Shown here piece after piece: positions 1 through 64,000 of a stretch of 64,000 bases of DNA. Made by a program: the position numbers and the translations under genes. Positions within the stretch are counted from its first letter, which is position 1. Each line of letters begins with the position of its first letter. The notes beneath the pieces were generated by a model, which saw only the letters and a list, made by a program, of their open reading frames with translations, ran no database searches and was not told the origin of the DNA. This stretch comes from Lachnospiraceae bacterium V9D3004 (lineage in GTDB: Bacteria > Bacillota > Clostridia > Lachnospirales > Lachnospiraceae): contig JHWW01000006.1 of the NCBI GenBank assembly GCA_000621985.1, forward strand, positions 124,001 through 188,000, in the 5' to 3' direction.

Positions 1-407
1 CGTTCCACCATCTCGTAGAATTTTAATTTTTTTTGACCCGTGCCTTTTATATTGAAGGCCCAACCATGTGCATTATAAATCAGTTTATTCTTGATTCCTA
101 CATCAGCAAGCCGTCCTATCGCACCAGCTTTAGAACTATGGCAGTATACTATATCTGGATTAAAATGCTTGATAGTCTTACGCACCTTTAAAATCGCCTT
201 AAAATCTGCCATCGAAATCGAATTATGCATGGAATCAATAACTACAACTGATTTTACCAAGTCCTTAAACTTTCTTTTATCAAATGTACTTGAACACACC
301 AATATATGTTCATATTCATGATATTTCTTCATTTTGGTCAAAAGAGTGACCAAGTAACGCTCAACCCCCCCCGGTGCTTCAGCAATATGTAAAATTGTTT
401 TTTTCAC
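1..407 (-). CDS. Glycosyltransferase family 4, N-terminal part (runs off left edge)
   Basis: The reading frame is open from a GTG at 407 to the window edge; a GGAGAG ribosome site lies 7 nt upstream. The visible part starts VKKTILHIAEAPGGVERYLV, the Rossmann N-terminus with a Gly-Gly-Val/Glu-Arg turn seen in GT-B glycosyltransferases of family 4. It continues with PDIVYCHSSKAGAIGRLA, the His-Ser-x-Lys-Ala-Gly block typical of polysaccharide/capsule glycosyltransferases. Such enzymes act at the cytoplasmic membrane and add a sugar to a lipid-linked glycan. It follows the UDP-GlcNAc 2-epimerase gene by 140 bp on the same strand, which supports a surface-polysaccharide operon continuing to the left. 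An 8-C run lies near the start of the gene. Donor and acceptor cannot be told from this fragment. Confidence 0.8.
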   Translation of the reverse strand, partial: MKKTILHIAEAPGGVERYLVTLLTKMKKYHEYEHILVCSSTFDKRKFKDLVKSVVVIDSMHNSISMADFKAILKVRKTIKHFNPDIVYCHSSKAGAIGRLADVGIKNKLIYNAHGWAFNIKGTGQKKLKFYEMVE

Positions 408-547
408 TTAATAACTCTCCTGCGCAATATAAAGAAAAACTCTATCCTTGTTTGTGTATTGATGTTTTTGTTTTGAATACATCTTCCCAACCAATTATTT
501 AAGATATAATAGCCTTTTTTCATAAATATATATGTATCAATTTACAA

Positions 548-1666
548 TTAACGTGCTACCCACTTACTATATTTCTTTCCTTCCAATATATCCGCAATTC
601 TCTTACATGCATGCCCGTCACCATATGGGTTGCATGCATTACTCATCTTTTCATATTCTTCAGGATTTTCAAGTAATTCCTTAAACGATGTGTATATAAC
701 ATCCTCGTTAGTTCCGACTAATTTCAATGTTCCGGCATCTATTCCTTCCGGTCTCTCTGTCGTATCTCTCATCACAAGAACCGGAACACCATACGAGGGG
801 CATTCCTCCTGAATTCCACCGGAATCAGTAAGACATAAGAATGATCTGGCCTCAAAGTTATGACAGTCAAACACCTCAATAGGTTCTATGATATGTATCC
901 TGTCACAATCACCTAATTCCTCATCTGCTGCCTTCCTCACGATCGGATTCATATGAATCGGATATACAGCCTTACAATCCGGATGTTCATCAAGGACACG
1001 CCTTATTGCTCTGAACATATTATGCATAGGTTCACCCAGATTTTCTCTCCTGTGAGCTGTAATAAATATCAGCTTATCATCACCAACCCAGTCAAGTTCA
1101 GGATGAGTATAATCTTTTTTCACAGTGTGCTGCATGGCATCTATAACAGTATTTCCGGTAATGTATACTGTATCAGAATCCTTACCTTCTTTTATCAGAT
1201 TGTCTGCTGCTAACTGTGTAGGAGCAAAATTATATTTACTTACAATTCCGACCGCCTGTCTGTTGAATTCCTCAGGATAAGGCGAATATATGTTATATGT
1301 TCTCAATCCTGCTTCAACGTGTCCCACAGGAATCTGCAGATAAAAGCATGCTAATGCAGTAACAAATGTAGTACTCGTATCTCCATGAACAAGTACTACA
1401 TCGGGTTTTTCTTTTTCAAGTACGCCTTTAATACAATTCAAAATGTTGATCGTTATATCAAATAATGTCTGCTGATCCTTCATTATATTCAAATCATAAT
1501 CCGGAACAATATCGAATGTTTCCAATACCTGATCTAACATTTGCCTATGCTGTGCTGTTACACATACAATAGTTTTTATGGACTTTCTTGTTTTCAATTC
1601 ATTTACAAGCGGACACATCTTAATTGCTTCCGGTCTTGTTCCAAAGACCAACATTACTTTTTTCAT
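548..1666 (-). CDS. wecB: UDP-N-acetylglucosamine 2-epimerase (non-hydrolysing)
   Basis: The 372-residue protein is full length for the family. It begins MKKVMLVFGTRPEAIKMCPL, the signature N-terminus of non-hydrolysing UDP-GlcNAc 2-epimerases, and carries VHGDTSTTF, GHVEAGLRT, ITAHRRENLG and the late LTDSGGIQEE segment. It interconverts UDP-GlcNAc and UDP-ManNAc in the cytoplasm, supplying ManNAc or ManNAcA for capsule, exopolysaccharide or wall polymer. It precedes a glycosyltransferase gene on the same strand, as expected in a polysaccharide locus. A GGAG site 13 nt upstream supports the ATG. The family is certain; the polymer made is unknown. Confidence 0.95.
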   Translation of the reverse strand: MKKVMLVFGTRPEAIKMCPLVNELKTRKSIKTIVCVTAQHRQMLDQVLETFDIVPDYDLNIMKDQQTLFDITINILNCIKGVLEKEKPDVVLVHGDTSTTFVTALACFYLQIPVGHVEAGLRTYNIYSPYPEEFNRQAVGIVSKYNFAPTQLAADNLIKEGKDSDTVYITGNTVIDAMQHTVKKDYTHPELDWVGDDKLIFITAHRRENLGEPMHNMFRAIRRVLDEHPDCKAVYPIHMNPIVRKAADEELGDCDRIHIIEPIEVFDCHNFEARSFLCLTDSGGIQEECPSYGVPVLVMRDTTERPEGIDAGTLKLVGTNEDVIYTSFKELLENPEEYEKMSNACNPYGDGHACKRIADILEGKKYSKWVAR

Positions 1667-1712
1667 TTGTATTTATTTCTCCCTATCCGGTAATAATCTG
1701 ATGTCTTTTATT

Positions 1713-1802
1713 TCATCCAATATTTTTCTGGCTATCGACTCTCTCAGTGCATCTTTCTTCAAACAACGATTCAAATATCATAATTCGATCAATATCTGCC
1801 TG
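1713..1802 (-). pseudogene. Possible remnant of a MNT-type nucleotidyltransferase (internal fragment)
   Basis: Directly after the hicA stop codon, in the same frame, 29 codons read QADIDRIMIFESLFEERCTE and a few more residues before a stop. The IDRI-hydrophobic-F-x-S-x-x-EERCTE pattern resembles the start of minimal nucleotidyltransferase domains (IDRIIVFGSSLEERC...SDIDI), but the Gly-Ser is damaged and the catalytic Asp pair is lost. A similar fragment lies on the other side of hicBA at 2289-2429. This is a by-eye resemblance only. Confidence 0.35.
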
Positions 1803-1997
1803 TTAAAATTTATGTTTAATTCCACTTTGCTTCATAATTTCATTAGCTGTATGTCTTGATTTTATCTTTCCATCGACTGTAACATTTATTTTTGTAATCG
1901 GACTATACCAGATATCATGATCCCCTTTTCCATGCCTAACAAAATAACAACCATTATCTTTCATAATCTCTCGTACCTTTTTCTCAAACTCAGCCAT
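1803..1997 (-). CDS. hicA: HicA-like mRNA interferase toxin
   Basis: The product is about 64 residues, starting MAEFEKKVREIMKDNGC and containing RHGKGDHDIWYSP. This matches the HicA/YcfA double-stranded-RNA-binding-like fold, whose single conserved His in a G-[SD]-H motif is the catalytic residue. The C-terminal I-K-S-R-H-T-A-N-E-I-M-K helix also fits the family. HicA toxins cleave mRNA and are neutralised by the HicB partner. A longer reading with 22 extra N-terminal residues (start near 2063) is possible, but the start at 1997 gives the normal family length and an 8-bp overlap with the upstream hicB, as expected for translational coupling. Activity is inferred. Confidence 0.8.
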   Translation of the reverse strand: MAEFEKKVREIMKDNGCYFVRHGKGDHDIWYSPITKINVTVDGKIKSRHTANEIMKQSGIKHKF

Positions 1998-2214
1998 GTA
2001 CTGCCACCTGATCTTCTCTCTCGGTAATGTATGAAAGTTTATAATTTCCCGGTGCAGTTCCATTCATTTTAATCAATTCGGGAACGACATATTTTACTCG
2101 TTCCACAAGCGCATCAAAGGATCCTGATTCCAGTACTAATCCCGGGACATCGTCACTGGTTGCAATCCACACCTCTGCGTCATCATCCCATATAAATCTA
2201 ATTATATAACTCAT
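1990..2214 (-). CDS. hicB: HicB-like antitoxin (DUF1902-type)
   Basis: This 74-residue protein starts MSYIIRFIWDDDAEVWIATS and continues DDVPGLVLESGSFDALVERV, the short DUF1902/HicB-like partial RNase H fold that masks the HicA toxin. It lacks a separate C-terminal DNA-binding domain, so it may not autoregulate by itself. A strong GGAGGTG site precedes the ATG by 7 nt. It lies upstream of and overlaps hicA, the antitoxin-first order typical of DUF1902/YcfA pairs. The pair sits inside the ATPase/polysaccharide region, between two fragments that look like remnants of one nucleotidyltransferase gene, which suggests a mobile insertion. Confidence 0.75.
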   Translation of the reverse strand: MSYIIRFIWDDDAEVWIATSDDVPGLVLESGSFDALVERVKYVVPELIKMNGTAPGNYKLSYITEREDQVAVHG

Positions 2215-2288
2215 AAGATTTCACCTCCGGAATCCTTGGGGGCAGACCCCATTAAGAAAATGTTAAGTATATAAGTAACCAATCCCAT

Positions 2289-2429
2289 TCAAGCATCGGC
2301 TTCTTTTCTCCGGTGTATGATTCTATCAATGTTCTCACATTTTGAAGCCTGATGCACAATATTATCAACATATTTTAATTTGATGTCAGCAACATATTGA
2401 TCATCTTTGTATTGTAATAATGTACACAT
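2289..2429 (-). pseudogene. Truncated nucleotidyltransferase-like small ORF (5' fragment)
   Basis: A 46-codon frame with ATG at 2429 and a GAGGTG site 9 nt upstream reads MCTLLQYKDDQYVADIKLKY, then VDNIVHQASKCENIDRII, then HRRKEADA and a stop. The N-terminus resembles the lead-in helix of minimal nucleotidyltransferases, but the sequence breaks off exactly at IDRII, before the catalytic G-S-x-D-x-D motif. It starts 23 bp after the end of the ATPase gene at 2453 and was probably its operon partner before disruption. It could also be a genuine small protein. Confidence 0.4.
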
Positions 2430-2452
2430 TTTCAAGTCACCTCAGATCCTGC

Positions 2453-4042
2453 TCACACAACCCCTTCGATCAGTACCTTTCCACCAACCTCAACTCTATC
2501 TACTCCCTGCTTCTTGTTCTTATTGAAGTTGAAACTAAGCATATATCCTGTATTCAGGTTGAAGTAATCCAGATACTCGCAGATCTGCTTTTCTCCTGCA
2601 GCATTATACCTCTCTCCTCGCCATATCTTGAGTTCAAGGATGTACTGTTTACCGAGATAATCCACGATCACATCTGTTCTAGTCTGGTCTCTGGTCTGAG
2701 CTTCTATATAATAGTTACCTGTTCCGTTGATGATAGGTTTAAGATATAACAGGAACAGCTCTCTTCCATCCTTTTCTTTGAACCTTTCTACTAAAGGACC
2801 GCAGATTTCTGTATATGTTTTTATGAATCTATCGAGAATCAGTTCCATATTAAGTATTCCATCTGTGACGAACTGATTCTTTTCAAGGTCACCTTTTCTT
2901 GAAAAGACGTTGCTTTTCAGTTCTTCATCTGAGATGAAAAGATTATACAGCATGGTCTCAAATATACGGTTGGCAATTCTTACGGAATTGTGGTTATTAT
3001 ATATCAAACCGTACATTTGCAAGCGAACTATTGCGTCATTTTGTGCACTCCAAGCTAACTTTGTTCCTTCCATCAATATGCTTCTAATAGATGCCTTTAG
3101 TTCCGGATAATTATTCAGATTCTTGGTTATTGACTGGAATAATGTATTGTTCTCAGCAAGTATCAGCTTTACCGCCTCATCTATTCCATCTCTTGTCCAT
3201 GCTTCCCCCGAACTCATAGTCTTGCAAACTCTTGTGTCTATCAGTTCACATATACGACTTACAAGAAATGGATAGCCGTTCGTATAATCACGGATCTGCT
3301 TAGCAATGTTTGCCGTGTCCATACCTGTATTGTGGTCTGCTTCATATTCATCAAGCATTCCTTTGATGCCGGGTTCTGATAAGCTCATGTCTATTGTGAA
3401 GTCAGCTGCTATGTAACAAGGGCTATTTTCTTTGGAATTCTCATCATCTCTTATTTTTGCTTTCAGATGTTTTACATCCGTTACTCCGGCAAGGATGACG
3501 GATTGGAATGTTGGGATATCATCTGAATCACGACTTATATATCCATCTCTCAATTGAGCAAGGAAATCGAGAAAAACCTGATTATTTGTTGCGCTGTCTA
3601 CTTCATCGATAATAAGGACAATTTGCCTCTCCGCTTTTGAACACCAAAGGCGTAATAAGCTCATCATATCCTGAAGTTTCGTATCAGTTTCAGACTTTGA
3701 AGCCAACTGTTTTAACTGTTCGATAATATCATCAGGTATTTTGATCAGATTATAATCCAGTTTATTCAAAATCAAACGAATAAACCCTTTACTAAAAGAT
3801 TCTTCCGTCCTAAAGGATGCACTTCCTAGGCCTTGGAAATCCAGACTTACAACTTCATAATCATCTTCTAATACTTTACGCAAAGCCGTCAGCGTTGTCG
3901 TCTTTCCATACTGCCTTGCACGATTTATCGTGAAGTATTCACCTGCATCCACAAGCTTCTTTATCTCTTTCACTCTCTCGGAGAGATCTACCATATAATG
4001 CTTAGAAGGTATACACAATGCTGTTGTATTAAACTTCTTCAT
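2453..4042 (-). CDS. AAA-like ATPase with C-terminal PD-(D/E)XK-type domain
   Basis: The 529-residue protein has an N-terminal AAA-like P-loop domain. It begins MKKFNTTALCIPSKHYMVDL, with a Walker A variant RARQYGKTTTL near residue 43 and a Walker B-like IVLIIDEVDSA near residue 145. The C-terminal 90 residues contain DVIVDYLGKQYILELKIWRG, matching the D...ExK core of PD-(D/E)XK nuclease-like folds. Proteins of this architecture are abundant in Bacteroidetes and Lachnospiraceae and have no settled function; defence and element maintenance have both been considered. It lies 24 bp after a paralogue of the AAA-ATPase_like family, so the two are co-transcribed. An AAAGGAGAG site supports the ATG. 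Nuclease activity is inference. Confidence 0.8.
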   Translation of the reverse strand: MKKFNTTALCIPSKHYMVDLSERVKEIKKLVDAGEYFTINRARQYGKTTTLTALRKVLEDDYEVVSLDFQGLGSASFRTEESFSKGFIRLILNKLDYNLIKIPDDIIEQLKQLASKSETDTKLQDMMSLLRLWCSKAERQIVLIIDEVDSATNNQVFLDFLAQLRDGYISRDSDDIPTFQSVILAGVTDVKHLKAKIRDDENSKENSPCYIAADFTIDMSLSEPGIKGMLDEYEADHNTGMDTANIAKQIRDYTNGYPFLVSRICELIDTRVCKTMSSGEAWTRDGIDEAVKLILAENNTLFQSITKNLNNYPELKASIRSILMEGTKLAWSAQNDAIVRLQMYGLIYNNHNSVRIANRIFETMLYNLFISDEELKSNVFSRKGDLEKNQFVTDGILNMELILDRFIKTYTEICGPLVERFKEKDGRELFLLYLKPIINGTGNYYIEAQTRDQTRTDVIVDYLGKQYILELKIWRGERYNAAGEKQICEYLDYFNLNTGYMLSFNFNKNKKQGVDRVEVGGKVLIEGVV

Positions 4043-4066
4043 ATACAGGTCTCTCCTTTCCGGATA

Positions 4067-5695
4067 TCAGTCAACATCTTTGCTGTGTTCTATAATCGTG
4101 CAGGTATGCTCTTTCGTTTTCTTATCGTAATTTATTCCAACCAGCAGGATCCTGCCACCGAACTGTTCCAGTATTCGCGGATAGTTGTTGTCAAGTATCT
4201 GTTCGATCGCACCATCACTGCTTTCATTCCACTTCAATTCAATTATTATAGCCGGAAGTGATGACCTCCTGTTCGGCAGGAATACAACATCCGCTATGCC
4301 ATGTCCTGAAGGAAGTTCTTCCACCTTTGCGTATTGATCTACACAGGAGATATATGCCAATTTTATTACATACCGTAGACTTTGTTCGTTATTGTAGAAG
4401 TTCGGTGCATATTCTGAATCATGAACATTCTGAATGGCCACTGCTACCTCTTTTTCTTTTCCGGCCAATGTATCCTTAAGAAGCTGATCCGACTTCTTTA
4501 CAAGCCTGATCAGTTCTTTGTGCTTTGCCTTACGTAGTATCTCCTCGAATTCAGTTCTCACTTCCTCATTAGGAATCTTCGCAATACCGGTAAGTTCTTC
4601 TTCTCCTTCACCATAAGAATCAGACTCTTCCTCGTAAGTCAGATATCCGAGATGAATCAATAATGTCAACACATCATCTTTCGATGTGAATGTCTCCAGG
4701 TCATTTCCGAAAGAATCAGGATCTACTACTATGCTTTCTCCGGCAATAAGCCTTGCTATATCATCCTGCAAGCCATCCTGATCCATATCAATATATGTCA
4801 TCAGAGTCTCAGCTGCAGATGTTTTTTTCCAATACGATCTATATTTGCCGCTCTCTAACGCCTGCATGACAGAATATGGATTGTATATGGATCTGCACTC
4901 GCCGACTGTATAACCGTCATACCATCTCTTCATGCCCTCAAAACTTTTTCCCCGGGCTTTACACAGCGATTTCACTTCCTCTTCAGTGAAACCGACATAT
5001 CCCGCAAATGAGCGTGCATCAAGTACAGAATATTCCTGAAAATCAGATATTGCCGACTGAGAACCATCCTTTTTGATCGGGAGGATTCCTGTTATATATG
5101 CAGCCGCCACTGCTTCAGGTGTGAAATTATTGTTCTTAAACCAGCCTCTTAACTGATTCAGATACATATCCTGAGTGTCCGGATCTTCTTTTGATTCCCT
5201 TATGAGTGAATCCCATTCGTCAATAATAAATACTATCTTCGTCCCGGTTCTTCTTACGTATTCAAGAATACAGGCATTCAACTCTGTCTTGTCACTTAAT
5301 TCCGGACATTCCGATATTATCTCATTTAATATGGTCCTATCAATGATCCTGGGTATCTCTCTTATCGGTCTCTCCTGTTTTTTTGCATCTGAGATGAATC
5401 CTGATACATCAAGACTGATGACATGATATTTATTTATGTGTTTCTCGTAACTGTCATCCTTGGAAATCTCATATTCCGCAAACAATTTGTGAGAATCACA
5501 TGTCTTATCGTAATACGCACACAGCATCTGTGCAGCGTATGATTTTCCAAATCTACGAGGTCTGCTTATACAGGTGAGCTTCTTTTTGGTTCCGATTGTG
5601 CTGTTGATCAGACTGATCAGCCCGGTCTTATCCACATAGTCAGATTCCAGTATTTCCGCAAATCCGCCATTACCCGGATTCAAGTATGTTCCCAT
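4067..5695 (-). CDS. AAA-ATPase_like / PDDEXK_9 family protein
   Basis: The 542-residue protein starts MGTYLNPGNGGFAEILESDY with VDKTGLI, the hallmark N-terminus of the AAA-ATPase_like family. The P-loop region is SRPRRFGKSYAAQML near residue 45, Walker B is KIVFIIDEWDSLI near residue 155, and TGILPIKKDGSQSAISDF is the family sensor region. The C-terminus has ADVVFLPNRRSSLPAIIIEL followed by KWN, the D...ExK core of the PDDEXK_9 domain. Function is unknown. It is the first gene after the leader and terminator described for the LoaP locus, so its expression may depend on read-through. A second, decayed copy lies at 28554-29085. Confidence 0.85.
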   Translation of the reverse strand: MGTYLNPGNGGFAEILESDYVDKTGLISLINSTIGTKKKLTCISRPRRFGKSYAAQMLCAYYDKTCDSHKLFAEYEISKDDSYEKHINKYHVISLDVSGFISDAKKQERPIREIPRIIDRTILNEIISECPELSDKTELNACILEYVRRTGTKIVFIIDEWDSLIRESKEDPDTQDMYLNQLRGWFKNNNFTPEAVAAAYITGILPIKKDGSQSAISDFQEYSVLDARSFAGYVGFTEEEVKSLCKARGKSFEGMKRWYDGYTVGECRSIYNPYSVMQALESGKYRSYWKKTSAAETLMTYIDMDQDGLQDDIARLIAGESIVVDPDSFGNDLETFTSKDDVLTLLIHLGYLTYEEESDSYGEGEEELTGIAKIPNEEVRTEFEEILRKAKHKELIRLVKKSDQLLKDTLAGKEKEVAVAIQNVHDSEYAPNFYNNEQSLRYVIKLAYISCVDQYAKVEELPSGHGIADVVFLPNRRSSLPAIIIELKWNESSDGAIEQILDNNYPRILEQFGGRILLVGINYDKKTKEHTCTIIEHSKDVD

Positions 5696-5785
5696 CTCAC
5701 AGACCTCCTTCCAGTATTCATGTCAAAAGTGTTGGAAGGACACCGCGTTCGAGTACACTTCCTTAGCGGATCGCTTCCTATAATC

Positions 5786-5819
5786 AAAAAAAGGGCAAGC
5801 TTCGCCGCTCCGCCCTTTT
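5786..5819 (-). terminator. Intrinsic terminator closing the leader RNA
   Basis: On the minus strand an 8-bp stem AAAAGGGC/GCCCTTTT (arms 5812-5819 and 5789-5796), with an inner AGC/GCT helix and a GGCGAA loop, is followed by a run of Ts. It lies about 90 bp upstream of the ATPase start and about 190 nt downstream of a strong promoter, so it would stop transcription before any coding sequence unless overridden. T/A runs on both sides allow it to work in both directions. Confidence 0.75.
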
Positions 5820-5979
5820 ATTTTTTAAAAAAATTATTCAGCCGAATTTCCTGAAGCTCCACGCTTCCCTATTATATCCATCGGCAATTCCTTACGCGTC
5901 ACACGTCGTTAAGTCTCACCGATTTCACAATAAATTGCAGACGCCTGCAAGACCTCTGCAACATTTTTTACCCACATGT
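5786..5979 (-). ncRNA. Hairpin-rich leader RNA, candidate LoaP antitermination target
   Basis: From the predicted start near 5979 the minus-strand transcript can form a hairpin with TTGCAGA/TCTGCAA arms (about 5967 to 5935), a second closed by ATCGG/CCGAT (about 5924 to 5879), a third with TTCAG/CTGAA arms (about 5855 to 5836), and then an intrinsic terminator. No open frame with a ribosome site was seen in it. It begins immediately after the LoaP-like gene and precedes the operon. A stand-alone small RNA is the alternative. The folding was done by eye only. Confidence 0.5.
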
Positions 5980-5985
5980 AGTTGA

Positions 5986-6014
5986 ATTATACCATTTAAG
6001 CTATATTTGGTCAA
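5986..6014 (-). promoter_or_regulatory. Near-consensus sigma-70/sigma-A promoter of the leader
   Basis: The -35 TTGACC (6014-6009) and -10 TATAAT (5991-5986) are separated by exactly 17 bp. It sits 6 bp past the stop codon of the LoaP-like gene and points toward the leader, terminator, ATPase genes and polysaccharide genes. Confidence 0.8.
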
Positions 6015-6020
6015 TGTTTT

Positions 6021-6782
6021 TCACAACATCTTGATTTCTTCCCTGTGGAACACCACTTTACTTGGTTCATCTCCGAACATTTTGATGAGCACAGTCCATT
6101 CGTCTTTGTCTGTATCTGCAGACCGGAATTCGCCGTACATTCCGGAAAACATTCCGGAGAGTATGAGCACCTCTGATTTCGCCGTCTCATTGCCATCACT
6201 GTGTGTTGACGGTTCCGCTGCTTCATGTTCCATAATGTTAAGTTGCCTGATTCTTTCGAATTCTTCATCAGTCACTCTTGCAACCGCAGACAGCCCCACT
6301 TCAACAGGCGTCTCTCTTCCTAAGAAATTAATGTCTAAGAATGCAAGTCTTCTGTGCCTGTCTACTTTCTTGATATATCCGGACATGTCTCTTAAGGCAC
6401 CTTCGGTGATGCATACTCTGTCTCCGACTATGAAGCCCTCTGAATAGCGGACCATATACTCATCATCCATAAGATTCTGCAAAAAATGCTGTTCTTCTTC
6501 GGTTATCGGTGATACCTGATCGGCATTTTTAAGCATCTTGGTAAGACGCGGCACCTTCCACAATTCCCTAAGCATCTTGTCCATATTCTCTTTGTCACTG
6601 TCTATGAATACATATCCGGGGAACATTACCTTGATCTTGTCATGCCAGTTCTTGCAATATCTCTTCTTTACCATATATCTTGGAATGAACATTTCATTAT
6701 AATAATCTTTATCAAGTATTGCCATGCATAAGTCCATGCACATCTGTTCTTCTCCGGACATCGTCTGGAACACATACCACAT
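6021..6782 (-). CDS. loaP: LoaP/NusG-family specialised transcription antiterminator
   Basis: The 253-residue protein starts MWYVFQTMSGEEQMCMDLC, as NGN domains of NusG paralogues do, and continues with KVMFPGYVFIDSD, the conserved strand of the NGN fold. A KOW-type region follows (EGFIVGDRVCITEGALRDMS, GYIKKVD, LGRETPVEVGLSAV, near residues 120-175), then a linker and an extra C-terminal beta-rich segment (VLILSGMFSGMYGEFRSADT) that looks like a second KOW. Specialised NusG paralogues of the LoaP/UpxY type bind RNA polymerase at one operon's leader and suppress termination in long polysaccharide or antibiotic operons. The start at 6782 has an AAGGTG site 6 nt upstream; a GTG at 6887 would add 35 residues without family resemblance. 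Its position before a promoter, leader and terminator fits a cis-acting local regulator. Confidence 0.8.
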   Translation of the reverse strand: MWYVFQTMSGEEQMCMDLCMAILDKDYYNEMFIPRYMVKKRYCKNWHDKIKVMFPGYVFIDSDKENMDKMLRELWKVPRLTKMLKNADQVSPITEEEQHFLQNLMDDEYMVRYSEGFIVGDRVCITEGALRDMSGYIKKVDRHRRLAFLDINFLGRETPVEVGLSAVARVTDEEFERIRQLNIMEHEAAEPSTHSDGNETAKSEVLILSGMFSGMYGEFRSADTDKDEWTVLIKMFGDEPSKVVFHREEIKML

Positions 6783-6910
6783 ATCGTCACCTTGTTTCCA
6801 TATTTTACCACACCAGACCGGTCTGAGGCATTTGATATCTATAAGTAAAACCAACCTGAATTGTATGCTGTCTCTAATCAATACCACCCTGTTCTAACGT
6901 AGATCCCACC

Positions 6911-7939
6911 TCAACGTGGAATCAGCTGTACATCCATATCGCAGCCGCCTTCAACACCGTTAACCCTGCCGTTCTCGCTGTACTGCCACATTGTGTAAGC
7001 ATAAGGAGTCTGGGGGATCGCCTGATAATCGGCGTACCATACCGGCAGATCCTTAAGTGTCCCCATATCAAGCTTATATGCTTCCCACATCATATTGGAA
7101 TATATCATCGGTTCGTAGCCGGCAGCTCTTATCTCCTCACAGAATGCGATGGAATTACGCGTGAACTGCTCTCCGGTTACATTATCGGTCCTTGCGACAT
7201 CATCCGGAATACTTTCCGGGTCGTATACTACAGGAAGTTCAAGAGTTTGTCCCTTAAGAAGTTCTATGACCATTCTTGCCTCTTCCCTTGCTTCCTCTTC
7301 ATTTACCGCCTGAGAGAAGAAATATATTCCTACGTCAAGCCCTGCCGCCTTCGCCTTCTCTATATTCCTTGCGGCGTATCGGTCTTCGCAGAGTTTCCCG
7401 GATCCGTACCCTCTGAATCCTATTCTAACCATCGCGAATTCAATTCCGTCAGCAGCGACCTTTTTCCAATTGATCTTACCCTGATGGTGAGATACGTCAA
7501 TTCCTACTCTGCTCATGTATCCCGCGTCGGAATATGACAACCTGTTATTATTGATTGTATATGCTGATACGTCATAATTGTGTCTTGCCGCATTCGGATT
7601 GATAGTCATCTCATGTTCACTTCCCGACGAATCGGTGAATATCAATGTCTCTCCTTCAGGTTCTACATATTGCGCCGAACTGTCTGCAGATTGCACGGGG
7701 TATGATATTCCGAGTGCAATGGCCGAATCGGTCACCACCTGTGTGACAGTGGGAACTCCTTCCGGTTTTGGAAGGAGTATTATGCATAATAATATTATAT
7801 TACTTACGAGCAGGACGAATATTCCCACACACAACAAAAATATCAACAGGAATATCTTCGGTATCTTTCCTTTTTTATCTGATATTTTCTGCTTTATCTC
7901 GTTTCGTTTTATCTGTAGTCTGTTGCTTATGTTTCCCAT
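6911..7939 (-). CDS. Membrane-anchored GH25 lysozyme (muramidase)
   Basis: The 342-residue protein has a cationic N-terminus and one hydrophobic segment (about residues 28-55), then a short linker and a GH25 domain from about residue 145. The domain starts VGIDVSHHQGKINWKKVAAD and contains FAMVRIGFRGYGSG, VGIYFFSQAVNEEEA, the catalytic-region VVYDPESI (D-x-E, where many family members have DxE) and VWYADYQ...YTMWQYSENG. Such enzymes cleave the MurNAc-GlcNAc bond of peptidoglycan, here tethered outside the membrane. It lies 29 bp after nrdD. The Shine-Dalgarno site is weak and close to the ATG. A role in wall turnover is inferred from the family. Confidence 0.9.
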   Translation of the reverse strand: MGNISNRLQIKRNEIKQKISDKKGKIPKIFLLIFLLCVGIFVLLVSNIILLCIILLPKPEGVPTVTQVVTDSAIALGISYPVQSADSSAQYVEPEGETLIFTDSSGSEHEMTINPNAARHNYDVSAYTINNNRLSYSDAGYMSRVGIDVSHHQGKINWKKVAADGIEFAMVRIGFRGYGSGKLCEDRYAARNIEKAKAAGLDVGIYFFSQAVNEEEAREEARMVIELLKGQTLELPVVYDPESIPDDVARTDNVTGEQFTRNSIAFCEEIRAAGYEPMIYSNMMWEAYKLDMGTLKDLPVWYADYQAIPQTPYAYTMWQYSENGRVNGVEGGCDMDVQLIPR

Positions 7940-7968
7940 CTCCCTTGGTTTTTTCCATGGCTGCTATT

Positions 7969-10140
7969 CTACAAATGTAGTACTCTGTCTCTTATCTCCT
8001 GTGTTCTTCCCTGATTCCAGAACTGCGTTCCTATATAACCGCAGGTTCTTCTTGCAACCGACATCTTGGACTGGTCTGTGTTGCCGCAGTTGGGGCATTT
8101 CCACTTGAGTTTGCCGTTCTCATCTTCGACTATCTGTATCTCTCCGTCATAGCCGCATTCTTCACAATAATCAGATTTCGTGTTGAGCTCGGCGTATACT
8201 ATATTATTATATATATATTTCATGACCGCAAGAACGGCTTCGATATTATCCTGCATATTCGGAACTTCCACATAACTTATCGCTCCGCCCGGAGACAGCT
8301 TCTGAAAGTCCGCTTCGAATTTTAACTTGTCAAATGCATTGATATCCTCAGTCACATGTACATGATAACTGTTGGTTATATAATTCTTATCGGTAACTCC
8401 CGGGATCCTGCCAAATCTCTTCTGGAGACACTTGGCGAACTTGTATGTAGTCGACTCCATAGGTGTACCGTATACCGAATAACTTATGTGCTCTGCTGCC
8501 TTCCATTCCATACATTTATCATTGAGCTTATTCATGACTTCAAGAGCGAATTCTCTTCCCTTCGGATCGGTGTGCGATACGCCGAGCATTCTCTTACACA
8601 TCTCGCAAAGTCCGACATATCCGAGCGATATCGTTGAATATCCGTTGTAAAGGAGCGGATCGATCTTCTCACCTTTTCCGAGTCTTGCAAGGGCACCGTG
8701 CTGCCACAATATAGGCGCAACATCGGATGTCGTTCCGAGAAGTCTCTCATGTCTGCATCTGAGTGCCTTATGACATAACTCAAGTCTTTCTTCCAATATC
8801 TCCCAGAATCTGTCCATGTCTCCGTCTGATGAACATGCCACGTCAACAAGATTGATCGTTACAACACCCTGGTTGAATCTTCCGTAATATTTTCTTGTGC
8901 CGTCGGCATTCCTCTGTCCGTCTTCAACAGTCGGGAACGAACGGCATCCCATACACGGATATACGTCACCTTTCTTTAATTCTTTCATGACTTTTGCTGA
9001 TATATAATCCGGAACCATGCGTTTTGCGGTACATTTTGCGGCAAGCTCGGTCAGATACCAGTACGGTGAATCCTCGGTTATATTGTCCTCATCAAGCACA
9101 TATATAAGCTTCGGGAATGCCGGTGTTATCCATATTCCCTTCTCGTTCTTGACTCCGCGGGTACGCTGTATGAGCACCTCTTCAACAAGCATTGCAAGAT
9201 CTTTACGAAGCCTTCCTTCCGGTACTTCGTCAAGATACATGAACATTGTTACGAACGGTGCCTGACCGTTGCAGGTCATAAGTGTTATGAGCTGATATTG
9301 TATAGTCTGGATTCCGCTCTTAATCTCTTCCTTAAGGCGGGTCTCAACGACCTTTCCGACAATCTCCTCGTCAAGCGAATCACCACAGGCAGTTCTTTCC
9401 TCTATTACCATCTTACGTATCTTCTGTCTGCTTACATCAACAAATGGCGCAAGATGTGACAGTGTAAAGCTCTGACCGCCGTACTGGTTACTTGCCACCT
9501 GTGCCACTATCTGCGTCGTCACATTGCAGGCCGTGAAGAAGCTGTGCGGTTTCTCGATAAGTGTCTCGCTTATGACTGTTCCGTTCTGAAGCATATCCTC
9601 CAGATTGATAAGATCGCAGTTATGCTCTTTCTGCGCAAAATAATCAGCATCATGAAAATGTATTATTCCTTCTTCATGAGCCTTAACTATATCTTCGGGA
9701 AGAAGAACTCTCATTGACAGATCCTTGCTCACTTCTCCCGCCATATAATCTCTCTGTGTGGAATTGATCACCGGATTCTTATTGGAATTCTCCTGGTTGA
9801 TACTCTCATTCAAATGATCTATAAGAGCAAGTATGCCGTTATCGGTTGTATTTGATTTACGCTTAAGTTCACGCTTATATCTGTATCTTACATACTTCTG
9901 TGCGACCTCGTAACCGCGCATCTCCATTATGCTCGTCTCAACAAGATCCTGTATGTCCTCAACGGCAACAGCATAAGCTGTTCCCATTATCTTATCCTGC
10001 ACCATCTTGGATACTGCTTCCACCTGGTACGGATTAAGCTGATATATCGGATCAACCTCTTTATTCGCAGCCTTGATCGCATTCGTGATCTTCGTTATGT
10101 CAAAATCAACTTCCATGCCACTGCGCTTAATTACTTTCAT
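7969..10140 (-). CDS. nrdD: Anaerobic ribonucleoside-triphosphate reductase (class III), copy 1
   Basis: The 723-residue enzyme starts MKVIKRSGMEVDFDITKITN, an ATP-cone allosteric domain, with GGAGG 8 nt upstream of this ATG (an upstream TTG/ATG frame at 10161 is less likely). The catalytic barrel includes the NSNKNPVINSTQRDYMAGEV region and active-site cysteines. The C-terminus has a CEECGYDG...CPNCGNTD zinc site and the glycyl-radical loop RRTCGYIGTQFW about 25 residues from the end. It reduces NTPs to dNTPs without oxygen, using formate and a radical generated by NrdG. No nrdG is adjacent; the only one in the window accompanies the second nrdD at 25046-27172, so both copies may share it. 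Confidence 0.95.
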   Translation of the reverse strand: MKVIKRSGMEVDFDITKITNAIKAANKEVDPIYQLNPYQVEAVSKMVQDKIMGTAYAVAVEDIQDLVETSIMEMRGYEVAQKYVRYRYKRELKRKSNTTDNGILALIDHLNESINQENSNKNPVINSTQRDYMAGEVSKDLSMRVLLPEDIVKAHEEGIIHFHDADYFAQKEHNCDLINLEDMLQNGTVISETLIEKPHSFFTACNVTTQIVAQVASNQYGGQSFTLSHLAPFVDVSRQKIRKMVIEERTACGDSLDEEIVGKVVETRLKEEIKSGIQTIQYQLITLMTCNGQAPFVTMFMYLDEVPEGRLRKDLAMLVEEVLIQRTRGVKNEKGIWITPAFPKLIYVLDEDNITEDSPYWYLTELAAKCTAKRMVPDYISAKVMKELKKGDVYPCMGCRSFPTVEDGQRNADGTRKYYGRFNQGVVTINLVDVACSSDGDMDRFWEILEERLELCHKALRCRHERLLGTTSDVAPILWQHGALARLGKGEKIDPLLYNGYSTISLGYVGLCEMCKRMLGVSHTDPKGREFALEVMNKLNDKCMEWKAAEHISYSVYGTPMESTTYKFAKCLQKRFGRIPGVTDKNYITNSYHVHVTEDINAFDKLKFEADFQKLSPGGAISYVEVPNMQDNIEAVLAVMKYIYNNIVYAELNTKSDYCEECGYDGEIQIVEDENGKLKWKCPNCGNTDQSKMSVARRTCGYIGTQFWNQGRTQEIRDRVLHL

Positions 10141-10214
10141 TTCTATCGCCTCCTGCAACATATTGTAGTCTAAGGAGGGTGTAATGTCAAGATGTAGTGT
10201 TGAAATCCTTCATC

Positions 10215-10243
10215 TTGATTATACAGGACATATATGTTACTAT
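10215..10243 (+). promoter_or_regulatory. Putative promoter of the DAHP synthase gene
   Basis: A -35 TTGATT (10215-10220) and a -10 TACTAT (10238-10243) are spaced by 17 bp, with the coding start at 10292. The spacer contains ACATATATGT, a palindrome. Confidence 0.55.
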
Positions 10244-10291
10244 TATTCAATGTTTAGTAAACTTATACAAAACACCGGAGGCAGATATACA

Positions 10292-11326
10292 ATGGAAATG
10301 CAGATGAATTTCATACGTGAACTTCCGACGCCGGAAGCGATCAAAGAAAAATTCCCGTTAAGCGATTCAGTAAAAGAGATCAAGGAACGCAGGGATAATG
10401 AGATAAAAGACATATTCGAAGGAAAGGACAAAAGATTCCTTCTTATTATAGGACCATGTTCGGCAGACAACGAAACGGCTGTCCTTGATTATATGGAAAG
10501 ACTTGCGAAGATATACCCGAAAGTGTCCGATAAATTGTACATTATACCACGTGTATATACAAACAAACCGCGTACTATCGGCGTTGGCTACAAAGGTATG
10601 CTCCACCAACCCGATCCCGAGATGGAAGAGAATCTCCTGTCGGGTATAATTGCCATCCGTGAAATGCATACAAGAGTCGTAAAAGAGACAGGCTTCACCT
10701 GTGCCGAAGAGATGCTGTATCCGGAAAATCACCGCTATCTCTCCGACCTTCTTGCTTATGTTGCGATCGGAGCCCGTTCGGTTGAAGATCAGGGACACAG
10801 ACTTCTCTCAAGCGGCCTTGGAATTCCCGTTGGTATGAAGAATCCCACAGGCGGTGACATATCAGTCATGCTCAATTCGATCGTTGCCGCACAGAACCCT
10901 CAGCGTTTCGTATATCGCGGTTGGGAAGTACAGACAACAGGCAACCCGTTAACCCATTCCATACTTCGCGGATATGTTGATAAGTTCGGGCGTAACATTC
11001 CAAACTACCATTATGAAGATCTTATTCATCTGTCCGAGAGCTACGCAGAACGTAACCTTGAGAATCCGGGAATAATCGTGGATACGAACCACTCCAACTC
11101 CAACAAGGATTACATGCAGCAGATAAGAATTGCAAAAGACGTCATATACAGTATGAATCATTCCGCTGACGTTAAGAAGATCGTCAAAGGACTTATGATA
11201 GAAAGCTACATTGAAGACGGAGCACAAAAAATCGGCGAAGGAGTATACGGAAAATCCATCACCGATCCATGTCTCGGTTGGGAAAAAACCGAGAAGCTCA
11301 TATATGAGATTGCGGAGTTGCTATGA
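10292..11326 (+). CDS. aroF: 3-deoxy-7-phosphoheptulonate (DAHP) synthase, class I
   Basis: The 344-residue enzyme contains FLLIIGPCSADNETAVLDYM, RVYTNKPRTIGVGYKG, IGARSVEDQGHR and MKNPTGGD, all hallmarks of class I (AroFGH-type) DAHP synthases. It condenses phosphoenolpyruvate and erythrose-4-phosphate, the first step of the shikimate pathway. The chosen start at 10292 has GGAGG 10 nt upstream; a longer frame from 10184 lacks family resemblance and covers the predicted promoter. No other aromatic biosynthesis genes lie nearby. Which amino acid inhibits it cannot be told. Its stop codon directly abuts the stop codon of the convergent HD-GYP gene, with no base in between. Confidence 0.95.
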   Translation: MEMQMNFIRELPTPEAIKEKFPLSDSVKEIKERRDNEIKDIFEGKDKRFLLIIGPCSADNETAVLDYMERLAKIYPKVSDKLYIIPRVYTNKPRTIGVGYKGMLHQPDPEMEENLLSGIIAIREMHTRVVKETGFTCAEEMLYPENHRYLSDLLAYVAIGARSVEDQGHRLLSSGLGIPVGMKNPTGGDISVMLNSIVAAQNPQRFVYRGWEVQTTGNPLTHSILRGYVDKFGRNIPNYHYEDLIHLSESYAERNLENPGIIVDTNHSNSNKDYMQQIRIAKDVIYSMNHSADVKKIVKGLMIESYIEDGAQKIGEGVYGKSITDPCLGWEKTEKLIYEIAELL

Positions 11327-12433
11327 TTACATAATAACTATGTTGGCGCATTTCAGATCTTCACCAAGATTATATACCTCTCCGCTTATTGTTCCAACCA
11401 CTGTAGGTCTTAATGCCGTGTTCGGATTGTTGGCTACCACTACTGCTTTCTCGCCGTTACTGAGCTCAACAACCGAATCCACGGGATACAGTATAACACT
11501 CGCAAGAAATGTCTTCATCGCATCTATATCAAGCTCATCCGTCATTGACATTATCATCTCAACCGCTGTCCTCTGACTGAAAGCTTTCTTATACGGTCTC
11601 TCCGTAACAAGAGCATCATATATATCCGCTACCGTAAGTATTCTTGCATACTTGTGGATCTTGTCCTTGGTAACGCCCATCGGATATCCTTTTCCGTTGA
11701 TCTTCTCATGATGCTGAAGTACTCCGAACTTCACCTGCTCATTGAATTCCACTTTTTCCTGAAGTATTCTGTAACCAAGCAGTGAGTGAGACTTCATAAC
11801 CTCGAATTCTTCTTCCGTGAGCCTTCCGGGCTTATTAAGAACTTCACTCGGTATCTTGGCTTTGCCCATATCGTGAAGGAGTCCCGACACACCTATCTCG
11901 TATATCTCTTTTTTCTTATAACCCTGCTTTTTTGCTATGATCATGGACATAGTCGCTACGTCCACACTATGCTTGAATGTATATTCATCACTTGCCCTAA
12001 GAGCACTGATATCGACCGCCACTGCAGCATTCTCCGTAATAGCTTTCATCAGATCGGAAGTTATTGAATCAGCCGCTTTGGAGAATTCCGGAGATTCTGA
12101 ATTATTATACAGATACTGCACGCCCTCAGATACACGTTTCTTAAGGCTCTCCGATAATTTTACCTTTGCACGGTCGTCAACGTGATATTTACTTATATTA
12201 TTCTTTGCGATCGCTGATGTGGGCTCTTCGATCTGCTGAGGTTCTTCTTCCTCGATCTCACCCTCACTTACATAGACTCCCGCGATATTCATCTTCTTAA
12301 GGGAATCTATCATGTAATCATCAAGGATAGTATATTTTGCTATAAGGACACGATCCATCCTGTCTACGATCGATTGGTCTATACGCATGCCCGGCTCAAG
12401 CTGTCTGACCCTCACGAAATATCTGTTATACAT
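11327..12433 (-). CDS. HD-GYP domain protein, probable c-di-GMP phosphodiesterase
   Basis: The 368-residue protein has an N-terminal region (about residues 1-120, MYNRYFVRVRQLEPGMRIDQ) seen before many HD-GYP domains. The metal-dependent hydrolase domain follows: HSVDVATMS, LLHDMGKAKIP (HD), LQHHEKINGKGYPMG (HHExxxGxGYP) and RILTVADIYDALVTERPYKK. HD-GYP proteins degrade c-di-GMP to GMP or pGpG. The start at 12433 has AAGGGG 6 nt upstream. With the diguanylate cyclase and riboswitch near 40 kb it points to active c-di-GMP signalling. All metal-ligand motifs visible by eye are intact. Confidence 0.9.
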   Translation of the reverse strand: MYNRYFVRVRQLEPGMRIDQSIVDRMDRVLIAKYTILDDYMIDSLKKMNIAGVYVSEGEIEEEEPQQIEEPTSAIAKNNISKYHVDDRAKVKLSESLKKRVSEGVQYLYNNSESPEFSKAADSITSDLMKAITENAAVAVDISALRASDEYTFKHSVDVATMSMIIAKKQGYKKKEIYEIGVSGLLHDMGKAKIPSEVLNKPGRLTEEEFEVMKSHSLLGYRILQEKVEFNEQVKFGVLQHHEKINGKGYPMGVTKDKIHKYARILTVADIYDALVTERPYKKAFSQRTAVEMIMSMTDELDIDAMKTFLASVILYPVDSVVELSNGEKAVVVANNPNTALRPTVVGTISGEVYNLGEDLKCANIVIM

Positions 12434-12537
12434 TCTGCACCCCTTTTTCACTAAGGCATAGTTTACCGCATTAACTGATTCAAACATCACGGCGTCCGAA
12501 ACGCTACGCGCCTTGTCCGCTCCATGAATAAGTATAT

Positions 12538-12566
12538 ATTATACCTCTTTTTTCCAAATGATGCAA
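12538..12566 (-). promoter_or_regulatory. Promoter of the HD-GYP gene
   Basis: The -35 TTGCAT (12566-12561) and -10 TATAAT (12543-12538) have a 17-bp spacer and lie about 105 bp upstream of the start at 12433. Confidence 0.65.
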
Positions 12567-12584
12567 GTTACTGATGGCGTTCTC

Positions 12585-13162
12585 CTACTGCACGCTGACC
12601 CTGATCGTGGCAATCCCCTTGTCTCCTGCTTTGGCGTAAACTAACGTGGATCCTTTGCCTGTAGCCGTTATATTGCCGAGTGAATCAACTTTTGCAACCG
12701 AAGGATCAACTGAAGACCACTCTAAGTCGTAGTACGGAGTTGTGGAAACGATAACTTTTTTGTCTGGCCGGTGGAGAGCGCTACACTGTCCGGATCCGCA
12801 TTATACGTCTGAACTATTGTATTATACTGTCTGATCGTGATCGGGATCATGCCGCCGTGACATCCGACGTCACCGCCCGTGCGTCCGTATCCCGAAGCCA
12901 CCTTCTTCACGCTGTTCGGCACCGAAAGATCCGTTGTCGTATACGGCTCTACCTTCTTTGAATCATAATAATCCCATACACGTCCGTTTCTTAACGTTCC
13001 GTTCTTATCTTTCCATGTTCCGTCTGCCTGCTTTGTAACTTCAACCCATTCACCTGTATTCTGATCTTTTACAACATGAGTCCACCTGATCGAAGGATCG
13101 AAGACTGTAGTTGAATACTGCATCTCTTCATGATTGTTGGTCTCATTAAAAATGTATAGCAC
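12585..13162 (-). pseudogene. Ig-like (BIG_2-type) domain protein, frameshifted
   Basis: A GTG at 13162 with AAGGAG 6 nt upstream opens a frame without signal peptide (VLYIFNETNNHEEMQYSTTV). It includes DGTWKDKNGTLRNGRVWDYY and YGRTGGDVGCHGGMIPITI, and runs to ADPDSVALSTGQTKK. There a six-A run followed by G (12761-12755) separates it from the continuation in the -1 frame: VIVSTTPYYDLEWSSVDPSV, AKVDSLGNITATGKGSTLVY, then a stop at 12585. The second part is a bacterial Ig-like domain 2 repeat. Either an indel in the homopolymer inactivated the gene, or the A-AAA-AAG heptamer allows programmed -1 frameshifting. The N-terminal part is not recognised. Lack of a signal peptide suggests a fragment of a larger surface protein. 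Confidence 0.6.
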
Positions 13163-13222
13163 GTAATTCTCCTTTATGTTAATATGTATGTACAGATTCA
13201 TCACACAGGAGGTTTTGTTATT

Positions 13223-15019
13223 ATGAAAAAAAAATTCAGATCATTAGCTTCATTATTGCTTGCATGTTCACTTGTAATTCCGGCATTTTATAACGGGGAA
13301 CCCGTTCAGGCCGGCAAGGCGCCCAAATTGGGCAAAACACGGATATCCGTCAAAGTTAATAAGACCGTTAAGATAAAACTTATTTCTAACGGCGTAAAGA
13401 AGATATCCAAAGTAAAATGGAGCTCAGATAAAAAGTGTGTGAAGATCACCTCTTCCAATAAAAAAGCAGCTACAGTAAAAGGAATAAAAAAAGGATCGGC
13501 AACCGTTACGGCTGTCGTAAATTTCAAGGCAAAAGCGTCCTCTAAGATCGCAACAAAAAAACTGAAATGCAAAGTGTCGGTTACTGCTGCGGATCCATCT
13601 GATCCTACGGCTACTTCTGATGCATCCGCAAACCGGACTCCTCAGACAACAGCCTCAGGACAGGGAAGTGTTCCCGCGGCTACTTCTGTTCCGTCACCCA
13701 CACCGGTTCCAACGCCGACCCCTACTCCCGGACCCGCAAACCTTTTGTCGGCACTCGGCAAATTCGTGAATAACGTGGGCGTATGTATCTCCTATTCAGG
13801 ACAGTCTTCGGTAGCCGATGACGAAACCACAGCATTTATCACCGAGAATTATAACAGCCTTACCGCGGAGAATGAGATGAAGCCCGAAGCCGTTCTCGGT
13901 TATCAGGCGAGTCTGATCAAAGTATCGGATTCATCCTCCATATCTGACAACAATATAATCATTCCCGACGGTTATACCGAAGAAAATGTTCCGAAACTCA
14001 ATTATGAAAACATCGATAAGTTATTAAAATATGCGTCCGAAAACGGTCTTCGCATCCGCTACCACGGACTCTTATGGCATGAACAGACTTCCAACTGGTT
14101 CTTCCGCGAAGGTTTCAATGCGAATAATGATTATGTATCGCCAGAGATCATGGATAAACGTATTGAATATTATATAACCAATGTCATGAACCATGTTTAC
14201 AGCAGTGATTATCCTGATGTCGTATACTGTTGGGACGTAGTCAACGAATATTTCCACATGACGGAATGCATATGCAAGATCAAGGGAACTTCAAGTCCGT
14301 TAGATCCTCCGGAACTTGCTGTTGAGAGCAGAAAGACCAAGCCCGAAACCGTAAAATGCTTCGCTGAAGTATACGGTGATCTCATATTCGAAGACGGAAG
14401 CGATCCTGCGCATTCTCCGGTAAAGACCAATCCGGAATATGTCAAGAAGGCATTTGCAGCAGCTTACAAGGTCCTCGAAAAATTCGGAAAGACCGATTCC
14501 GTAGAGCTTGTATATAACGACTATGACACCAATTTTGAAGATGCACGCAATACCGCGATCGCAGTTGCCGCCTATGTCAATTCAAAAGATGATATAAATC
14601 CCGAAGGAAAGAAACTCCTTACAACGATCGGCATGCAGTGTCATGACAAGCTTGAGACTCCTTCGGAATTCACCGACGTACCGAGATGGACCATTGAGAG
14701 TCACAAGGCTACAATGGATGCTTTCAAAGCTGCCGGACTTAATTTTCAGATCACGGAGATGGATATCCAGTTAAAAGGTCAGACCGACGAAGATATGTTA
14801 AAATACTGGGCTGATTTCGTAACTCTTGTGATAAGCGAAGCCAAATCCGGCGCAAAGATCACCGGATACACCTGGTGGGGATTATATGACAAGGTATCCT
14901 GGATCGTTAAGAACAAAGATGAGAATGCCACTCCTCTTCTTTGCGGCGATTCGGTGGCTGATAAAAAAGATGCATATTATAAAGTAATTGACACAGCATA
15001 CGAACATTATTGGGACTGA
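13223..15019 (+). CDS. Secreted GH10 endo-beta-1,4-xylanase with Ig-like N-terminus
   Basis: The 598-residue enzyme starts MKKKFRSLASLLLACSLVIP, a signal peptide, with AGGAGG upstream of the ATG at 13223. A lysine-rich Ig-like domain follows (about residues 30-125), then a Ser/Thr/Pro linker (PSPTPVPTPTPTPGP), then a GH10 barrel: TAENEMKPEA, HGLLWHEQTSNWFFR, YCWDVVNEY (acid/base Glu) and FQITEMDIQ (nucleophile Glu), ending GYTWWGLYD. GH10 enzymes cleave xylan backbones outside the cell. The high Lys content of the Ig-like module may favour binding to anionic wall or plant polymers (inference). It is followed after 85 bp by a close paralogue. Confidence 0.93.
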   Translation: MKKKFRSLASLLLACSLVIPAFYNGEPVQAGKAPKLGKTRISVKVNKTVKIKLISNGVKKISKVKWSSDKKCVKITSSNKKAATVKGIKKGSATVTAVVNFKAKASSKIATKKLKCKVSVTAADPSDPTATSDASANRTPQTTASGQGSVPAATSVPSPTPVPTPTPTPGPANLLSALGKFVNNVGVCISYSGQSSVADDETTAFITENYNSLTAENEMKPEAVLGYQASLIKVSDSSSISDNNIIIPDGYTEENVPKLNYENIDKLLKYASENGLRIRYHGLLWHEQTSNWFFREGFNANNDYVSPEIMDKRIEYYITNVMNHVYSSDYPDVVYCWDVVNEYFHMTECICKIKGTSSPLDPPELAVESRKTKPETVKCFAEVYGDLIFEDGSDPAHSPVKTNPEYVKKAFAAAYKVLEKFGKTDSVELVYNDYDTNFEDARNTAIAVAAYVNSKDDINPEGKKLLTTIGMQCHDKLETPSEFTDVPRWTIESHKATMDAFKAAGLNFQITEMDIQLKGQTDEDMLKYWADFVTLVISEAKSGAKITGYTWWGLYDKVSWIVKNKDENATPLLCGDSVADKKDAYYKVIDTAYEHYWD

Positions 15020-15104
15020 ATTACTTTTTTAGGGGTTTCATATAGTGACATAATGTGTTAAAATAAGATCATTAAATCTATTAATTGTAAAGGAGAAGGG
15101 TAAC

Positions 15105-16901
15105 ATGAAGAAAAACATCAAAAGATTCACCGCAGTCCTGCTTGCGTGTGCTCTTACCGTTCCTGCCGTATCAGGCGGTAATGACGCCGAAGCAGCAAAA
15201 GCTCCGAAGCTTGATAAGACCAAGGTAACCGATCTTGCAATAGGCAAGACCGAAACTATCAAGATCAAAGCAAACGGAGTTAAGAAGATCTCCAAAGCAA
15301 CATGGAAGTCTTCCAAGAAATTTGTCAAGATCACAAAATCAGGCAAGAAATCCGCAACGATCAAAGGTGTCAGTGAAGGTACATCAATTGTTACGGCAAA
15401 AGTAAAATTCAAGGCTACCGCAAAGGCAAAGGCCAAAACAAAGACTCTCAAGTGCAAAGTCACTGTAGTAGCCGCTTCTGCAAATGAGTCTCCTGCAGTT
15501 AACAGTCCTGCAGGCGCTTCAAATGCTCCAACCTCACCGGCAGCCACCACACAGGCTACTACCGCTCCGACAAATGCTTCAACGGCTGTTCCCGCACCGA
15601 CAGAAGTACCTACTCCGTCACCTACACCGGGACCGACCAATCTTCTGTCAGCACTTACAAAATTCGTTAAGAATGTAGGTTCCTGCGTTGCTCTCGGCGG
15701 CGGCTGGGGATTCGGCGGCGGAAGTAATGAATACGATCCGGGTGCTGATGTTACAGCTTACATCAAAGAGAACCTTAACAGCCTTACAGCAGAAAATGAG
15801 ATGAAACCTGAATCTATCCTCGGCGGACAGGCTAACCTTGTAAGTGTAGCCAATGCCGAAGCACAGGGACTCATAATACCTGACGGCTATACCGAATCAC
15901 AGGTTCCCGTACTTAATTACGGCAACATCGACAAGTTATGTAATTACGCAAAGAAACAGGGTATCAGAGTTCGTTATCACGGTCTTCTCTGGCATGAGCA
16001 GACTTCAAACTGGTTCTTCCGCACCGACTATAAAGGAAGCGGTTCTTACGTAACTCCCGAGATAATGGATAAACGTATTGAGTATTATATAACCAATGTT
16101 ATGAATTACGTATACAGCAACAAGGATTATGCTGATATCGTATATTGCTGGGATGTTGTAAATGAGTACCATCATATGGTTGAGTGTATCTACAGAATCA
16201 GAAACACACCGGTAACAAGCAACTGGCCTTCAGATACTCCGAAGGATAAGCCGGATACCGTTAAGGCTTATTACGAAGTATACAAAGACATGATATTCGA
16301 AGATGTAAGCGACCCGGGCAATACAAAGATGAAATATAATCCGGCTTATGTTAAGAAGGCATTCATGGCTGCTTACAAAGTTCTTGAGAAGTACAATCTT
16401 ACAGACAAGGTTGAACTCGTATACAACGATTATGATACCAACTGGCCGGAAGTACGCGCTACCGCTCTTGGTGTAACAAGTTACATCAACGCACAGGATG
16501 ACCTCAATCCTGACGGAAAGAAATTATGTTCTACGATCGGCATGCAGTGTCATGACAAACTTGAGGCAGAGAATCCAAGATGGACTATCGCAAGCCACAA
16601 AGATACTATGGACGCTTTCCGCGAGGCAGGAATGAACTTCCAGGTAACAGAGATGGATCTTAACAGAAACGGCATGAGTGATGACATTCAGCTTCAGTAC
16701 TGGACAGACTTCATCAAGCTTATAATCGATGAAGCCAAGGCAGGAGCCAATATCACAGGATTCACCTGGTGGGGATTATGCGATGCCAATTCATGGCTCG
16801 GAACCGGCGGAAGCCCGCTCCTTTGCGGAACATCCGTAAATGACAAGAAACCTGCTTATTACAAAGTTATAAGCACAGCTTATGAGAATTACTGGGATTA
16901 A
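15105..16901 (+). CDS. Secreted GH10 endo-beta-1,4-xylanase, tandem paralogue
   Basis: The 598-residue protein is a duplicate of the preceding enzyme with the same order: signal peptide (MKKNIKRFTAVLLACALTVP), Lys-rich Ig-like domain, Ala/Thr/Pro linker ending PTPSPTPGPTNLLSAL, and a GH10 domain with TAENEMKPES, HGLLWHEQTSNWFFR, YCWDVVNEY and FQVTEMDLN. Linkers and a loop before the barrel (SCVALGGGWGFGGGSNEYDP, absent from the first copy) differ, so the copies are not recent. An AAAGGAGAAGGG site lies just before the ATG. Probably transcribed with, or independently after, the first xylanase; a weak -10 TAAAAT occurs in the 85-bp gap. The transcript ends at the hairpin at 16946. Confidence 0.93.
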   Translation: MKKNIKRFTAVLLACALTVPAVSGGNDAEAAKAPKLDKTKVTDLAIGKTETIKIKANGVKKISKATWKSSKKFVKITKSGKKSATIKGVSEGTSIVTAKVKFKATAKAKAKTKTLKCKVTVVAASANESPAVNSPAGASNAPTSPAATTQATTAPTNASTAVPAPTEVPTPSPTPGPTNLLSALTKFVKNVGSCVALGGGWGFGGGSNEYDPGADVTAYIKENLNSLTAENEMKPESILGGQANLVSVANAEAQGLIIPDGYTESQVPVLNYGNIDKLCNYAKKQGIRVRYHGLLWHEQTSNWFFRTDYKGSGSYVTPEIMDKRIEYYITNVMNYVYSNKDYADIVYCWDVVNEYHHMVECIYRIRNTPVTSNWPSDTPKDKPDTVKAYYEVYKDMIFEDVSDPGNTKMKYNPAYVKKAFMAAYKVLEKYNLTDKVELVYNDYDTNWPEVRATALGVTSYINAQDDLNPDGKKLCSTIGMQCHDKLEAENPRWTIASHKDTMDAFREAGMNFQVTEMDLNRNGMSDDIQLQYWTDFIKLIIDEAKAGANITGFTWWGLCDANSWLGTGGSPLLCGTSVNDKKPAYYKVISTAYENYWD

Positions 16902-16945
16902 GCATTACATCATACTAAGAATATAAGTATTATAGAATCATATAA

Positions 16946-16989
16946 GGACGTGCGAGGTACATAATATATGTATCTCACACGTCCTTTTT
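16946..16989 (+). terminator. Intrinsic terminator after the tandem xylanases
   Basis: A long stem with arms beginning GGACGTG and ending CACGTCC, extended through GAGGTACA/TGTATCTC with an AT loop, is followed by TTTTT at 16985-16989. Confidence 0.85.
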
Positions 16990-17128
16990 ACAGTGCTTCA
17001 TACCTCTTTCCGGATCGGTAGCATCATAAATTGGTTAAAGTTCTATACTTGTATATGCCCTATAAACTTCTGTGTTGTCCTTGCATGAACTGTCTATACT
17101 ACTTTGTCTTTCTTACATGAGCTCCGCC

Positions 17129-18574
17129 TCAGTCGCTGTCTCTGCCATCCATCATATTCCTTATATTCTTCTTCTCTGATGAAGTAAGAACATTATCACT
17201 TTCGATATTCATACATGCATTTACCGTAATGCCCGGATATGTTGCCTGTAATTCCGTTATGCTGTCACCGGGATCTCCGCTGTCGCTTGTAGTAAAGCAA
17301 TATACATCTTTGCCATCAAGTCCGGTGCAGCTGTCAAGAAATGAATAGATAACTCTCGGTGCGTACCCATACCATATCGGGAATCCGATATATATCTCAT
17401 CATATGATGTCAAGTCTATTCCCTTGTTCTCAACCTGTGGTCTTGCATTTTCATTCAATTCCTTTTTTACCTGCTTCTTAAGCTTTGATAATTTGTTCGG
17501 ATACAGATAATAAGGTTCTATGCATATCATATCTCCGCCGATATAACTGCCGATATACTCTGCCACGGTTTCCGTATTTCCTGTATATGAATAATATATT
17601 ATGACCGGTTTTGTATCAGTAACACATACCTTACATTCATATACCGTATTATTGGCTACGGCTTTTACAATGCAGTCCCCGGCTTTAAGGGCTGTTATTA
17701 CTACCTTTTCCCCGTAATCGCCTTTTACCTGCGTAACACGCGCAACACGCCTGTCGGATACGGTCCATCTGGTTCTGCTGTTGACTTCTTTTAATGAAAT
17801 AGTTCTTTCAGCTCCCGGATTGATCTCTAATTCCTGATAATTCATATATGCATTGGTAAGATCCAGTTCTTTCCTTACTATGTAGTATATCCTTCTGTTG
17901 GTTCTCTCCGTATAATGAAGACCGTCAATAGTTGAGAATCCACCCGACACAAGACTGCTGTATGTATCTATATAATAGACACCTTTATCCTTATACTCAT
18001 CCACGAATTCCTTAAGTCTGCTGTTAAAATATGGTATTCTCGTATACCTTGAGCGTTTTCTTCCGCTAACCGGATTAACAGACATAAGATATAGTCTGAG
18101 ATCAGTTTCGTCCTTATATTCTTTTATAATCTCTTTGTACTTTTTCAGATATGTCTCAATATTCCACAGATCATTTACTCCCCATCCGGAAATGAGAACC
18201 CATCTGTCGATCTTTGGATGTTTATTAATTGTGGATTTAATCTTTACGAGTGAGTCACATACGAACCATGAATAACCGAGTCCGCTCTTGCAATAAACCC
18301 ACGTATCTTTCATACCTTTCATGTTCATGGTGAGATTCAGTCTTCTGATACGTGAATCACCTGTGTATATGTAACCGATACGGATATTTTTCGAAATATT
18401 GGTCGCAGAAGTCTTAGCCTTGGCTTGGCATATGGTTCCTGTCATTCGGACATAAGCACCGTTCTCATCAATCGGCCCGTACCTGCAATCCAAGATCAAA
18501 CTAAACATTATCGTAATAATTAGCGTGATCTTTATTATATTCAGAATTAATTTATTCTTAATTTGACTTTTCAT
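17129..18574 (-). CDS. Secreted SGNH-hydrolase / Ig-like / flavodoxin-like fusion protein
   Basis: The 481-residue protein begins MKSQIKNKLILNIIKITLII, a signal anchor, with GGAGAG 5 nt upstream of the ATG. Residues about 60-235 look like an SGNH hydrolase: IGYIYTGDSRIRRLNL (GDS block), LISGWGVNDLW (GxND block) and TIDGLHYTE (DxxH block). Residues about 240-310 form a small Ig-like module (ISLKEVNSRTRWTVSDRRVA). The C-terminal 160 residues are flavodoxin-like: VIIYYSYTGNTETVAEYI is an FMN phosphate loop, followed by YDEIYIGFPIWYGYAP. SGNH enzymes deacylate esters; flavodoxins carry FMN in the cytoplasm, so an exported one is odd. No partner gene is adjacent. The domain assignments are solid by motif, the joint function unknown. 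Confidence 0.75.
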   Translation of the reverse strand: MKSQIKNKLILNIIKITLIITIMFSLILDCRYGPIDENGAYVRMTGTICQAKAKTSATNISKNIRIGYIYTGDSRIRRLNLTMNMKGMKDTWVYCKSGLGYSWFVCDSLVKIKSTINKHPKIDRWVLISGWGVNDLWNIETYLKKYKEIIKEYKDETDLRLYLMSVNPVSGRKRSRYTRIPYFNSRLKEFVDEYKDKGVYYIDTYSSLVSGGFSTIDGLHYTERTNRRIYYIVRKELDLTNAYMNYQELEINPGAERTISLKEVNSRTRWTVSDRRVARVTQVKGDYGEKVVITALKAGDCIVKAVANNTVYECKVCVTDTKPVIIYYSYTGNTETVAEYIGSYIGGDMICIEPYYLYPNKLSKLKKQVKKELNENARPQVENKGIDLTSYDEIYIGFPIWYGYAPRVIYSFLDSCTGLDGKDVYCFTTSDSGDPGDSITELQATYPGITVNACMNIESDNVLTSSEKKNIRNMMDGRDSD

Positions 18575-18613
18575 AGATCTCTCCGATATACGTTTAACTT
18601 TCACACCTGCTAA

Positions 18614-18646
18614 CATTCCGCACTTCGTGCTCGATGTTCCCCCACC
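18614..18646. repeat. Dispersed hairpin repeat, copy 1
   Basis: A stretch containing CGCACTTCGTGCTC then GATGTTCCCCC carries a GCAC-TTC-GTGC mini-hairpin. A near-identical sequence occurs at 34365-34397, so this is a dispersed intergenic repeat. Confidence 0.55.
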
Positions 18647-18706
18647 CCGTAGGAGGCGCGTTCGTACAAGTACGACACATGCTTGCCGGGTTGGTGCTAT
18701 AACTTA

Positions 18707-18741
18707 AGTATACCCCGTGGCGCATTGCTACGGGGTATACT
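18707..18741. repeat. Twelve-bp perfect inverted repeat between flavodoxin fusion gene and tpiA
   Basis: Arms AGTATACCCCGT (18707-18718) and ACGGGGTATACT (18730-18741) flank an 11-nt loop. It lies downstream of tpiA and may act as its terminator, although no T-run follows. A related hairpin with the shared tail TGCTACGGGGTAT occurs at 44707-44730. Confidence 0.6.
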
Positions 18742-18785
18742 CCGATCAATAATATAATCGTAATTTAGATTTTTAAAAAATTAAA

Positions 18786-19529
18786 TCAATAATTAACAAT
18801 CTTACCGAAGTCAGCTTTGAGAGAAGCGCCACCAACAAGTCCACCATCGATATCAGGCTGTGCGAAAAGCTCTGCAGCATTTCCGGCATTAACGCTTCCG
18901 CCGTACTGGATACGAACTGCGTCAGCAGTTGCCTGATCATACATCTCGGCAATACACTCACGGATTCCCTTACATACTTCCTCAGCCTGCTCTGTTGTAG
19001 CTGTCTTACCTGTTCCGATAGCCCAGATTGGCTCGTATGCGATAACCATGGACTTAACCTGATCAGCTGTAACTTCTACAAGGTCAGACTTGATCTGGAA
19101 TCTGATCCAGTCCATTGTAACGCCCATCTCTCTCTGCTCTAATGACTCACCGCAGCAAAGGATAGGTGTAAGTCCTGCTTCGAATGCCTTCTTAACTTTC
19201 TTGTTAAGGAGAGCATCATCTTCCTTGAAGTAATCACGACGCTCTGAATGGCCGATGATTACGTATTTTACGCCTGCATCAACAAGCATCTCTGCTGATA
19301 TCTCACCTGTATAAGCACCTTTTGCTTCAAAGTACATATTCTCGGCACCAACTTCTACGTTAGTACCCTTAACAGCCTCTACAACAGGCACAATGTCGAT
19401 AGCCGGTACGCAATATACCACATCAACTTTATCGCTCTTTACGAGGTCTTTAAGCTCCTCACAGAGTGCTACAGCCTCGCTCGGAGTCTTGTTCATTTTC
19501 CAGTTACCTGCAATAATCTTCTTACGCAT
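18786..19529 (-). CDS. tpiA: Triose-phosphate isomerase
   Basis: The 247-residue enzyme starts [20 protein letters not shown] and has the full set of family motifs: GNWKMN (Lys), VIIGHSERR (catalytic His), [15 protein letters not shown] (catalytic Glu) and the C-terminal [12 protein letters not shown] and GGLVGGASL phosphate loops. It interconverts dihydroxyacetone phosphate and glyceraldehyde-3-phosphate. GAGG 9 nt upstream supports the start at 19529. It is the last gene of gap-pgk-tpiA, 64 bp after pgk. Confidence 0.97.
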
Positions 19530-19593
19530 AGAATTATTCCTCAACTTTCCTTATCATTTTCAATTATATATTGCCATCATCAGCACCCCTCAG

Positions 19594-20799
19594 TTACTTG
19601 TCGTTAGCGCATGCTACACCCGGAAGCTCCTTGCCTTCAAGGAATTCAAGTGAAGCGCCGCCACCTGTTGAGATGTGGCTCATCTTGTCGCCGAATCCAA
19701 GCTGGTTAACAGCAGCAGCTGAATCACCACCACCGATGATCGTTGTAGCATCTGCAGCAGCCATAGCCTTTGCAACTGCAAGTGTTCCTTCAGCAAGGAT
19801 AGTATTCTCGAATACACCCATAGGTCCGTTCCATACAACGGTCTTTGCATTCTTAACTTCGTTAGCAAAAAGCTCTGCTGTCTTTGGTCCGATATCACAT
19901 GCTTCCTTATTAGCAGGAATCTTGTCGATATCAACAACTTCCGTATCGATCTTGGCATCGATCGGATTCGGGAACTGATCGATAACAACAGAATCTACAG
20001 GAAGAAGAAGCTTCTTGCCGGCAGCCTTAGCCTTCTCCATCATTTCCTTACAATAATCGATCTTGGTATCGTCACAGAGTGAATTACCGATCTCATAACC
20101 CTGTGCCTTTGCAAATGTGTATGCCATACCACCACCGATGATAAGTGTGTCACATTTCTCGATAAGGTTATTGATAACATTAAGCTTGTCGGCAACCTTA
20201 GCTCCGCCAAGGATCGCTACAAACGGTCTTGTAGGATTCTCTACTGCATTACCGAGGAAATCGATCTCTTTCTGCATAAGATATCCAACAACTGCTGTAT
20301 CAACAAGCTCACTTACACCAACGTTTGAGCAGTGTGCTCTGTGAGCTGTTCCGAATGCATCATTAACGAATACATCACAAAGAGATGCAAGATCCTTTGA
20401 GAAAGCCTCTCCGTTCTTGGTCTCTTCTGCACGATAACGTGTGTTCTCAAGAAGAATAACGTCTCCGTCATTCATAGCTTCAACTGCAGCCTTTGCATTC
20501 GGTCCTACAACCTCTGGATCTGCAGCAAACTTAACTTCTTGACCAAGCTTCTCTGAAAGACGCTTTGCAACAGGTGCAAGTGAAAGCTCCGGCTTCGGCT
20601 CTCCCTTCGGCTTACCAAGATGTGAACAGAGAATGATCTTTCCTCCGTCAGCAATAAGCTTCTTAATTGTAGGAAGTGCAGCTACGATACGATTCTCATC
20701 TGTAATCTGACCATCCTTAAGCGGTACATTAAAATCACAACGAACAAGTACTCTCTTGCCTTTTACATTAATGTCATCAACTGTTTTTTTGTTTAACAT
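19594..20799 (-). CDS. pgk: Phosphoglycerate kinase
   Basis: The 401-residue enzyme starts [20 protein letters not shown] with CDFNVPL, and includes [21 protein letters not shown] and the C-terminal ATP site GGGDSAAAV. It transfers phosphate from 1,3-bisphosphoglycerate to ADP in glycolysis. AAAGGAG 8 nt upstream supports the ATG at 20799; the longer frame from 20835 is not needed. A hairpin lies between it and gap, so pgk may be expressed partly by read-through or from its own promoter. Confidence 0.97.
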
Positions 20800-20942
20800 T
20801 ATTCTAACTCCTTTCCTAAATAAAAAAATAGTCACTATTCTGCATCCTATTTACAGATGCTGTATATCATTTGATCAGCACCGCATATGAAGACTTCATA
20901 AGCCTGCTCATGCAATTGCTGACTGTATACACAAAACAACAA

Positions 20943-20967
20943 GGTCCGGTCCATTCCAGACCGGACC
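20943..20967 (-). terminator. Hairpin (likely terminator or attenuator) between gap and pgk
   Basis: A 9-bp perfect stem GGTCCGGTC/GACCGGACC with a 7-nt loop lies 37 bp past the gap stop codon. On the minus strand it is followed by a T-rich tract (CCTTGTTGTTTT). It would reduce transcription from gap into pgk. Confidence 0.65.
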
Positions 20968-21003
20968 CTTAAGGATCTAATTCATATTATTGTTGGTATC
21001 AAA

Positions 21004-22020
21004 TCAACCAAGCTCTGCGAAATACTTGATTGTTCTAACCATCTGGCTTGTGTATGAATTCTCGTTATCATACCATGATACAACCTGAACAAGATTGTCT
21101 TCGCCAACCATAGTCTGTGTTGCATCAAAGAGTGAACCGAATCTCATACCGATAACGTCTGAAGAAACGATCTGCTCTTCATTGTATCCGTATGACTCAT
21201 TAGCTGCTGCCTTCATAGCTGCGTTGATCTCATCAACTGTTACCTTCTTCTCTACTGTAGCAACAAGGATTGTTGTTGAACCTGTAGGAGTAGGAACACG
21301 CTGAGCAGAACCGATGAGCTTGCCGTTAAGCTCAGGAATAACAAGTCCGATTGCCTTAGCAGCACCTGTTGAATTAGGAACGATGTTAACAGCGCCTGCA
21401 CGAGCTCTTCTCTTGTCGCCCTTTCTCTGAGGTCCGTCAAGGATCATCTGATCACCTGTGTAAGCGTGGATTGTTGACATAATACCTGACTTGATAGTAG
21501 CAAGGTCGTTAAGAGCCTTAGCCATAGGTGCAAGACAGTTAGTTGTACATGAAGCAGCTGAGATGATCTTGTCATCCTTTGTAAGTGTCTCATGGTTAAC
21601 ATTGTAAACGATAGTCTTAAGATCATTTCCTGCCGGAGCTGAGATAACAACCTTCTTAGCACCTGCATTGATATGAGCCTGAGCCTTATCCTTTGATGTA
21701 TAGAATCCTGAGCACTCAAGAACAACGTCTACATCAAGCTCTTTCCATGGGCAATTATTTGCATCCGGCTCTTTGTAGATCTTAAGAGTCTTACCTTTAA
21801 CTGTTATTGTTCCAGCCTCATCATCAGCTGTAACCTGATCCTCTTCACCGATACCAACATATCTGCCCTGTGATGAATCATACTTAAGCAGATGAGCAAG
21901 CATTGATGGAGTTGTTAAATCGTTGATAGCTACTACATCGTAACCTTCTGCACCAAACATCTGTCTGAATGCAAGACGTCCAATACGTCCAAAACCGTTA
22001 ATTGCAACTTTTACTGACAT
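21004..22020 (-). CDS. gapA: Glyceraldehyde-3-phosphate dehydrogenase, NAD-dependent
   Basis: The 338-residue enzyme starts [20 protein letters not shown], the NAD-binding Rossmann motif, and has the catalytic [15 protein letters not shown] with nucleophilic Cys, [27 protein letters not shown] and [13 protein letters not shown]. It oxidises glyceraldehyde-3-phosphate in glycolysis. AGGAGG precedes the ATG by about 8 nt, and a near-consensus promoter lies 78 bp upstream, fitting a highly expressed gene. Confidence 0.97.
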
Positions 22021-22097
22021 TTGAAAATCCTCCTAAAAAAATGTATTTTACTAATCAGTTTGGGAGTTTGATAATTTTTCCACAAACTTTGTTTACC

Positions 22098-22126
22098 ATT
22101 GTAACCAATCTCCAATGAAATTTCAA
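22098..22126 (-). promoter_or_regulatory. Promoter of the gap-pgk-tpiA operon
   Basis: The -35 TTGAAA (22126-22121) and -10 TACAAT (22103-22098) have a 17-bp spacer. An A/T-rich tract lies upstream of the -35. Confidence 0.7.
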
Positions 22127-22166
22127 GAGAAAATTTAAATTTAATTTTCTTTACTATTCGCAGCAT

Positions 22167-23609
22167 TTATCCAAGCATCCTGTCATACAGCTGCTCGTAC
22201 TCTATAGCGGAGCGCTTCCACGAGAAATCCATCTTCATGCCACGGTCAACGATCTTATTCCATTCTCTCTTATTATTATAGTACACGTGCTTGGCATATC
22301 TGACAGTGTCAAGCATCTCATGCGCGTTATAGTTGCAGAACGAGAAGCCCGTTCCCTTTGATTCATATTCATTGTAAGGTTCAACCGTATCTTTGAGACC
22401 TCCCGTCTCCCTGACAATGGGAACGGTACCGTATCTTAAGCTCATAAGCTGGCTTAAACCGCAGGGCTCGAACAGCGATGGCATAAGAAATGCATCACAT
22501 GCCGCATATATCTTATGCGAACGTTCATTGTTATAATATATGCTTGCTGACACTCTGTCATGATATTTCCACTCAAAATGCCTGAATAGATTCTCATACT
22601 TGGACTCTCCTGTTCCAAGAATAACAAGCTGGGTATCCGGAGCACACAACTCTTCGATGACATAATCAACAAGGTCAAATCCCTTCTGGTCGGTAAGTCG
22701 TGATACTATACCTATCATGAATACCTTCTCGTCTTCTCTGAGACACAGCTCCCTCTGAAGCATCTTCTTGTTCTTAGACTTATCCTTGCGGAATGTCTTT
22801 TGATCATAGTTCTTATATATGAGCGGATCTGTTGCGGGATTGTATTCGTCATAATCGATTCCGTTGACTATTCCCACAAGTGAATTAGCTCTGGCATTCA
22901 TCAGTCCGTCAAGACCTTCACCGTAGAACGGCATCTTGATCTCTTCTGCATATGTCTTGCTGACGGTTGTGATCATATCGGCATATACTATACCGCCTTT
23001 GAGGTAATTGGCGTCACCGTAAGCTTCCAGCTTATCAGGTGCAAAATATGACGGATGAAGTCCGGTAATGTCCTGAACCGTATCCATGTCCCATATACCC
23101 TGGAACTTAAGATTATGTATGGTCATGACCGACTTGATCCCGCGGAAGAATTCTCCCTGACTGAATGTATCATGAAGATACACCGGAACAAGACCTGTCT
23201 GCCAGTCATGACAGTGGATGATATCAGGCCTGAAACCGATAAGCGGCAGTGCCGACAATGCAGCCTTGCAGAAGAATGCAAACTTCTCTATATCTTCATA
23301 TATATTGCCGTACGGTCTGAATCCCGCAAAGTAATATTCATTATCAACAAAATAGAACGTAACACCCTCATAAACCATCTCCAATATACCGACATACTGC
23401 TTTCTCCATGCCAGTTCAAGGTAAAAATGGGTCTTGTAATTCATCTGATTCTTGTACTCATCAGACATAGCCATATATTTCGGAAGAATGACCCTGACAT
23501 CATACTTTTTCTTGTCAAAACATCTCGGAAGCGTTCCTACAACATCTGCCAGTCCGCCTGTCTTGATAAAAGGCACTGCCTCAGACGCAATATAAAGGAT
23601 ATTCTTCAT
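22167..23609 (-). CDS. glgA: Glycogen synthase, GT5 family
   Basis: The 480-residue protein starts MKNILYIASEAVPFIKTGGL with ADVVGTLPR, the ADP-glucose-binding KTGGL loop of bacterial glycogen/starch synthases. It also has HCHDWQTGLVPVYL, VNGIDYDEYNPATD and the C-terminal MPSLFEPCGLSQLMSLRYG. It extends alpha-1,4-glucan from ADP-glucose. No glgC, glgD or glgB is in the window, so the remaining pathway genes lie elsewhere. GGAAGGTGG lies just upstream of the ATG. Palindromes in the leader suggest control by a dimeric repressor. Confidence 0.95.
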   Translation of the reverse strand: MKNILYIASEAVPFIKTGGLADVVGTLPRCFDKKKYDVRVILPKYMAMSDEYKNQMNYKTHFYLELAWRKQYVGILEMVYEGVTFYFVDNEYYFAGFRPYGNIYEDIEKFAFFCKAALSALPLIGFRPDIIHCHDWQTGLVPVYLHDTFSQGEFFRGIKSVMTIHNLKFQGIWDMDTVQDITGLHPSYFAPDKLEAYGDANYLKGGIVYADMITTVSKTYAEEIKMPFYGEGLDGLMNARANSLVGIVNGIDYDEYNPATDPLIYKNYDQKTFRKDKSKNKKMLQRELCLREDEKVFMIGIVSRLTDQKGFDLVDYVIEELCAPDTQLVILGTGESKYENLFRHFEWKYHDRVSASIYYNNERSHKIYAACDAFLMPSLFEPCGLSQLMSLRYGTVPIVRETGGLKDTVEPYNEYESKGTGFSFCNYNAHEMLDTVRYAKHVYYNNKREWNKIVDRGMKMDFSWKRSAIEYEQLYDRMLG

Positions 23610-23661
23610 ACCAAATCCACCTTCCCAATTTATTAATTCACTGTTAAGTAAACATATTAGT

Positions 23662-23702
23662 CATACGCGTATGTCCGGTCAGACATATTCATTAAAATTA
23701 TA
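23662..23702 (-). promoter_or_regulatory. glgA promoter -10 with adjacent palindromic operator candidates
   Basis: A perfect 10-box TATAAT lies at 23702-23697 with only a weak -35 17 bp upstream. Just downstream lie an imperfect palindrome ATGTCCGGTCAGACAT (23671-23686) and, sharing its end, the perfect palindrome CATACGCGTATG (23662-23673). Position right after the transcription start is typical of repressor operators. The regulator is unknown. Confidence 0.45.
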
Positions 23703-23786
23703 CAACATAATTCATTGATATGGAAGTTTATTTTTTTGATAAATCCTACTTTTTAGGTTACTAATCACAGGAACCTTTTGATATCG

Positions 23787-23820
23787 GAAAAAAATACCCT
23801 GCAGTCACGCCACAGGGTAT
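23787..23820 (-). terminator. Intrinsic terminator of the nrdD-nrdG-dut operon
   Basis: Stem ATACCCTG/CAGGGTAT (arms 23794-23801 and 23813-23820) with an 11-nt loop is followed on the minus strand by a T7 run. It lies about 50 bp past the dut stop codon. Confidence 0.8.
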
Positions 23821-23870
23821 CGATATCATATGAATCCATATCGGTTATGGATCAAAATGTTTGATCTGTC

Positions 23871-24317
23871 TCAGTTGCTTCCGGTCGAACCGAAGCCTCC
23901 TTCTCCTCTTACGGTATCGGATAATTCTTCGCGTTCCTCATATTCACCGAATATGAAAGGTGATATTACAAGCTGTGCTATTCTCTCACCGGGCTCGAGC
24001 TCAACAGGCTTGTCAGAATGATTATGAATGGCAACCATCACTTCACCGCGGTAGTCGGCATCGATCACTCCGACTTTATTAGCGGGAGCCAGTCCTTTCT
24101 TACAGGCAAGTCCGCTTCTTGCATATACAAGACCTACCGTATATTCCGGAAGTTCAATGGCTATTCCGGTGTGTATGAACTGTGTCTCACCGGGCCCAAC
24201 CGTAACAGGCGAATCCATACATGCATAGAGATCTGCTCCGGCTGCATACTGTGTTCCGTATGTAGGCATTACAGCCTTATCATCAAGTTTCTTGAAATAA
24301 ACCTTACATTTACGCAT
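23871..24317 (-). CDS. dut: dUTP diphosphatase (trimeric dUTPase)
   Basis: The 148-residue protein has all five trimeric dUTPase motifs in order: AAGADLYA, ARSGLA, GVIDADYRGEV, GERIAQLVI and the C-terminal GEGGFGSTG loop. It hydrolyses dUTP to dUMP and pyrophosphate, keeping uracil out of DNA and feeding dTMP synthesis. It follows nrdG by 56 bp, so a nucleotide-pool operon with the anaerobic reductase is likely. Confidence 0.95.
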   Translation of the reverse strand: MRKCKVYFKKLDDKAVMPTYGTQYAAGADLYACMDSPVTVGPGETQFIHTGIAIELPEYTVGLVYARSGLACKKGLAPANKVGVIDADYRGEVMVAIHNHSDKPVELEPGERIAQLVISPFIFGEYEEREELSDTVRGEGGFGSTGSN

Positions 24318-24373
24318 TTTCAGTAATTCTCCTTATGCTTTTTAATGAAATTTTGCTTAACACGGGACAGTAA

Positions 24374-24949
24374 TCATCCTCTTACATTACCGGAAGCACT
24401 GTCTCCGGGCGGTGTCCACAGCAATGTCTCTCCTTCGGCAAGCGATTCGGTCACAAGAATTGTTCTCTGGTTTTCGGAACCTTTGAAATGAAGCTTCAGA
24501 TTCTTCTCTTCCTCATGAAATTCTCCGTCAACCAATATGTCGATATATGACAGTATCTCCGGTGTTTCCGGCCATTCTTTGCACATTCTGTCAAGTATGT
24601 CGGTCTCGAACGTGTATCCGCTGAACGCCCATACATTTCTGTGATGCTCGCTGTACTTATCTCTGGGATACCTTTCCCTGAATCTTCTCAGAAGAGGAAG
24701 TATCCCCTGCTGATTCACGTGTTCAAACGGCTCTCCGCCAAGTATGGTAAGTCCCGAGCAGTAATCAGGCTCAAGATATGTCATGATATCATCAATATTT
24801 GTTTCTGTAAATGGTTTCCCGTAATCAAAATCCCATGTTTCTTTATTAAAACAGCCTTTACAATGGTGCGTACACCCGCTTACGAATAATGTCACCCTGA
24901 TTCCCGTGCCATTGGCAACATCATATCTCTTAATGTCCGCATAATTCAT
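24374..24949 (-). CDS. nrdG: Anaerobic ribonucleotide reductase activating protein (radical SAM)
   Basis: The 191-residue protein starts MNYADIKRYDVANGTGIRVT with LFVSGCTHHCKGCFN, the CxxxCxxC cluster motif of the radical-SAM activases, followed by LTILGGEPFEHVNQ, the GGEP motif. It uses a [4Fe-4S] cluster and SAM to install the glycyl radical on NrdD. It lies 96 bp after the second nrdD. Confidence 0.96.
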   Translation of the reverse strand: MNYADIKRYDVANGTGIRVTLFVSGCTHHCKGCFNKETWDFDYGKPFTETNIDDIMTYLEPDYCSGLTILGGEPFEHVNQQGILPLLRRFRERYPRDKYSEHHRNVWAFSGYTFETDILDRMCKEWPETPEILSYIDILVDGEFHEEEKNLKLHFKGSENQRTILVTESLAEGETLLWTPPGDSASGNVRG

Positions 24950-25045
24950 TATATTTCACGCCTTTTCATATATGTCATGCCGACTTTGTATTCATATTCC
25001 CGGCCAAAGCCGGCTAATATCTCACTCAGACGGCATATCATCTCA

Positions 25046-27172
25046 TCAGATGTGGAGCACTCTGGCATCTATCTCCTTGGTCTTTCCGACATTCCAGAAG
25101 TTCTCGCCAAGATAACCGCATGTTCTTCTGGTAACGTTCATCTTGGAATGATCTTTGTTGCCGCACTGCGGGCATTCCCACTCAAGATTATCATTTATCT
25201 TGATCTCACCGTCATAACCGCATACATGGCAGTAATCCGACTTGGTATTGAATTCTGCATACTGAATATTCTCATATATAAATGATACGATGTCTTCCAA
25301 TGCCTTAAGATTATGCTGCATGTTAGGTATCTCAACGTAGGATATAGCGCCGCCTGATGATATCGTCTGGAACTGACTCTCAAATGTAAACTTCGAGAAT
25401 ACGTCTATCTTCTCTCTAACATCAACATGATAAGAGTTGGTGTAATATCCCTTATCTGTTATATCCTTAACATCACCGAACTGCTCTTTATCTATCCTTG
25501 CGAATCTGTAGCAAAGTGATTCTGCAGGAGTTCCGTAAAGCGCAAATCCGATTCCTGTCATTTCTTTCCATGTATCTGTTGCTGTTCTGAGTCTCTTCAT
25601 GAGTTTCAGTGCAAATTCGGTTCCTTCAGGCTGTGTATGTGATACTCCGGTCATGAGCTTGGTCACTTCGTAGAGACCGATATAACCGAGTGATATCGAA
25701 GAATATCCGCCGTGAAGAAGCTTATCTATAGTCTCGCCTTTCTTAAGTCTTGCGATCGCACCGTACTGCCAGTGGATCGGACTTACATCAGACAATGTTC
25801 CTTCAAGAGCATAATGTCTGCACATGAGTGCTTCGAAACAAAGTGAGAGTCTCTCTTCAAGAAGCTGCCAGAATGTCTCCATATTGCCCTGTGCGATAAG
25901 TCCCATCTGAGGAAGGTTAAGGCTGACAACACCCTGGTTAAATCTGCCTTCAAATTTGTACTCGCCGTTCTCATCTTTCCACGGAGCAAGGAAACTTCTG
26001 CATCCCATGCACGAAAATACGTTGCCTTCACAGTTCTTACGCATCTGTTTGGCAGAAATATAATCAGGATATAATCTTTTTGCCGAACATTTTACGGCTA
26101 ATTTTGTAATATAATCGAACCTTCCGCCTTTGAGGCAATTGTTCTCATCAAGTACATATATAAGTTTCGGGAATGCCGGTGTAACATATACACCCTTCTC
26201 ATTCTTGATTCCTTCAAGTCTCTGGTTAAGGATCTCTTCAATGATCATTGCATTCTCTTCAACATACTCATCATTGTCATCAAGATACATGAACAATGTT
26301 ACAAACGGTGACTGTCCGTTCGTTGTCATCAGTGTGTTGATCTGATACTGGATAGTCTGAACACCTGATCTGAGTTCGTCATGAAGTCTGTCTTCTACAA
26401 GTTGATCGATAATGTACGGATCCATCTTGTCGCCATACATTTCTTTATATCTGGCAGCATATTTCTCACGGCTGATCCTGAGATACTTACCGAGATGTCT
26501 TATGTCAACCGACTGTCCGCCGTACTGGCTGCTTGCAACGGCGCTTATGATCTGTGTCATAACGGTACATGCAACCTGGAAGCTCTTTGGTGTCTCAATG
26601 AACTTACCGTTCATGACTGTTCCGTTCTCGAACATGTCACTGATATTTATAAGGCAGCAATTGAATATCGTCTGCACAAAATAATCCATATCATGAAAAT
26701 GTATTGCTCCGGATTCATGAGCCTTTACGATATGCTCGGGAAGAAGTATTCTCTTGGTAAGATCCTTGGATACCTCTCCGGCAATAAGGTCTCTCTGGGT
26801 TGATGCAATATATGCATTCTTATTGGAATTCTCTTCCATTACATCCTTATTATCATTCTTGATAAGGCTCATGATAGAATCATCTGTAGTATTGGCCTTA
26901 CGTACAAGTTCTCTCGTATATCTGTATATGATATATGTCTTTGCAAGGACATATTTGCCTTCTGCCATGATCTTCTGCTCGATGATATCCTGAATATTCT
27001 CAACATGCATATTGTCCCTGTGAAGATTCTCGATACTTGCTACGATTCCTTCGATCTTATCATCTGTAAGTTTGTCGTACCTGTCAACCTCTGCATTAGC
27101 TTTCTTGATTGCGGTCAATATCTTGTTTCTGTCATACTCAACGATCCTGCCGTCCCTTTTAATAACCTTCAT
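25046..27172 (-). CDS. nrdD: Anaerobic ribonucleoside-triphosphate reductase (class III), copy 2
   Basis: The 708-residue enzyme starts MKVIKRDGRIVEYDRNKILT, an ATP-cone, at 27172; an alternative frame from 27211 adds 13 residues. It contains NSNKNAYIASTQRDLIAGEV, the MTTNGQSPFVTLFMYLDD segment, a CHVCGYDGEI...CPQCGNKD zinc site and the glycyl-radical loop RRTCGYLGENFWNVG near the C-terminus. It makes dNTPs anaerobically. It heads an operon with nrdG and dut and is preceded by paired NrdR boxes, so it is the regulated copy; the copy at 7969-10140 is a diverged paralogue. Confidence 0.96.
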   Translation of the reverse strand: MKVIKRDGRIVEYDRNKILTAIKKANAEVDRYDKLTDDKIEGIVASIENLHRDNMHVENIQDIIEQKIMAEGKYVLAKTYIIYRYTRELVRKANTTDDSIMSLIKNDNKDVMEENSNKNAYIASTQRDLIAGEVSKDLTKRILLPEHIVKAHESGAIHFHDMDYFVQTIFNCCLINISDMFENGTVMNGKFIETPKSFQVACTVMTQIISAVASSQYGGQSVDIRHLGKYLRISREKYAARYKEMYGDKMDPYIIDQLVEDRLHDELRSGVQTIQYQINTLMTTNGQSPFVTLFMYLDDNDEYVEENAMIIEEILNQRLEGIKNEKGVYVTPAFPKLIYVLDENNCLKGGRFDYITKLAVKCSAKRLYPDYISAKQMRKNCEGNVFSCMGCRSFLAPWKDENGEYKFEGRFNQGVVSLNLPQMGLIAQGNMETFWQLLEERLSLCFEALMCRHYALEGTLSDVSPIHWQYGAIARLKKGETIDKLLHGGYSSISLGYIGLYEVTKLMTGVSHTQPEGTEFALKLMKRLRTATDTWKEMTGIGFALYGTPAESLCYRFARIDKEQFGDVKDITDKGYYTNSYHVDVREKIDVFSKFTFESQFQTISSGGAISYVEIPNMQHNLKALEDIVSFIYENIQYAEFNTKSDYCHVCGYDGEIKINDNLEWECPQCGNKDHSKMNVTRRTCGYLGENFWNVGKTKEIDARVLHI

Positions 27173-27286
27173 CCCGTTACATTCATTCCTTTCCAATACA
27201 TAAATAAACAAACTGATCTGCAGTTACCGTTGGCTTCAGCATAAACACCCGTAATACTATAATCCGAATCGAAGCCCACGCTTGCA

Positions 27287-27315
27287 ATTATATCACCGAA
27301 CATTTGATTTGTCCA
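27287..27315 (-). promoter_or_regulatory. Promoter of the nrdD-nrdG-dut operon
   Basis: The -35 TGGACA (27315-27310) and -10 TATAAT (27292-27287) have a 17-bp spacer. The proximal NrdR box overlaps the -35. Confidence 0.75.
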
Positions 27316-27358
27316 TATATCTAGGTGAATGTAAAAGATGCGCACACTATATATAGTG
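27313..27358 (-). promoter_or_regulatory. Paired NrdR boxes
   Basis: A perfect palindrome CACTATATATAGTG at 27345-27358 matches the core of the NrdR consensus (ACACwATATaTwGtgT). A weaker partner CCATATATCTAGG at 27313-27325 lies with centres about 32 bp apart, the three-helical-turn spacing known for NrdR box pairs. The proximal box overlaps the -35, consistent with repression when dATP/ATP load NrdR. nrdR itself is not in the window. Confidence 0.8.
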
Positions 27359-27464
27359 CACGCATCACATCCGCATTTTTCTAAGAACCACATTTGTAGT
27401 CTGAAAAAACAGCAATATGTTTTTAGGGAAATTTAATTGTATTTTAATCTTTGTAAGCGTACCG

Positions 27465-27538
27465 CACCCCCTGAAATCATAATGATTTCAGACGGAAAGC
27501 TTGCTTTCCGGATGGAATTAATATGATTTCAGGGGGTG
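27465..27538. repeat. Long inverted repeat between the nrdD promoter and the sigma-like gene
   Basis: Arms of 16 bp, CACCCCCTGAAATCAT (27465-27480) and ATGATTTCAGGGGGTG (27523-27538), match perfectly. They enclose a second small hairpin GGAAAGCTTGCTTTCC and a third arm copy AATGATTTCAG. It sits just downstream of the sigma-like gene stop and may terminate it, or may be a small palindromic element. Confidence 0.65.
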
Positions 27539-27551
27539 TGGAACACATAAG

Positions 27552-28472
27552 TTACTCCTTACCTACTTCTATCGAGTCACCCGATATCCTTATTATATCT
27601 CTGATCTCAGACACAGGTATGTGTGTGAACTGTGACAATTCGGTTATGGTTGCTATCCTTCCGTATTCTTTGGCAAGAGTTTTAACGGCTTCATTAATAA
27701 GTCCCGCCTTTGCGATCGTTGCGGCCAGATTACTCTCCTGTTCTATCACAGAATCAATATGTTCCACAATTCCGGAGCGGATCTGCTTACGCAGATAATC
27801 CTCGCATATTGCAGCTGCTTTTTTATCAGGTCCTAACGGTTCCTCGAATAAGCCGTCAAGCTCTTTTACGCCTATAACAAGTGCAAGATTACCTTCCTGT
27901 ATAAGCTCGTCTGCCGACACACCTTTTCCCGAATATCTTGATGCTATGTTGATCACTGTGACCAGATGTCTCTCCATGATCATATTCTTATCCGCATCAT
28001 CCGCCATTCCGGACAAAAGCCTCCTGCATGCCTCTTCAAGCCCGGCCTCATCCACTGTTTCAATTTCCTTTACATTCCTGCGGTAATCCTTGAGACGGTT
28101 GGAAGATTTGCTTAATATACTGTCTTCGCGTCCATAGACACCTCCGGTTCCGGCGTTTTTCTTTTGTTCCTTTTTGTCGGATTCAATTTTTCTTTTACGA
28201 TCAACACCTTCTGCATCTTTAGCATCTTTAGCATCTTCTGCAGCTTCAGTATCACTTTTGGGTGGAGTATTATAATCTTCCACCTTCACATAACCTCTGA
28301 CTGTTATTCCTCCCGAGTACATATAGTCATATATATATTCCAGCTGATGTCCGGTTAGTTCTATCTCACTGAACACATCATCAATATCGCCTGTTGAGAT
28401 ACTGTTATTATTTGCCCTGGCATAATCCATAAGATCATTGAGCATTTCCATGAACAATTTCTGATTATCCAT
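27552..28472 (-). CDS. Degenerate sigma-70-like protein without region 4
   Basis: The 306-residue protein begins MDNQKLFMEMLNDLMDYARA and NNNSISTGDIDDVF, with ELTGHQLEYIYDYM; this resembles sigma region 1.1 and its linker. After a charged, low-complexity stretch (about residues 80-120: DAKDAKDAEGVDRKRK), residues about 170-225 resemble region 2.1-2.2 (VINIASRYSGKGVSADELIQ, EGNLALVIGV). The C-terminus resembles region 3 (RIATITELSQFTHIPVSEIR). The aromatic region 2.3-2.4 that melts and reads the -10 box is not evident, and region 4 is absent. It may be an anti-sigma or sigma-derived modulator. GGGAGG upstream supports the ATG at 28472. Its promoter and targets are unknown. Confidence 0.6.
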   Translation of the reverse strand: MDNQKLFMEMLNDLMDYARANNNSISTGDIDDVFSEIELTGHQLEYIYDYMYSGGITVRGYVKVEDYNTPPKSDTEAAEDAKDAKDAEGVDRKRKIESDKKEQKKNAGTGGVYGREDSILSKSSNRLKDYRRNVKEIETVDEAGLEEACRRLLSGMADDADKNMIMERHLVTVINIASRYSGKGVSADELIQEGNLALVIGVKELDGLFEEPLGPDKKAAAICEDYLRKQIRSGIVEHIDSVIEQESNLAATIAKAGLINEAVKTLAKEYGRIATITELSQFTHIPVSEIRDIIRISGDSIEVGKE

Positions 28473-28553
28473 ATACCGGCGCCTCCCTGTGTATGTATTA
28501 TAAATCATAGTCGAAAACATGCTTTTCTGATAGAATTATAACAATTTCCTGTT

Positions 28554-29085
28554 TTACTGAACACTATCATTATATTCTTCCGACTTGGTTGATATTCTGA
28601 ATTCATCAAGAATTTCTTTATTAGGTATTGATACTTCTTTGGTATTGCTGTTATATCTGAGATATCCAAGATGTACGAGTAAAGCAAACACATCATCTTT
28701 TCCATGAAATGATGTCATATCATTCTGATATGTTCTAATATCTATCTTAACCTCATCATCCGTAAATCCGGTATACGGAGCAAGCTGCATAGGTGTTATT
28801 ATTGAGAATTCCCTAAACATATTAAGCGCTGAGTGCCTGCCATACTTCTTGATTGGAAGTATTCCTGAAGAGTTGTCTGCTGTCACCCTTACCGTAATAT
28901 GCTGCAAGCATATTGGCTGCAATAGACTTGCCGAAGCGGCGCGGACGAGACACACTGACATAACATTGTTCAGTGTTAACTATAGAATTGATATAATCAA
29001 TCATACCTGTCTTATCGACATATATCTCGGATGATATAGTTCTTTGAAATTTAACAGTGCCGGGATTAAGATATGTTCCCATAAT
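28554..29085 (-). pseudogene. Decayed AAA-ATPase_like gene
   Basis: The 5' part reads MGTYLNPGTVKFQRTISSEI with VDKTGMIDYIN and the P-loop SRPRRFGKSIAANMLAAYYG, then runs into a stop at about 28822. The continuation lies in another frame: SSGILPIKKYGRHSALNMFR, EFSIITPMQLAPYTGFTDDE and HGKDDVFALLVHLGYLRYNS. Compared with the intact homologue at 4067-5695, some 170 residues including Walker B are deleted at the frame break and the PD-(D/E)XK end is lost. This is a deletion derivative, not a functional enzyme. Confidence 0.8.
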
Positions 29086-29190
29086 AATGCACCTCGCAAT
29101 AATACTCAATAATTTTTATTGTCTTACGCACATTATACAATAGTAATGGTTATGAATCAAGCTAAAAAAGCGAGCAGGCGGGCAGGAAAT

Positions 29191-29329
29191 GGTTAGGTAT
29201 CCTGCATTCACGGGGCGTTTGACGACGTCGGCACTTAACGGCTACGAGCTGAAAGCGAAGTAGGCGTTTATGTGTCCGTTACGTCGGAGACGAGCGGGAG
29301 CGTCCCCGCGAATGCAGGTTTACCTAACC
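29191..29329. repeat. About 139-bp element with terminal inverted repeats
   Basis: Left arm 29191-29215 (GGTTAGGTA, CCTGCATTC, CGGGG) is nearly complementary to the right arm 29304-29329 (CCCCG, GAATGCAGG, TACCTAACC). The interior is GC-richer than the surroundings and carries CGACGTCGG and CCGTTACGTCGG segments. No coding frame is apparent. It directly abuts the tandem repeat at 29330 and looks like a small palindromic (MITE-like or structured RNA) element. Confidence 0.6.
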
Positions 29330-29515
29330 GCACCTAATGATCTCCAGGCATCACACCATCAGCTCGTTGTCGCATAGCGCCAACGAGCAATGGTGTGGGC
29401 AGAGACGCTTCGCGTCTTGCCCGCACCTAATGATCTCCAGGCATCACACCATCAGCTCGTTGTCGCATAGCGCCAACGAGCAATGGTGTGGGCAGAGACG
29501 CTTCGCGTCTTGCCC
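29330..29515. repeat. Exact 93-bp tandem duplication, each unit with two hairpins
   Basis: Two units, 29330-29422 and 29423-29515, appear identical and are followed by a 5-bp start of a third. Each unit contains a 20-bp arm ATCTCCAGGCATCACACCAT, a large hairpin (CACACCAT..GCTCGTTG with CAACGAGC..ATGGTGTG) and a second hairpin (GGGCAGAGACG with CGTCTTGCCC). The 20-bp arm is repeated in inverted form at 29581-29600, touching the ilvC stop codon. See the findings. Confidence 0.85.
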
Positions 29516-29520
29516 GCACC

Positions 29521-29580
29521 ATGAAGACACAAAAATTCCCCATCGAAAGCGAGCTTTCGTGGGGAATTGTATGTGTCTTC
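29521..29580 (-). terminator. Nested palindrome forming the ilvC terminator
   Basis: An outer helix ATGAAGACACA/TGTGTCTTCAT encloses an inner stem TTCCCC..CGAAAGC with GCTTTCG..GGGGAA. On the minus strand the inner stem is followed by TTTTTG, making an intrinsic terminator about 35 bp past the ilvC stop codon. The outer 11-bp helix is unusual for a terminator and suggests an added palindromic element. Confidence 0.75.
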
Positions 29581-29599
29581 ATGGTGTGATGCCTGGAGA

Positions 29600-30664
<1,065 letters not shown>

Positions 30665-30704
30665 TCATATTCAAAACCCATACTGTTAACGTAACTATGA
30701 ATCG

Positions 30705-31211
30705 TCAGTCTTCAACACTTATCCCTCTTGTGAGTCCTGTAATTCCGGTACGAACAAGTTCTTTTATCTCAAAACCATCCAACAGCTTAATAAATGCATC
30801 AACCTTGTTGGTAGATCCGGTAAGCTCCATCATCATAAAATCAGCCGAAACATCAACAACGTTAGCTCTGAAAATGTTAGCTATTGTATTAAGTTCAGTC
30901 CTCTCTGCGTGAGTGGTGGCAACCTTTATGAGCACAAGCTCCCTGCATACCGAAGTAGTCGGGAACAGCTCAACTATCTCCCTCACGTCTTCAAGCTTGG
31001 ATAACTGCTTGGTTATCTGTTCAAGGATCGCCTCATCTCCCGTTACGGCCACAGTCATTCTTGATATCTCTGAATTCTCAGTCTCACCTACGGTAAGACT
31101 GTCTATATTATATCCTCTTCTGCTGAACAGGCCGGCAACTCTGCTGAGTACACCTGCCGTATTATCAACGAGAATTGACAATACCATTGTCTTATTACCG
31201 CCTTTGCCCAT
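30705..31211 (-). CDS. ilvN: Acetolactate synthase small (regulatory) subunit
   Basis: The 168-residue protein has an N-terminal ACT domain (MVLSILVDNTAGVLSRVAGL, FSRRGYNIDSLTVGETE) and the C-terminal half typical of IlvN/IlvH (ELVLIKVATTHAERTELNTI). It binds valine and modulates the catalytic subunit, which is not in the window. GGAGG is 13 nt from the ATG, somewhat far. It is transcribed with ilvC from the promoter at 31260-31288. Confidence 0.92.
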   Translation of the reverse strand: MGKGGNKTMVLSILVDNTAGVLSRVAGLFSRRGYNIDSLTVGETENSEISRMTVAVTGDEAILEQITKQLSKLEDVREIVELFPTTSVCRELVLIKVATTHAERTELNTIANIFRANVVDVSADFMMMELTGSTNKVDAFIKLLDGFEIKELVRTGITGLTRGISVED

Positions 31212-31259
31212 AATCCTATCTCAACCTCCAATAAGCATTTAAACAACAACATAAAATTT

Positions 31260-31288
31260 ATTTTAACAACTTGTGTTTTTTTTGTCAA
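31260..31288 (-). promoter_or_regulatory. Promoter of ilvN-ilvC
   Basis: A consensus -35 TTGACA (31288-31283) and a -10 TAAAAT (31265-31260) are spaced by 17 bp. No T-box or leader peptide was recognised in the short leader. Confidence 0.75.
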
Positions 31289-31296
31289 CACAGAGC

Positions 31297-34110
31297 TTAT
31301 GATGTATGCGGAAGATATTTGCCGAGCATTATCTTCAGTCTGTCCATATCGATAGGCTTTGCAACATAATCCGTAAAGCCCGCATCCATGTAAAATTCTC
31401 TCATACCCATTATCGCATTGGCTGTCATTATGATAACAGGAACATTTCTGTTGATATTCTCCGGAGTATCATTAAGCATATAGAGAGTCTCTATTCCGTC
31501 AAGCTCCGGCATCAGGTGATCCATGAAAATGATGTCATACTTCTTCTCGCATGCTTTTTCGATGCCTGCTTTACCTGACATCACAGTATCAACTTCACAG
31601 CCGAGATTCTTAAGCATCTTTTCGGCAACCATAAGATTGATCTTATTATCATCTATTACAAGTATCTTTGTTCCGTCAAAATTGGTTCTGTCATCGATGA
31701 TCTCCCTTAGAGCCGTATCCTCCTGCTCGTACACATTTATCTTTGAATCCATGTCGAGCACCGTCTGCGGGATTCTTACAAAAAATGTCGAGCCGCGTCC
31801 GTACACACTCTGTACGGATATCATTCCGCCCATCATATTAAGCAGTCTGCTGGTGATGGTCATTCCGAGTCCTGTTCCCTCAATGGAACGGTTCTGTATC
31901 ATATCAAGCCTCTCAAATGATTCGAACAGGCTTCCCATATTCTCCTCTTTGATACCGACGCCCGTATCCGTAACGGCTGCAATGATCTCAATATGTCTGT
32001 CATCTATCTTTTTATAACTGAGATCAAAGGTGATCTTACCTTTCTGTGTATATTTTACGGCGTTGGTAAGTATATTGGTAATTATCTGTTTGATCCTTAT
32101 ATCATCTCCGTAAAGCTTATCCGGAATGTTAGGATTGATCTTTATCTCAAAGGCAAGTCCCTTATCCTCTGCACGGACTTTGATCATTGACGTAAGATTC
32201 GTTATCACTTTGGACAATGAATATTCAACATCTATGATATCCATCTTGCCCGACTCAATCTTGGAAAAATCAAGGATATCATTGATAAGCGCAAGAAGTG
32301 TCTTTCCGGATGAAAGCACTACCGAAGCACTCTTTCTGGTCTCTTCTTCCTTAGTCTCACGTATTATCATCTCATTCATTCCTATGATACCGTTAAGAGG
32401 TGTCCTGATCTCATGAGACATATTGGCAAGAAATGAACTCTTGGCTGCATTGGAACGCTCTGCCTCTTCAACAGCTTCGCTGAGCATTTTCATATCAGCA
32501 AGCTCTTTTTTCTTATTGACATCATTATCCTTGATAATGATGAATACTTCGTTACGATCGCCAACGGTCGTATAATGGAAAGATATCAGATACCAGCATC
32601 CTTTTGTATTCCTTACTTCGATCACGTCCTTGGATTTGCCTTCGGCAACGGCTTTAACCCTGTCCATAGTGAAATTATCACATAATATCTGTATATCATC
32701 CGTATGGCATGCAGCCGCATGTCTGTTAAATATATCATCAAATGAATCCATCTTGATACGCTCGAACATATTGCCGTCGCTTTCAAGCGAGTAGAACTTG
32801 CCGTCATCAAGGTTGATCTCATATATGTAATCAAAATAATCCTTGAACATCAGTCCGATAACACTGCTCAGATGTATGCTCCTTCTGTAATTGACAACCC
32901 TGTCGGTAATGTCCTGATACATAATGACCGCTCTGCCGGTATTGATAGGCATAAATGTAATGCCGATCCACATGGTTTTCTGGTCTATTATTATCTTATG
33001 CTCGGAATATATTCTCTTTTCGGGATTCTTACACAGCTCACATATTTTTTCAAATGAGAACATCTCTCTTTCTTTCGGTGTCAGACTGTCTTCGGAGATT
33101 CCCGACATTATCCTGTCAATACCCTTGTTATAATCCATGACTCCGAACCATCTCATATCCACATTGTCTGGGTGTTTGATGGTTTCGATCGTGGCTTCTT
33201 CAATATTTACAAGATATACTGCACGGTAAGTCTCAGTAAATGCAACAAGAATATCTGCGTATTCTTCCTTCTGTATCCACTCGAATATTGTATTCGACCA
33301 TGCTTCTTCCTTAAGGGCCATCACGATACCGAACGCATGTCTGTCAATATTCTCATATGTTCTTACGGACTTGACGATCATAACGCAGTTACGCCATTTA
33401 CCGCCTTTATCTTTCATTCTGAATACAAACTTAAATTCCTTGTCTGTTCCCTCTATCTTCCTGTAACTGCTTAATATTCTCTCAAAATCACGGTCATTGA
33501 TCTGGGATCTTAGAATCTCCAGACCGTCATCGAATGATTCAAAATTATTCACCGATGAAGCTATATAATCGAATTCTTCGGTATTGCTGAGTATCTTGAT
33601 CTTTTTACTGAGATAACTGTAATCAAATACTATATTCTCATAATCATTAATGTTTGTTCCGTCCGATAAGATATCGCTTATATTCTGTTCAGTCCCGGGC
33701 GCAGAATATGTAACCATACCGAACACTCCGTGTACCGATCCGTCATCGTCGATACAGGGTCTCTTACTTATATCCATATACTTGACACTGCCGTCTACAT
33801 AATATGGATTCAGATAGTGGGTTTCTACTTTTTCAGACACTATTTTCTTATCTGTCTTAACATGTTCTTTGGCATATAACTTTGCTTCCGAAAAATCAAA
33901 ATCAGTCTTTCCTATCATGTAACTGACATCTGTATTATTCCTGTTCGCAGATTCCTTACTTACAACTCTGTATACGGAATTGACGTCCTTTAAAAACACA
34001 TTAAGGGGAATAGTTTCCATCATTAATTCGTATTCCTTAACGCGTTTTTTAAGTTCTTCGTTCTCCTGTCTGAGTTTATCCAATTCCATATTATTATCAC
34101 TATCTGCCAT
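31297..34110 (-). CDS. Hybrid histidine kinase with PAS sensors and receiver domain
   Basis: The 937-residue protein starts with a coiled coil (LDKLRQENEELKKRVKEYEL). A PAS-like domain follows (PLNVFLKDVNSVYRVVSKES, about residues 30-135), then further PAS-like segments to about residue 540. The kinase core has H-box NMSHEIRTPLNGIIG (His near 566), then GDDIRIKQIITNILTNAVKY, DTGVGIKEEN and GTGLGMTITSRLL. The C-terminal receiver has DIIFMDHLMPELDG with phospho-Asp near 864 and a late VAKPID. It lacks transmembrane segments, so it is a cytoplasmic sensor. No output regulator is adjacent; signal and target are unknown. A 12-bp hairpin lies in its 5' leader (34146-34203). GGGGAG supports the ATG. 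Confidence 0.92.
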   Translation of the reverse strand: MADSDNNMELDKLRQENEELKKRVKEYELMMETIPLNVFLKDVNSVYRVVSKESANRNNTDVSYMIGKTDFDFSEAKLYAKEHVKTDKKIVSEKVETHYLNPYYVDGSVKYMDISKRPCIDDDGSVHGVFGMVTYSAPGTEQNISDILSDGTNINDYENIVFDYSYLSKKIKILSNTEEFDYIASSVNNFESFDDGLEILRSQINDRDFERILSSYRKIEGTDKEFKFVFRMKDKGGKWRNCVMIVKSVRTYENIDRHAFGIVMALKEEAWSNTIFEWIQKEEYADILVAFTETYRAVYLVNIEEATIETIKHPDNVDMRWFGVMDYNKGIDRIMSGISEDSLTPKEREMFSFEKICELCKNPEKRIYSEHKIIIDQKTMWIGITFMPINTGRAVIMYQDITDRVVNYRRSIHLSSVIGLMFKDYFDYIYEINLDDGKFYSLESDGNMFERIKMDSFDDIFNRHAAACHTDDIQILCDNFTMDRVKAVAEGKSKDVIEVRNTKGCWYLISFHYTTVGDRNEVFIIIKDNDVNKKKELADMKMLSEAVEEAERSNAAKSSFLANMSHEIRTPLNGIIGMNEMIIRETKEEETRKSASVVLSSGKTLLALINDILDFSKIESGKMDIIDVEYSLSKVITNLTSMIKVRAEDKGLAFEIKINPNIPDKLYGDDIRIKQIITNILTNAVKYTQKGKITFDLSYKKIDDRHIEIIAAVTDTGVGIKEENMGSLFESFERLDMIQNRSIEGTGLGMTITSRLLNMMGGMISVQSVYGRGSTFFVRIPQTVLDMDSKINVYEQEDTALREIIDDRTNFDGTKILVIDDNKINLMVAEKMLKNLGCEVDTVMSGKAGIEKACEKKYDIIFMDHLMPELDGIETLYMLNDTPENINRNVPVIIMTANAIMGMREFYMDAGFTDYVAKPIDMDRLKIMLGKYLPHTS

Positions 34111-34145
34111 ATTAACATCTCCCCGGGATGATAATTACATTAACC

Positions 34146-34203
34146 GTTCAGCACCCCGGTGTTCACCTGCCTAAAAGAGCAATGAACTCTAGGGGTGCTG
34201 AAC
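34146..34203. repeat. Perfect 12-bp inverted repeat in the hybrid kinase leader
   Basis: Arms GTTCAGCACCCC (34146-34157) and GGGGTGCTGAAC (34192-34203) match perfectly, extended by AAC/GTT after a mismatch. It lies about 36 bp upstream of the kinase start codon. A second hairpin, AGGGCGCTTCCC/GGGAAGCGCCCT, lies at 34253-34285. The rest of this 358-bp gene-free stretch shows only the dispersed repeat at 34365. Confidence 0.6.
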
Positions 34204-34252
34204 AGTTACATAGTTACGTTCATTTTAACATACATACGCTAGCAATGTAAAG

Positions 34253-34285
34253 AGGGCGCTTCCCTGTTTTTACGGGAAGCGCCCT
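34253..34285. repeat. Twelve-bp stem hairpin without T-run
   Basis: AGGGCGCTTCCC (34253-34264) and GGGAAGCGCCCT (34274-34285) flank a T-rich 9-nt loop. It might terminate or insulate between the GH10 gene and the kinase gene. No T tract follows on either strand. Confidence 0.6.
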
Positions 34286-34364
34286 TACGTTATCTTAATT
34301 CTAAATTATTCCGTCAACGACCTGCCACACATCTGAAAAACTTCCATTCGTTTTGTCATACGAA

Positions 34365-34397
34365 CATTTCGCACTTCGTGCTCCATGTTCCCCCCGC
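34365..34397. repeat. Dispersed hairpin repeat, copy 2
   Basis: CGCACTTCGTGCTC followed by CATGTTCCCCCC closely matches 18614-18646. Both copies sit in intergenic DNA. Confidence 0.55.
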
Positions 34398-34468
34398 AGA
34401 CCAATATCATACCCTTACAGGCATGGCATCCATAGTCGTATCAGTACCATTATGTGTTATTGTCCTGA

Positions 34469-36697
34469 TCAGTCCTGCGGCCATGTTCCGCCGAATGCTT
34501 CGTAGATAGATCTGAATGACTTCTTAGCTGTCAGTGTCTCATCGAACAGTCCGCTGTATGGAGTATAGATATCATACTCATACTCGTCATCAGTGTAATT
34601 GAGTGTCGGATCATCTACAAATGCCCAAAGTGACATACTTGTGAATGCATTGTTAGTCTCTTCGTTGATATCAGCGAGCATGCTGAACATTCTGCTTGCG
34701 AAATCAGCATGAGCGTTCATGTACTGATCCGTATTGGTGAAGTTTCTCATAGCCATCTCTGTAAGCTGAACCTTAACTCCTGCATTTGAAAGCTCTTTGA
34801 TAGTATCCTTAACACCTGAGATGAGGTTATCACCAAGGCAGTTGCTCTGCTGTCCGTATCCGAGATATCCCTGCATACCTACAGTGTCAACGAGTTTCTC
34901 GTCAGCATTAAGATATTTTACAAGATTGATAACAGTCTTTCTCTTGTTGATTCCGTATGTCTGGAATACATTGTAATCATTATATACCAGATCAATATTC
35001 TTTATATTATTGTCGGTAAGTGTTTTTCTTGCATACTGGAATGAAAGCTTAACGTAATCTTCTCCGAGAACCTCATAGAACGGATTAAGCTCACCGTTTC
35101 TCTTTGATCTGATAAGGTATGTTCCTGCACCCTTGTCATTGTCATCATTGTTATCTGTAAGTCCTTCATTTACAACATCCCAGCAATAGATGAGTCCTGG
35201 ATATTTCTCTTCGAAATGAAGGATAACCTGATTGATATATGACTCAAGTCTTGCTTTCATTGTATCTGCATCAACACGGTTTGTTACATTGCCTTCTGCA
35301 TCTGTCTTGTTATCTTCGTAACCTACGTTGAAGAACCACTGGCACATACTCTGATCCCATACAAGCGCATGACCACGGATCTTAAGGTTATTCTCCTTAG
35401 CCCATTCACATATAGCGTCAGCCTGTGACCAGTTCATACCTGTAGGCATTCCGTCCTTAGATTCTTTACATGCACTCTGATTAAGAAGTGAATATGCCTT
35501 GAATTCGTTCGCAGCTGTTATACTGTCACAATGCTTCTTAACAAGATTAGCGAATTCCTTATCCTGAATAGTATTGTAAGTAACAACCGTACCGAACTTA
35601 TATCCTTTTGCTTCGGTAAGTGATGCGAGTGAATCATACTTGTCACTTACGATCTCTGATGAATCCTGCTGTCTTGTGGAATAGATTCCCTTAGCACTTG
35701 AAGTGCATCCTACAGTATTGAATGTAAGACTTACAGGATATGATTTGCCGCCGTATACAGCATACATATCATACAGACAGTATCTCTGAAGCTCTTTTGC
35801 TGTCTTCTCGGGATCAATGTAGAATGCGAAAGTGATTCTCTCGTTGGTGATGGCATCAAGTGCATCTCCCGAAAGATCAACGCTTACTTCCTGTCCGATC
35901 TGACCATTGGTTGTGAATGATCCTACTTTGGCACTTGCCTGGTTAGCTGCATTAAGACTTCTTGATGATGTCTCTGTCACACCCTTGTCCCAGCTGCCAA
36001 CATATACTCCAACTTCAAAAGAAGACTCTGAATCGATCTTGAATGTAAGCTTCTCAACAGCTTTTGCTTCTTTGTTAACTTCTTTTGAATCTGCCATTAC
36101 ATAATTCACATACAGGTTATCCTTACCCTTCGATGACTTGTTTCCGTCATATGAAGCATAGTATCCTGCCTGATCATAATACGGAACCTTTGAAGGCTCA
36201 GGTGTAGCTGACGGTTCAGCGGTTGTCTGTCCTGCCGGAACCTGTGTTGCCTGACCTGCAGCAGGTGCGGTAGCTGTAGCCTGTACTGCCGCTGCCGAAG
36301 CTGACGGTGATACATTGGCTGAAGCATCGGTAACCGTAATAGTGCAACTAAGCTTTACTGTTGCCTTCTTGCTCTTGATCTTGTAAGTAACCTTACCTGT
36401 TATCTTCTGTTTTCCTACTGCCTTACCTTTAACGGTAACGGAAGTATTGTTTGCTTTACTGAGTGTAACTGCCTTACTCTTCTTGGGAGTCCAAGCGGTC
36501 TTGACGATCTTCTTAACACCTTTGGTCTTCTTGACCTTGATCTTGAATTTCTCTCCTACTTTGATACTCTTGCTCTTTGCATTAAGCTTTGGCTTTGCAG
36601 CGGCAGCGCTTGCGGAATTATCAACCGAAGCAACGCTGATACTTGTCACAGCCATTGCAATTGCGAGAGCACCTGACAAAATTCTGCTTTTTTTCAT
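34469..36697 (-). CDS. Secreted GH10 xylanase with extra non-catalytic domain
   Basis: The 742-residue protein starts MKKSRILSGALAIAMAVTSI, a signal peptide, with GGAGG upstream of the ATG at 36697. A Lys-rich Ig-like domain (about residues 35-125) is followed by an Ala/Thr/Gln/Pro linker. Next comes an unrecognised beta-rich module (about 180-330: YYASYDGNKSSKGKDNLYVN through DPEKTAKELQRYCLYDMYAV) that could be a carbohydrate-binding domain. Last is a GH10 barrel with TAANEFKAYS, IRGHALVWDQSMCQWFF, YCWDVVNEG (acid/base) and VQLTEMAMR (nucleophile). It cleaves xylan outside the cell. It is diverged from the two tandem enzymes at 13-17 kb. TAANEF replaces the usual TAENEM. Confidence 0.93.
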   Translation of the reverse strand: MKKSRILSGALAIAMAVTSISVASVDNSASAAAAKPKLNAKSKSIKVGEKFKIKVKKTKGVKKIVKTAWTPKKSKAVTLSKANNTSVTVKGKAVGKQKITGKVTYKIKSKKATVKLSCTITVTDASANVSPSASAAAVQATATAPAAGQATQVPAGQTTAEPSATPEPSKVPYYDQAGYYASYDGNKSSKGKDNLYVNYVMADSKEVNKEAKAVEKLTFKIDSESSFEVGVYVGSWDKGVTETSSRSLNAANQASAKVGSFTTNGQIGQEVSVDLSGDALDAITNERITFAFYIDPEKTAKELQRYCLYDMYAVYGGKSYPVSLTFNTVGCTSSAKGIYSTRQQDSSEIVSDKYDSLASLTEAKGYKFGTVVTYNTIQDKEFANLVKKHCDSITAANEFKAYSLLNQSACKESKDGMPTGMNWSQADAICEWAKENNLKIRGHALVWDQSMCQWFFNVGYEDNKTDAEGNVTNRVDADTMKARLESYINQVILHFEEKYPGLIYCWDVVNEGLTDNNDDNDKGAGTYLIRSKRNGELNPFYEVLGEDYVKLSFQYARKTLTDNNIKNIDLVYNDYNVFQTYGINKRKTVINLVKYLNADEKLVDTVGMQGYLGYGQQSNCLGDNLISGVKDTIKELSNAGVKVQLTEMAMRNFTNTDQYMNAHADFASRMFSMLADINEETNNAFTSMSLWAFVDDPTLNYTDDEYEYDIYTPYSGLFDETLTAKKSFRSIYEAFGGTWPQD

Positions 36698-36949
36698 CTT
36701 ATCATCCTCCATAAAAAAATATCCTGCAACTGCCGGTTCTCATCGATTCCGGACAGTCACCTGTATAACGGCTGTTATGTTTTTAATTACAGCCTTCTTA
36801 TAAGAAGCAGGCCTCCATGCGACCGGAATATAATCCCGCTTCGTATAATTCATTGTCATTCACTATTCGTAGCTTCTCAATAATATATCTCAATTGTGTC
36901 AATTTTGTATCGCTGCATTGCTGTTGCATCGCTATTTCCTACGTAATAA

Positions 36950-36993
36950 AAGAAAATGCTCCGAAGACTTATATGAAAATAAATCTTCAGAGC
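36950..36993 (-). terminator. Terminator after tRNA-Gln
   Basis: Stem GCTCTGAAGAT/GTCTTCGGAGC with an AT-rich loop is followed on the minus strand by ATTTTCTTTT. Confidence 0.7.
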
Positions 36994-37000
36994 CCATCAG

Positions 37001-37072
37001 CTGGGCTACTAGGATTCGAACCTAGAAATGCTGGAGTCAGAGTCCAGTGCCTTACCGTTTGGCGATAGCCCA
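37001..37072 (-). tRNA. tRNA-Gln (anticodon CTG)
   Basis: The cloverleaf is complete: acceptor TGGGCTA/TAGCCCA with discriminator G, a D-arm around CCAAACGG, anticodon stem CTGGA/TCCAG with loop CTCTGAC (anticodon CTG) and a T-arm with GGTTCGAATCC. U1-A72 and G73 are glutamine identity elements. CCA is not encoded. It is a single-gene unit with its own promoter and terminator. Confidence 0.95.
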
Positions 37073-37090
37073 ATGTCGTTAACATTTGGT

Positions 37091-37119
37091 ATTATATCAA
37101 AGACATTTTAAAAATGCAA
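37091..37119 (-). promoter_or_regulatory. tRNA-Gln promoter
   Basis: -35 TTGCAT (37119-37114), 17-bp spacer, -10 TATAAT (37096-37091); the mature tRNA starts 19 nt past the -10. Confidence 0.8.
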
Positions 37120-37167
37120 GCACTTTTTTTCGTGTTCATAATTTGTTAACATTTATCTGTTACGATT

Positions 37168-37247
37168 CACGGGAGCATGTAATTGCATACGGATTTGTCG
37201 TGATCGTACGTAAGAATCTGTAGGACGTTACGTGTAAGGTCCCTGTG
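37168..37247 (+). other. Possible structured leader upstream of the membrane protein gene
   Basis: The gap between the tRNA promoter and 37314 contains CACGGGA (37168) complementary to TCCCTGTG (37240-37247), closing about 65 nt with inner CGTACG and TTACGTG segments. It might fold as a leader RNA for the following gene. No known riboswitch class was recognised and no clear promoter precedes it. Confidence 0.25.
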
Positions 37248-37313
37248 AAGTAAGAACCTCACCTCACAACCACAGACACAAACAGCTAATTATCTTGAGA
37301 TTGGAGAATTGAT

Positions 37314-38069
37314 ATGGCGATAGATACCCGCAAAGGAAAGACTACACTCGGTGAAGATGCCGAGATATATACAAGAGACAGGGAAATGTCCGAAAAGGAG
37401 CAATGGGAATCCTTAAATACCTCTGAAAAAAAAGTCCAGTTCAGAGAATACTACATGATGCCCCTGCTTGCCGGAATAGTTGCAGTCTTCATTATAGGCT
37501 TTCTTATATATGATGCGGTATCCGGATACAGAGATGTTGTTTACATGTCTACTATCATAAATGATTCATTTGACGACGACACCCTTGATGATTTCAATAA
37601 CGATATCCTACTGTATCTTGGTTACGATCCCGATAAAGAGAAGGTTTATTTTGATGACGATTTTTTCCTTTCGGGCGGAACAAGTTCCGATACGCTAGCT
37701 GCGACCGAATCGATAACTTCATATATATATGCCGGACAATTGGATTCGATGATCGCAGACAAAGCATCATTTGACCACTATGCCACTCTCGGATGCTTCA
37801 CTGACTTAAAGGATCTCCTTACTCCCGAACAATACGAAAAATATTCACCATATATATATTATCCGACTCTCGAAGAAGACAAAAGCCCTGTTCCCGAAAG
37901 CGATTCCTCAAACCGTCCCAAAGAGACCTACCCCTGCGGCATACTGCTTTCGGAAAGCAAAGTATATAAAAAGCTTGGCGGCGCGCAAACAAACCCTGTA
38001 ATGGGATTTGTCGCAACCTCCAAGCATAATGACAGTTCTGTTAAGATTCTTGAATATCTGTTTCCGTGA
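37314..38069 (+). CDS. Single-pass membrane protein of unknown function
   Basis: The 251-residue protein has a charged cytoplasmic N-terminus (MAIDTRKGKTTLGEDAEIYT), one transmembrane helix (about residues 50-70, MPLLAGIVAVFIIGFLIY) and an acidic extracellular domain (INDSFDDDTLDDFNNDILLY, then YDPDKEKVYFDDD). No enzymatic motif was recognised. TGG AGAA before the ATG is a moderate ribosome site. Its stop codon directly abuts the stop codon of the convergent diguanylate cyclase gene. The family looks lineage-specific. Confidence 0.75.
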   Translation: MAIDTRKGKTTLGEDAEIYTRDREMSEKEQWESLNTSEKKVQFREYYMMPLLAGIVAVFIIGFLIYDAVSGYRDVVYMSTIINDSFDDDTLDDFNNDILLYLGYDPDKEKVYFDDDFFLSGGTSSDTLAATESITSYIYAGQLDSMIADKASFDHYATLGCFTDLKDLLTPEQYEKYSPYIYYPTLEEDKSPVPESDSSNRPKETYPCGILLSESKVYKKLGGAQTNPVMGFVATSKHNDSSVKILEYLFP

Positions 38070-39992
38070 TCAGCCTGTTTTCTTTGCCTTATCACTCTTC
38101 TTTTTCTTCTTGTCGGCATACATCTTCTTATCGCATTGATTGATGTAGTATTCAAGGCTGTTGCCTTCATGTTCTTTTACGACCATTGCACCAAAGCTTG
38201 CTTCGACGTTGTATTCATTATGATGACTCTCATTATAGTCTTTCAGATATCTGAACACCTTAGTAATAAAAGCATCGAGTTCTTTCATTGTATAATTGCC
38301 TGCAATAACGTTGAATTCGTCTCCTCCGACCCTGGCACATACTTCTTTGCCGGCAGAAGCATAAATGAGTGCATTGGCGAATACCTGTATCGCATTATCT
38401 CCAGCCTGATGGCCGTATGTATCATTTATATACTTAAGTCCGTCAATATCTATTCCCATGACCATAACAGGAATATCTTTTTCAATACAGTCTTCATATA
38501 TCGAATATGCATTGATCTCGAATCCTCTTCTGTTATACAGATTGGTAAGCGGATCCGTTATATACAATGATTCAAGTTCCTCCAGTGTTCTCTGAAGGAT
38601 TATCTTATCATTTATCGCATCAAGTGCATTACCTATATAAGCCGAGAATGAATAATAATCACCCTGAAGTCCGTAATAATCCGAATAACTTATCGCTGTA
38701 TATCCGTAATTCTTATTCAGGAAATGAAGCGGCGTAAAATAGAATATCTGCGGCTCATCGTTAGTATATTCTGCCGGTATCAGCACTTCCTTATTGTAGG
38801 TTACCGGACACTCTTTGGTTCTGATCCTGTCGGTAACAGCCAGATAACACATCATCTCATTGGTATATCCTTTGAAACTCGGATAAGGCTTGGCCATATC
38901 CCTGTTCGGATTAACATTGAGACATACATAATAGTCCTTGTAATTACCGAGTATCCTGAGATACTGGTCTATAACATCAGCGATCTCATCAAATGTACTG
39001 ACATTCTCAAGCGAAACCGTAAAGAATCTCATGTCACGCAGCATATATGCGTTATCGGACTTGGAATCCTCTGCACGGGCACGCTTTTGAAGGCATTTGA
39101 ACAGATCAAGCTTCTCACATCCGCACGATTCCCTCAGTACCGGCACAGGCGAGAATGTAGGAATATCTCCTATCTCTTCTCCCGCAAATACCCTGTCAAT
39201 GATATTGACTGCTTCAGCTGCCATCTCATCATACGGAACCTTAAGAGTTGTCAGTGATGGCATTACTTCTTTAGCTTCCGGAAGATCATCATATCCCGTA
39301 ACTATAACATCTTCGGGAACTTTGTAACCTCTGTTGATCAGCTCTTTTATGATAGAAATCGCCATATAATCGTTGGAACACACAATGGCTTCAGGCATCC
39401 CGTAATGGGATTGTTCGAAGTGACTTACAGCCTGAGGGCCTTTAAGCCTCCAGTAATCACCATAAAATATATAGCTCTCATCATACGGGAGACCATGACT
39501 GTCCATTGCTCTCTTGTATGCATTCAGACGATTCTGCGCATCAACCATCTCCATCTTGCCGGTCATGAATGCAATCTTCTTACATCCATGGTCTGTTGCA
39601 AGATGGTCAACCATCGCAGTTATTCCTATCTCATCGTCGGAAAAAAGATTATAGAAACCTTCCACATAAGAATTGATCGTGACACAGGGACCTTTGACGT
39701 TACTTAAGATACGCTCTTCGAGCATATCCTCAACCTCCGGCATATCAATGGAAAGCTTAATATATATGACTGCGTCTATCTTTGAATAATCGGGAAGATC
39801 AAATATCTCAATCTGCCCGTCAATATATCCTGTATGCTTGCTGAAAGGATTATTCCAGTTAAATACAGCAACATTATAACCAAGCCTGTACGCCTGTTCG
39901 GACAAGCTTTTTACTATTGAACGCTGAATACTTGACTGAGACTGCATCTCTGCAGCAAAGACAGCTATCGTCTTCAACCCGTTGCTATACAT
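38070..39992 (-). CDS. Diguanylate cyclase with LacI-like periplasmic-binding-fold sensor
   Basis: The 640-residue protein has an N-terminal LacI/GalR-type ligand-binding fold without a DNA-binding head (TIAVFAAEMQSQSSIQRSIV, AIVCSNDYMAISIIKELINR, VIVTGYDDLPEAKEVMPSLT, about residues 8-290). A middle region follows (about 300-470), then a GGDEF domain: YITDPLTNLYNRRGFEI, GIDIDGLKYINDTYGHQAGD and the intact active site RVGGDEF. GGDEF proteins make c-di-GMP from two GTP. No transmembrane helix is evident, so it senses a cytoplasmic ligand, perhaps a sugar. GGAGG precedes the ATG. Its leader carries a c-di-GMP-I riboswitch and terminator, so product feedback on expression is likely. Confidence 0.93.
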   Translation of the reverse strand: MYSNGLKTIAVFAAEMQSQSSIQRSIVKSLSEQAYRLGYNVAVFNWNNPFSKHTGYIDGQIEIFDLPDYSKIDAVIYIKLSIDMPEVEDMLEERILSNVKGPCVTINSYVEGFYNLFSDDEIGITAMVDHLATDHGCKKIAFMTGKMEMVDAQNRLNAYKRAMDSHGLPYDESYIFYGDYWRLKGPQAVSHFEQSHYGMPEAIVCSNDYMAISIIKELINRGYKVPEDVIVTGYDDLPEAKEVMPSLTTLKVPYDEMAAEAVNIIDRVFAGEEIGDIPTFSPVPVLRESCGCEKLDLFKCLQKRARAEDSKSDNAYMLRDMRFFTVSLENVSTFDEIADVIDQYLRILGNYKDYYVCLNVNPNRDMAKPYPSFKGYTNEMMCYLAVTDRIRTKECPVTYNKEVLIPAEYTNDEPQIFYFTPLHFLNKNYGYTAISYSDYYGLQGDYYSFSAYIGNALDAINDKIILQRTLEELESLYITDPLTNLYNRRGFEINAYSIYEDCIEKDIPVMVMGIDIDGLKYINDTYGHQAGDNAIQVFANALIYASAGKEVCARVGGDEFNVIAGNYTMKELDAFITKVFRYLKDYNESHHNEYNVEASFGAMVVKEHEGNSLEYYINQCDKKMYADKKKKKSDKAKKTG

Positions 39993-40086
39993 CCGGTAAT
40001 CCTCCTCAATTTATTTGTATGTACAGCCTTCGCCGGTGTTGAGTGAATATTCATATGTTCACCTGTTCACCCCGATCATTATAATG

Positions 40087-40116
40087 TAAAAATGCTGACG
40101 ACCCCATCGCCAGCAT
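40087..40116 (-). terminator. Riboswitch expression-platform terminator
   Basis: Arms 40107-40116 and 40092-40101 pair over 9 of 10 positions (ATGCTG..CGA with TCG..CAGCAT) around a GGGG loop, followed by a T5 run. It lies immediately 3' of the c-di-GMP aptamer and about 95 bp before the coding start. Confidence 0.75.
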
Positions 40117-40203
40117 CAAGAACGCAACCGGCTGTCATCCCGAAAAACGGCTTAGACCCTATGGCTTTGTGTCATTATCTTTCGATAACTTTACCCACTA
40201 TAA
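40117..40203 (-). promoter_or_regulatory. c-di-GMP-I (GEMM) riboswitch aptamer
   Basis: The minus strand shows the class I landmarks in order: GGGTAAAG, a hairpin GTTATC-GAAA-GATAA with the conserved GAAA tetraloop, GACACAAAGCC, the tetraloop-receptor strand AGGGTCTAAG, a second hairpin loop, and the 3' strand ACAGCCGGTTGC. The strict consensus ACGCAAAGCC is ACACAAAGCC here, one change. Downstream is a terminator and then a GGDEF gene. Class I members bind c-di-GMP; a subclass prefers 3',3'-cGAMP and cannot be excluded by eye. Confidence 0.85.
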
Positions 40204-40226
40204 TTCGTAACCGTACATATACGAAT

Positions 40227-40255
40227 ATAATATCATTTTTTTTGATAAATATCAA
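40227..40255 (-). promoter_or_regulatory. Promoter of the riboswitch-diguanylate cyclase unit
   Basis: -35 TTGATA (40255-40250), 17-bp spacer, -10 TATTAT (40232-40227); predicted start near 40220, leaving about 20 nt before the aptamer. Confidence 0.7.
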
Positions 40256-40296
40256 GATATTTCACTATATTTTTGTACTAACAACAAGAGATCGTG

Positions 40297-40974
40297 TTAC
40301 TGTTCACGATCCCCGTAGCTATTATCCATGTTATCAATGATCTCTCTCAATCTGCGGGTTCCTTCTTCAATATCATCATTTCCGAATATTCCGCCCACAA
40401 CCGCATATCCTGCGACGGGAATACCTTTAAGTTCTGTGATATTGCCCGAATTGATACCGCCGATGGCAACAACGGGAATATTCACGCTCTCACATATCGA
40501 TGTAAGCACCGCTTTCTCCATATATACCGCATCTGATTTGGTGGAACTGCCGAATACCGCACCGCTTCCAAGATAATCGGCTCCGTTTTTTTCGGCAGTA
40601 ACAGCCTGCTCTTTTGTTCTTGCCGTAACACCGATGATCATGTCATTACCGAGAAGCATTCTTGCATCACGAGGATCCATATCATTCTGTCCGAGATGAA
40701 CACCGGACGCTCCTATCTTTAGTGCAAGGTTTGCGTCATCATTTATTATAAACGGAATATTATAACGATCGCAGACTTCTTTCACCGATCCTGCTTCTTC
40801 ATAAAGCTTATCTCCGGTCAATTCCTTTTCTCTGTATTGAACGATCGTTGCGCCGCCTCTTATTGCCATCTCTACCTGATCTTTTACAGGTATGTCCGGA
40901 TGCATCCTTCTGTCTGTCACGGCATATAACTTCAAATTGATCTTTTCTCTCATATTGCCATTGTTATTCTTCAT
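40297..40974 (-). CDS. thiE: Thiamine phosphate synthase
   Basis: The 225-residue protein has the ThiE TIM-barrel motifs: LKLYAVTDRRMHPD, GGATIVQYREKELTG, FIINDDANLALKIGASGVHL with GQND, and GADYLGSGAVFGSSTKSDA. It joins hydroxymethylpyrimidine diphosphate and thiazole phosphate into thiamine phosphate. The start at 40974 has GAGGG 5 nt upstream and overlaps the ybbR end by 11 bp, so it is translationally coupled. No TPP riboswitch was seen, and no other thiamine gene is adjacent. Its place after cdaA-ybbR is where glmM lies in many Firmicutes. Confidence 0.93.
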   Translation of the reverse strand: MKNNNGNMREKINLKLYAVTDRRMHPDIPVKDQVEMAIRGGATIVQYREKELTGDKLYEEAGSVKEVCDRYNIPFIINDDANLALKIGASGVHLGQNDMDPRDARMLLGNDMIIGVTARTKEQAVTAEKNGADYLGSGAVFGSSTKSDAVYMEKAVLTSICESVNIPVVAIGGINSGNITELKGIPVAGYAVVGGIFGNDDIEEGTRRLREIIDNMDNSYGDREQ

Positions 40975-42376
40975 CATTACCCTCACTTTCATCCGACGGA
41001 TTGTCTGTCGCCGGACTTAAGTCAGCTGTCGCTGTCGGTTCAATCGAATGCTCATCATCATCCGCATCATGATCTGTCGGTTCAGGGCTGTCTGTTGCCG
41101 CATTCTTATCTACTATGTCAAGTTTGACCGTTCCCGGTCTCGTTACATACATATCATCCGGAATATTCTTGCATTCAGGCTGTATATAATAACTTCCCAC
41201 CTGCTTGCCTTTAAGATCGATATAAGCCCCAATGGAATCCGAATCATATTTGTCTATCTCTTCTCTTGTTCCCCGGATCTGTATGTTAAGAGAAACCCCT
41301 TCATCTGCAAACTCGGCTTTCATTCCGTCCGGAACATTCGTAAGCTTAATATTATCCGGTGTAAATGATATGGTCCTTATAAGCAGTTCTTCGAGGTTTA
41401 CACGGACAGACACTTCTTTTTCGTTGCTCACAAGCTTAACATCTTCCGGCAGATAACTCTCAAGAGATATGTTAACTTCATACTCACCTTCGGCATCTGT
41501 TATATCAACAGGGATCGTAAGTGAATCTATCTTGTTAAGTATCTTTGACGCTCCTCCGATGGTTATCGTCTGAGGCGTGAATTCATAATCATTATTATAC
41601 TGATGGCCTTCTTTCGGTTCACCGGATATATCGAGTATAAGCGGAATTGTCTTTGTTTTATATACAGTTACATCAATTCCAACTTTTTCGACCGGTGTAT
41701 TGCTGTTGGTAAAATTAAGATATTTTGAATCTATCTTATTACCGTCTTTGTCATATGCCACAGGCTCAAGCTCAGTCGAAAAATTCTTCTTGGCACCGTC
41801 AACATTAACAGCTATCTTGATCGTTTCGAGAGCAGCGATCCTCGATGCCGCACCTGATACAGTGATCATATTCGGTTTTACTTCGAAATCGTCAACATAA
41901 TATCCGTCTGCGACTTCACCCATCTGTTCAACGGTTACCTGAACATTTTTAGAGCCGATATCCTCAAGTTTTACGATCATCATCTTGTTATTGGTATCTA
42001 TCTCTATACTGTCGGATCTTGAGCATTGAACTTTTATATCCGCCGCAAATACAGGTGATAATTGCGACAGATCCGCATATGCCGAAAAATCGGACAGCTT
42101 CAGGTTCTTTACGACGCTCGCTTTTCCTTTAACCGTAAAATCAACCGTATTGCCTTCCACTATCTCATATATCTGATTGATCGAAGTGATCGCATTCTGG
42201 TTTCTTACTTCCACTTCGAGTCCGCTGAAATTCCTTGTTATCACGGGATCGGCTATATTGATTATAATGAACCACGCCATAACCGAAAGCAGAATAGAGA
42301 GGATCTTATATCCCGTATTGTGCATTATGGTAGCAATGAAAAAATCTTTAATCGTCGTCTTCTTCTTCGTACTCAT
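40964..42376 (-). CDS. ybbR: YbbR-domain protein, CdaR-type regulator of the diadenylate cyclase
   Basis: The 470-residue protein starts MSTKKKTTIKDFFIATIMHN, with a GGAGGTG site upstream of the ATG at 42376. A transmembrane helix (about residues 22-42: ILSILLSVMAWFIIINIA) precedes about four YbbR beta-repeats (e.g. PNMITVSGAASRIAALETIK and PQTITIGGASKILNKIDSLT). The acidic Asp/Ser/Thr tail (DSPEPTDHDADDDEHSIEPT) is unusual. CdaR proteins contact CdaA through the extracellular repeats and modulate c-di-AMP synthesis. It overlaps the end of cdaA by 29 bp. Confidence 0.9.
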   Translation of the reverse strand: MSTKKKTTIKDFFIATIMHNTGYKILSILLSVMAWFIIINIADPVITRNFSGLEVEVRNQNAITSINQIYEIVEGNTVDFTVKGKASVVKNLKLSDFSAYADLSQLSPVFAADIKVQCSRSDSIEIDTNNKMMIVKLEDIGSKNVQVTVEQMGEVADGYYVDDFEVKPNMITVSGAASRIAALETIKIAVNVDGAKKNFSTELEPVAYDKDGNKIDSKYLNFTNSNTPVEKVGIDVTVYKTKTIPLILDISGEPKEGHQYNNDYEFTPQTITIGGASKILNKIDSLTIPVDITDAEGEYEVNISLESYLPEDVKLVSNEKEVSVRVNLEELLIRTISFTPDNIKLTNVPDGMKAEFADEGVSLNIQIRGTREEIDKYDSDSIGAYIDLKGKQVGSYYIQPECKNIPDDMYVTRPGTVKLDIVDKNAATDSPEPTDHDADDDEHSIEPTATADLSPATDNPSDESEGNDEE

Positions 42377-43256
42377 CCTGCACCTCCTTCTCTTTTCTGT
42401 TACGGAATACTCCCTTTTTGCTCCTTGAAGTTCTTCCCACAACTCTCTGCATGTGATTCTTAAGAGTCTCAGGATTCAGATCTCTTGTAATGGAACCATT
42501 GTATGCAAATGATACAACTCCGGTCTCTTCGGACACAATTATCGTAAAGCTGTCGGATACCTCACTGATACCCACAGCTGCCCTGTGTCTAGTTCCAAGT
42601 TCTTTGCTCAGTTCCATATTATCCGATAACGGCAGATAACAAGTTGCCGCAAGTATCCTGTTGTTACGTATAAGAACCGCGCCGTCATGAAGCGGAGTAT
42701 TGTGTTCAAATGTATTGACGAGAAGCTGGCTGCTTATCTCACCGTCGATCCTTATACCGGAACGTTCAATGTCTTTAAGCTGGATCTCATTTTCAATTAC
42801 GATAAGAGCTCCTGTCTTGGTCCTTCCCATCTCGAAGGATGCCTTAACAAGAGAATTGATTGATTCTTCACTGAGTCGTGATATGTTATCCTGATCATCA
42901 AAAGATATCATATTAAAGAAGAGCTTTTTACGCCCTATCTGTTCAAGAGCGCTTCGAAGTTCGGGCTGAAATACAATGACGATTGCGATAATACCGACAT
43001 TGATCGCATTTTTGAATATCCACAATATAACATCCATCTGAAGTATCATTGCAATGATCGAGAAAGCAAGCAGGAAAATGATACCCTTAACAAGCATCCA
43101 TGCCCTGGTATTCTTAACCCATACAATAATCTCATATATCGCAAAAGCAATTATAGCCATCTCTATGATGTCAACCACATCAAGGGATGGAAATGTAAAC
43201 CCTTTTAAATAATTATCATAAAAATTATATATTATCTCCATCTGCAAAAACCCCAT
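42348..43256 (-). CDS. cdaA: Diadenylate cyclase, CdaA/DacA family
   Basis: The 302-residue protein has three N-terminal transmembrane helices (about residues 25-105, ending NAINVGIIAIVIVFQPELRS) and a DAC catalytic domain (GALIVIENE, NTFEHNTPLHDGAVLIRNNR with the DGA motif, and LGTRHRAAVGISEVSD with RHR). It condenses two ATP into c-di-AMP, which controls potassium and wall homeostasis. A basic/acidic tail (TSRSKKGVFRNRKEKEVQDE) follows. The start is uncertain: an ATG at 43241 is an alternative with GGGG upstream. It is transcribed with two upstream membrane proteins, ybbR and thiE. Confidence 0.95.
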   Translation of the reverse strand: MGFLQMEIIYNFYDNYLKGFTFPSLDVVDIIEMAIIAFAIYEIIVWVKNTRAWMLVKGIIFLLAFSIIAMILQMDVILWIFKNAINVGIIAIVIVFQPELRSALEQIGRKKLFFNMISFDDQDNISRLSEESINSLVKASFEMGRTKTGALIVIENEIQLKDIERSGIRIDGEISSQLLVNTFEHNTPLHDGAVLIRNNRILAATCYLPLSDNMELSKELGTRHRAAVGISEVSDSFTIIVSEETGVVSFAYNGSITRDLNPETLKNHMQRVVGRTSRSKKGVFRNRKEKEVQDEYEEEDDD

Positions 43257-43269
43257 TCAAGAAAGCCGG

Positions 43270-44262
43270 TTACTTATTCTCATCATATATCTTTTGTACT
43301 ACATCCTGAAGATTGGCAGTATTACCGGTCGGCGTCTGAGCATGGATACGAACAACCTGTTTGTCCGGAACAGATACCGTATACTTGGGAACTGCCTTAA
43401 CATAATAATAATATTCATCATCCTCAAACTGCACTCTCTTGGTTCCGCTGTAATCCAGAGTCATCCTGAAGAACTGCGCAACAACGGCAATGCATCCTCC
43501 GATCGTGTTGCCGGCCAAAACGCCCACCATATCTGCCGAATTCTCAAGAAAAGCCGTCGCCATAAGAAATGATATGAATGTTATCAAAAGTCCCGCCACA
43601 ATGGCGATGTACGATGCATGTGCAAATTTCTGTCGTCTGATTATATAAATGATCAGTATCGTTATTGCAAAAACCACCATCGTGAAAAACATATATTTAT
43701 TATTGATAAGATCGTCAACGATAACATTATATATATTGACAGTATCGGATATTCCTTCTCCGTTGTAAACCGAAACCAGCTGTGTTATCGATGAGAACAG
43801 ATAATACATGAACACACCGAATGCCGCCGATATGATCGATACGGGCGACATGAACAGCCCGCATATAAATGGGATCGCATAATGAATGTTCATGATATAC
43901 ATAAACGGAATGCATAATATTACAAACGCCTGCATGGGCACATATTTCACATACATAAAATATATAATAAGGTAAACACATACAAGAGGAATCGCAATTA
44001 TCAAAGAAAAACTGTACATCTCCGCAAATGTCACAAGACATATCATCATTATCATCACAGGATCCGGAACGAGAGCGCATACTACCGATATTCCAAGCAA
44101 TATAACCACATTATCGATAGTCCGGTTATATCCGATATTAGAATTGATCATGAATAATACTGTCACGGATAACAGCAGTTTCAGAACTATCTTAACATAA
44201 ACGTTGTATTTTTCGCAGAAAGTCTTGAGAATTTCTTTGAATTCCAACATTTTCAAAACCAT
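43270..44262 (-). CDS. Multi-pass membrane protein of unknown function
   Basis: The 330-residue protein has about eight to ten hydrophobic helices spanning residues 20-250 (e.g. IVLKLLLSVTVLFMINSNIG, AFVILCIPFMYIMNIHYAIP, ITILIIYIIRRQKF). A soluble C-terminal tail follows (RVQFEDDEYYYYVKAVPKYT). No transporter signature was recognised. GGAGGAG precedes the ATG. It lies 5 bp after the preceding small membrane gene and 13 bp before cdaA, so it is in the c-di-AMP operon and may act with it. Confidence 0.8.
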   Translation of the reverse strand: MVLKMLEFKEILKTFCEKYNVYVKIVLKLLLSVTVLFMINSNIGYNRTIDNVVILLGISVVCALVPDPVMIMMICLVTFAEMYSFSLIIAIPLVCVYLIIYFMYVKYVPMQAFVILCIPFMYIMNIHYAIPFICGLFMSPVSIISAAFGVFMYYLFSSITQLVSVYNGEGISDTVNIYNVIVDDLINNKYMFFTMVVFAITILIIYIIRRQKFAHASYIAIVAGLLITFISFLMATAFLENSADMVGVLAGNTIGGCIAVVAQFFRMTLDYSGTKRVQFEDDEYYYYVKAVPKYTVSVPDKQVVRIHAQTPTGNTANLQDVVQKIYDENK

Positions 44263-44267
44263 AGCTT

Positions 44268-44681
44268 TTACTCCTCCTCGCCGGATTCCTCAGAACCATC
44301 CTTGTAGTAGTTTTTCAGGTATTTCAGATATTTAAAATACTTCTGTACACCTTTTCTTGAGGCATCATATCTGAGGGAATATACCAGAATTGAAATAAAT
44401 ATATATAATACTGCAAGCAGGATATATATTCCCGCCACCATTAACGCGATCGTTTTGTAAGGAAGAGACACGGCATTGGTAATAAGGAATTCTATGTTAT
44501 ACATGGCAACAAGCGAAAGTATAAGAATATAGCCGAGAGTCATGCTTATAAGAGACTTAAGTATATTAAGTCTCACAAAATCATTCTTATAGTAATGAGT
44601 GTCTTTAAGGTCTTTCTTACCCTTGCCGTTCTCATAAGTGGCAAGCTTGAACATGACCTTGATCTTCTTCTTACTGAGCAT
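44268..44681 (-). CDS. Small two-helix membrane protein of unknown function
   Basis: The 137-residue protein has a basic N-terminus (MLSKKKIKVMFKLATYENGK), two transmembrane helices (about residues 38-60 and 76-98) and a cytoplasmic tail rich in Lys/Tyr ending in acidic residues (SEESGEEE). It is the first gene of the operon leading to cdaA. No homologous motif was recognised. Confidence 0.75.
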   Translation of the reverse strand: MLSKKKIKVMFKLATYENGKGKKDLKDTHYYKNDFVRLNILKSLISMTLGYILILSLVAMYNIEFLITNAVSLPYKTIALMVAGIYILLAVLYIFISILVYSLRYDASRKGVQKYFKYLKYLKNYYKDGSEESGEEE

Positions 44682-44706
44682 CCTGATCCTCTTCCCACAT
44701 AGTCAA

Positions 44707-44730
44707 ATACCCCGCAATGCTACGGGGTAT
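44707..44730 (-). terminator. Hairpin between thyX and the cdaA operon
   Basis: Stem ATACCCCG/CGGGGTAT (44707-44714, 44723-44730) with an 8-nt loop. Only weak T tracts follow on either strand. It lies 15 bp past the thyX stop codon and shares TGCTACGGGGTAT with the hairpin at 18707-18741. Confidence 0.55.
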
Positions 44731-44745
44731 GTTTTGTCACTATTA

Positions 44746-45351
44746 TTATCTGTTCTTGTAAAAATATTCATTATAGAGCTCATAACGTCTCTTAATGTCG
44801 AATAATTCCTCTTTATCCTCAACACCGGCAACAAATCTCTGCCAGTAACCGCAGCTCTTGAATTCGGGACATCCGCAACGGTAAATACAATTAGGAACCA
44901 TAACCCCTGCTATCTCAGGTTCTTCTTTGGCGATCTTAGTCTTAAGATCTTCCATACATGACCTTGTCTCAGGGCTGGCCTGATAACAGAGTCTGAATCT
45001 TGCAACATTGATCAGCGCCTGTGCGTTAGCTCTGACATCCATATTGACAGGCGTATCCTGAGACTGCTTGTTGCGATCCACACCCGTCCTGTCGCTTCTT
45101 TGTGTACTTACCCACTTATCCCATCCGAGCCAGTGTCTTGCAAAATGAACGCTTACCCATGAGAAGATACCTTCCCATCTCCATTTTAAAGATAAGAGTC
45201 GTATGGGACTGTGCTCGGATATAAGAAGCTTCCTCTTGAATTCTTCTTTTACTTCAGTGTCGGTAGCTTCTTTGTTAACCGTATTACGGCATTCATTCTT
45301 TACATCTATCCAGTCACATTCAACTTTCTGAATCTTGGTATTAACATCCAT
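44746..45351 (-). CDS. thyX: FAD-dependent thymidylate synthase-like protein (ThyX, divergent)
   Basis: The 201-residue protein has a ThyX-like core: LLISEHSPIRLLSLKWRWEG (N-terminal helix), SVHFARHWLGWDKWVSTQRS (in place of the canonical RHRxxSxNExS) and MDVRANAQALINVARFRLCY with QASPETR (the Arg-rich C-terminal helix). A Cys-rich end, PNCIYRCGCPEFKSCGYW, is not usual for classical ThyX. ThyX makes dTMP with flavin and methylenetetrahydrofolate. Because the flavin motif is altered, activity needs confirmation; a ThyX-derived protein of another role is possible. It follows ftsZ by 8 bp and is probably co-transcribed with it. Confidence 0.6.
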   Translation of the reverse strand: MDVNTKIQKVECDWIDVKNECRNTVNKEATDTEVKEEFKRKLLISEHSPIRLLSLKWRWEGIFSWVSVHFARHWLGWDKWVSTQRSDRTGVDRNKQSQDTPVNMDVRANAQALINVARFRLCYQASPETRSCMEDLKTKIAKEEPEIAGVMVPNCIYRCGCPEFKSCGYWQRFVAGVEDKEELFDIKRRYELYNEYFYKNR

Positions 45352-45359
45352 ATATGTAT

Positions 45360-46631
45360 CTACTTTCTGTTCTTATTGAGAAGGAACGGTGGAATCTTGA
45401 TCTCGGCACCGTCATCTGCAGGCTGTTCTGCTCTCGGAGTACCTGCACCGGCAAGTCCTGTCAGATTAGCGGCGTTACGACGCTGTACCGAAGCAACTGC
45501 CTGATCTGCTGCTGTAGCAGCATCATTATTTCTTGCATATGCCGAACTTCTGGACTCTCTTGAAGACTGTCCGCCGTATCCGCCCGACAAAAAGCTCGGA
45601 CCGGAAGTTGTCTGCTTCCTTATTCCGCTGCCTGTTCCCTGACTTCTGATACCGCCCACAAAACCACGCTCGTTAACAGCGTTGTTCTCAAGTCCTGTAG
45701 CAATAACCGTTATAGTAACGGAATCCTTCTGATTCTCATCATAATTCGCACCGAATATGATGTTGCAGTCATCACCTGTAAGCTCTCTTACAATGTCTGC
45801 AGCCTCACGTGCTTCAAGAAGTGAAACATCTCCGTATACATTAAGAAGCACATCCGTTGCTCCTTCGATCGTCGTCTCAAGAAGCGGACTGTTGATAGCC
45901 TGTGTAACGGCCTCGATACCCTTATCATCACCCGTACCGTAACCGATACCGATATGAGCAACACCCTTATTGGCCATTACAGTGCGTACATCCGCATAGT
46001 CAAGGTTAATTGTCTCAGGGTTGTTGATAAGATCCGTAATACCCTGAACACCCTGCTGAAGAACTTCATCAGCCTTACGCAATGCTTCAGGCATGGTAGT
46101 CCTTCTGTCAACTATCTCAAGAAGTCTGTCATTCGGGATAACTATGATAGCATCAACAACAGCCTTCAGTCTCTCAATTCCGCCGATAGCATTGTTCATT
46201 CTTACCTTTCCTTCAAAATTGAAAGGCTTCGTCACAACGCCTACCGTAAGCGCGCCCATGCTCTTGGCGATCTCTGCCACTACCGGAGCAGCACCCGTTC
46301 CGGTTCCGCCGCCCATACCGCATGTTACAAATACCATATCTCTCTGCTTTATAAGTTCTGCAAGTTCTTCCTTGCTCTCTTCCGCCGCTTTCTGTCCGAT
46401 CTCGGGCTTTGCACCTGCACCAAGACCTTTTGTAAGTTTCTCACCTATCTGAATACATATGTTTGACTTGCAATTCTGAAGATGCATCTTGTCTGTATTG
46501 ACACAGGCGAATTCAACACCTCCGATTCCCTCTTCTATCATACGATTAACTGCATTATTACCTGCTCCGCCAACTCCGATAACAAGCATATTTGCTCCTG
46601 CAACGACATCATTCGACTTTAACTCTATCAA
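45360..46631 (-). CDS. ftsZ: Cell division GTPase FtsZ
   Basis: The 423-residue protein has the tubulin-like GTPase motifs: [33 protein letters not shown] (the tubulin signature) and [20 protein letters not shown] with the T7 loop. A variable linker with Gly/Ser/Arg follows ([20 protein letters not shown]), and the end [18 protein letters not shown] is the C-terminal peptide that binds FtsA/SepF. It forms the division ring. The best start is TTG at 46631, 7 nt after AGGAGG; an upstream ATG at 46673 lacks a ribosome site. It has its own promoter and is the last dcw gene before thyX. Confidence 0.97.
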
Positions 46632-46772
46632 TGTTCTTCCTCCTAACCATTCCTCCGGCTTCACCCGGAGCATTAATCAATTCTAATATAATGTAAAACA
46701 TCAGACTTCCATGATGATACGTAAAAATGCCCCGTCAGATGTTAAAAATCATCCTTATTCACATTACCTTTT

Positions 46773-46801
46773 ATAATATAGGTTTTCATAAAAATAATCA
46801 A
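46773..46801 (-). promoter_or_regulatory. ftsZ promoter
   Basis: -35 TTGATT (46801-46796), 17-bp spacer, -10 TATTAT (46778-46773), in the 220-bp gap between ftsQ and ftsZ. Confidence 0.7.
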
Positions 46802-46851
46802 CCCTATTTTGATGCTTTATATTTTTTTAATGCTTTAGGTTTTTTTAATAT

Positions 46852-47577
46852 TTAACTCCTGATTATTATCTTATCGCCCTGTTTATAGGTCTTCATATCA
46901 ATGGTTCCCGACAGTCCGTTTTCCTTTGCCTGCCTTAACACATCCGATACCGAAGCTATCTGCTGATCGTACAGTGACTGTCTTCCGAGGAACACCTTGA
47001 TCTTGTCGCAATATAAGGTGATCTCGCCGTTATTATTGAACTGAACCTTGTCCACATCCACGTCATAATGGGATATAAGTTCCGATATATCAAGTATTGT
47101 ATCTATCTGTCCCTCTTTTTCCACTTTGATCTTCTCGTTCATGGCGAATCCGTTGAAGGATATTCCCTCGATACAAGGGATATTCTCATCATGTTCGCTC
47201 ATAGTCTCAAGTATCATTCCGTCTTTGTCAAAATACACATACTCACCCATATAATAAAAACATGCCACAAGAGCTTTCTCATATATGTGGATGCTTACTT
47301 CAGAAGGAAAATCAACATTTATATCCGCGTCTCTTACAAAAGGAATGGAATTAAAACTTCCGAATCTGTTTTTAAACCATATCACAATTGAATTATCACC
47401 GAAAGGCCCGGACGTATAATTGCTTTTCACTTCTTCTTCGGATACTATCTCACAGCCCGTGACCGTTATTTTACCGACTTTGAATACCAGTGCCGTCACA
47501 AGAAGAACGATCAGTGTGACACACAGTACAACAAACGCTATTATATGATTCTTCAAAAAATGAGAAATGCTTTTCAT
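46852..47577 (-). CDS. ftsQ: Cell division protein FtsQ/DivIB
   Basis: The 241-residue protein starts MKSISHFLKNHIIAFVVLCV, with one transmembrane helix (about residues 10-32), then a POTRA domain (GKITVTGCEIVSEEEVKSNY) and the beta domain (PFVRDADINVDFPSEVSIHI, EKALVACFYYMGEYVYFDKD). It links FtsL and the septal synthase at the division site. GGAGG lies 11 nt upstream of the ATG at 47577. The position between ftsW and ftsZ is conserved. Confidence 0.9.
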   Translation of the reverse strand: MKSISHFLKNHIIAFVVLCVTLIVLLVTALVFKVGKITVTGCEIVSEEEVKSNYTSGPFGDNSIVIWFKNRFGSFNSIPFVRDADINVDFPSEVSIHIYEKALVACFYYMGEYVYFDKDGMILETMSEHDENIPCIEGISFNGFAMNEKIKVEKEGQIDTILDISELISHYDVDVDKVQFNNNGEITLYCDKIKVFLGRQSLYDQQIASVSDVLRQAKENGLSGTIDMKTYKQGDKIIIRS

Positions 47578-47603
47578 ATCCAATATTACCTCCAAGCCGG
47601 ATA

Positions 47604-48773
47604 TCAGTATCCTTTTATCTGATTAGATACGCTTAAGACCATTCCCATCTCCGCAAGAAGTATGGCAACCGATGTTCCTCCGTAACTAATGAAAGGAAGG
47701 GGAATACCGGTGGAAGGTATCGAATTGGTAACAACAGCTATATTGATAAGTACCTGAACCGCGATGTGAATAAGTACACCAACGCATATCAGCCCTCCGA
47801 ACAGATCCGGGGCGCTTATGGCAATCGTAAATATTCTCCACAACAGTAAAATAAACAGTGTGATAACTACTATTGCACCAAATAATCCCATTTCTTCACA
47901 TATTATGGCAAATATCATGTCGTTATACGATTCCGGTATGAATCCAAGCTTCTGCATACTCTGTCCGAGACCGGTACCGAACATTCCTCCGGATGCTATC
48001 GCATACAGACCCTGCAATATCTGAAATCCTTTATCATTATTCTCAACATCGAGCCATATCTGAACTCTCTCACGGCGGTATTCCGGGCCGAATGCCATAT
48101 ATGCCGCCAACACTCCCGCCGCCGATACCGCAGAGAATATAAAATACAATTTCTTACGACTTGCAACAAAACATATTCCGGTTACGATAAGAAGAAGAAC
48201 TATTGCCGTACTCATGTTCTCAAATATGACCAGAGCGATAAGCGGTGCCATGAATATCATAACCTTGACAAATCCCCAGAAGCTGTCCAACATTCCCGGA
48301 GACAGATATACCATGTAAGATGTAAATATTATTACTGCAATCTTGGTGACCTCGGAAGGCTGAAAGCTGACAGGTCCGAGGATCAGCCATCTTTTTGCGC
48401 CATTTACCTCAGATCCCGAAAAAAGAACGACAATCTGAAGAAGCATGGCGGTAATATACAGTACGGTGACCGGCTTTATTCTGATAAATGGCAGCTTCTT
48501 AATAAGTATCCTGTAATCAAACCTTGATATTATAACCATCGCAAGTATACCGCCGATAGCTGTAGACGCCTGTTTTTTAAGGAAAAAGGCCGCATCGTAG
48601 TTGTACTTTTTGCTGATCTGGGCAGTATAAGAACTGGAACTGTAGATCATTATCAGTCCGAATGCAACTATGAATATAACAAGAATAAGCAGGCTGTAAT
48701 CATAGTAATTATGCAGTTTTGCTTTTTCATTACGGATCCGCTCACGTTCTCTTGCTGTAAGAGATCTTGCCAT
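47604..48773 (-). CDS. ftsW: SEDS peptidoglycan glycosyltransferase (FtsW/SpoVE type)
   Basis: The 389-residue protein has about ten transmembrane helices and SEDS-family motifs: MIYSSSSYTAQ, SFQPSEVTKIAVIIFTSYMV, IICEEMGLFGAIVVITLFIL and TGIPLPFISYGGTSVAILLA near the end. SEDS proteins polymerise lipid II glycan strands with a class B penicillin-binding protein, here the pbp gene two positions upstream. The start at 48773 has AGGAGG about 10 nt upstream; an upstream frame from 48884 overlaps murD. FtsW rather than RodA is inferred from the dcw location. Confidence 0.93.
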   Translation of the reverse strand: MARSLTARERERIRNEKAKLHNYYDYSLLILVIFIVAFGLIMIYSSSSYTAQISKKYNYDAAFFLKKQASTAIGGILAMVIISRFDYRILIKKLPFIRIKPVTVLYITAMLLQIVVLFSGSEVNGAKRWLILGPVSFQPSEVTKIAVIIFTSYMVYLSPGMLDSFWGFVKVMIFMAPLIALVIFENMSTAIVLLLIVTGICFVASRKKLYFIFSAVSAAGVLAAYMAFGPEYRRERVQIWLDVENNDKGFQILQGLYAIASGGMFGTGLGQSMQKLGFIPESYNDMIFAIICEEMGLFGAIVVITLFILLLWRIFTIAISAPDLFGGLICVGVLIHIAVQVLINIAVVTNSIPSTGIPLPFISYGGTSVAILLAEMGMVLSVSNQIKGY

Positions 48774-48880
48774 AGCGCCTGTTTCCTCCTTTCTGATAGT
48801 AAATCCTTTCTCATATACACTATCCCGTATAACATAATGTACATTCGTACTGCGTGTCGGGCGTACTGTATATACACGGT

Positions 48881-50242
48881 TCAATGTCCCAGCACGTAAT
48901 CTTTGAATATATTTCCTCTTTCTTCAAAACTCTTAAACATATCCCAGCTTGCGCATGCCGGCGATAATAACACTGTATCACCGGGAACTGCATTATCAAT
49001 ACAGTATCTTACGGCCTCTTCAAATGAATCCGCTTTGATATAGTCATGAAAACCGTTCTTATCACATGTGTCTGCGATCTGTGCGGCCGTTTCGCCTATA
49101 AGCACAAGTTTCTTAACCCTGCCCGGGAATTCCTGCACCCAATCAGTAAAGTCCGCTCCTTTATCGTAGCCGCCGCCGATAAGCCACGTCGGCCTTGTCA
49201 TGGCCTGTATCCCCTTGATCGCAGCGTCGGGATTGGTACCCTTTGAGTCATTATAATATATCACATCATTTTTCTCGCATACATATTCTATTCTGTGTTC
49301 CACACTCTTAAATGAAGTCACGGCGTCATGTATATCGTCCGTGCTCACACCCATCGCGTATGCCATTGCAACTGCCGCCATGACATTCTCATAATTGTGT
49401 ATTCCCGGGAGTATCAGTTCATCCGTCCTGCATATAAGTATCTCTTTGCCGTCAAGTCTGGCGATTATATCCTTTTCTCCTCTTAAGAATACTCCTTCTT
49501 CAAGTTCTCTTCTGCTGCTGAAATATATCACGTGAGGTTTAATTTTCTCAGCTCTTTTTCTCAATATCTCATCTTCATAATTAAGAACTATCACATCATC
49601 TTCTGTCTGATTTGCCGCAATATTAAACTTGGCATCAATATAGTTTTCCATTGTATGATGCCTGTTCAGATGGTCGGGAGTAATGTTAAGTATGGCGCTT
49701 ACGGCCGGTTTGAAATCTCCGATAGTCTCAAGCTGAAAACTGCTTATCTCAAGTACGGAACATGATGAATCATCCGACTCCTTCACCGTGTCGGTGTAAG
49801 GATATCCTATATTACCGGCAACCAGCACTTTTTCGTATTTTTTCTTCATTACTTCTCCCATAAGGGATGTCGTGGTTGTCTTACCGTTGGTGCCGGTGAT
49901 GGCACATACAGAACCTTTTTCATATCTGTATGCCAGTTCTATCTCGCCTATTATGTTAATATTCTTATTCTTCCATACAAGAACAGTATCACTGTCAAGC
50001 GGTACGCCGGGACTCACTATCACTTCATCGATCTTATCTTCCATCCCGTCCGGGATACTTCCCGCACATATTGTTATCCTGTCCGAATTACCTGTCTTTG
50101 CTGCAATCCCTTCCTTATCGATATCCTCCTTATCATCATAGAGAAGAATATCTGCATTCTCTCCGTCAAGAAGCTTGGCTGCCGCAATGCCGCTCCTTCC
50201 TGTTCCTATTATAAGGTATGTCTTATGACCATCTTTCGACAT
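48881..50242 (-). CDS. murD: UDP-N-acetylmuramoylalanine-D-glutamate ligase
   Basis: The 453-residue enzyme has a UDP-binding N-terminus (KTYLIIGTGRSGIAAAKLLD), the ATP loop AITGTNGKTTTTSLMGEVMK, LNITPDHLNRHHTM and VIYYNDSKGTNPDAAIKGI. It adds D-Glu to UDP-MurNAc-L-Ala in the cytoplasm. It follows pbp directly; the mraY that usually lies between them is absent. Its start at 50242 lacks a strong ribosome site nearby. It is the only mur ligase gene in the window. Confidence 0.96.
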   Translation of the reverse strand: MSKDGHKTYLIIGTGRSGIAAAKLLDGENADILLYDDKEDIDKEGIAAKTGNSDRITICAGSIPDGMEDKIDEVIVSPGVPLDSDTVLVWKNKNINIIGEIELAYRYEKGSVCAITGTNGKTTTTSLMGEVMKKKYEKVLVAGNIGYPYTDTVKESDDSSCSVLEISSFQLETIGDFKPAVSAILNITPDHLNRHHTMENYIDAKFNIAANQTEDDVIVLNYEDEILRKRAEKIKPHVIYFSSRRELEEGVFLRGEKDIIARLDGKEILICRTDELILPGIHNYENVMAAVAMAYAMGVSTDDIHDAVTSFKSVEHRIEYVCEKNDVIYYNDSKGTNPDAAIKGIQAMTRPTWLIGGGYDKGADFTDWVQEFPGRVKKLVLIGETAAQIADTCDKNGFHDYIKADSFEEAVRYCIDNAVPGDTVLLSPACASWDMFKSFEERGNIFKDYVLGH

Positions 50243-50368
50243 ATAATTGCTCCTCCAACTAACTTATCGTACTTATCTTTCATCTGTTCATTATACCGGT
50301 ACATCGTCATTTCCGTATCAATGAACACCAACTATTTTCTATTATCTCATATATGTCAAGTAGTACTC

Positions 50369-52516
50369 TTATACCTGATCATCCTGCATCTGACCATCGG
50401 CGGAATCTCCTGACGACTGATCATCCTGCGAGCCAACGTCCTGTGAAGTACTGTCCTGCGACTCACTATCCTGCGATTCACTGTCCTGTGACTCATTATC
50501 CTGCGACTCATCATTATGTGATGCACCATCCTGTGTTCCCACATCTGACAGATCATCATCCACTACTCCGTCACCCGGAATAAGGCTGTCAAGCGATGGT
50601 CCTTTGTTATCACTGTCGCCATCTTCGCCTTCCTCATCATTTGCGCCTGCAGCATCCTCATCTGCATACAGTCCGAGGAACGGAAGTATCTCTTTCATGA
50701 TCTCCGATGCGAATTCTGTCGCATATGTTGAATGCGCCTGATCCTCCACATTCGGTTCATCAACGATAACATATATCGCAAGCTGCGGTTTATCATACGG
50801 AACGAATCCGATAAATGACACAAGATATTTTCCGTCACTGTCTTTCTCATGTTTTTCTGCTGTTCCAGTCTTTCCCGAGATCTCATAACCGGGCACTGCA
50901 GCAGGCTTGGCCGTTCCTTCTTTTACAGTTGCAAGCAGGGCGTCTTTTATAAAATCACTTGTTTGGGAAGTTACAGTATGTCTTAATAATTTACCATCCA
51001 TCTTCTCGACAATGCCGCCCTGTTCATTGACTATCTCTTTTACAACATGAGGCTGATAGTATTTTCCGCCGTTGATCAATGAACAGAATGCCGACAGCAT
51101 CTGAACCATTGTTACGTTCTGTGTCTGACCGAAACTGCTCGTTGCAAGCTCCGTAGAATTAAGATTATCCTTTTTATGAATGATACCCTTTTGCTCGCCG
51201 CGCATGTCGATCCCGGTATTCTTTCCGAAACCGTACAGGTTCATGTAACGGTAGAACTGATCTCTTCCAAGACCCAATGCCATATTAAGCAGTGCGACGT
51301 TACATGATTCCATAAGAGCCTTCTTGGGAGTGACTATACCATGTGCCACTCTGTTGGCACATCCGATCTCATAATCGGCAACTGTTGTTTTTCCTTCGCA
51401 ATTGAAAGTGGTATTGGCATTGACTGTTCCTTCGTCAAGAGCTGCTGCCACCGTGAAATTCTTGAATGTGGATCCCGGTTCGTACGTATCGCTTATGCAG
51501 AAATTCTTCCACATCGTATTGAGAGCGGTAGTTTTTTCTTCATTACTCATAACCGCAACTTCAGAGTCGGTATAATATGCGGACAGGTCTCTCGGATTGT
51601 TAAGATCGAACTGTCCGTTCGAAGCCATTGCTATCACTTCACCGTTATTCGGATCCATGAGCATTACAGCAACATTTTTTGCTCCGGGTTCTTTCATATA
51701 ATAGTCGACTTTTTTCTCGAGTATGCCCTGAACGTTCGCATCAATACTTGAAATGACCGTATCACCGTTTATAGGCGCTTTGACTGTTCTCTGAAGATTC
51801 AACTCCGAATCGTAATAACCGTATTCCCTGCCGTTGCTGCCGCTCAAAGAATCGTTATAATACTCTTCTATTCCCGTATTTCCCATGTCGCCGTCGACAA
51901 AACCGATTATTTTGCATGCGACGGTACTTAACGGATATTTTCTCTCAAAACGTTCTTCAAACCAGACCCCGTTGATAACAGGCGGAACTGTCACGGCTCC
52001 TTCGCCCTTTTTGCCCGGTTTTGCTTCTTTTGCCGCCTGCTCGGATTCTTCGACTAACTTATTGAATTTGTCCTTTTCATCTGCCGACAATCCTTTTGCA
52101 CCTTCAAGCAGCATATATTTCGAATTCGGTCTTTCATTTATTTTGGTCCTTAATTCTTCTTCATCGATCTTAAAGAATTCAGCTACTGTTTTAATCGTAT
52201 AATCTCTGTTATTCTCATTATTATCACTAAGGATCTCGCTCGGTGAAACTACCGCATCATAGACTTTTACACTTATGGCAAGCGTGGTGCCGTTACGATC
52301 AACGATGTCACCTCGCCTGTATTTGATCTCATTGCTTATGTATGATTGTTGCGCAAGAACTCTCTTCTTATATCTGTCCTGATCCTGATCAATCAAAAAA
52401 AACACTCTGAAAATAAGCGCGATAAATGCTATTGCAATAGTGAGCATTACCGCAACCAGAGTCTTTTTCATTCGATATGAAAACTTTTTATTTGTTTTTT
52501 TCTTCTTTACTGCCAT
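50369..52516 (-). CDS. Class B penicillin-binding protein (FtsI/SpoVD type) with acidic repeat tail
   Basis: The 715-residue protein has a basic N-terminus and signal anchor (KKTLVAVMLTIAIAFIALIF), a dimerisation region and a transpeptidase domain with all three motifs: EPGSTFKNFT (SxxK), MESCNVAL (SxN) and SGKTGTAEK (KTG). It crosslinks septal peptidoglycan outside the membrane. The last 80 residues are Asp/Glu/Ser-rich and end in repeats of SQDSE/SQDNE type (about residues 660-705). No PASTA domains are present. The repeats may be expanded at the DNA level. The dcw position suggests a division role. Confidence 0.93.
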   Translation of the reverse strand: MAVKKKKTNKKFSYRMKKTLVAVMLTIAIAFIALIFRVFFLIDQDQDRYKKRVLAQQSYISNEIKYRRGDIVDRNGTTLAISVKVYDAVVSPSEILSDNNENNRDYTIKTVAEFFKIDEEELRTKINERPNSKYMLLEGAKGLSADEKDKFNKLVEESEQAAKEAKPGKKGEGAVTVPPVINGVWFEERFERKYPLSTVACKIIGFVDGDMGNTGIEEYYNDSLSGSNGREYGYYDSELNLQRTVKAPINGDTVISSIDANVQGILEKKVDYYMKEPGAKNVAVMLMDPNNGEVIAMASNGQFDLNNPRDLSAYYTDSEVAVMSNEEKTTALNTMWKNFCISDTYEPGSTFKNFTVAAALDEGTVNANTTFNCEGKTTVADYEIGCANRVAHGIVTPKKALMESCNVALLNMALGLGRDQFYRYMNLYGFGKNTGIDMRGEQKGIIHKKDNLNSTELATSSFGQTQNVTMVQMLSAFCSLINGGKYYQPHVVKEIVNEQGGIVEKMDGKLLRHTVTSQTSDFIKDALLATVKEGTAKPAAVPGYEISGKTGTAEKHEKDSDGKYLVSFIGFVPYDKPQLAIYVIVDEPNVEDQAHSTYATEFASEIMKEILPFLGLYADEDAAGANDEEGEDGDSDNKGPSLDSLIPGDGVVDDDLSDVGTQDGASHNDESQDNESQDSESQDSESQDSTSQDVGSQDDQSSGDSADGQMQDDQV

Positions 52517-52562
52517 TTATAATATCATCCCTATCGTATCATTGTATGATATGATACGCGGA

Positions 52563-53036
52563 TCACTTCGGAATATCATTATGCATTATTACACGATCGC
52601 TCTTCTTGTTGTCGTAACTGTACACCTGATTGCCGGATGCCGGAACCATGCCGAGTTTCTTAGTCGCCTTATTATACACATATGACAAATCCACCGAAGA
52701 ATCTATCTCCGCATATGCAGCCTCGTTAGATACCTTGATCTTCTCTATCTGTCTTTCTATGGCTGCAATCTCCCTTTTAGTGGAACTCATATCAGAATAT
52801 ACCATAACATAAGTTATGCACAGATACAAGGATGCAATTATTGCAACGGAAACCATACCGAAATGCATGAGGTTATGAATCTTTCTCTCTTTTGCCTGTC
52901 TGCGGGCAACTCTTTCTTTTCTTTCTTCATCTCTGTTTCTTTCCTGCCTCTCCGGTCGTCTTGCAGGAACCGAATCAAGACGTCTTACTGTATTCCCTTG
53001 TACATATTCCTGATAGTTGCGTCTTTGATATGACAT
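52563..53036 (-). CDS. ftsL: FtsL-like septum protein
   Basis: The 157-residue protein has an Arg/Glu-rich N-terminus (RRPERQERNRDEERKERVAR), one transmembrane helix (about residues 58-78) and a short coiled coil (MSSTKREIAAIERQIEKIKV), the FtsL architecture. Sequence identity in this family is low, so the call rests on topology and the position between rsmH and the penicillin-binding protein gene. GGAGGGG lies just upstream of the ATG at 53036. Confidence 0.75.
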   Translation of the reverse strand: MSYQRRNYQEYVQGNTVRRLDSVPARRPERQERNRDEERKERVARRQAKERKIHNLMHFGMVSVAIIASLYLCITYVMVYSDMSSTKREIAAIERQIEKIKVSNEAAYAEIDSSVDLSYVYNKATKKLGMVPASGNQVYSYDNKKSDRVIMHNDIPK

Positions 53037-53054
53037 CAAACCCCTCCTAAACTG

Positions 53055-54005
53055 CTACTGTAGTTTCCGTTCAAATACTCTTAATTTTGCACTGTGTGAT
53101 CTTTTGTTGATACTCTTCTCCTCTTCCGTGGGAAGAATCGGTTTTCTTGTTATTACTCTTCCGAGTGACTTCTTCCCGCATACACAAACCGGAAAATCCG
53201 GTGGGCATGTGCACGGTGATTCGCACTCCCTGAATATATTCTTAACTATCTTGTCTTCAAGCGAATGAAATGTTATAACACATATCCTTCCGCCGTCATT
53301 CAACAACTCCACCATATCCTTAAGATTCTCTTCAAGCACCTTGAGTTCGCTGTTGAGTTCTATGCGGATCGCCTGAAATGTCTTCTTGGCAGGATGTCCG
53401 GGTTTCCTTAGTTCCTTTGCCGGATATGACTTTTTGATCAGATCAACAAGCTCACCTGCCGTATTCACCGGCTTTTCTTCTCTTGCTTTTACTATGTTGC
53501 GGGCAATCGCTGCCGCATATCTGTCTTCTCCGTAACATCTGATGATCCTTCTTAATTCTTCTTCAGGATAATCGTTAATGATGTCTCTTGCCGTCTTCTC
53601 CATCCTGTTATCCATTCGCATGTCTAACAATGCATCTTCATCACGATAGGAGAAACCTCTCTCCGGTGTATCAAGCTGGTATGAAGATACTCCCAGATCA
53701 AGGAGTATTCCATCCACACCTTCTATTCCTTCTCCGGCAATTATCTCTTTCATAAATGAGTAATTGCTTCTTATTATCTTAACTCTGTCGCCAAAAGGAC
53801 TCAGTATATCCGTTCCCGCTTTTATTGCCGCTTCATCCTGGTCTATTGCAATGAGCAACCCTTTGACCGAAAGTTTTTCCGCTATGTGACTTGAGTGGCC
53901 GGCACCGCCCATTGTTCCGTCAACATATATTCCGTCAGACACTATATTAAGATTGTCAATACATTCATTTAACAATACCGATATATGTTCAAATGTGTCT
54001 GCCAT
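53055..54005 (-). CDS. rsmH: 16S rRNA (cytosine1402-N4)-methyltransferase
   Basis: The 316-residue protein starts [20 protein letters not shown] and has [12 protein letters not shown] (SAM loop), [34 protein letters not shown] and [17 protein letters not shown], all RsmH/MraW signatures. It methylates C1402 of 16S rRNA. It lies 27 bp after mraZ, as in nearly all dcw clusters. Confidence 0.97.
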
Positions 54006-54032
54006 ATATGCTTCATCTCCGTATCATACTTC

Positions 54033-54461
54033 TTACAGATCTATGCCAAGTTCCGATAATCTCTCAGCCATCTCATCCATATCAGAGATGTCATTGGCAT
54101 CCCATCGTTCTTTATCCCATATCTCCACTTTTGAGAGAACGCCTACGAACACAACATCTTTTTTGAGATCAGCGTGTTCTCTTAATTTTATAGGTATAAG
54201 TATTCTTCCCTGCTTGTCTACCTCACAGGTGACAGCTCTTGCGAGGAAGAATCTTAATATCTGTCTTCCTTCTTTTCTTGCTTCCGGCAGATTGGACAGT
54301 TTATTTACGAAAGCTTCCCATTCATCATTCGAATACATGCAAAGACACCCGTCAAAGCCCACAGTGACCGTGAAGTTTTCACCTAATGTCTCTCTGAACT
54401 TAACAGGCACTATAACTCTTCCTTTTGCGTCGATCGAATGTGAATACTCTCCCGTAAACAT
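54033..54461 (-). CDS. mraZ: Transcriptional regulator MraZ
   Basis: The 142-residue protein starts MFTGEYSHSIDAKGRVIVPV and has the two SpoVT/AbrB-like repeats of MraZ (SIDAKGRVIVPVKFRE and CEVDKQGRILIPIKLRE). It binds TGGNNN repeats upstream of its own operon and regulates dcw expression. The start at 54461 matches the family N-terminus; upstream codons from 54500 run over the predicted boxes. Confidence 0.95.
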   Translation of the reverse strand: MFTGEYSHSIDAKGRVIVPVKFRETLGENFTVTVGFDGCLCMYSNDEWEAFVNKLSNLPEARKEGRQILRFFLARAVTCEVDKQGRILIPIKLREHADLKKDVVFVGVLSKVEIWDKERWDANDISDMDEMAERLSELGIDL

Positions 54462-54492
54462 ACGCGCTATAGTCACCACTTTCAATTCATTT

Positions 54493-54521
54493 TCTACCAC
54501 TGGCCACCACTTTCCACCACC
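54493..54521 (-). promoter_or_regulatory. MraZ boxes
   Basis: On the minus strand three hexamers TGGTGG, TGGTGG and TGGTAG repeat with exactly 10-bp period, just downstream of the promoter. This is the known MraZ operator pattern, so mraZ probably autoregulates the cluster. Confidence 0.8.
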
Positions 54522-54530
54522 GATAGTGTT

Positions 54531-54559
54531 ATTTTAGAATAATTATGGGAATTAATCAA
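54531..54559 (-). promoter_or_regulatory. mraZ/dcw promoter
   Basis: -35 TTGATT (54559-54554), 17-bp spacer, -10 TAAAAT (54536-54531); the MraZ boxes begin 10 bp downstream. Confidence 0.7.
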
Positions 54560-54609
54560 GCCTTATTTTTGCCACATTTTGACTGAAAATACCGAAAATC
54601 TGGTGATAA

Positions 54610-54670
54610 AACGCAAAAAACCACAAGTCATTGTGTCTGGGGTAATTCCCATAACAATAACTTGTGGTTT
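54610..54670 (-). terminator. Terminator of ychF
   Basis: A stem AAACCACAAGT/ACTTGTGGTTT (54618-54628, 54660-54670) of 11 perfect pairs is followed on the minus strand by TTTTTTGCGTTTT. The loop is 31 nt, longer than usual. Confidence 0.65.
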
Positions 54671-54828
54671 AGGGCCAATTATTAAATATTCATAAAACAG
54701 CGATGTAATTCTTACAACACTCAAATTACATCGGATTCCTTGAACATAGCATATCATTTATAACATGTTTACGGCATGCGCTATTGCCGCAAGCAATTAT
54801 TTTCTTACACTATATATGCATCAGGCTT

Positions 54829-55926
54829 TCACACATTGAACCGGAACAATACTACGTCTCCGTCTTTCATCACATATTCTTTACCTTCGGAGCGAACCTG
54901 TCCTTTTTCCTTGGCTGCCACCATGCTTCCGGCTGCAATAAGGTCATCATAGGCAACCACCTCTGCTCTGATGAATCCTCTCTCAAAGTCGGAGTGGATC
55001 TTTCCTGCGGCCTGAGGCGCTTTGGTTCCTTCCTTTATAGTCCATGCCCTTGTCTCCGTCTCTCCCGATGTTAAGAAGCTGATAAGGCCGAGCAGTCTGT
55101 AACTTGCAGCAATAAGCTTATCAAGACCGGATTCCGATAATCCCAGGTCTTCGAGGAACATTTTTCTCTCATCGTCATCAAGTTCAGCTATCTCCTGCTC
55201 TATCTGAGCACATATTACGAATACTTCCGAACCTTCCTCCTTGGCATATTCACGCACCTTACTGACCATATCGTTACCTGCAGCGTCATCTGCAAGGTCA
55301 TCTTCCGACACATTGGCGGCATATATGACCGGTTTACCGGTAAGAAGATTGCACTCTGCCATAAGAGCAAGCTCATCCTCATCATCTGTCTCGAAGTTCT
55401 TGGCAAGCTTACCCTGCTCTAAGAATTCCTTAAGTCTCTTATAGAATTCAAGCTCTGCTGCAAGCTTCTTATCATTATTGGCACCTCTTGATATCTTGCT
55501 TATCCTTCTCTCGATTATCTCGATATCCGAGAATATGAGTTCAAGATTGATCGTCTCGATATCCCTTAACGGATTAATGCTTCCGTCAACATGAACGATA
55601 TTGCCATCTTCAAAGCATCTTACAACATGTACTATCGCATCAACTTCTCTTATATTGGAAAGGAACTGGTTACCAAGTCCCTCACCTTTCGATGCTCCTT
55701 TAACAAGCCCCGCTATATCAACGAATTCGATCACTGCCGGTATCGTCTTTGCCGAATTATGCATCTTTGTAAGTACATCAAGTCTCTCGTCCGGCACCGC
55801 AACAACACCGATATTCGGGTCTATCGTACAGAACGGGTAGTTAGCGGATTCAGCACCCGCCTTGGTTAATGAGTTAAACAATGTGCTTTTTCCAACATTT
55901 GGAAGTCCCACAATTCCCAATTTCAT
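54829..55926 (-). CDS. ychF: Redox-regulated ATPase/GTPase YchF
   Basis: The 365-residue protein starts [20 protein letters not shown], with the G1 loop, then [20 protein letters not shown] (G3), [14 protein letters not shown] (G4-like NxxE/D as in YchF) and the C-terminal TGS domain ([20 protein letters not shown]). YchF is an Obg-family ATPase associated with ribosomes and stress responses. The length is standard. A poor ribosome site precedes the ATG. Confidence 0.97.
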
Positions 55927-56025
55927 AATTAATCTATCTCCTTGTAATAATAATCCAATCCGGCCCGTAACGAGCAGGTCATTTTCAACAACAATGAATA
56001 ATTATATCATCGAGGTATGTATTTG

Positions 56026-56286
56026 TCATCCCAAATCTGAAAATATATTAAAATCTTTTCTGAGTTTATCATATTCTTCCCATTTAACGTTTTTCAATAT
56101 ATTTTGTCTTTCTGCGTATTGATCAGCAGCTGTTCTGACAGAAAAATAAACATCGAACTTTGCTTTTGTCTTTAGTCTTCTCTGATTGAGATATTTATTA
56201 TCAGGATTTTCTATCCCATTAATCATATTATCTGCGGTACCTGCTTCATCGTTATCCGTAAAAACAACAATATTATCAAATACCAT
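56026..56286 (-). CDS. Small protein of unknown function (86 residues)
   Basis: The frame from ATG 56286, with GAGAGG 7 nt upstream, encodes MVFDNIVVFTDNDEAGTADN and later KAKFDVYFSVRTAADQYAER. The VFTDNDEAG motif resembles the acidic Toprim motif, but the protein lacks the rest of that fold. It lies downstream of the metallophosphoesterase gene, after a hairpin, and may be co-transcribed. A longer frame to 56433 is not supported. Function unknown. Confidence 0.55.
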   Translation of the reverse strand: MVFDNIVVFTDNDEAGTADNMINGIENPDNKYLNQRRLKTKAKFDVYFSVRTAADQYAERQNILKNVKWEEYDKLRKDFNIFSDLG

Positions 56287-56383
56287 TTTGTTTTCCTCTC
56301 CCTGCAAATATATTATTAATCTAGTCCGTCTGAGATATAGTGTATCACGCAAAGCATATTTACACAATATTTTTTCATAAATC

Positions 56384-56425
56384 GCATAAGGGCACCCCGA
56401 TATTGTAACCGGGATACCCTTACGC
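56384..56425 (-). terminator. Imperfect hairpin after the metallophosphoesterase gene
   Basis: GCATAAGGGCACCCCG (56384-56399) pairs imperfectly with CGGGATACCCTTACGC (56410-56425). No T-run follows, so it may be a weak terminator or processing site. Confidence 0.45.
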
Positions 56426-56450
56426 TCACACATTATATTTTTTCCTTTTC

Positions 56451-58640
56451 TTAAAGCGTAGCTTTCATAGTATGTGAATACGGACCTTTATGCGTACCAC
56501 TGAGTGCACGAATCCTGAAATAATACGTCTTTCCTTTCTTGAGCTTCTTGATCGTACATGATGTTTTATTAATCTTTACTTTCTTAGTAAGCTTCTTAAA
56601 GTTCTTCGATGTTGAACATAATAATTCGTACTTTGAAGCACCTGCTGCCTTCTTCCATGTAATAGTTATTTTATTACCGGACTTCTTTATCTTAACTCCT
56701 TTGACTTTCGTGTTCTTAGTAGAAGAAGGCTTCTTGCCTGAAGAAGCTGTGTCATTCTTACCTGGTTTCAAATTACCGGAAGCATTAGATGCGCCAGGAT
56801 TCTGCTGCACTCCGGAATTTTGTTGCGGCACTGCTGTTGGTCCTGCAATCGTGGGTTCAGTCTTGGTAATACCCGTATTATCAACAGGATTCTTTGTCGG
56901 TTCCGGTGAAGGTATTGTCTTAAGGTTTGGTGTAAGACCGGTATTCTTATATATCGTGTACGGTTCCGGACATACGCTCACTCCGGTTCTCGTTCCGTAA
57001 TTCTTCATCTGGAATGTTACTCTGTCGCTGTACATATATACAAGAAGTGCCTGAACAACGTACGGTTCATAATCTCCGAGACTTGGATTGTAATCATTAC
57101 TGTAATAACCCATAGAACCCGCAAATGAACTTACAAAGCTGTCATTCTCGTCCGGACGGTCATCAAGAACCGATCCGTCCTGTGAATACGGCGTCACTCT
57201 CTCATATGTATCTTCTTCAATGTACACATTACCATGATCATGTCCGTATACAAGGATCGCATTTTCATATTGAAGAAGGATCTCCTTAAGTCTTGTGTTG
57301 TATGGTTCAGCCATGTGTTTTTTTACATTTCTGGAATCACTTAAAGGATAATGTGTAAGTACGATGACAGGCTTGTCTTTTCCAATCTCGTCAAGCTTGT
57401 CTTCAACCCATTCGAGTGTTGAATCGGTAAGCACATATTCGCTGTGATTATCTCCTCCGGAATACGGAGTATTGATACCGATAAAATCAACACCGTCGAT
57501 CACGTAGTGATATGCAAGTCTCATGCTTATATTGCTGTTATTTTTTGTCTTATTTGCAACGTTGCTGTCCGAATCATCGTCCTGATCAAGATATTCGGAT
57601 TTCTCAAGTTCACCGTTTGCATAATTCATTATTCCCGAATAATCTCCGGAGTTAAATGATGAACCGCCCGCAACAAAATCATGATTTCCCGTTACCATAA
57701 GAACGTGTCCGTCTTTGGTTGCACCTTCAAGAACATTTTCAAGATCATCGATCATCTTTTCATATTTTTCATATGTCCATCCGAGACCCGCATTGTTACT
57801 TGACACATCGCCGAGTACTGATATCACGTTTGCATTTTCTTCTTCACGGATCTTTTTAGTCGTATTGATAACGTCTTCTCTAAGCTGGCTCTCCCTGTTC
57901 TGAAGTCCGTAGTCAATATGGATATCCGAAATGAATGCCATCGTGTATGCAGGAATTTCGTCCGTCTCTTCTACATATAATGATTCATATTCATTTCTGT
58001 CATTGGTCGGCTTCTGTGTCGGCTCTCCTGTAGGTGCAGGTGTTGGTGTTGCCGGTGGTTCGGTAGCGCTTGAATCTTTCTCTGTAAGCTTATATAAACG
58101 CCATGAACTGCTGGCATCTTTTGTACCGCTTGCAAATCCCGGAGTGCTTCCGTTACTTCCCCCGGAATTCGTGAATCTCAGACGATTACCATCATTTATT
58201 ATCGTAAATGTATCGCTGTTAAAAGATATTGAAAGCTTTTGTTTTGCACCCATGGATGCTCCGCCGGAACTGATGTTAAGATATGCTTTCGATGTATCGG
58301 ATATGGAAGCTGCTTTTAATGCATAACCGTCGGAATCTTTTTCGAATGACCATAACGAAACACCTTCTACGGTTTTTCCGCTCGAATCAAATGCGGCATA
58401 ATCCATCAATGTCTGTGTTCCGCTAACCGCCTGATCCTTGAGATAATAATATCCGGATGAAAGACCTGTAGGCGTTATCCCGTTCATAACGATCGCATAT
58501 TGCGCCCCATCCTCAATAGCAGATACATTTGTAAATGATTTCACTGTTTCTCCGGTTGCCGGTTTGGAAAAATAAACACCCGGAATGATCATGGCCATGA
58601 TCAACATGATCACAAGAATCTTACTTTTGTTGCTCTTCAT
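56451..58640 (-). CDS. Secreted metallophosphoesterase with fibronectin type III end
   Basis: The 729-residue protein has a signal peptide (MKSNKSKILVIMLIMAMIIP), an N-terminal beta-rich domain (about residues 38-185) and a calcineurin-like phosphoesterase domain (about 230-560). Metal motifs are FISDIHIDYG (DxH), SVLGDVSSNN (GD), MVTGNHDFVA (GNHD) and VLTHYPLSDS with VYGHDHGNV (GHxH-like). A Pro/Thr linker leads to a fibronectin type III-like end (KKSGNKITITWKKAAGASKY). It hydrolyses a phosphoester outside the cell; substrate unknown. GGAGAAGGGG precedes the ATG. Confidence 0.88.
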   Translation of the reverse strand: MKSNKSKILVIMLIMAMIIPGVYFSKPATGETVKSFTNVSAIEDGAQYAIVMNGITPTGLSSGYYYLKDQAVSGTQTLMDYAAFDSSGKTVEGVSLWSFEKDSDGYALKAASISDTSKAYLNISSGGASMGAKQKLSISFNSDTFTIINDGNRLRFTNSGGSNGSTPGFASGTKDASSSWRLYKLTEKDSSATEPPATPTPAPTGEPTQKPTNDRNEYESLYVEETDEIPAYTMAFISDIHIDYGLQNRESQLREDVINTTKKIREEENANVISVLGDVSSNNAGLGWTYEKYEKMIDDLENVLEGATKDGHVLMVTGNHDFVAGGSSFNSGDYSGIMNYANGELEKSEYLDQDDDSDSNVANKTKNNSNISMRLAYHYVIDGVDFIGINTPYSGGDNHSEYVLTDSTLEWVEDKLDEIGKDKPVIVLTHYPLSDSRNVKKHMAEPYNTRLKEILLQYENAILVYGHDHGNVYIEEDTYERVTPYSQDGSVLDDRPDENDSFVSSFAGSMGYYSNDYNPSLGDYEPYVVQALLVYMYSDRVTFQMKNYGTRTGVSVCPEPYTIYKNTGLTPNLKTIPSPEPTKNPVDNTGITKTEPTIAGPTAVPQQNSGVQQNPGASNASGNLKPGKNDTASSGKKPSSTKNTKVKGVKIKKSGNKITITWKKAAGASKYELLCSTSKNFKKLTKKVKINKTSCTIKKLKKGKTYYFRIRALSGTHKGPYSHTMKATL

Positions 58641-58835
58641 AATTACCCCTTCTCCTTTTTTATTTTATTTTGGGAAAGTAGAATATTTTCACCACGGTTC
58701 ATTTTCACACTGCTACAAAGAACCGAAATAATCAGAAAAAATATACACATCTTCCCCTCATGATGACATACGCTCAGACGCAGCCATTCACCCACGGGAA
58801 TTATTATATAGCATACATTTCTATTGTCCAATGAT

Positions 58836-61187
58836 TTATTGATTCATATAAATGTCAATTTCACCATCATTATTAACCGTAACCGCCCCATTAATATCCG
58901 TTCTGAATATATCCGCTTTTATGCGCCGCAGCCTGTCAAGTATCTCCTCATGAGGATGACCGTACCGGTTATTTTTTCCGCAGGATATAACTGCAATATC
59001 CGGGTGAAGCAAGCCTATCAATTCTTCGGGAGATGAATTGTGTGAGCCGTGATGCGCGACTTTTAACATAGTAAGGTCGATCGGATCATTCTTAAAATAT
59101 TCCGTTAGTTTTTCTTCTCCGGATGACTCAACATCACCGGTGAATAATCCGGAAAATGAACCACATCTTACAAGCAGTACGACCGAGTATTCATTCTCTC
59201 CGGAACATGTATAATTCTTCTCTGGGTTCAGACAGGTTATCGAAAATTCGGAGGATTTCGTATAATGATTTTCTAAACACTTTTCTGAATTTTCTTCTGA
59301 TAGATTTACTTCCGCTTCCTTCGCATCGCCCCACTGCCACCTCATACCCGACGACACTTTTACAACATTAATTCCTGCTTCCTTGGCCTTATCTTCAACT
59401 TCCCTGTATCCATCTCCGGGATTACTCACATCCGCTAGCCATAATTCGCCTATTCGAAACTTCCCCTGTACGACCTGATCCAATATCTCCATGAATCCCG
59501 AATAATGATCCGAGTCACCATGAGTTATCACCCATCTGTCAATCTTTCTTGTTCCTTTATACATTAGGTATGGCATAAGCCTGTATCTTCCGACCAAACT
59601 CACATCACTGCTTCCTCCGTCAATGAACATCGTGGAAGAATCAGGAAGTTCCATATAGATCCCATCACCCTGTCCCACATCAAGTACAGTGGCCAAAAAG
59701 CTGTCATTGCCGAATTTATGGCTGATAACAGCCGTCAGAACAACAAGAAAGCACATTGTAATTATTGTACACTGTGTACGTACTGTGCATTTATGGGTTA
59801 TGGCATGGATCATTCTATATAATCGTGAATCTTCCCCGTCTTCAAGCAATTTTCTTAGAGTTAATATCATAAGACCGAGAAGAATATAATACAACACTAT
59901 CATTTTCATATCAGGACATCCTGTTATTCTGAATTCATAACACAGATCTGCTGCCATCTCGCATATCCATCTGTAGAATTCAAGGATAAAATGAACTGTC
60001 CCTGCCATGAATTCTGCGAACATATCAGCCAAGCCAACTATACCATCATATACATCCCCGAAAACATCCGCGAGTCCACCGGTAATCCCTGCAAGCCCAC
60101 ATAAGACAGCGGCGACAAATAATAATGTCATCAAAGGAATTACGATCAGATTAATAAGCACAGAATAAAGGGGCACGTCATAATAATTATATAAGAGCAC
60201 TGGCATTGTGAAGAGTGTAACTCCAAGACTCACAAAAAATGAATTGCAGATCATTTTTATAATGTCAGATTTGTATTCGATCCTGTCAGTTATACCGCTT
60301 ACTATCATAATCGATGAGGATGCGCCAAAAGATAATTGATAATCAGGTCTGAATAGTGCTGCAGGATCTGCAAGCAGAATAATTATTCCGGCAAGCGACA
60401 TGGCCGACAGTCTGTCATAAGAATTACCCGTAAGACCTGCTACGATGCCGCTAAGCAACATCACTACCGCCCTTGTACATGATACGCTGAAACCTGCGAT
60501 GCTTCCGTATATGATCAACACTGTTATTACCGATATTCTTCCCGTGACAAAACCTACCGGGAATTTTGATATTATCCACAGAACAATTACGGATATCATT
60601 GATACATGTAGCGCTGATACAGCAAGGATGTGCATTATCCCGTCCTGCTTATATAATTCTTTATCATTTTCATCGAGAAAACTTCTGTCACCGAGAACCA
60701 TTGCCGATATCATTCCGGCATCTTTTTCGGGAAGATATCTGAAGAATGATTCTTTGACACTTGTCGCAATATCCCGTATGAATTCTCTGTAACGATCAAA
60801 TGAATGATCCGTTATCTCATATTCTCCCGCAGATATTTTATAAACATAACCTTTGCCACGGTAGTAGCTGTACGCATTGAATTGTCCGGGATTGCCTGCC
60901 GGTTCGAACGCTTTTGCTTTTCCTGATACTGTAATGATATTTCCAATCCTCAGGTTATCATCTGAATAGATTGATACCAACAGATTCTCGTCCCGCTTTA
61001 CGGGAGTACCTTTAATTACATTTACATTACCGATCGTTATCCTGATACCCGAATCCGTATCGGTAATATCACACACTCTGCCCGTTACCTTAGCTTCTTT
61101 TTCAACCTCAAGGTAATCACGGACACCAGATGCAGTGATCCTGAACATCAGAATGACCAACATCACAATTACATATATTAAAACCAA
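58836..61187 (-). CDS. comEC: ComEC/Rec2 DNA-uptake channel with metallo-beta-lactamase domain
   Basis: The 783-residue protein has an N-terminal OB-like region (about residues 20-110), the competence domain with multiple helices (DGIMHILAVSALHVSMISVI, GSIAGFSVSCTRAVVMLLSG) and a C-terminal metallo-beta-lactamase-like domain from about 500 (VLDVGQGDGIYMELPDSSTM, WVITHGDSDHYSGFMEILDQ, VAHHGSHNSSPEELI). ComEC passes single-stranded DNA across the membrane. No comEA or other competence genes are in the window. It follows the GerMN lipoprotein gene by 18 bp, so it is in the two-component operon. Confidence 0.93.
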   Translation of the reverse strand: MVLIYVIVMLVILMFRITASGVRDYLEVEKEAKVTGRVCDITDTDSGIRITIGNVNVIKGTPVKRDENLLVSIYSDDNLRIGNIITVSGKAKAFEPAGNPGQFNAYSYYRGKGYVYKISAGEYEITDHSFDRYREFIRDIATSVKESFFRYLPEKDAGMISAMVLGDRSFLDENDKELYKQDGIMHILAVSALHVSMISVIVLWIISKFPVGFVTGRISVITVLIIYGSIAGFSVSCTRAVVMLLSGIVAGLTGNSYDRLSAMSLAGIIILLADPAALFRPDYQLSFGASSSIMIVSGITDRIEYKSDIIKMICNSFFVSLGVTLFTMPVLLYNYYDVPLYSVLINLIVIPLMTLLFVAAVLCGLAGITGGLADVFGDVYDGIVGLADMFAEFMAGTVHFILEFYRWICEMAADLCYEFRITGCPDMKMIVLYYILLGLMILTLRKLLEDGEDSRLYRMIHAITHKCTVRTQCTIITMCFLVVLTAVISHKFGNDSFLATVLDVGQGDGIYMELPDSSTMFIDGGSSDVSLVGRYRLMPYLMYKGTRKIDRWVITHGDSDHYSGFMEILDQVVQGKFRIGELWLADVSNPGDGYREVEDKAKEAGINVVKVSSGMRWQWGDAKEAEVNLSEENSEKCLENHYTKSSEFSITCLNPEKNYTCSGENEYSVVLLVRCGSFSGLFTGDVESSGEEKLTEYFKNDPIDLTMLKVAHHGSHNSSPEELIGLLHPDIAVISCGKNNRYGHPHEEILDRLRRIKADIFRTDINGAVTVNNDGEIDIYMNQ

Positions 61188-61205
61188 TGGCCGTTTTACT
61201 TTTCA

Positions 61206-62210
61206 TCACTCCTTGATTATCTCAAGATTTCTTTCAAGCGGTGAATCAAATACGATATTTCTGTTACCGTAGAAATTAATGGTTTCCCCATCAATTGTGA
61301 ATTGAACTTTATTAATGTCCGGAAGTTCAACTAAAGAATTGACTACAGAATATAAGGTTACTATCCTGTCCACTCCGTCAACAGCCGATAAGAATTCTTT
61401 TCCAAGATCTATATAACATATCTGGTCTCTGACCGTGATCTGGTTAACGACAGTATTCTCCGGAATAACACCTTTTAACGTCTTATCCACACCTTTCACA
61501 CTCTCGGGACCGCTTATGATCTGCTGCATAACAAGCTGCTCCATAGATATGGTTCCGTCAAATGTTACATTGGTCGGTACTTTAACAAGTTTCTTACCGG
61601 TACTGTCGGCAAAATACAGATTGACCGATATGGTCTGCTTATATGTGGTTTCGCCGCTGGTATTATCTACAAAAGTCTCAGAATTCATATAACCGAAAGC
61701 CTCACCCTCACTGTTAAGATGAGGATTACCGTCAATATTGAAACCAACGCCGTTAACTCCGGGAATCTGGCAAAGGGTCTTAACAATTGCCGCCCGACAA
61801 AGCGTTTCTTTGATGATCGGCATTGTGTAATAATTCGAATCAAAGTCAAGAACTATATATCCCTCGTCTGTCATCTCCTCCGAGATTATGTTAGTCACAT
61901 CTAACCCCGGAACCGTAGCATTAAAGCTATCAGGTGTCGAACCAAGTTTTTTTATAAGCTCATCGATAAGTCCTGCCGTCGTTTCTTCTTTTGCGTCATA
62001 ACCTTCCTGAACAAGCTGATTCTCATCTTTGCTCAGATAGAATATATTATATTCGTACTCATCTTTTGCAGGGCTGCATGCCGCAAAAAGGCAGACATTT
62101 ATCATCAACACAAAAGACAGCCCAAGAGGAAATATCTGTTTGCGCAGACAGCGACCCATATGCAGATTTCTAAGACGAAACCATATATTATCCTTTTCAT
62201 GTTCAGTCAT
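61206..62210 (-). CDS. GerMN-domain lipoprotein
   Basis: The 334-residue protein has a signal peptide with lipobox LFAACS (Cys near residue 45 of the long form), preceded by a long cytoplasmic lead (MTEHEKDNIWFRLRNLHMGR). A start at 62159 would give a standard lipoprotein signal but lacks a ribosome site. It carries two GerMN domains (TAGLIDELIKKLGSTPDSFN and SMEQLVMQQIISGPESVKGV). GerMN lipoproteins occur in spore germination and in surface-associated complexes. It is 30 bp after the histidine kinase gene. Confidence 0.85.
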   Translation of the reverse strand: MTEHEKDNIWFRLRNLHMGRCLRKQIFPLGLSFVLMINVCLFAACSPAKDEYEYNIFYLSKDENQLVQEGYDAKEETTAGLIDELIKKLGSTPDSFNATVPGLDVTNIISEEMTDEGYIVLDFDSNYYTMPIIKETLCRAAIVKTLCQIPGVNGVGFNIDGNPHLNSEGEAFGYMNSETFVDNTSGETTYKQTISVNLYFADSTGKKLVKVPTNVTFDGTISMEQLVMQQIISGPESVKGVDKTLKGVIPENTVVNQITVRDQICYIDLGKEFLSAVDGVDRIVTLYSVVNSLVELPDINKVQFTIDGETINFYGNRNIVFDSPLERNLEIIKE

Positions 62211-62240
62211 TTTTTTAATTATATCCTTTCATATTATACC

Positions 62241-63683
62241 TTACGTCTGATAATTAAGCGGTATCCTTACCGTAAATAGCGAGCCCTCTCCCTCTTTACT
62301 GTATACTTTTATGGAACCTCTGTGCATAAGAATAGCATTCCTCGTAATGGCAAGTCCAAGTCCCGTACCGCCGGTCTCTCTCGATCTTGCTTTATCAACA
62401 CGGTAGAATCTCTCGAATATTTTGTCCTGAAGTTCCTCAGGAATTCCAACGCCGGAATCCGCTACTTTAATGTAAAAATATCTGTGGTCGGCATTTAACG
62501 TCACCCTAACCCATCCGTCGTCATAATTATATTTTATGGAATTCTCGATCAGATTATTGATTGCCATGCCAAGCTTTACTTCATCAACCTCAGCTATTAT
62601 CGGGCGAAAGCTTTCATATACGAGCTCAATATTTCTCTGGGCCGCAATAGGTCTTAATGTCTTAAGGATTTTTTCGACAAATTCATTGATATTAACGGAA
62701 GAAAGAACTACAGTCGACACATTTTTATCTGTCTTTACAACTGTAAGAAGATCGTTGATTATGTTGTTAACTCTCTCGATCTCGTCACATATATCCACCA
62801 TGAATTCCCGATATAATTCAGCAGGAACATCTTCCTGCATTGTGAGTGATTCTGCAAGAACTTTCATGGAAGTTATCGGAGTTTTTAATTCATGCGACAC
62901 GTTGGATACGAATTCCTGTCTCGATTCTTCAGTTTTCTTAAGCTCTTCCATCATGTCCTTATAGGAATTGGATATGCTCTCAAGTTCCGTATAACCTTTA
63001 TATTCTGTTTCTATCGTGATATCTCCCACTGCGATATGCATAATCGTCGCGGTAAGATCGCGGAAAGGTTTCACGATAAGTCCCGATATAAGAAATGACA
63101 GAATGAATATTATAACCGTAAAGATCAATATGAATACTATGTCATCTCTTAGTTTACTCTCGTATAAAACAAAGATTTTTTCTGTGGAAAAACTCATAAA
63201 TACCGCGCCGATAATATCATGCGTCTCGGAATTATTGATCGGTGCCGTTATCTCCACATATTGTCCGGAATTATTAATATACGTACTGTTATCACCATTG
63301 AAAGTCTCGATTATTTCTTTTGATATGATCGTCTTATCATTTTCAAGATTATAAGTATCCCTGACGATCTTAAGATTGCTGTCTATTACAAGGATACGTC
63401 CCCTGTAAACGTCAGCAACCTGATTAAGTTCCGTATTAAGTTCGGTCAGATCTTCATTGGCAAAAAAATTGGAGTTGACAACAAGATTGGCTATGATCGT
63501 AGCATGCGACTGAAGCTCCGTCACACGCTGCGTGATAGCATCATTAAGAAACAGTCTCTCGGATATTACGCAATACACAGAGACCGGAACTATTCCAAAT
63601 AAAAAAATGATCAAAAATATGCGGATCTTCAGACTTTTTAAAAATCTGAATCTGCCTTTAAGCTTTGAAATAATAACCAACAC
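62241..63683 (-). CDS. Membrane sensor histidine kinase
   Basis: The 480-residue protein has a transmembrane helix near residues 20-45, an extracellular sensor (about 46-180), a second helix (about 182-205: [20 protein letters not shown]), HAMP, and the kinase core: [20 protein letters not shown] (phospho-His), [20 protein letters not shown] (N box), [20 protein letters not shown] and [14 protein letters not shown]. It belongs to the PhoR/WalK-like group. The likely GTG start overlaps the response regulator by 26 bp. It phosphorylates the adjacent regulator. The signal is unknown. Confidence 0.9.
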
Positions 63684-64000
63684 CCCATTTTGTATGTATG
63701 TACTTCGGATTACTTGGTTCCGATTCTATCTTCTCACGAAGACGCCTTACATGAACGTCAACGGTTCTGACATCACCAAGATAATCGTATCCCCATACTG
63801 TATTAAGAAGGCTTTCACGGCTGTATACCTTGCCCTGGTTATTCATAAGCAGTTCAAGCAGATCAAATTCCTTGGCAGTAAGATTCTGTTCAACATCCTC
63901 AACAAATACTCTCCTGCCTTCGTAGTCTACTTTCAACTCACCGAATTCAACAAAGCCATCGGTTTTTTTGACAGAATTACCGCCTCTGCTGCTTCTTCTC
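63658..64000 (-). CDS. OmpR-family response regulator, C-terminal part (runs off right edge)
   Basis: The visible part is the winged-helix effector domain: [60 protein letters not shown] and [13 protein letters not shown], the OmpR/PhoB DNA-binding fold. The frame is open to the window edge, and the receiver domain lies beyond it. It pairs with the histidine kinase that follows. PhoB/WalR-type assignment is inferred. Confidence 0.93.

Follow-up and report, generated by a model that had tools for sequence, protein, structure and literature searches.

A probable LoaP target leader in Lachnospiraceae: a candidate divergent member of a conserved element with a layout common to phages

In the available part of the report on Bacillus velezensis, LoaP-dependent read-through needs a hairpin in the leader, and LoaP counters NusA (PMC12691694). 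DNA upstream of the hairpin was also tested there, and the same text does not exclude a role of the non-template DNA. The ops element of RfaH has the sequence GGCGGTAGCGTG (PMC5995543), and the core of its DNA mini-hairpin consists of the pairs G2:C9, C3:G8, and G4:A7 (PMC5995543; PMC11001881). DNA mini-hairpins of the GNA class are very stable, GCGAAGC melting at 78°C (PMC4686876). For the RNA family RAGATH-28 (RF03052), a search of one literature collection found neither text nor function in print; the RAGATH texts seen there in part concerned RAGATH-18 and Staphylococcus phages. A literature search for LoaP in Lachnospiraceae gave nothing relevant.

The stretch of DNA analyzed here, referred to as the window, comprises 64,000 nucleotides of Lachnospiraceae bacterium V9D3004, and its features are listed in Table 1. 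The original prediction had named a NusG paralogue of the LoaP type, and this identification was supported by a score of 167.1 bits against the NCBIfam antiterminator LoaP model NF033641 (cut-off 125). The protein matched PF02357 and remained below the cut-offs of the NusG, RfaH, and UpxY models (for RfaH, 39.4 bits against 144.5). One further PF02357 match was present in the same genome (C19); it scored higher than the window LoaP and is likely the housekeeping NusG.

LoaP proteins usually consist of an NGN domain and a single KOW domain, a norm that lies outside the definition of NF033641. The window LoaP, which is longer than most LoaPs, departs from this norm and yet scores above the cut-off of the model. 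Its C-terminal 50 residues or so align with the KOW domain of the same protein (profile match of KOW2 to KOW1: probability 84.6; E value, 6.9e-6), and AlphaFold2 predicted strands in this region (block pLDDT 73–87; whole model 73.7; pTM 0.48). Pfam detected no KOW in the final 54 residues, and its KOW-type matches in the C-terminal region of relatives were weak (three of four relatives). The domain comparison and the structural model suggest that the window LoaP may be a variant with a second KOW-like domain. Such a domain was also seen in the LoaPs of loci L082, L083, L086, L088, L089, and L139 (6021–6185 in the window), and the octamer described below lies 3′ of loaP in all of these except L086. 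In the stretch PRYMVKKRY of the window LoaP, KKR aligns to IER of PDB chain 8f5g_A; as a guess, we take these residues to be the E40/R41 RNA-binding site named for LoaP in PMC12691694.

The promoter lies 6 nt beyond the loaP stop codon, and transcription would start near 5979. Promoter-like sites as a class occurred at chance level (35 found against 34.0 expected in shuffles, sd 6.4), two of the 35, in 12 kb, having 11 of the 12 consensus bases; 10 terminator-like sites were found against 6.1 expected (sd 3.0). The leader from 5979 to 5786 (194 nt) has a predicted folding energy of −61.7 kcal/mol (z −4.41), and none of 200 shuffled sequences was equally stable. The first gene past the terminator begins at 5695. 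The window sequence thereby confirmed the predicted module, in which loaP is followed at 6 bp by a promoter, then by a structured leader and a terminator that precedes any gene. As for the three hairpins that the leader had been said to form, its structured character held and the exact number did not, for the predicted fold comprises the first hairpin of Table 1, a long stem (5935–5871) carrying the hairpin P1, and two short hairpins followed by the terminator.

Table 1. Features of the loaP locus and the genes downstream of it (window coordinates).
Feature	Position	Strand	Details
loaP	6021..6782	(-)	253 aa; NGN + KOW + extra C-terminal KOW-like domain (approximately residues 204-252)
Promoter TTGACC-17-TATAAT, TG before -10	5986..6014	(-)	11/12 consensus bases
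First leader hairpin UUGCAGA...UCUGCAA	5935..5961	(-)	Fold; outside conserved element
P1, proposed LoaP-binding hairpin	5891..5913	(-)	ACG-A-CG..CG-CGU core, bulged A; full-leader fold and R1 match
Conserved linker GATGGATATAAT (GGNUGNCAUA-type)	5871..5882	(-)	Alignments
GGCGGAGC, second copy of form GGCGNAGC	5807..5814	(-)	Directly before conserved octamer
Conserved octamer GGCGAAGC, proposed ops-like pause/loading site	5799..5806	(-)	Within terminator hairpin
Intrinsic terminator	5786..5819	(-)	Stem-loop AAAAGGGC...GCCCUUUU, then U run
AAA-ATPase_like gene (PF09820), first after terminator	4067..5695	(-)	
Second AAA-ATPase gene, PD-(D/E)XK match	2453..4042	(-)	
DUF1902/HicA-like pair	1803..2214	(-)	
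wecB-type UDP-GlcNAc 2-epimerase, first polysaccharide gene	548..1666	(-)	TIGR00236, 505.6 bits

The search for LoaP genes covered 10 genomes of the genus, 299 of the family, and named genomes (80 loci kept). The window LoaP as a single-sequence query against genome contigs found no relative; alignment A1 as query found 301, of which the best 80 were used. In Lachnospiraceae and some other Bacillota, an element of common layout recurs next to many loaP genes. It consists of the hairpins P1 and P2, which both covary, a linker between them resembling GGNUGNCAUA, and the octamer GGCGNAGC, the sequence after P2 reading UGGCGAAGC. The lower stem of P1 is variable and covaries, and the upper part UCGUCGCNUYGCCGCG is fixed in most members. 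A first RNAalifold set of 14 elements missed P2; in a more even set of 24 sequences, RNAalifold found P1 and P2 unaided, with changes on both sides in 9 of 14 pairs. Model R1 was built from 24 sequences, the window being excluded. Across 87 R1 matches (84 distinct), 96.6% of cells were paired and covariation reached 0.482, compared with 0.179 in shuffled and at most 0.091 in slid alignments, in an alignment (A5) that was itself fitted to R1. An arm-swap control outside the model supported P2 (5.66 vs. 5.23, sd 0.07) in 68 non-redundant elements; of the 87 matches, three that lacked the octamer and 16 that resembled others had been set aside. Covariation across homologous leaders, proposed as a check on the original prediction, was obtained for P1 and P2; the first window hairpin was absent from an alignment of seven relatives. 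A T-run followed the element in 25 of the 68 (background 6.9%), so the leader terminator is not a fixed part of it. The terminator helix P3 received modest support (5.93 vs. 5.62, sd 0.07), with at least seven of eight pairs in 16 of the 68 elements against 10.4 expected (sd 2.5), and the terminator was therefore kept out of the element definition.

The occurrence of the element followed that of LoaP. Among the 299 family genomes, 20 contained R1 matches at E ≤ 0.001 (26 matches), and 19 of these belonged to the 31 genomes with a LoaP above the cut-off (Fisher p 5e-21). The twentieth, G060, is outside those 31 and carries its copy at a contig end. Twelve of the 31 LoaP genomes had no R1 match at this threshold, including that of the window, whose match had an E value of 0.096. 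Twenty of the 26 copies adjoin a LoaP match; three of the remaining six are at or near contig ends, and three lie away from loaP before polysaccharide-type genes, as named by eye (G101:C85, G101:C120, and G256:C1), the G101:C120 copy having no octamer. R1 gave no match at E ≤ 1 at nine genus loci around lower-scoring NusG-type proteins, and none at one genus LoaP locus (L007). In the phylum sample, 10 of the 12 LoaP genomes came from other families, and R1 matched in none of these 10. Two phylum matches, L356 and L357, fell within reading frames and were rejected as chance. In L208, from a LoaP genome outside the family, GGCGAAGC and a stretch of GGTCATAG were noted by eye 3′ of loaP. Four loci of another family (L202, L203, L204, and L207) had no R1 match and shared a stretch near GTTGTAAACGGTCACTAAAGAAGGA upstream of loaP, perhaps owing to relatedness, as all four come from one genus.

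A similar arrangement was found in phages. RAGATH-28 occurred above its cut-off once in the 299 family genomes; this copy lies 22 nt past a LoaP-like match (114.4 bits, under the LoaP cut-off) and is itself followed by a terminase-like gene. A single copy was likewise present among 295 genomes of the order, after a NusG-like and before a terminase-like frame (both by eye). Fifteen viral loci were found with the LoaP-like protein beside the family copy and 10 with A1, two contigs being common to both searches. The octamer was located within 330 nt downstream of the phage LoaP-like gene at 22 of 25 loci, representing 13 distinct elements. RAGATH-28 scored above its cut-off at 10 of 17 loci scanned (16 viral loci and L208), all 10 of them viral, and three of the phage or prophage proteins, when scanned, matched phrog_6386, a transcription antiterminator. 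At L199 (4603–5288) and L358 (1196–1771), a LoaP- or NusG-like gene, RAGATH-28, and a terminase-like gene (by eye) form a compact putative phage antitermination module. The window leader gave no RAGATH-28 match up to E 10 (gathering score, 45.3 bits); the linker GATGGATATAAT and GGCGAAGC of the 3′ half of RAGATH-28 are present in it, and the adjacent stem is not recognizable. Three genus loci (L003, L009, and L013) scored 21.9–24.0 bits against the cut-off of 45.3, and L005 and L008 were not among the matches listed. A search of viral contigs with the P1 pattern gave at least 120 matches. GGCGN(N)AGC occurred no more than 160 nt away from six of the 120 listed, but these did not look element-like and were taken as chance.

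These distributions bear on the view that loaP is simply accompanied by a leader of an ordinary kind, either an attenuator or a sensor of a metabolite. A leader with a terminator is a common arrangement, and the window elsewhere contains a c-di-GMP-I riboswitch (40120–40205, minus strand, 65.5 bits). Rfam, on the other hand, had no match in the leader at gathering score and only chance-level ones at E ≤ 10, and both the presence of LoaP in 19 of 20 element genomes and the same layout beside LoaP-like genes in phages make this view very improbable.

The position of the element relative to loaP was related to the length of the protein. From the 80 named loci, 73 LoaPs were parsed (seven loci without a parsed protein were left out), and in 62 of them the octamer was found no farther than 500 nt upstream or 400 nt downstream of the gene. 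Position was scored by TGGCG[AGT]AGC only, and some loci counted as not found therefore do carry the element (e.g., Sharpea, AGGCGAAGC). Among the six LoaPs of at least 225 aa, the octamer was downstream in five and not found in one; among the 67 shorter LoaPs, it was upstream, within 500 nt, in 57 and not found in 10. Long LoaPs with a downstream octamer also occurred at L005, L013, L047, and L057. Exceptions were the shorter LoaPs L037 and L046, with the element downstream, and L023, with one copy on each side of loaP. With exceptions, the element follows LoaPs that appear to have a second KOW-like domain and precedes most ordinary ones.

The predominance of upstream copies would agree with an autoregulatory leader that controls loaP itself, the downstream position in the window being secondary, and in several loci the octamer abuts the loaP ribosome-binding site. 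We consider this unlikely as the main role of the element: the octamer is downstream of the longer LoaPs, in phages, at L037 and L046, and in the second L023 copy, and some copies stand before polysaccharide-type genes away from loaP. Autoregulation and operon control are moreover mutually compatible.

In its own genome (3.4 Mb), the window leader (5916–5789) was the single R1 match at E ≤ 10 among the 150 of 587 first-look candidates that were scored. The score was 22.5 bits (E 0.096, with rough calibration), and membership gains weight because the match lies directly 3′ of loaP. Three relatives, L082, L083, and L085, rank with their LoaPs among the nearest to that of the window (best 80 of 301) and have GGCGAAGC 3′ of loaP; they align with the window through P1, the linker, the octamer, and the terminator region. 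R1 gave weak matches to L082 (E 0.024) and L085 (E 0.59) and none to L083; at L084, which is equally close by identity, neither the octamer nor an R1 match was present. As read from the alignment, the second pair of P1 is C-G in the window; L082 and L085 have U-A there, and L083 has U-G. That the window leader resembles the element only as any structured leader would is suggested by an E value of 0.096 in 3.4 Mb and by two chance-like R1 matches at E 0.007–0.009 in 388 genomes, but the solitary match right after loaP and the alignable relatives render such a coincidence extremely improbable.

The leader is thus best regarded, from its sequence, as a probable divergent and weakly scoring member of the element. 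P2 is not recognizable in it, and the P1 loop is UGUGA in the window and mostly NUYG in relatives; hairpins of the dfn type are described by UNCG. The 23-mer of P1 folded by itself prefers a shifted pairing (−3.7 kcal/mol); the P1 pairing is seen when the full leader is folded. The terminator hairpin of the window contains tandem octamers, GGCGGAGC and GGCGAAGC, both of form GGCGNAGC (5799–5814). The comparative evidence makes it likely that the leader is the cis target of LoaP, as originally predicted. The binding hairpin, at that time unassigned and thought to be perhaps a new variant, can be tentatively assigned to P1, which appears to be a variant of the hairpin conserved beside many loaP genes.

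We therefore favor, with a probability of roughly 0.75, the reading that the leader is a loading site for LoaP, from P1 binding through a pause to read-through of the terminator. RNA polymerase would start near 5979, and P1 would form in the nascent RNA and be bound by LoaP. An RNA structure of the P2 type together with GGCGNAGC would delay the polymerase long enough for LoaP to dock, and the modified polymerase would then ignore the terminator and read into the downstream operon. Binding, pausing, and read-through are all proposed steps of this model. In the window, pause and terminator may be one structure, since P2 is not recognizable and the octamer is located in the terminator hairpin.

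Several element sets were found through GGCGAAGC or GGCG[AT]AGC, and the conservation of the octamer was therefore judged on a set of 68 hits defined by P1 only and on Rfam-defined copies, sets that are not free of bias, as a few loci were brought in by R1 or RF03052, whose models contain the octamer. An octamer of form GGCGNAGC followed P1 in 66 of the 68 hits: GGCGAAGC came first in 62 and further on in L146, GGCGGAGC occurred in three (L087, L094, and L131), and neither was present in two (L022 and L189). In the Rfam-defined copies, N was A in seven, T in two, and G in one of 10, and C in L358; the other seven bases were constant in these 11. By itself the octamer is unspecific, with 224 occurrences of GGCGNAGC in the window's genome against 196 of the reversed pattern. 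After the octamer, a pyrimidine occupied position 10 in 63 of 68 elements, and a purine occupied position 11 in 61 of 68. Only about two bases separate P2 from the octamer; an RNA ending at position 10 would therefore extend about 11 nt beyond P2, and about 11 nt is the spacing of hairpin-stabilized pauses.

GCGNAGC belongs to the GNA class of DNA mini-hairpins and has one base fewer than the core of the RfaH ops hairpin; the octamer would give the same core (G2:C8, C3:G7, and G4:A6) with one loop base fewer. A DNA folding program gave free energies of 0 for GGCGAAGC and the C variant, −1.5 for T, −1.3 for G, and −0.9 for ops. The GGCGAAGC hairpin thus gains no support from the program, and the support for a GCGAAGC hairpin is its published melting point (PMC4686876). 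The boldest part of our proposal, a tentative one to which we give little more than one chance in three, builds on this analogy. LoaPs of Lachnospiraceae and phages might be loaded by a bipartite signal, namely the RNA hairpin P1 and a mini-hairpin GCGNAGC of the ops kind in the non-template DNA; P2 would serve as a pause hairpin, located about 11 nt behind the end of the RNA. The reading of DNA by RfaH and that of RNA by LoaP would then be halves of one older loading mechanism, and RAGATH-28 would be the phage form of this bipartite signal. The DNA hairpin would be an inferred component of this site.

The octamer could instead act as RNA, either paired with the P1 loop or read by LoaP or NusA, with no ops-like DNA hairpin, a possibility we hold at a little over one chance in three. 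The P1 loop of some loci (L025 and L034), GCUUCGCC, has GGCGAAGC as its exact reverse complement, and the DNA folding program gives GGCGAAGC no stable structure. In the available text on dfn, LoaP binds RNA, and the single-stranded DNAs tested from upstream of the hairpin were bound weakly (PMC12691694). The complementarity is nevertheless missing in the window, L003, and L005. The variable base of the P1 loop (T, C, A, or G) lacks compensation in the octamer, and changes in phages L342 and L344 add mismatches (by eye). The version in which the P1 loop pairs with the octamer was considered and found unsupported by the base changes seen.

The genes downstream had been predicted to form one antiterminated unit of AAA-ATPases, hicBA, wecB, and a glycosyltransferase. 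The cluster continues to the left of the window (G000:C5:104501-124500, read by eye), where same-strand polysaccharide-type genes extend about 18 kb, to about G000:C5:106000. By eye, the genes beyond wecB are glycosyltransferase-, polymerase-, LicD-, and flippase-like. The loaP gene is near a putative long biosynthetic operon, with wecB in the window and polysaccharide-type genes (by eye) beyond it. Gaps and promoter-like sites occur among the downstream genes. The same-strand run of polysaccharide genes agrees with the predicted unit; the AAA-ATPases, the HicA/DUF1902 pair, an opposite-strand transposase, and these gaps and promoter-like sites make it less certain. The AAA-ATPase/nuclease-like genes and the HicA/DUF1902 pair between the leader and wecB (1803–5695) may be insertions. 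The transposase-like gene lies inside the polysaccharide cluster (L191 10899–12518, plus strand, by eye).

The locus shares with dfn and mln of B. velezensis a loaP near its target operon, a structured leader, and a terminator before the first gene (PMC12691694). The dfn/mln leader has a hairpin needed for read-through (PMC12691694), to which P1 may correspond in the window. Unlike dfn and mln, the targets here resemble polysaccharide operons, the window LoaP appears to have a second KOW-like domain, and many members of the element have no T-run after them. For dfn, the available text of that report mentions neither P2 nor the octamer (PMC12691694). With RAGATH-28 the element shares two hairpins, a CAUA linker, and a final AUGGCGAAGC, and RAGATH-28 copies above the cut-off directly follow LoaP-like genes in phages and in prophage-like regions; the RAGATH-28 P1 loop differs, being of the UUGAUUCGUC type. 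This comparison suggests a likely function for an RNA family without a function found in print. Like RfaH and ops, the system would involve a NusG paralogue acting on long operons and a similar geometry of the mini-hairpin core; unlike them, it has the RNA hairpins P1 and P2 and a GNA-type loop, and the window has GGCGAAGC instead of the ops sequence. The octamer thereby bears on a question raised in the available text of PMC11001881, whether other loop bases in ops-like hairpins recruit other elongation factors. Taken together, the sequence comparisons point to a real LoaP leader, probably a divergent form of a conserved element that would serve for loading and has a layout common to phages, and suggest that RNA-guided antitermination by LoaP spans Bacillus antibiotic operons, polysaccharide operons of gut bacteria, and phage genes.
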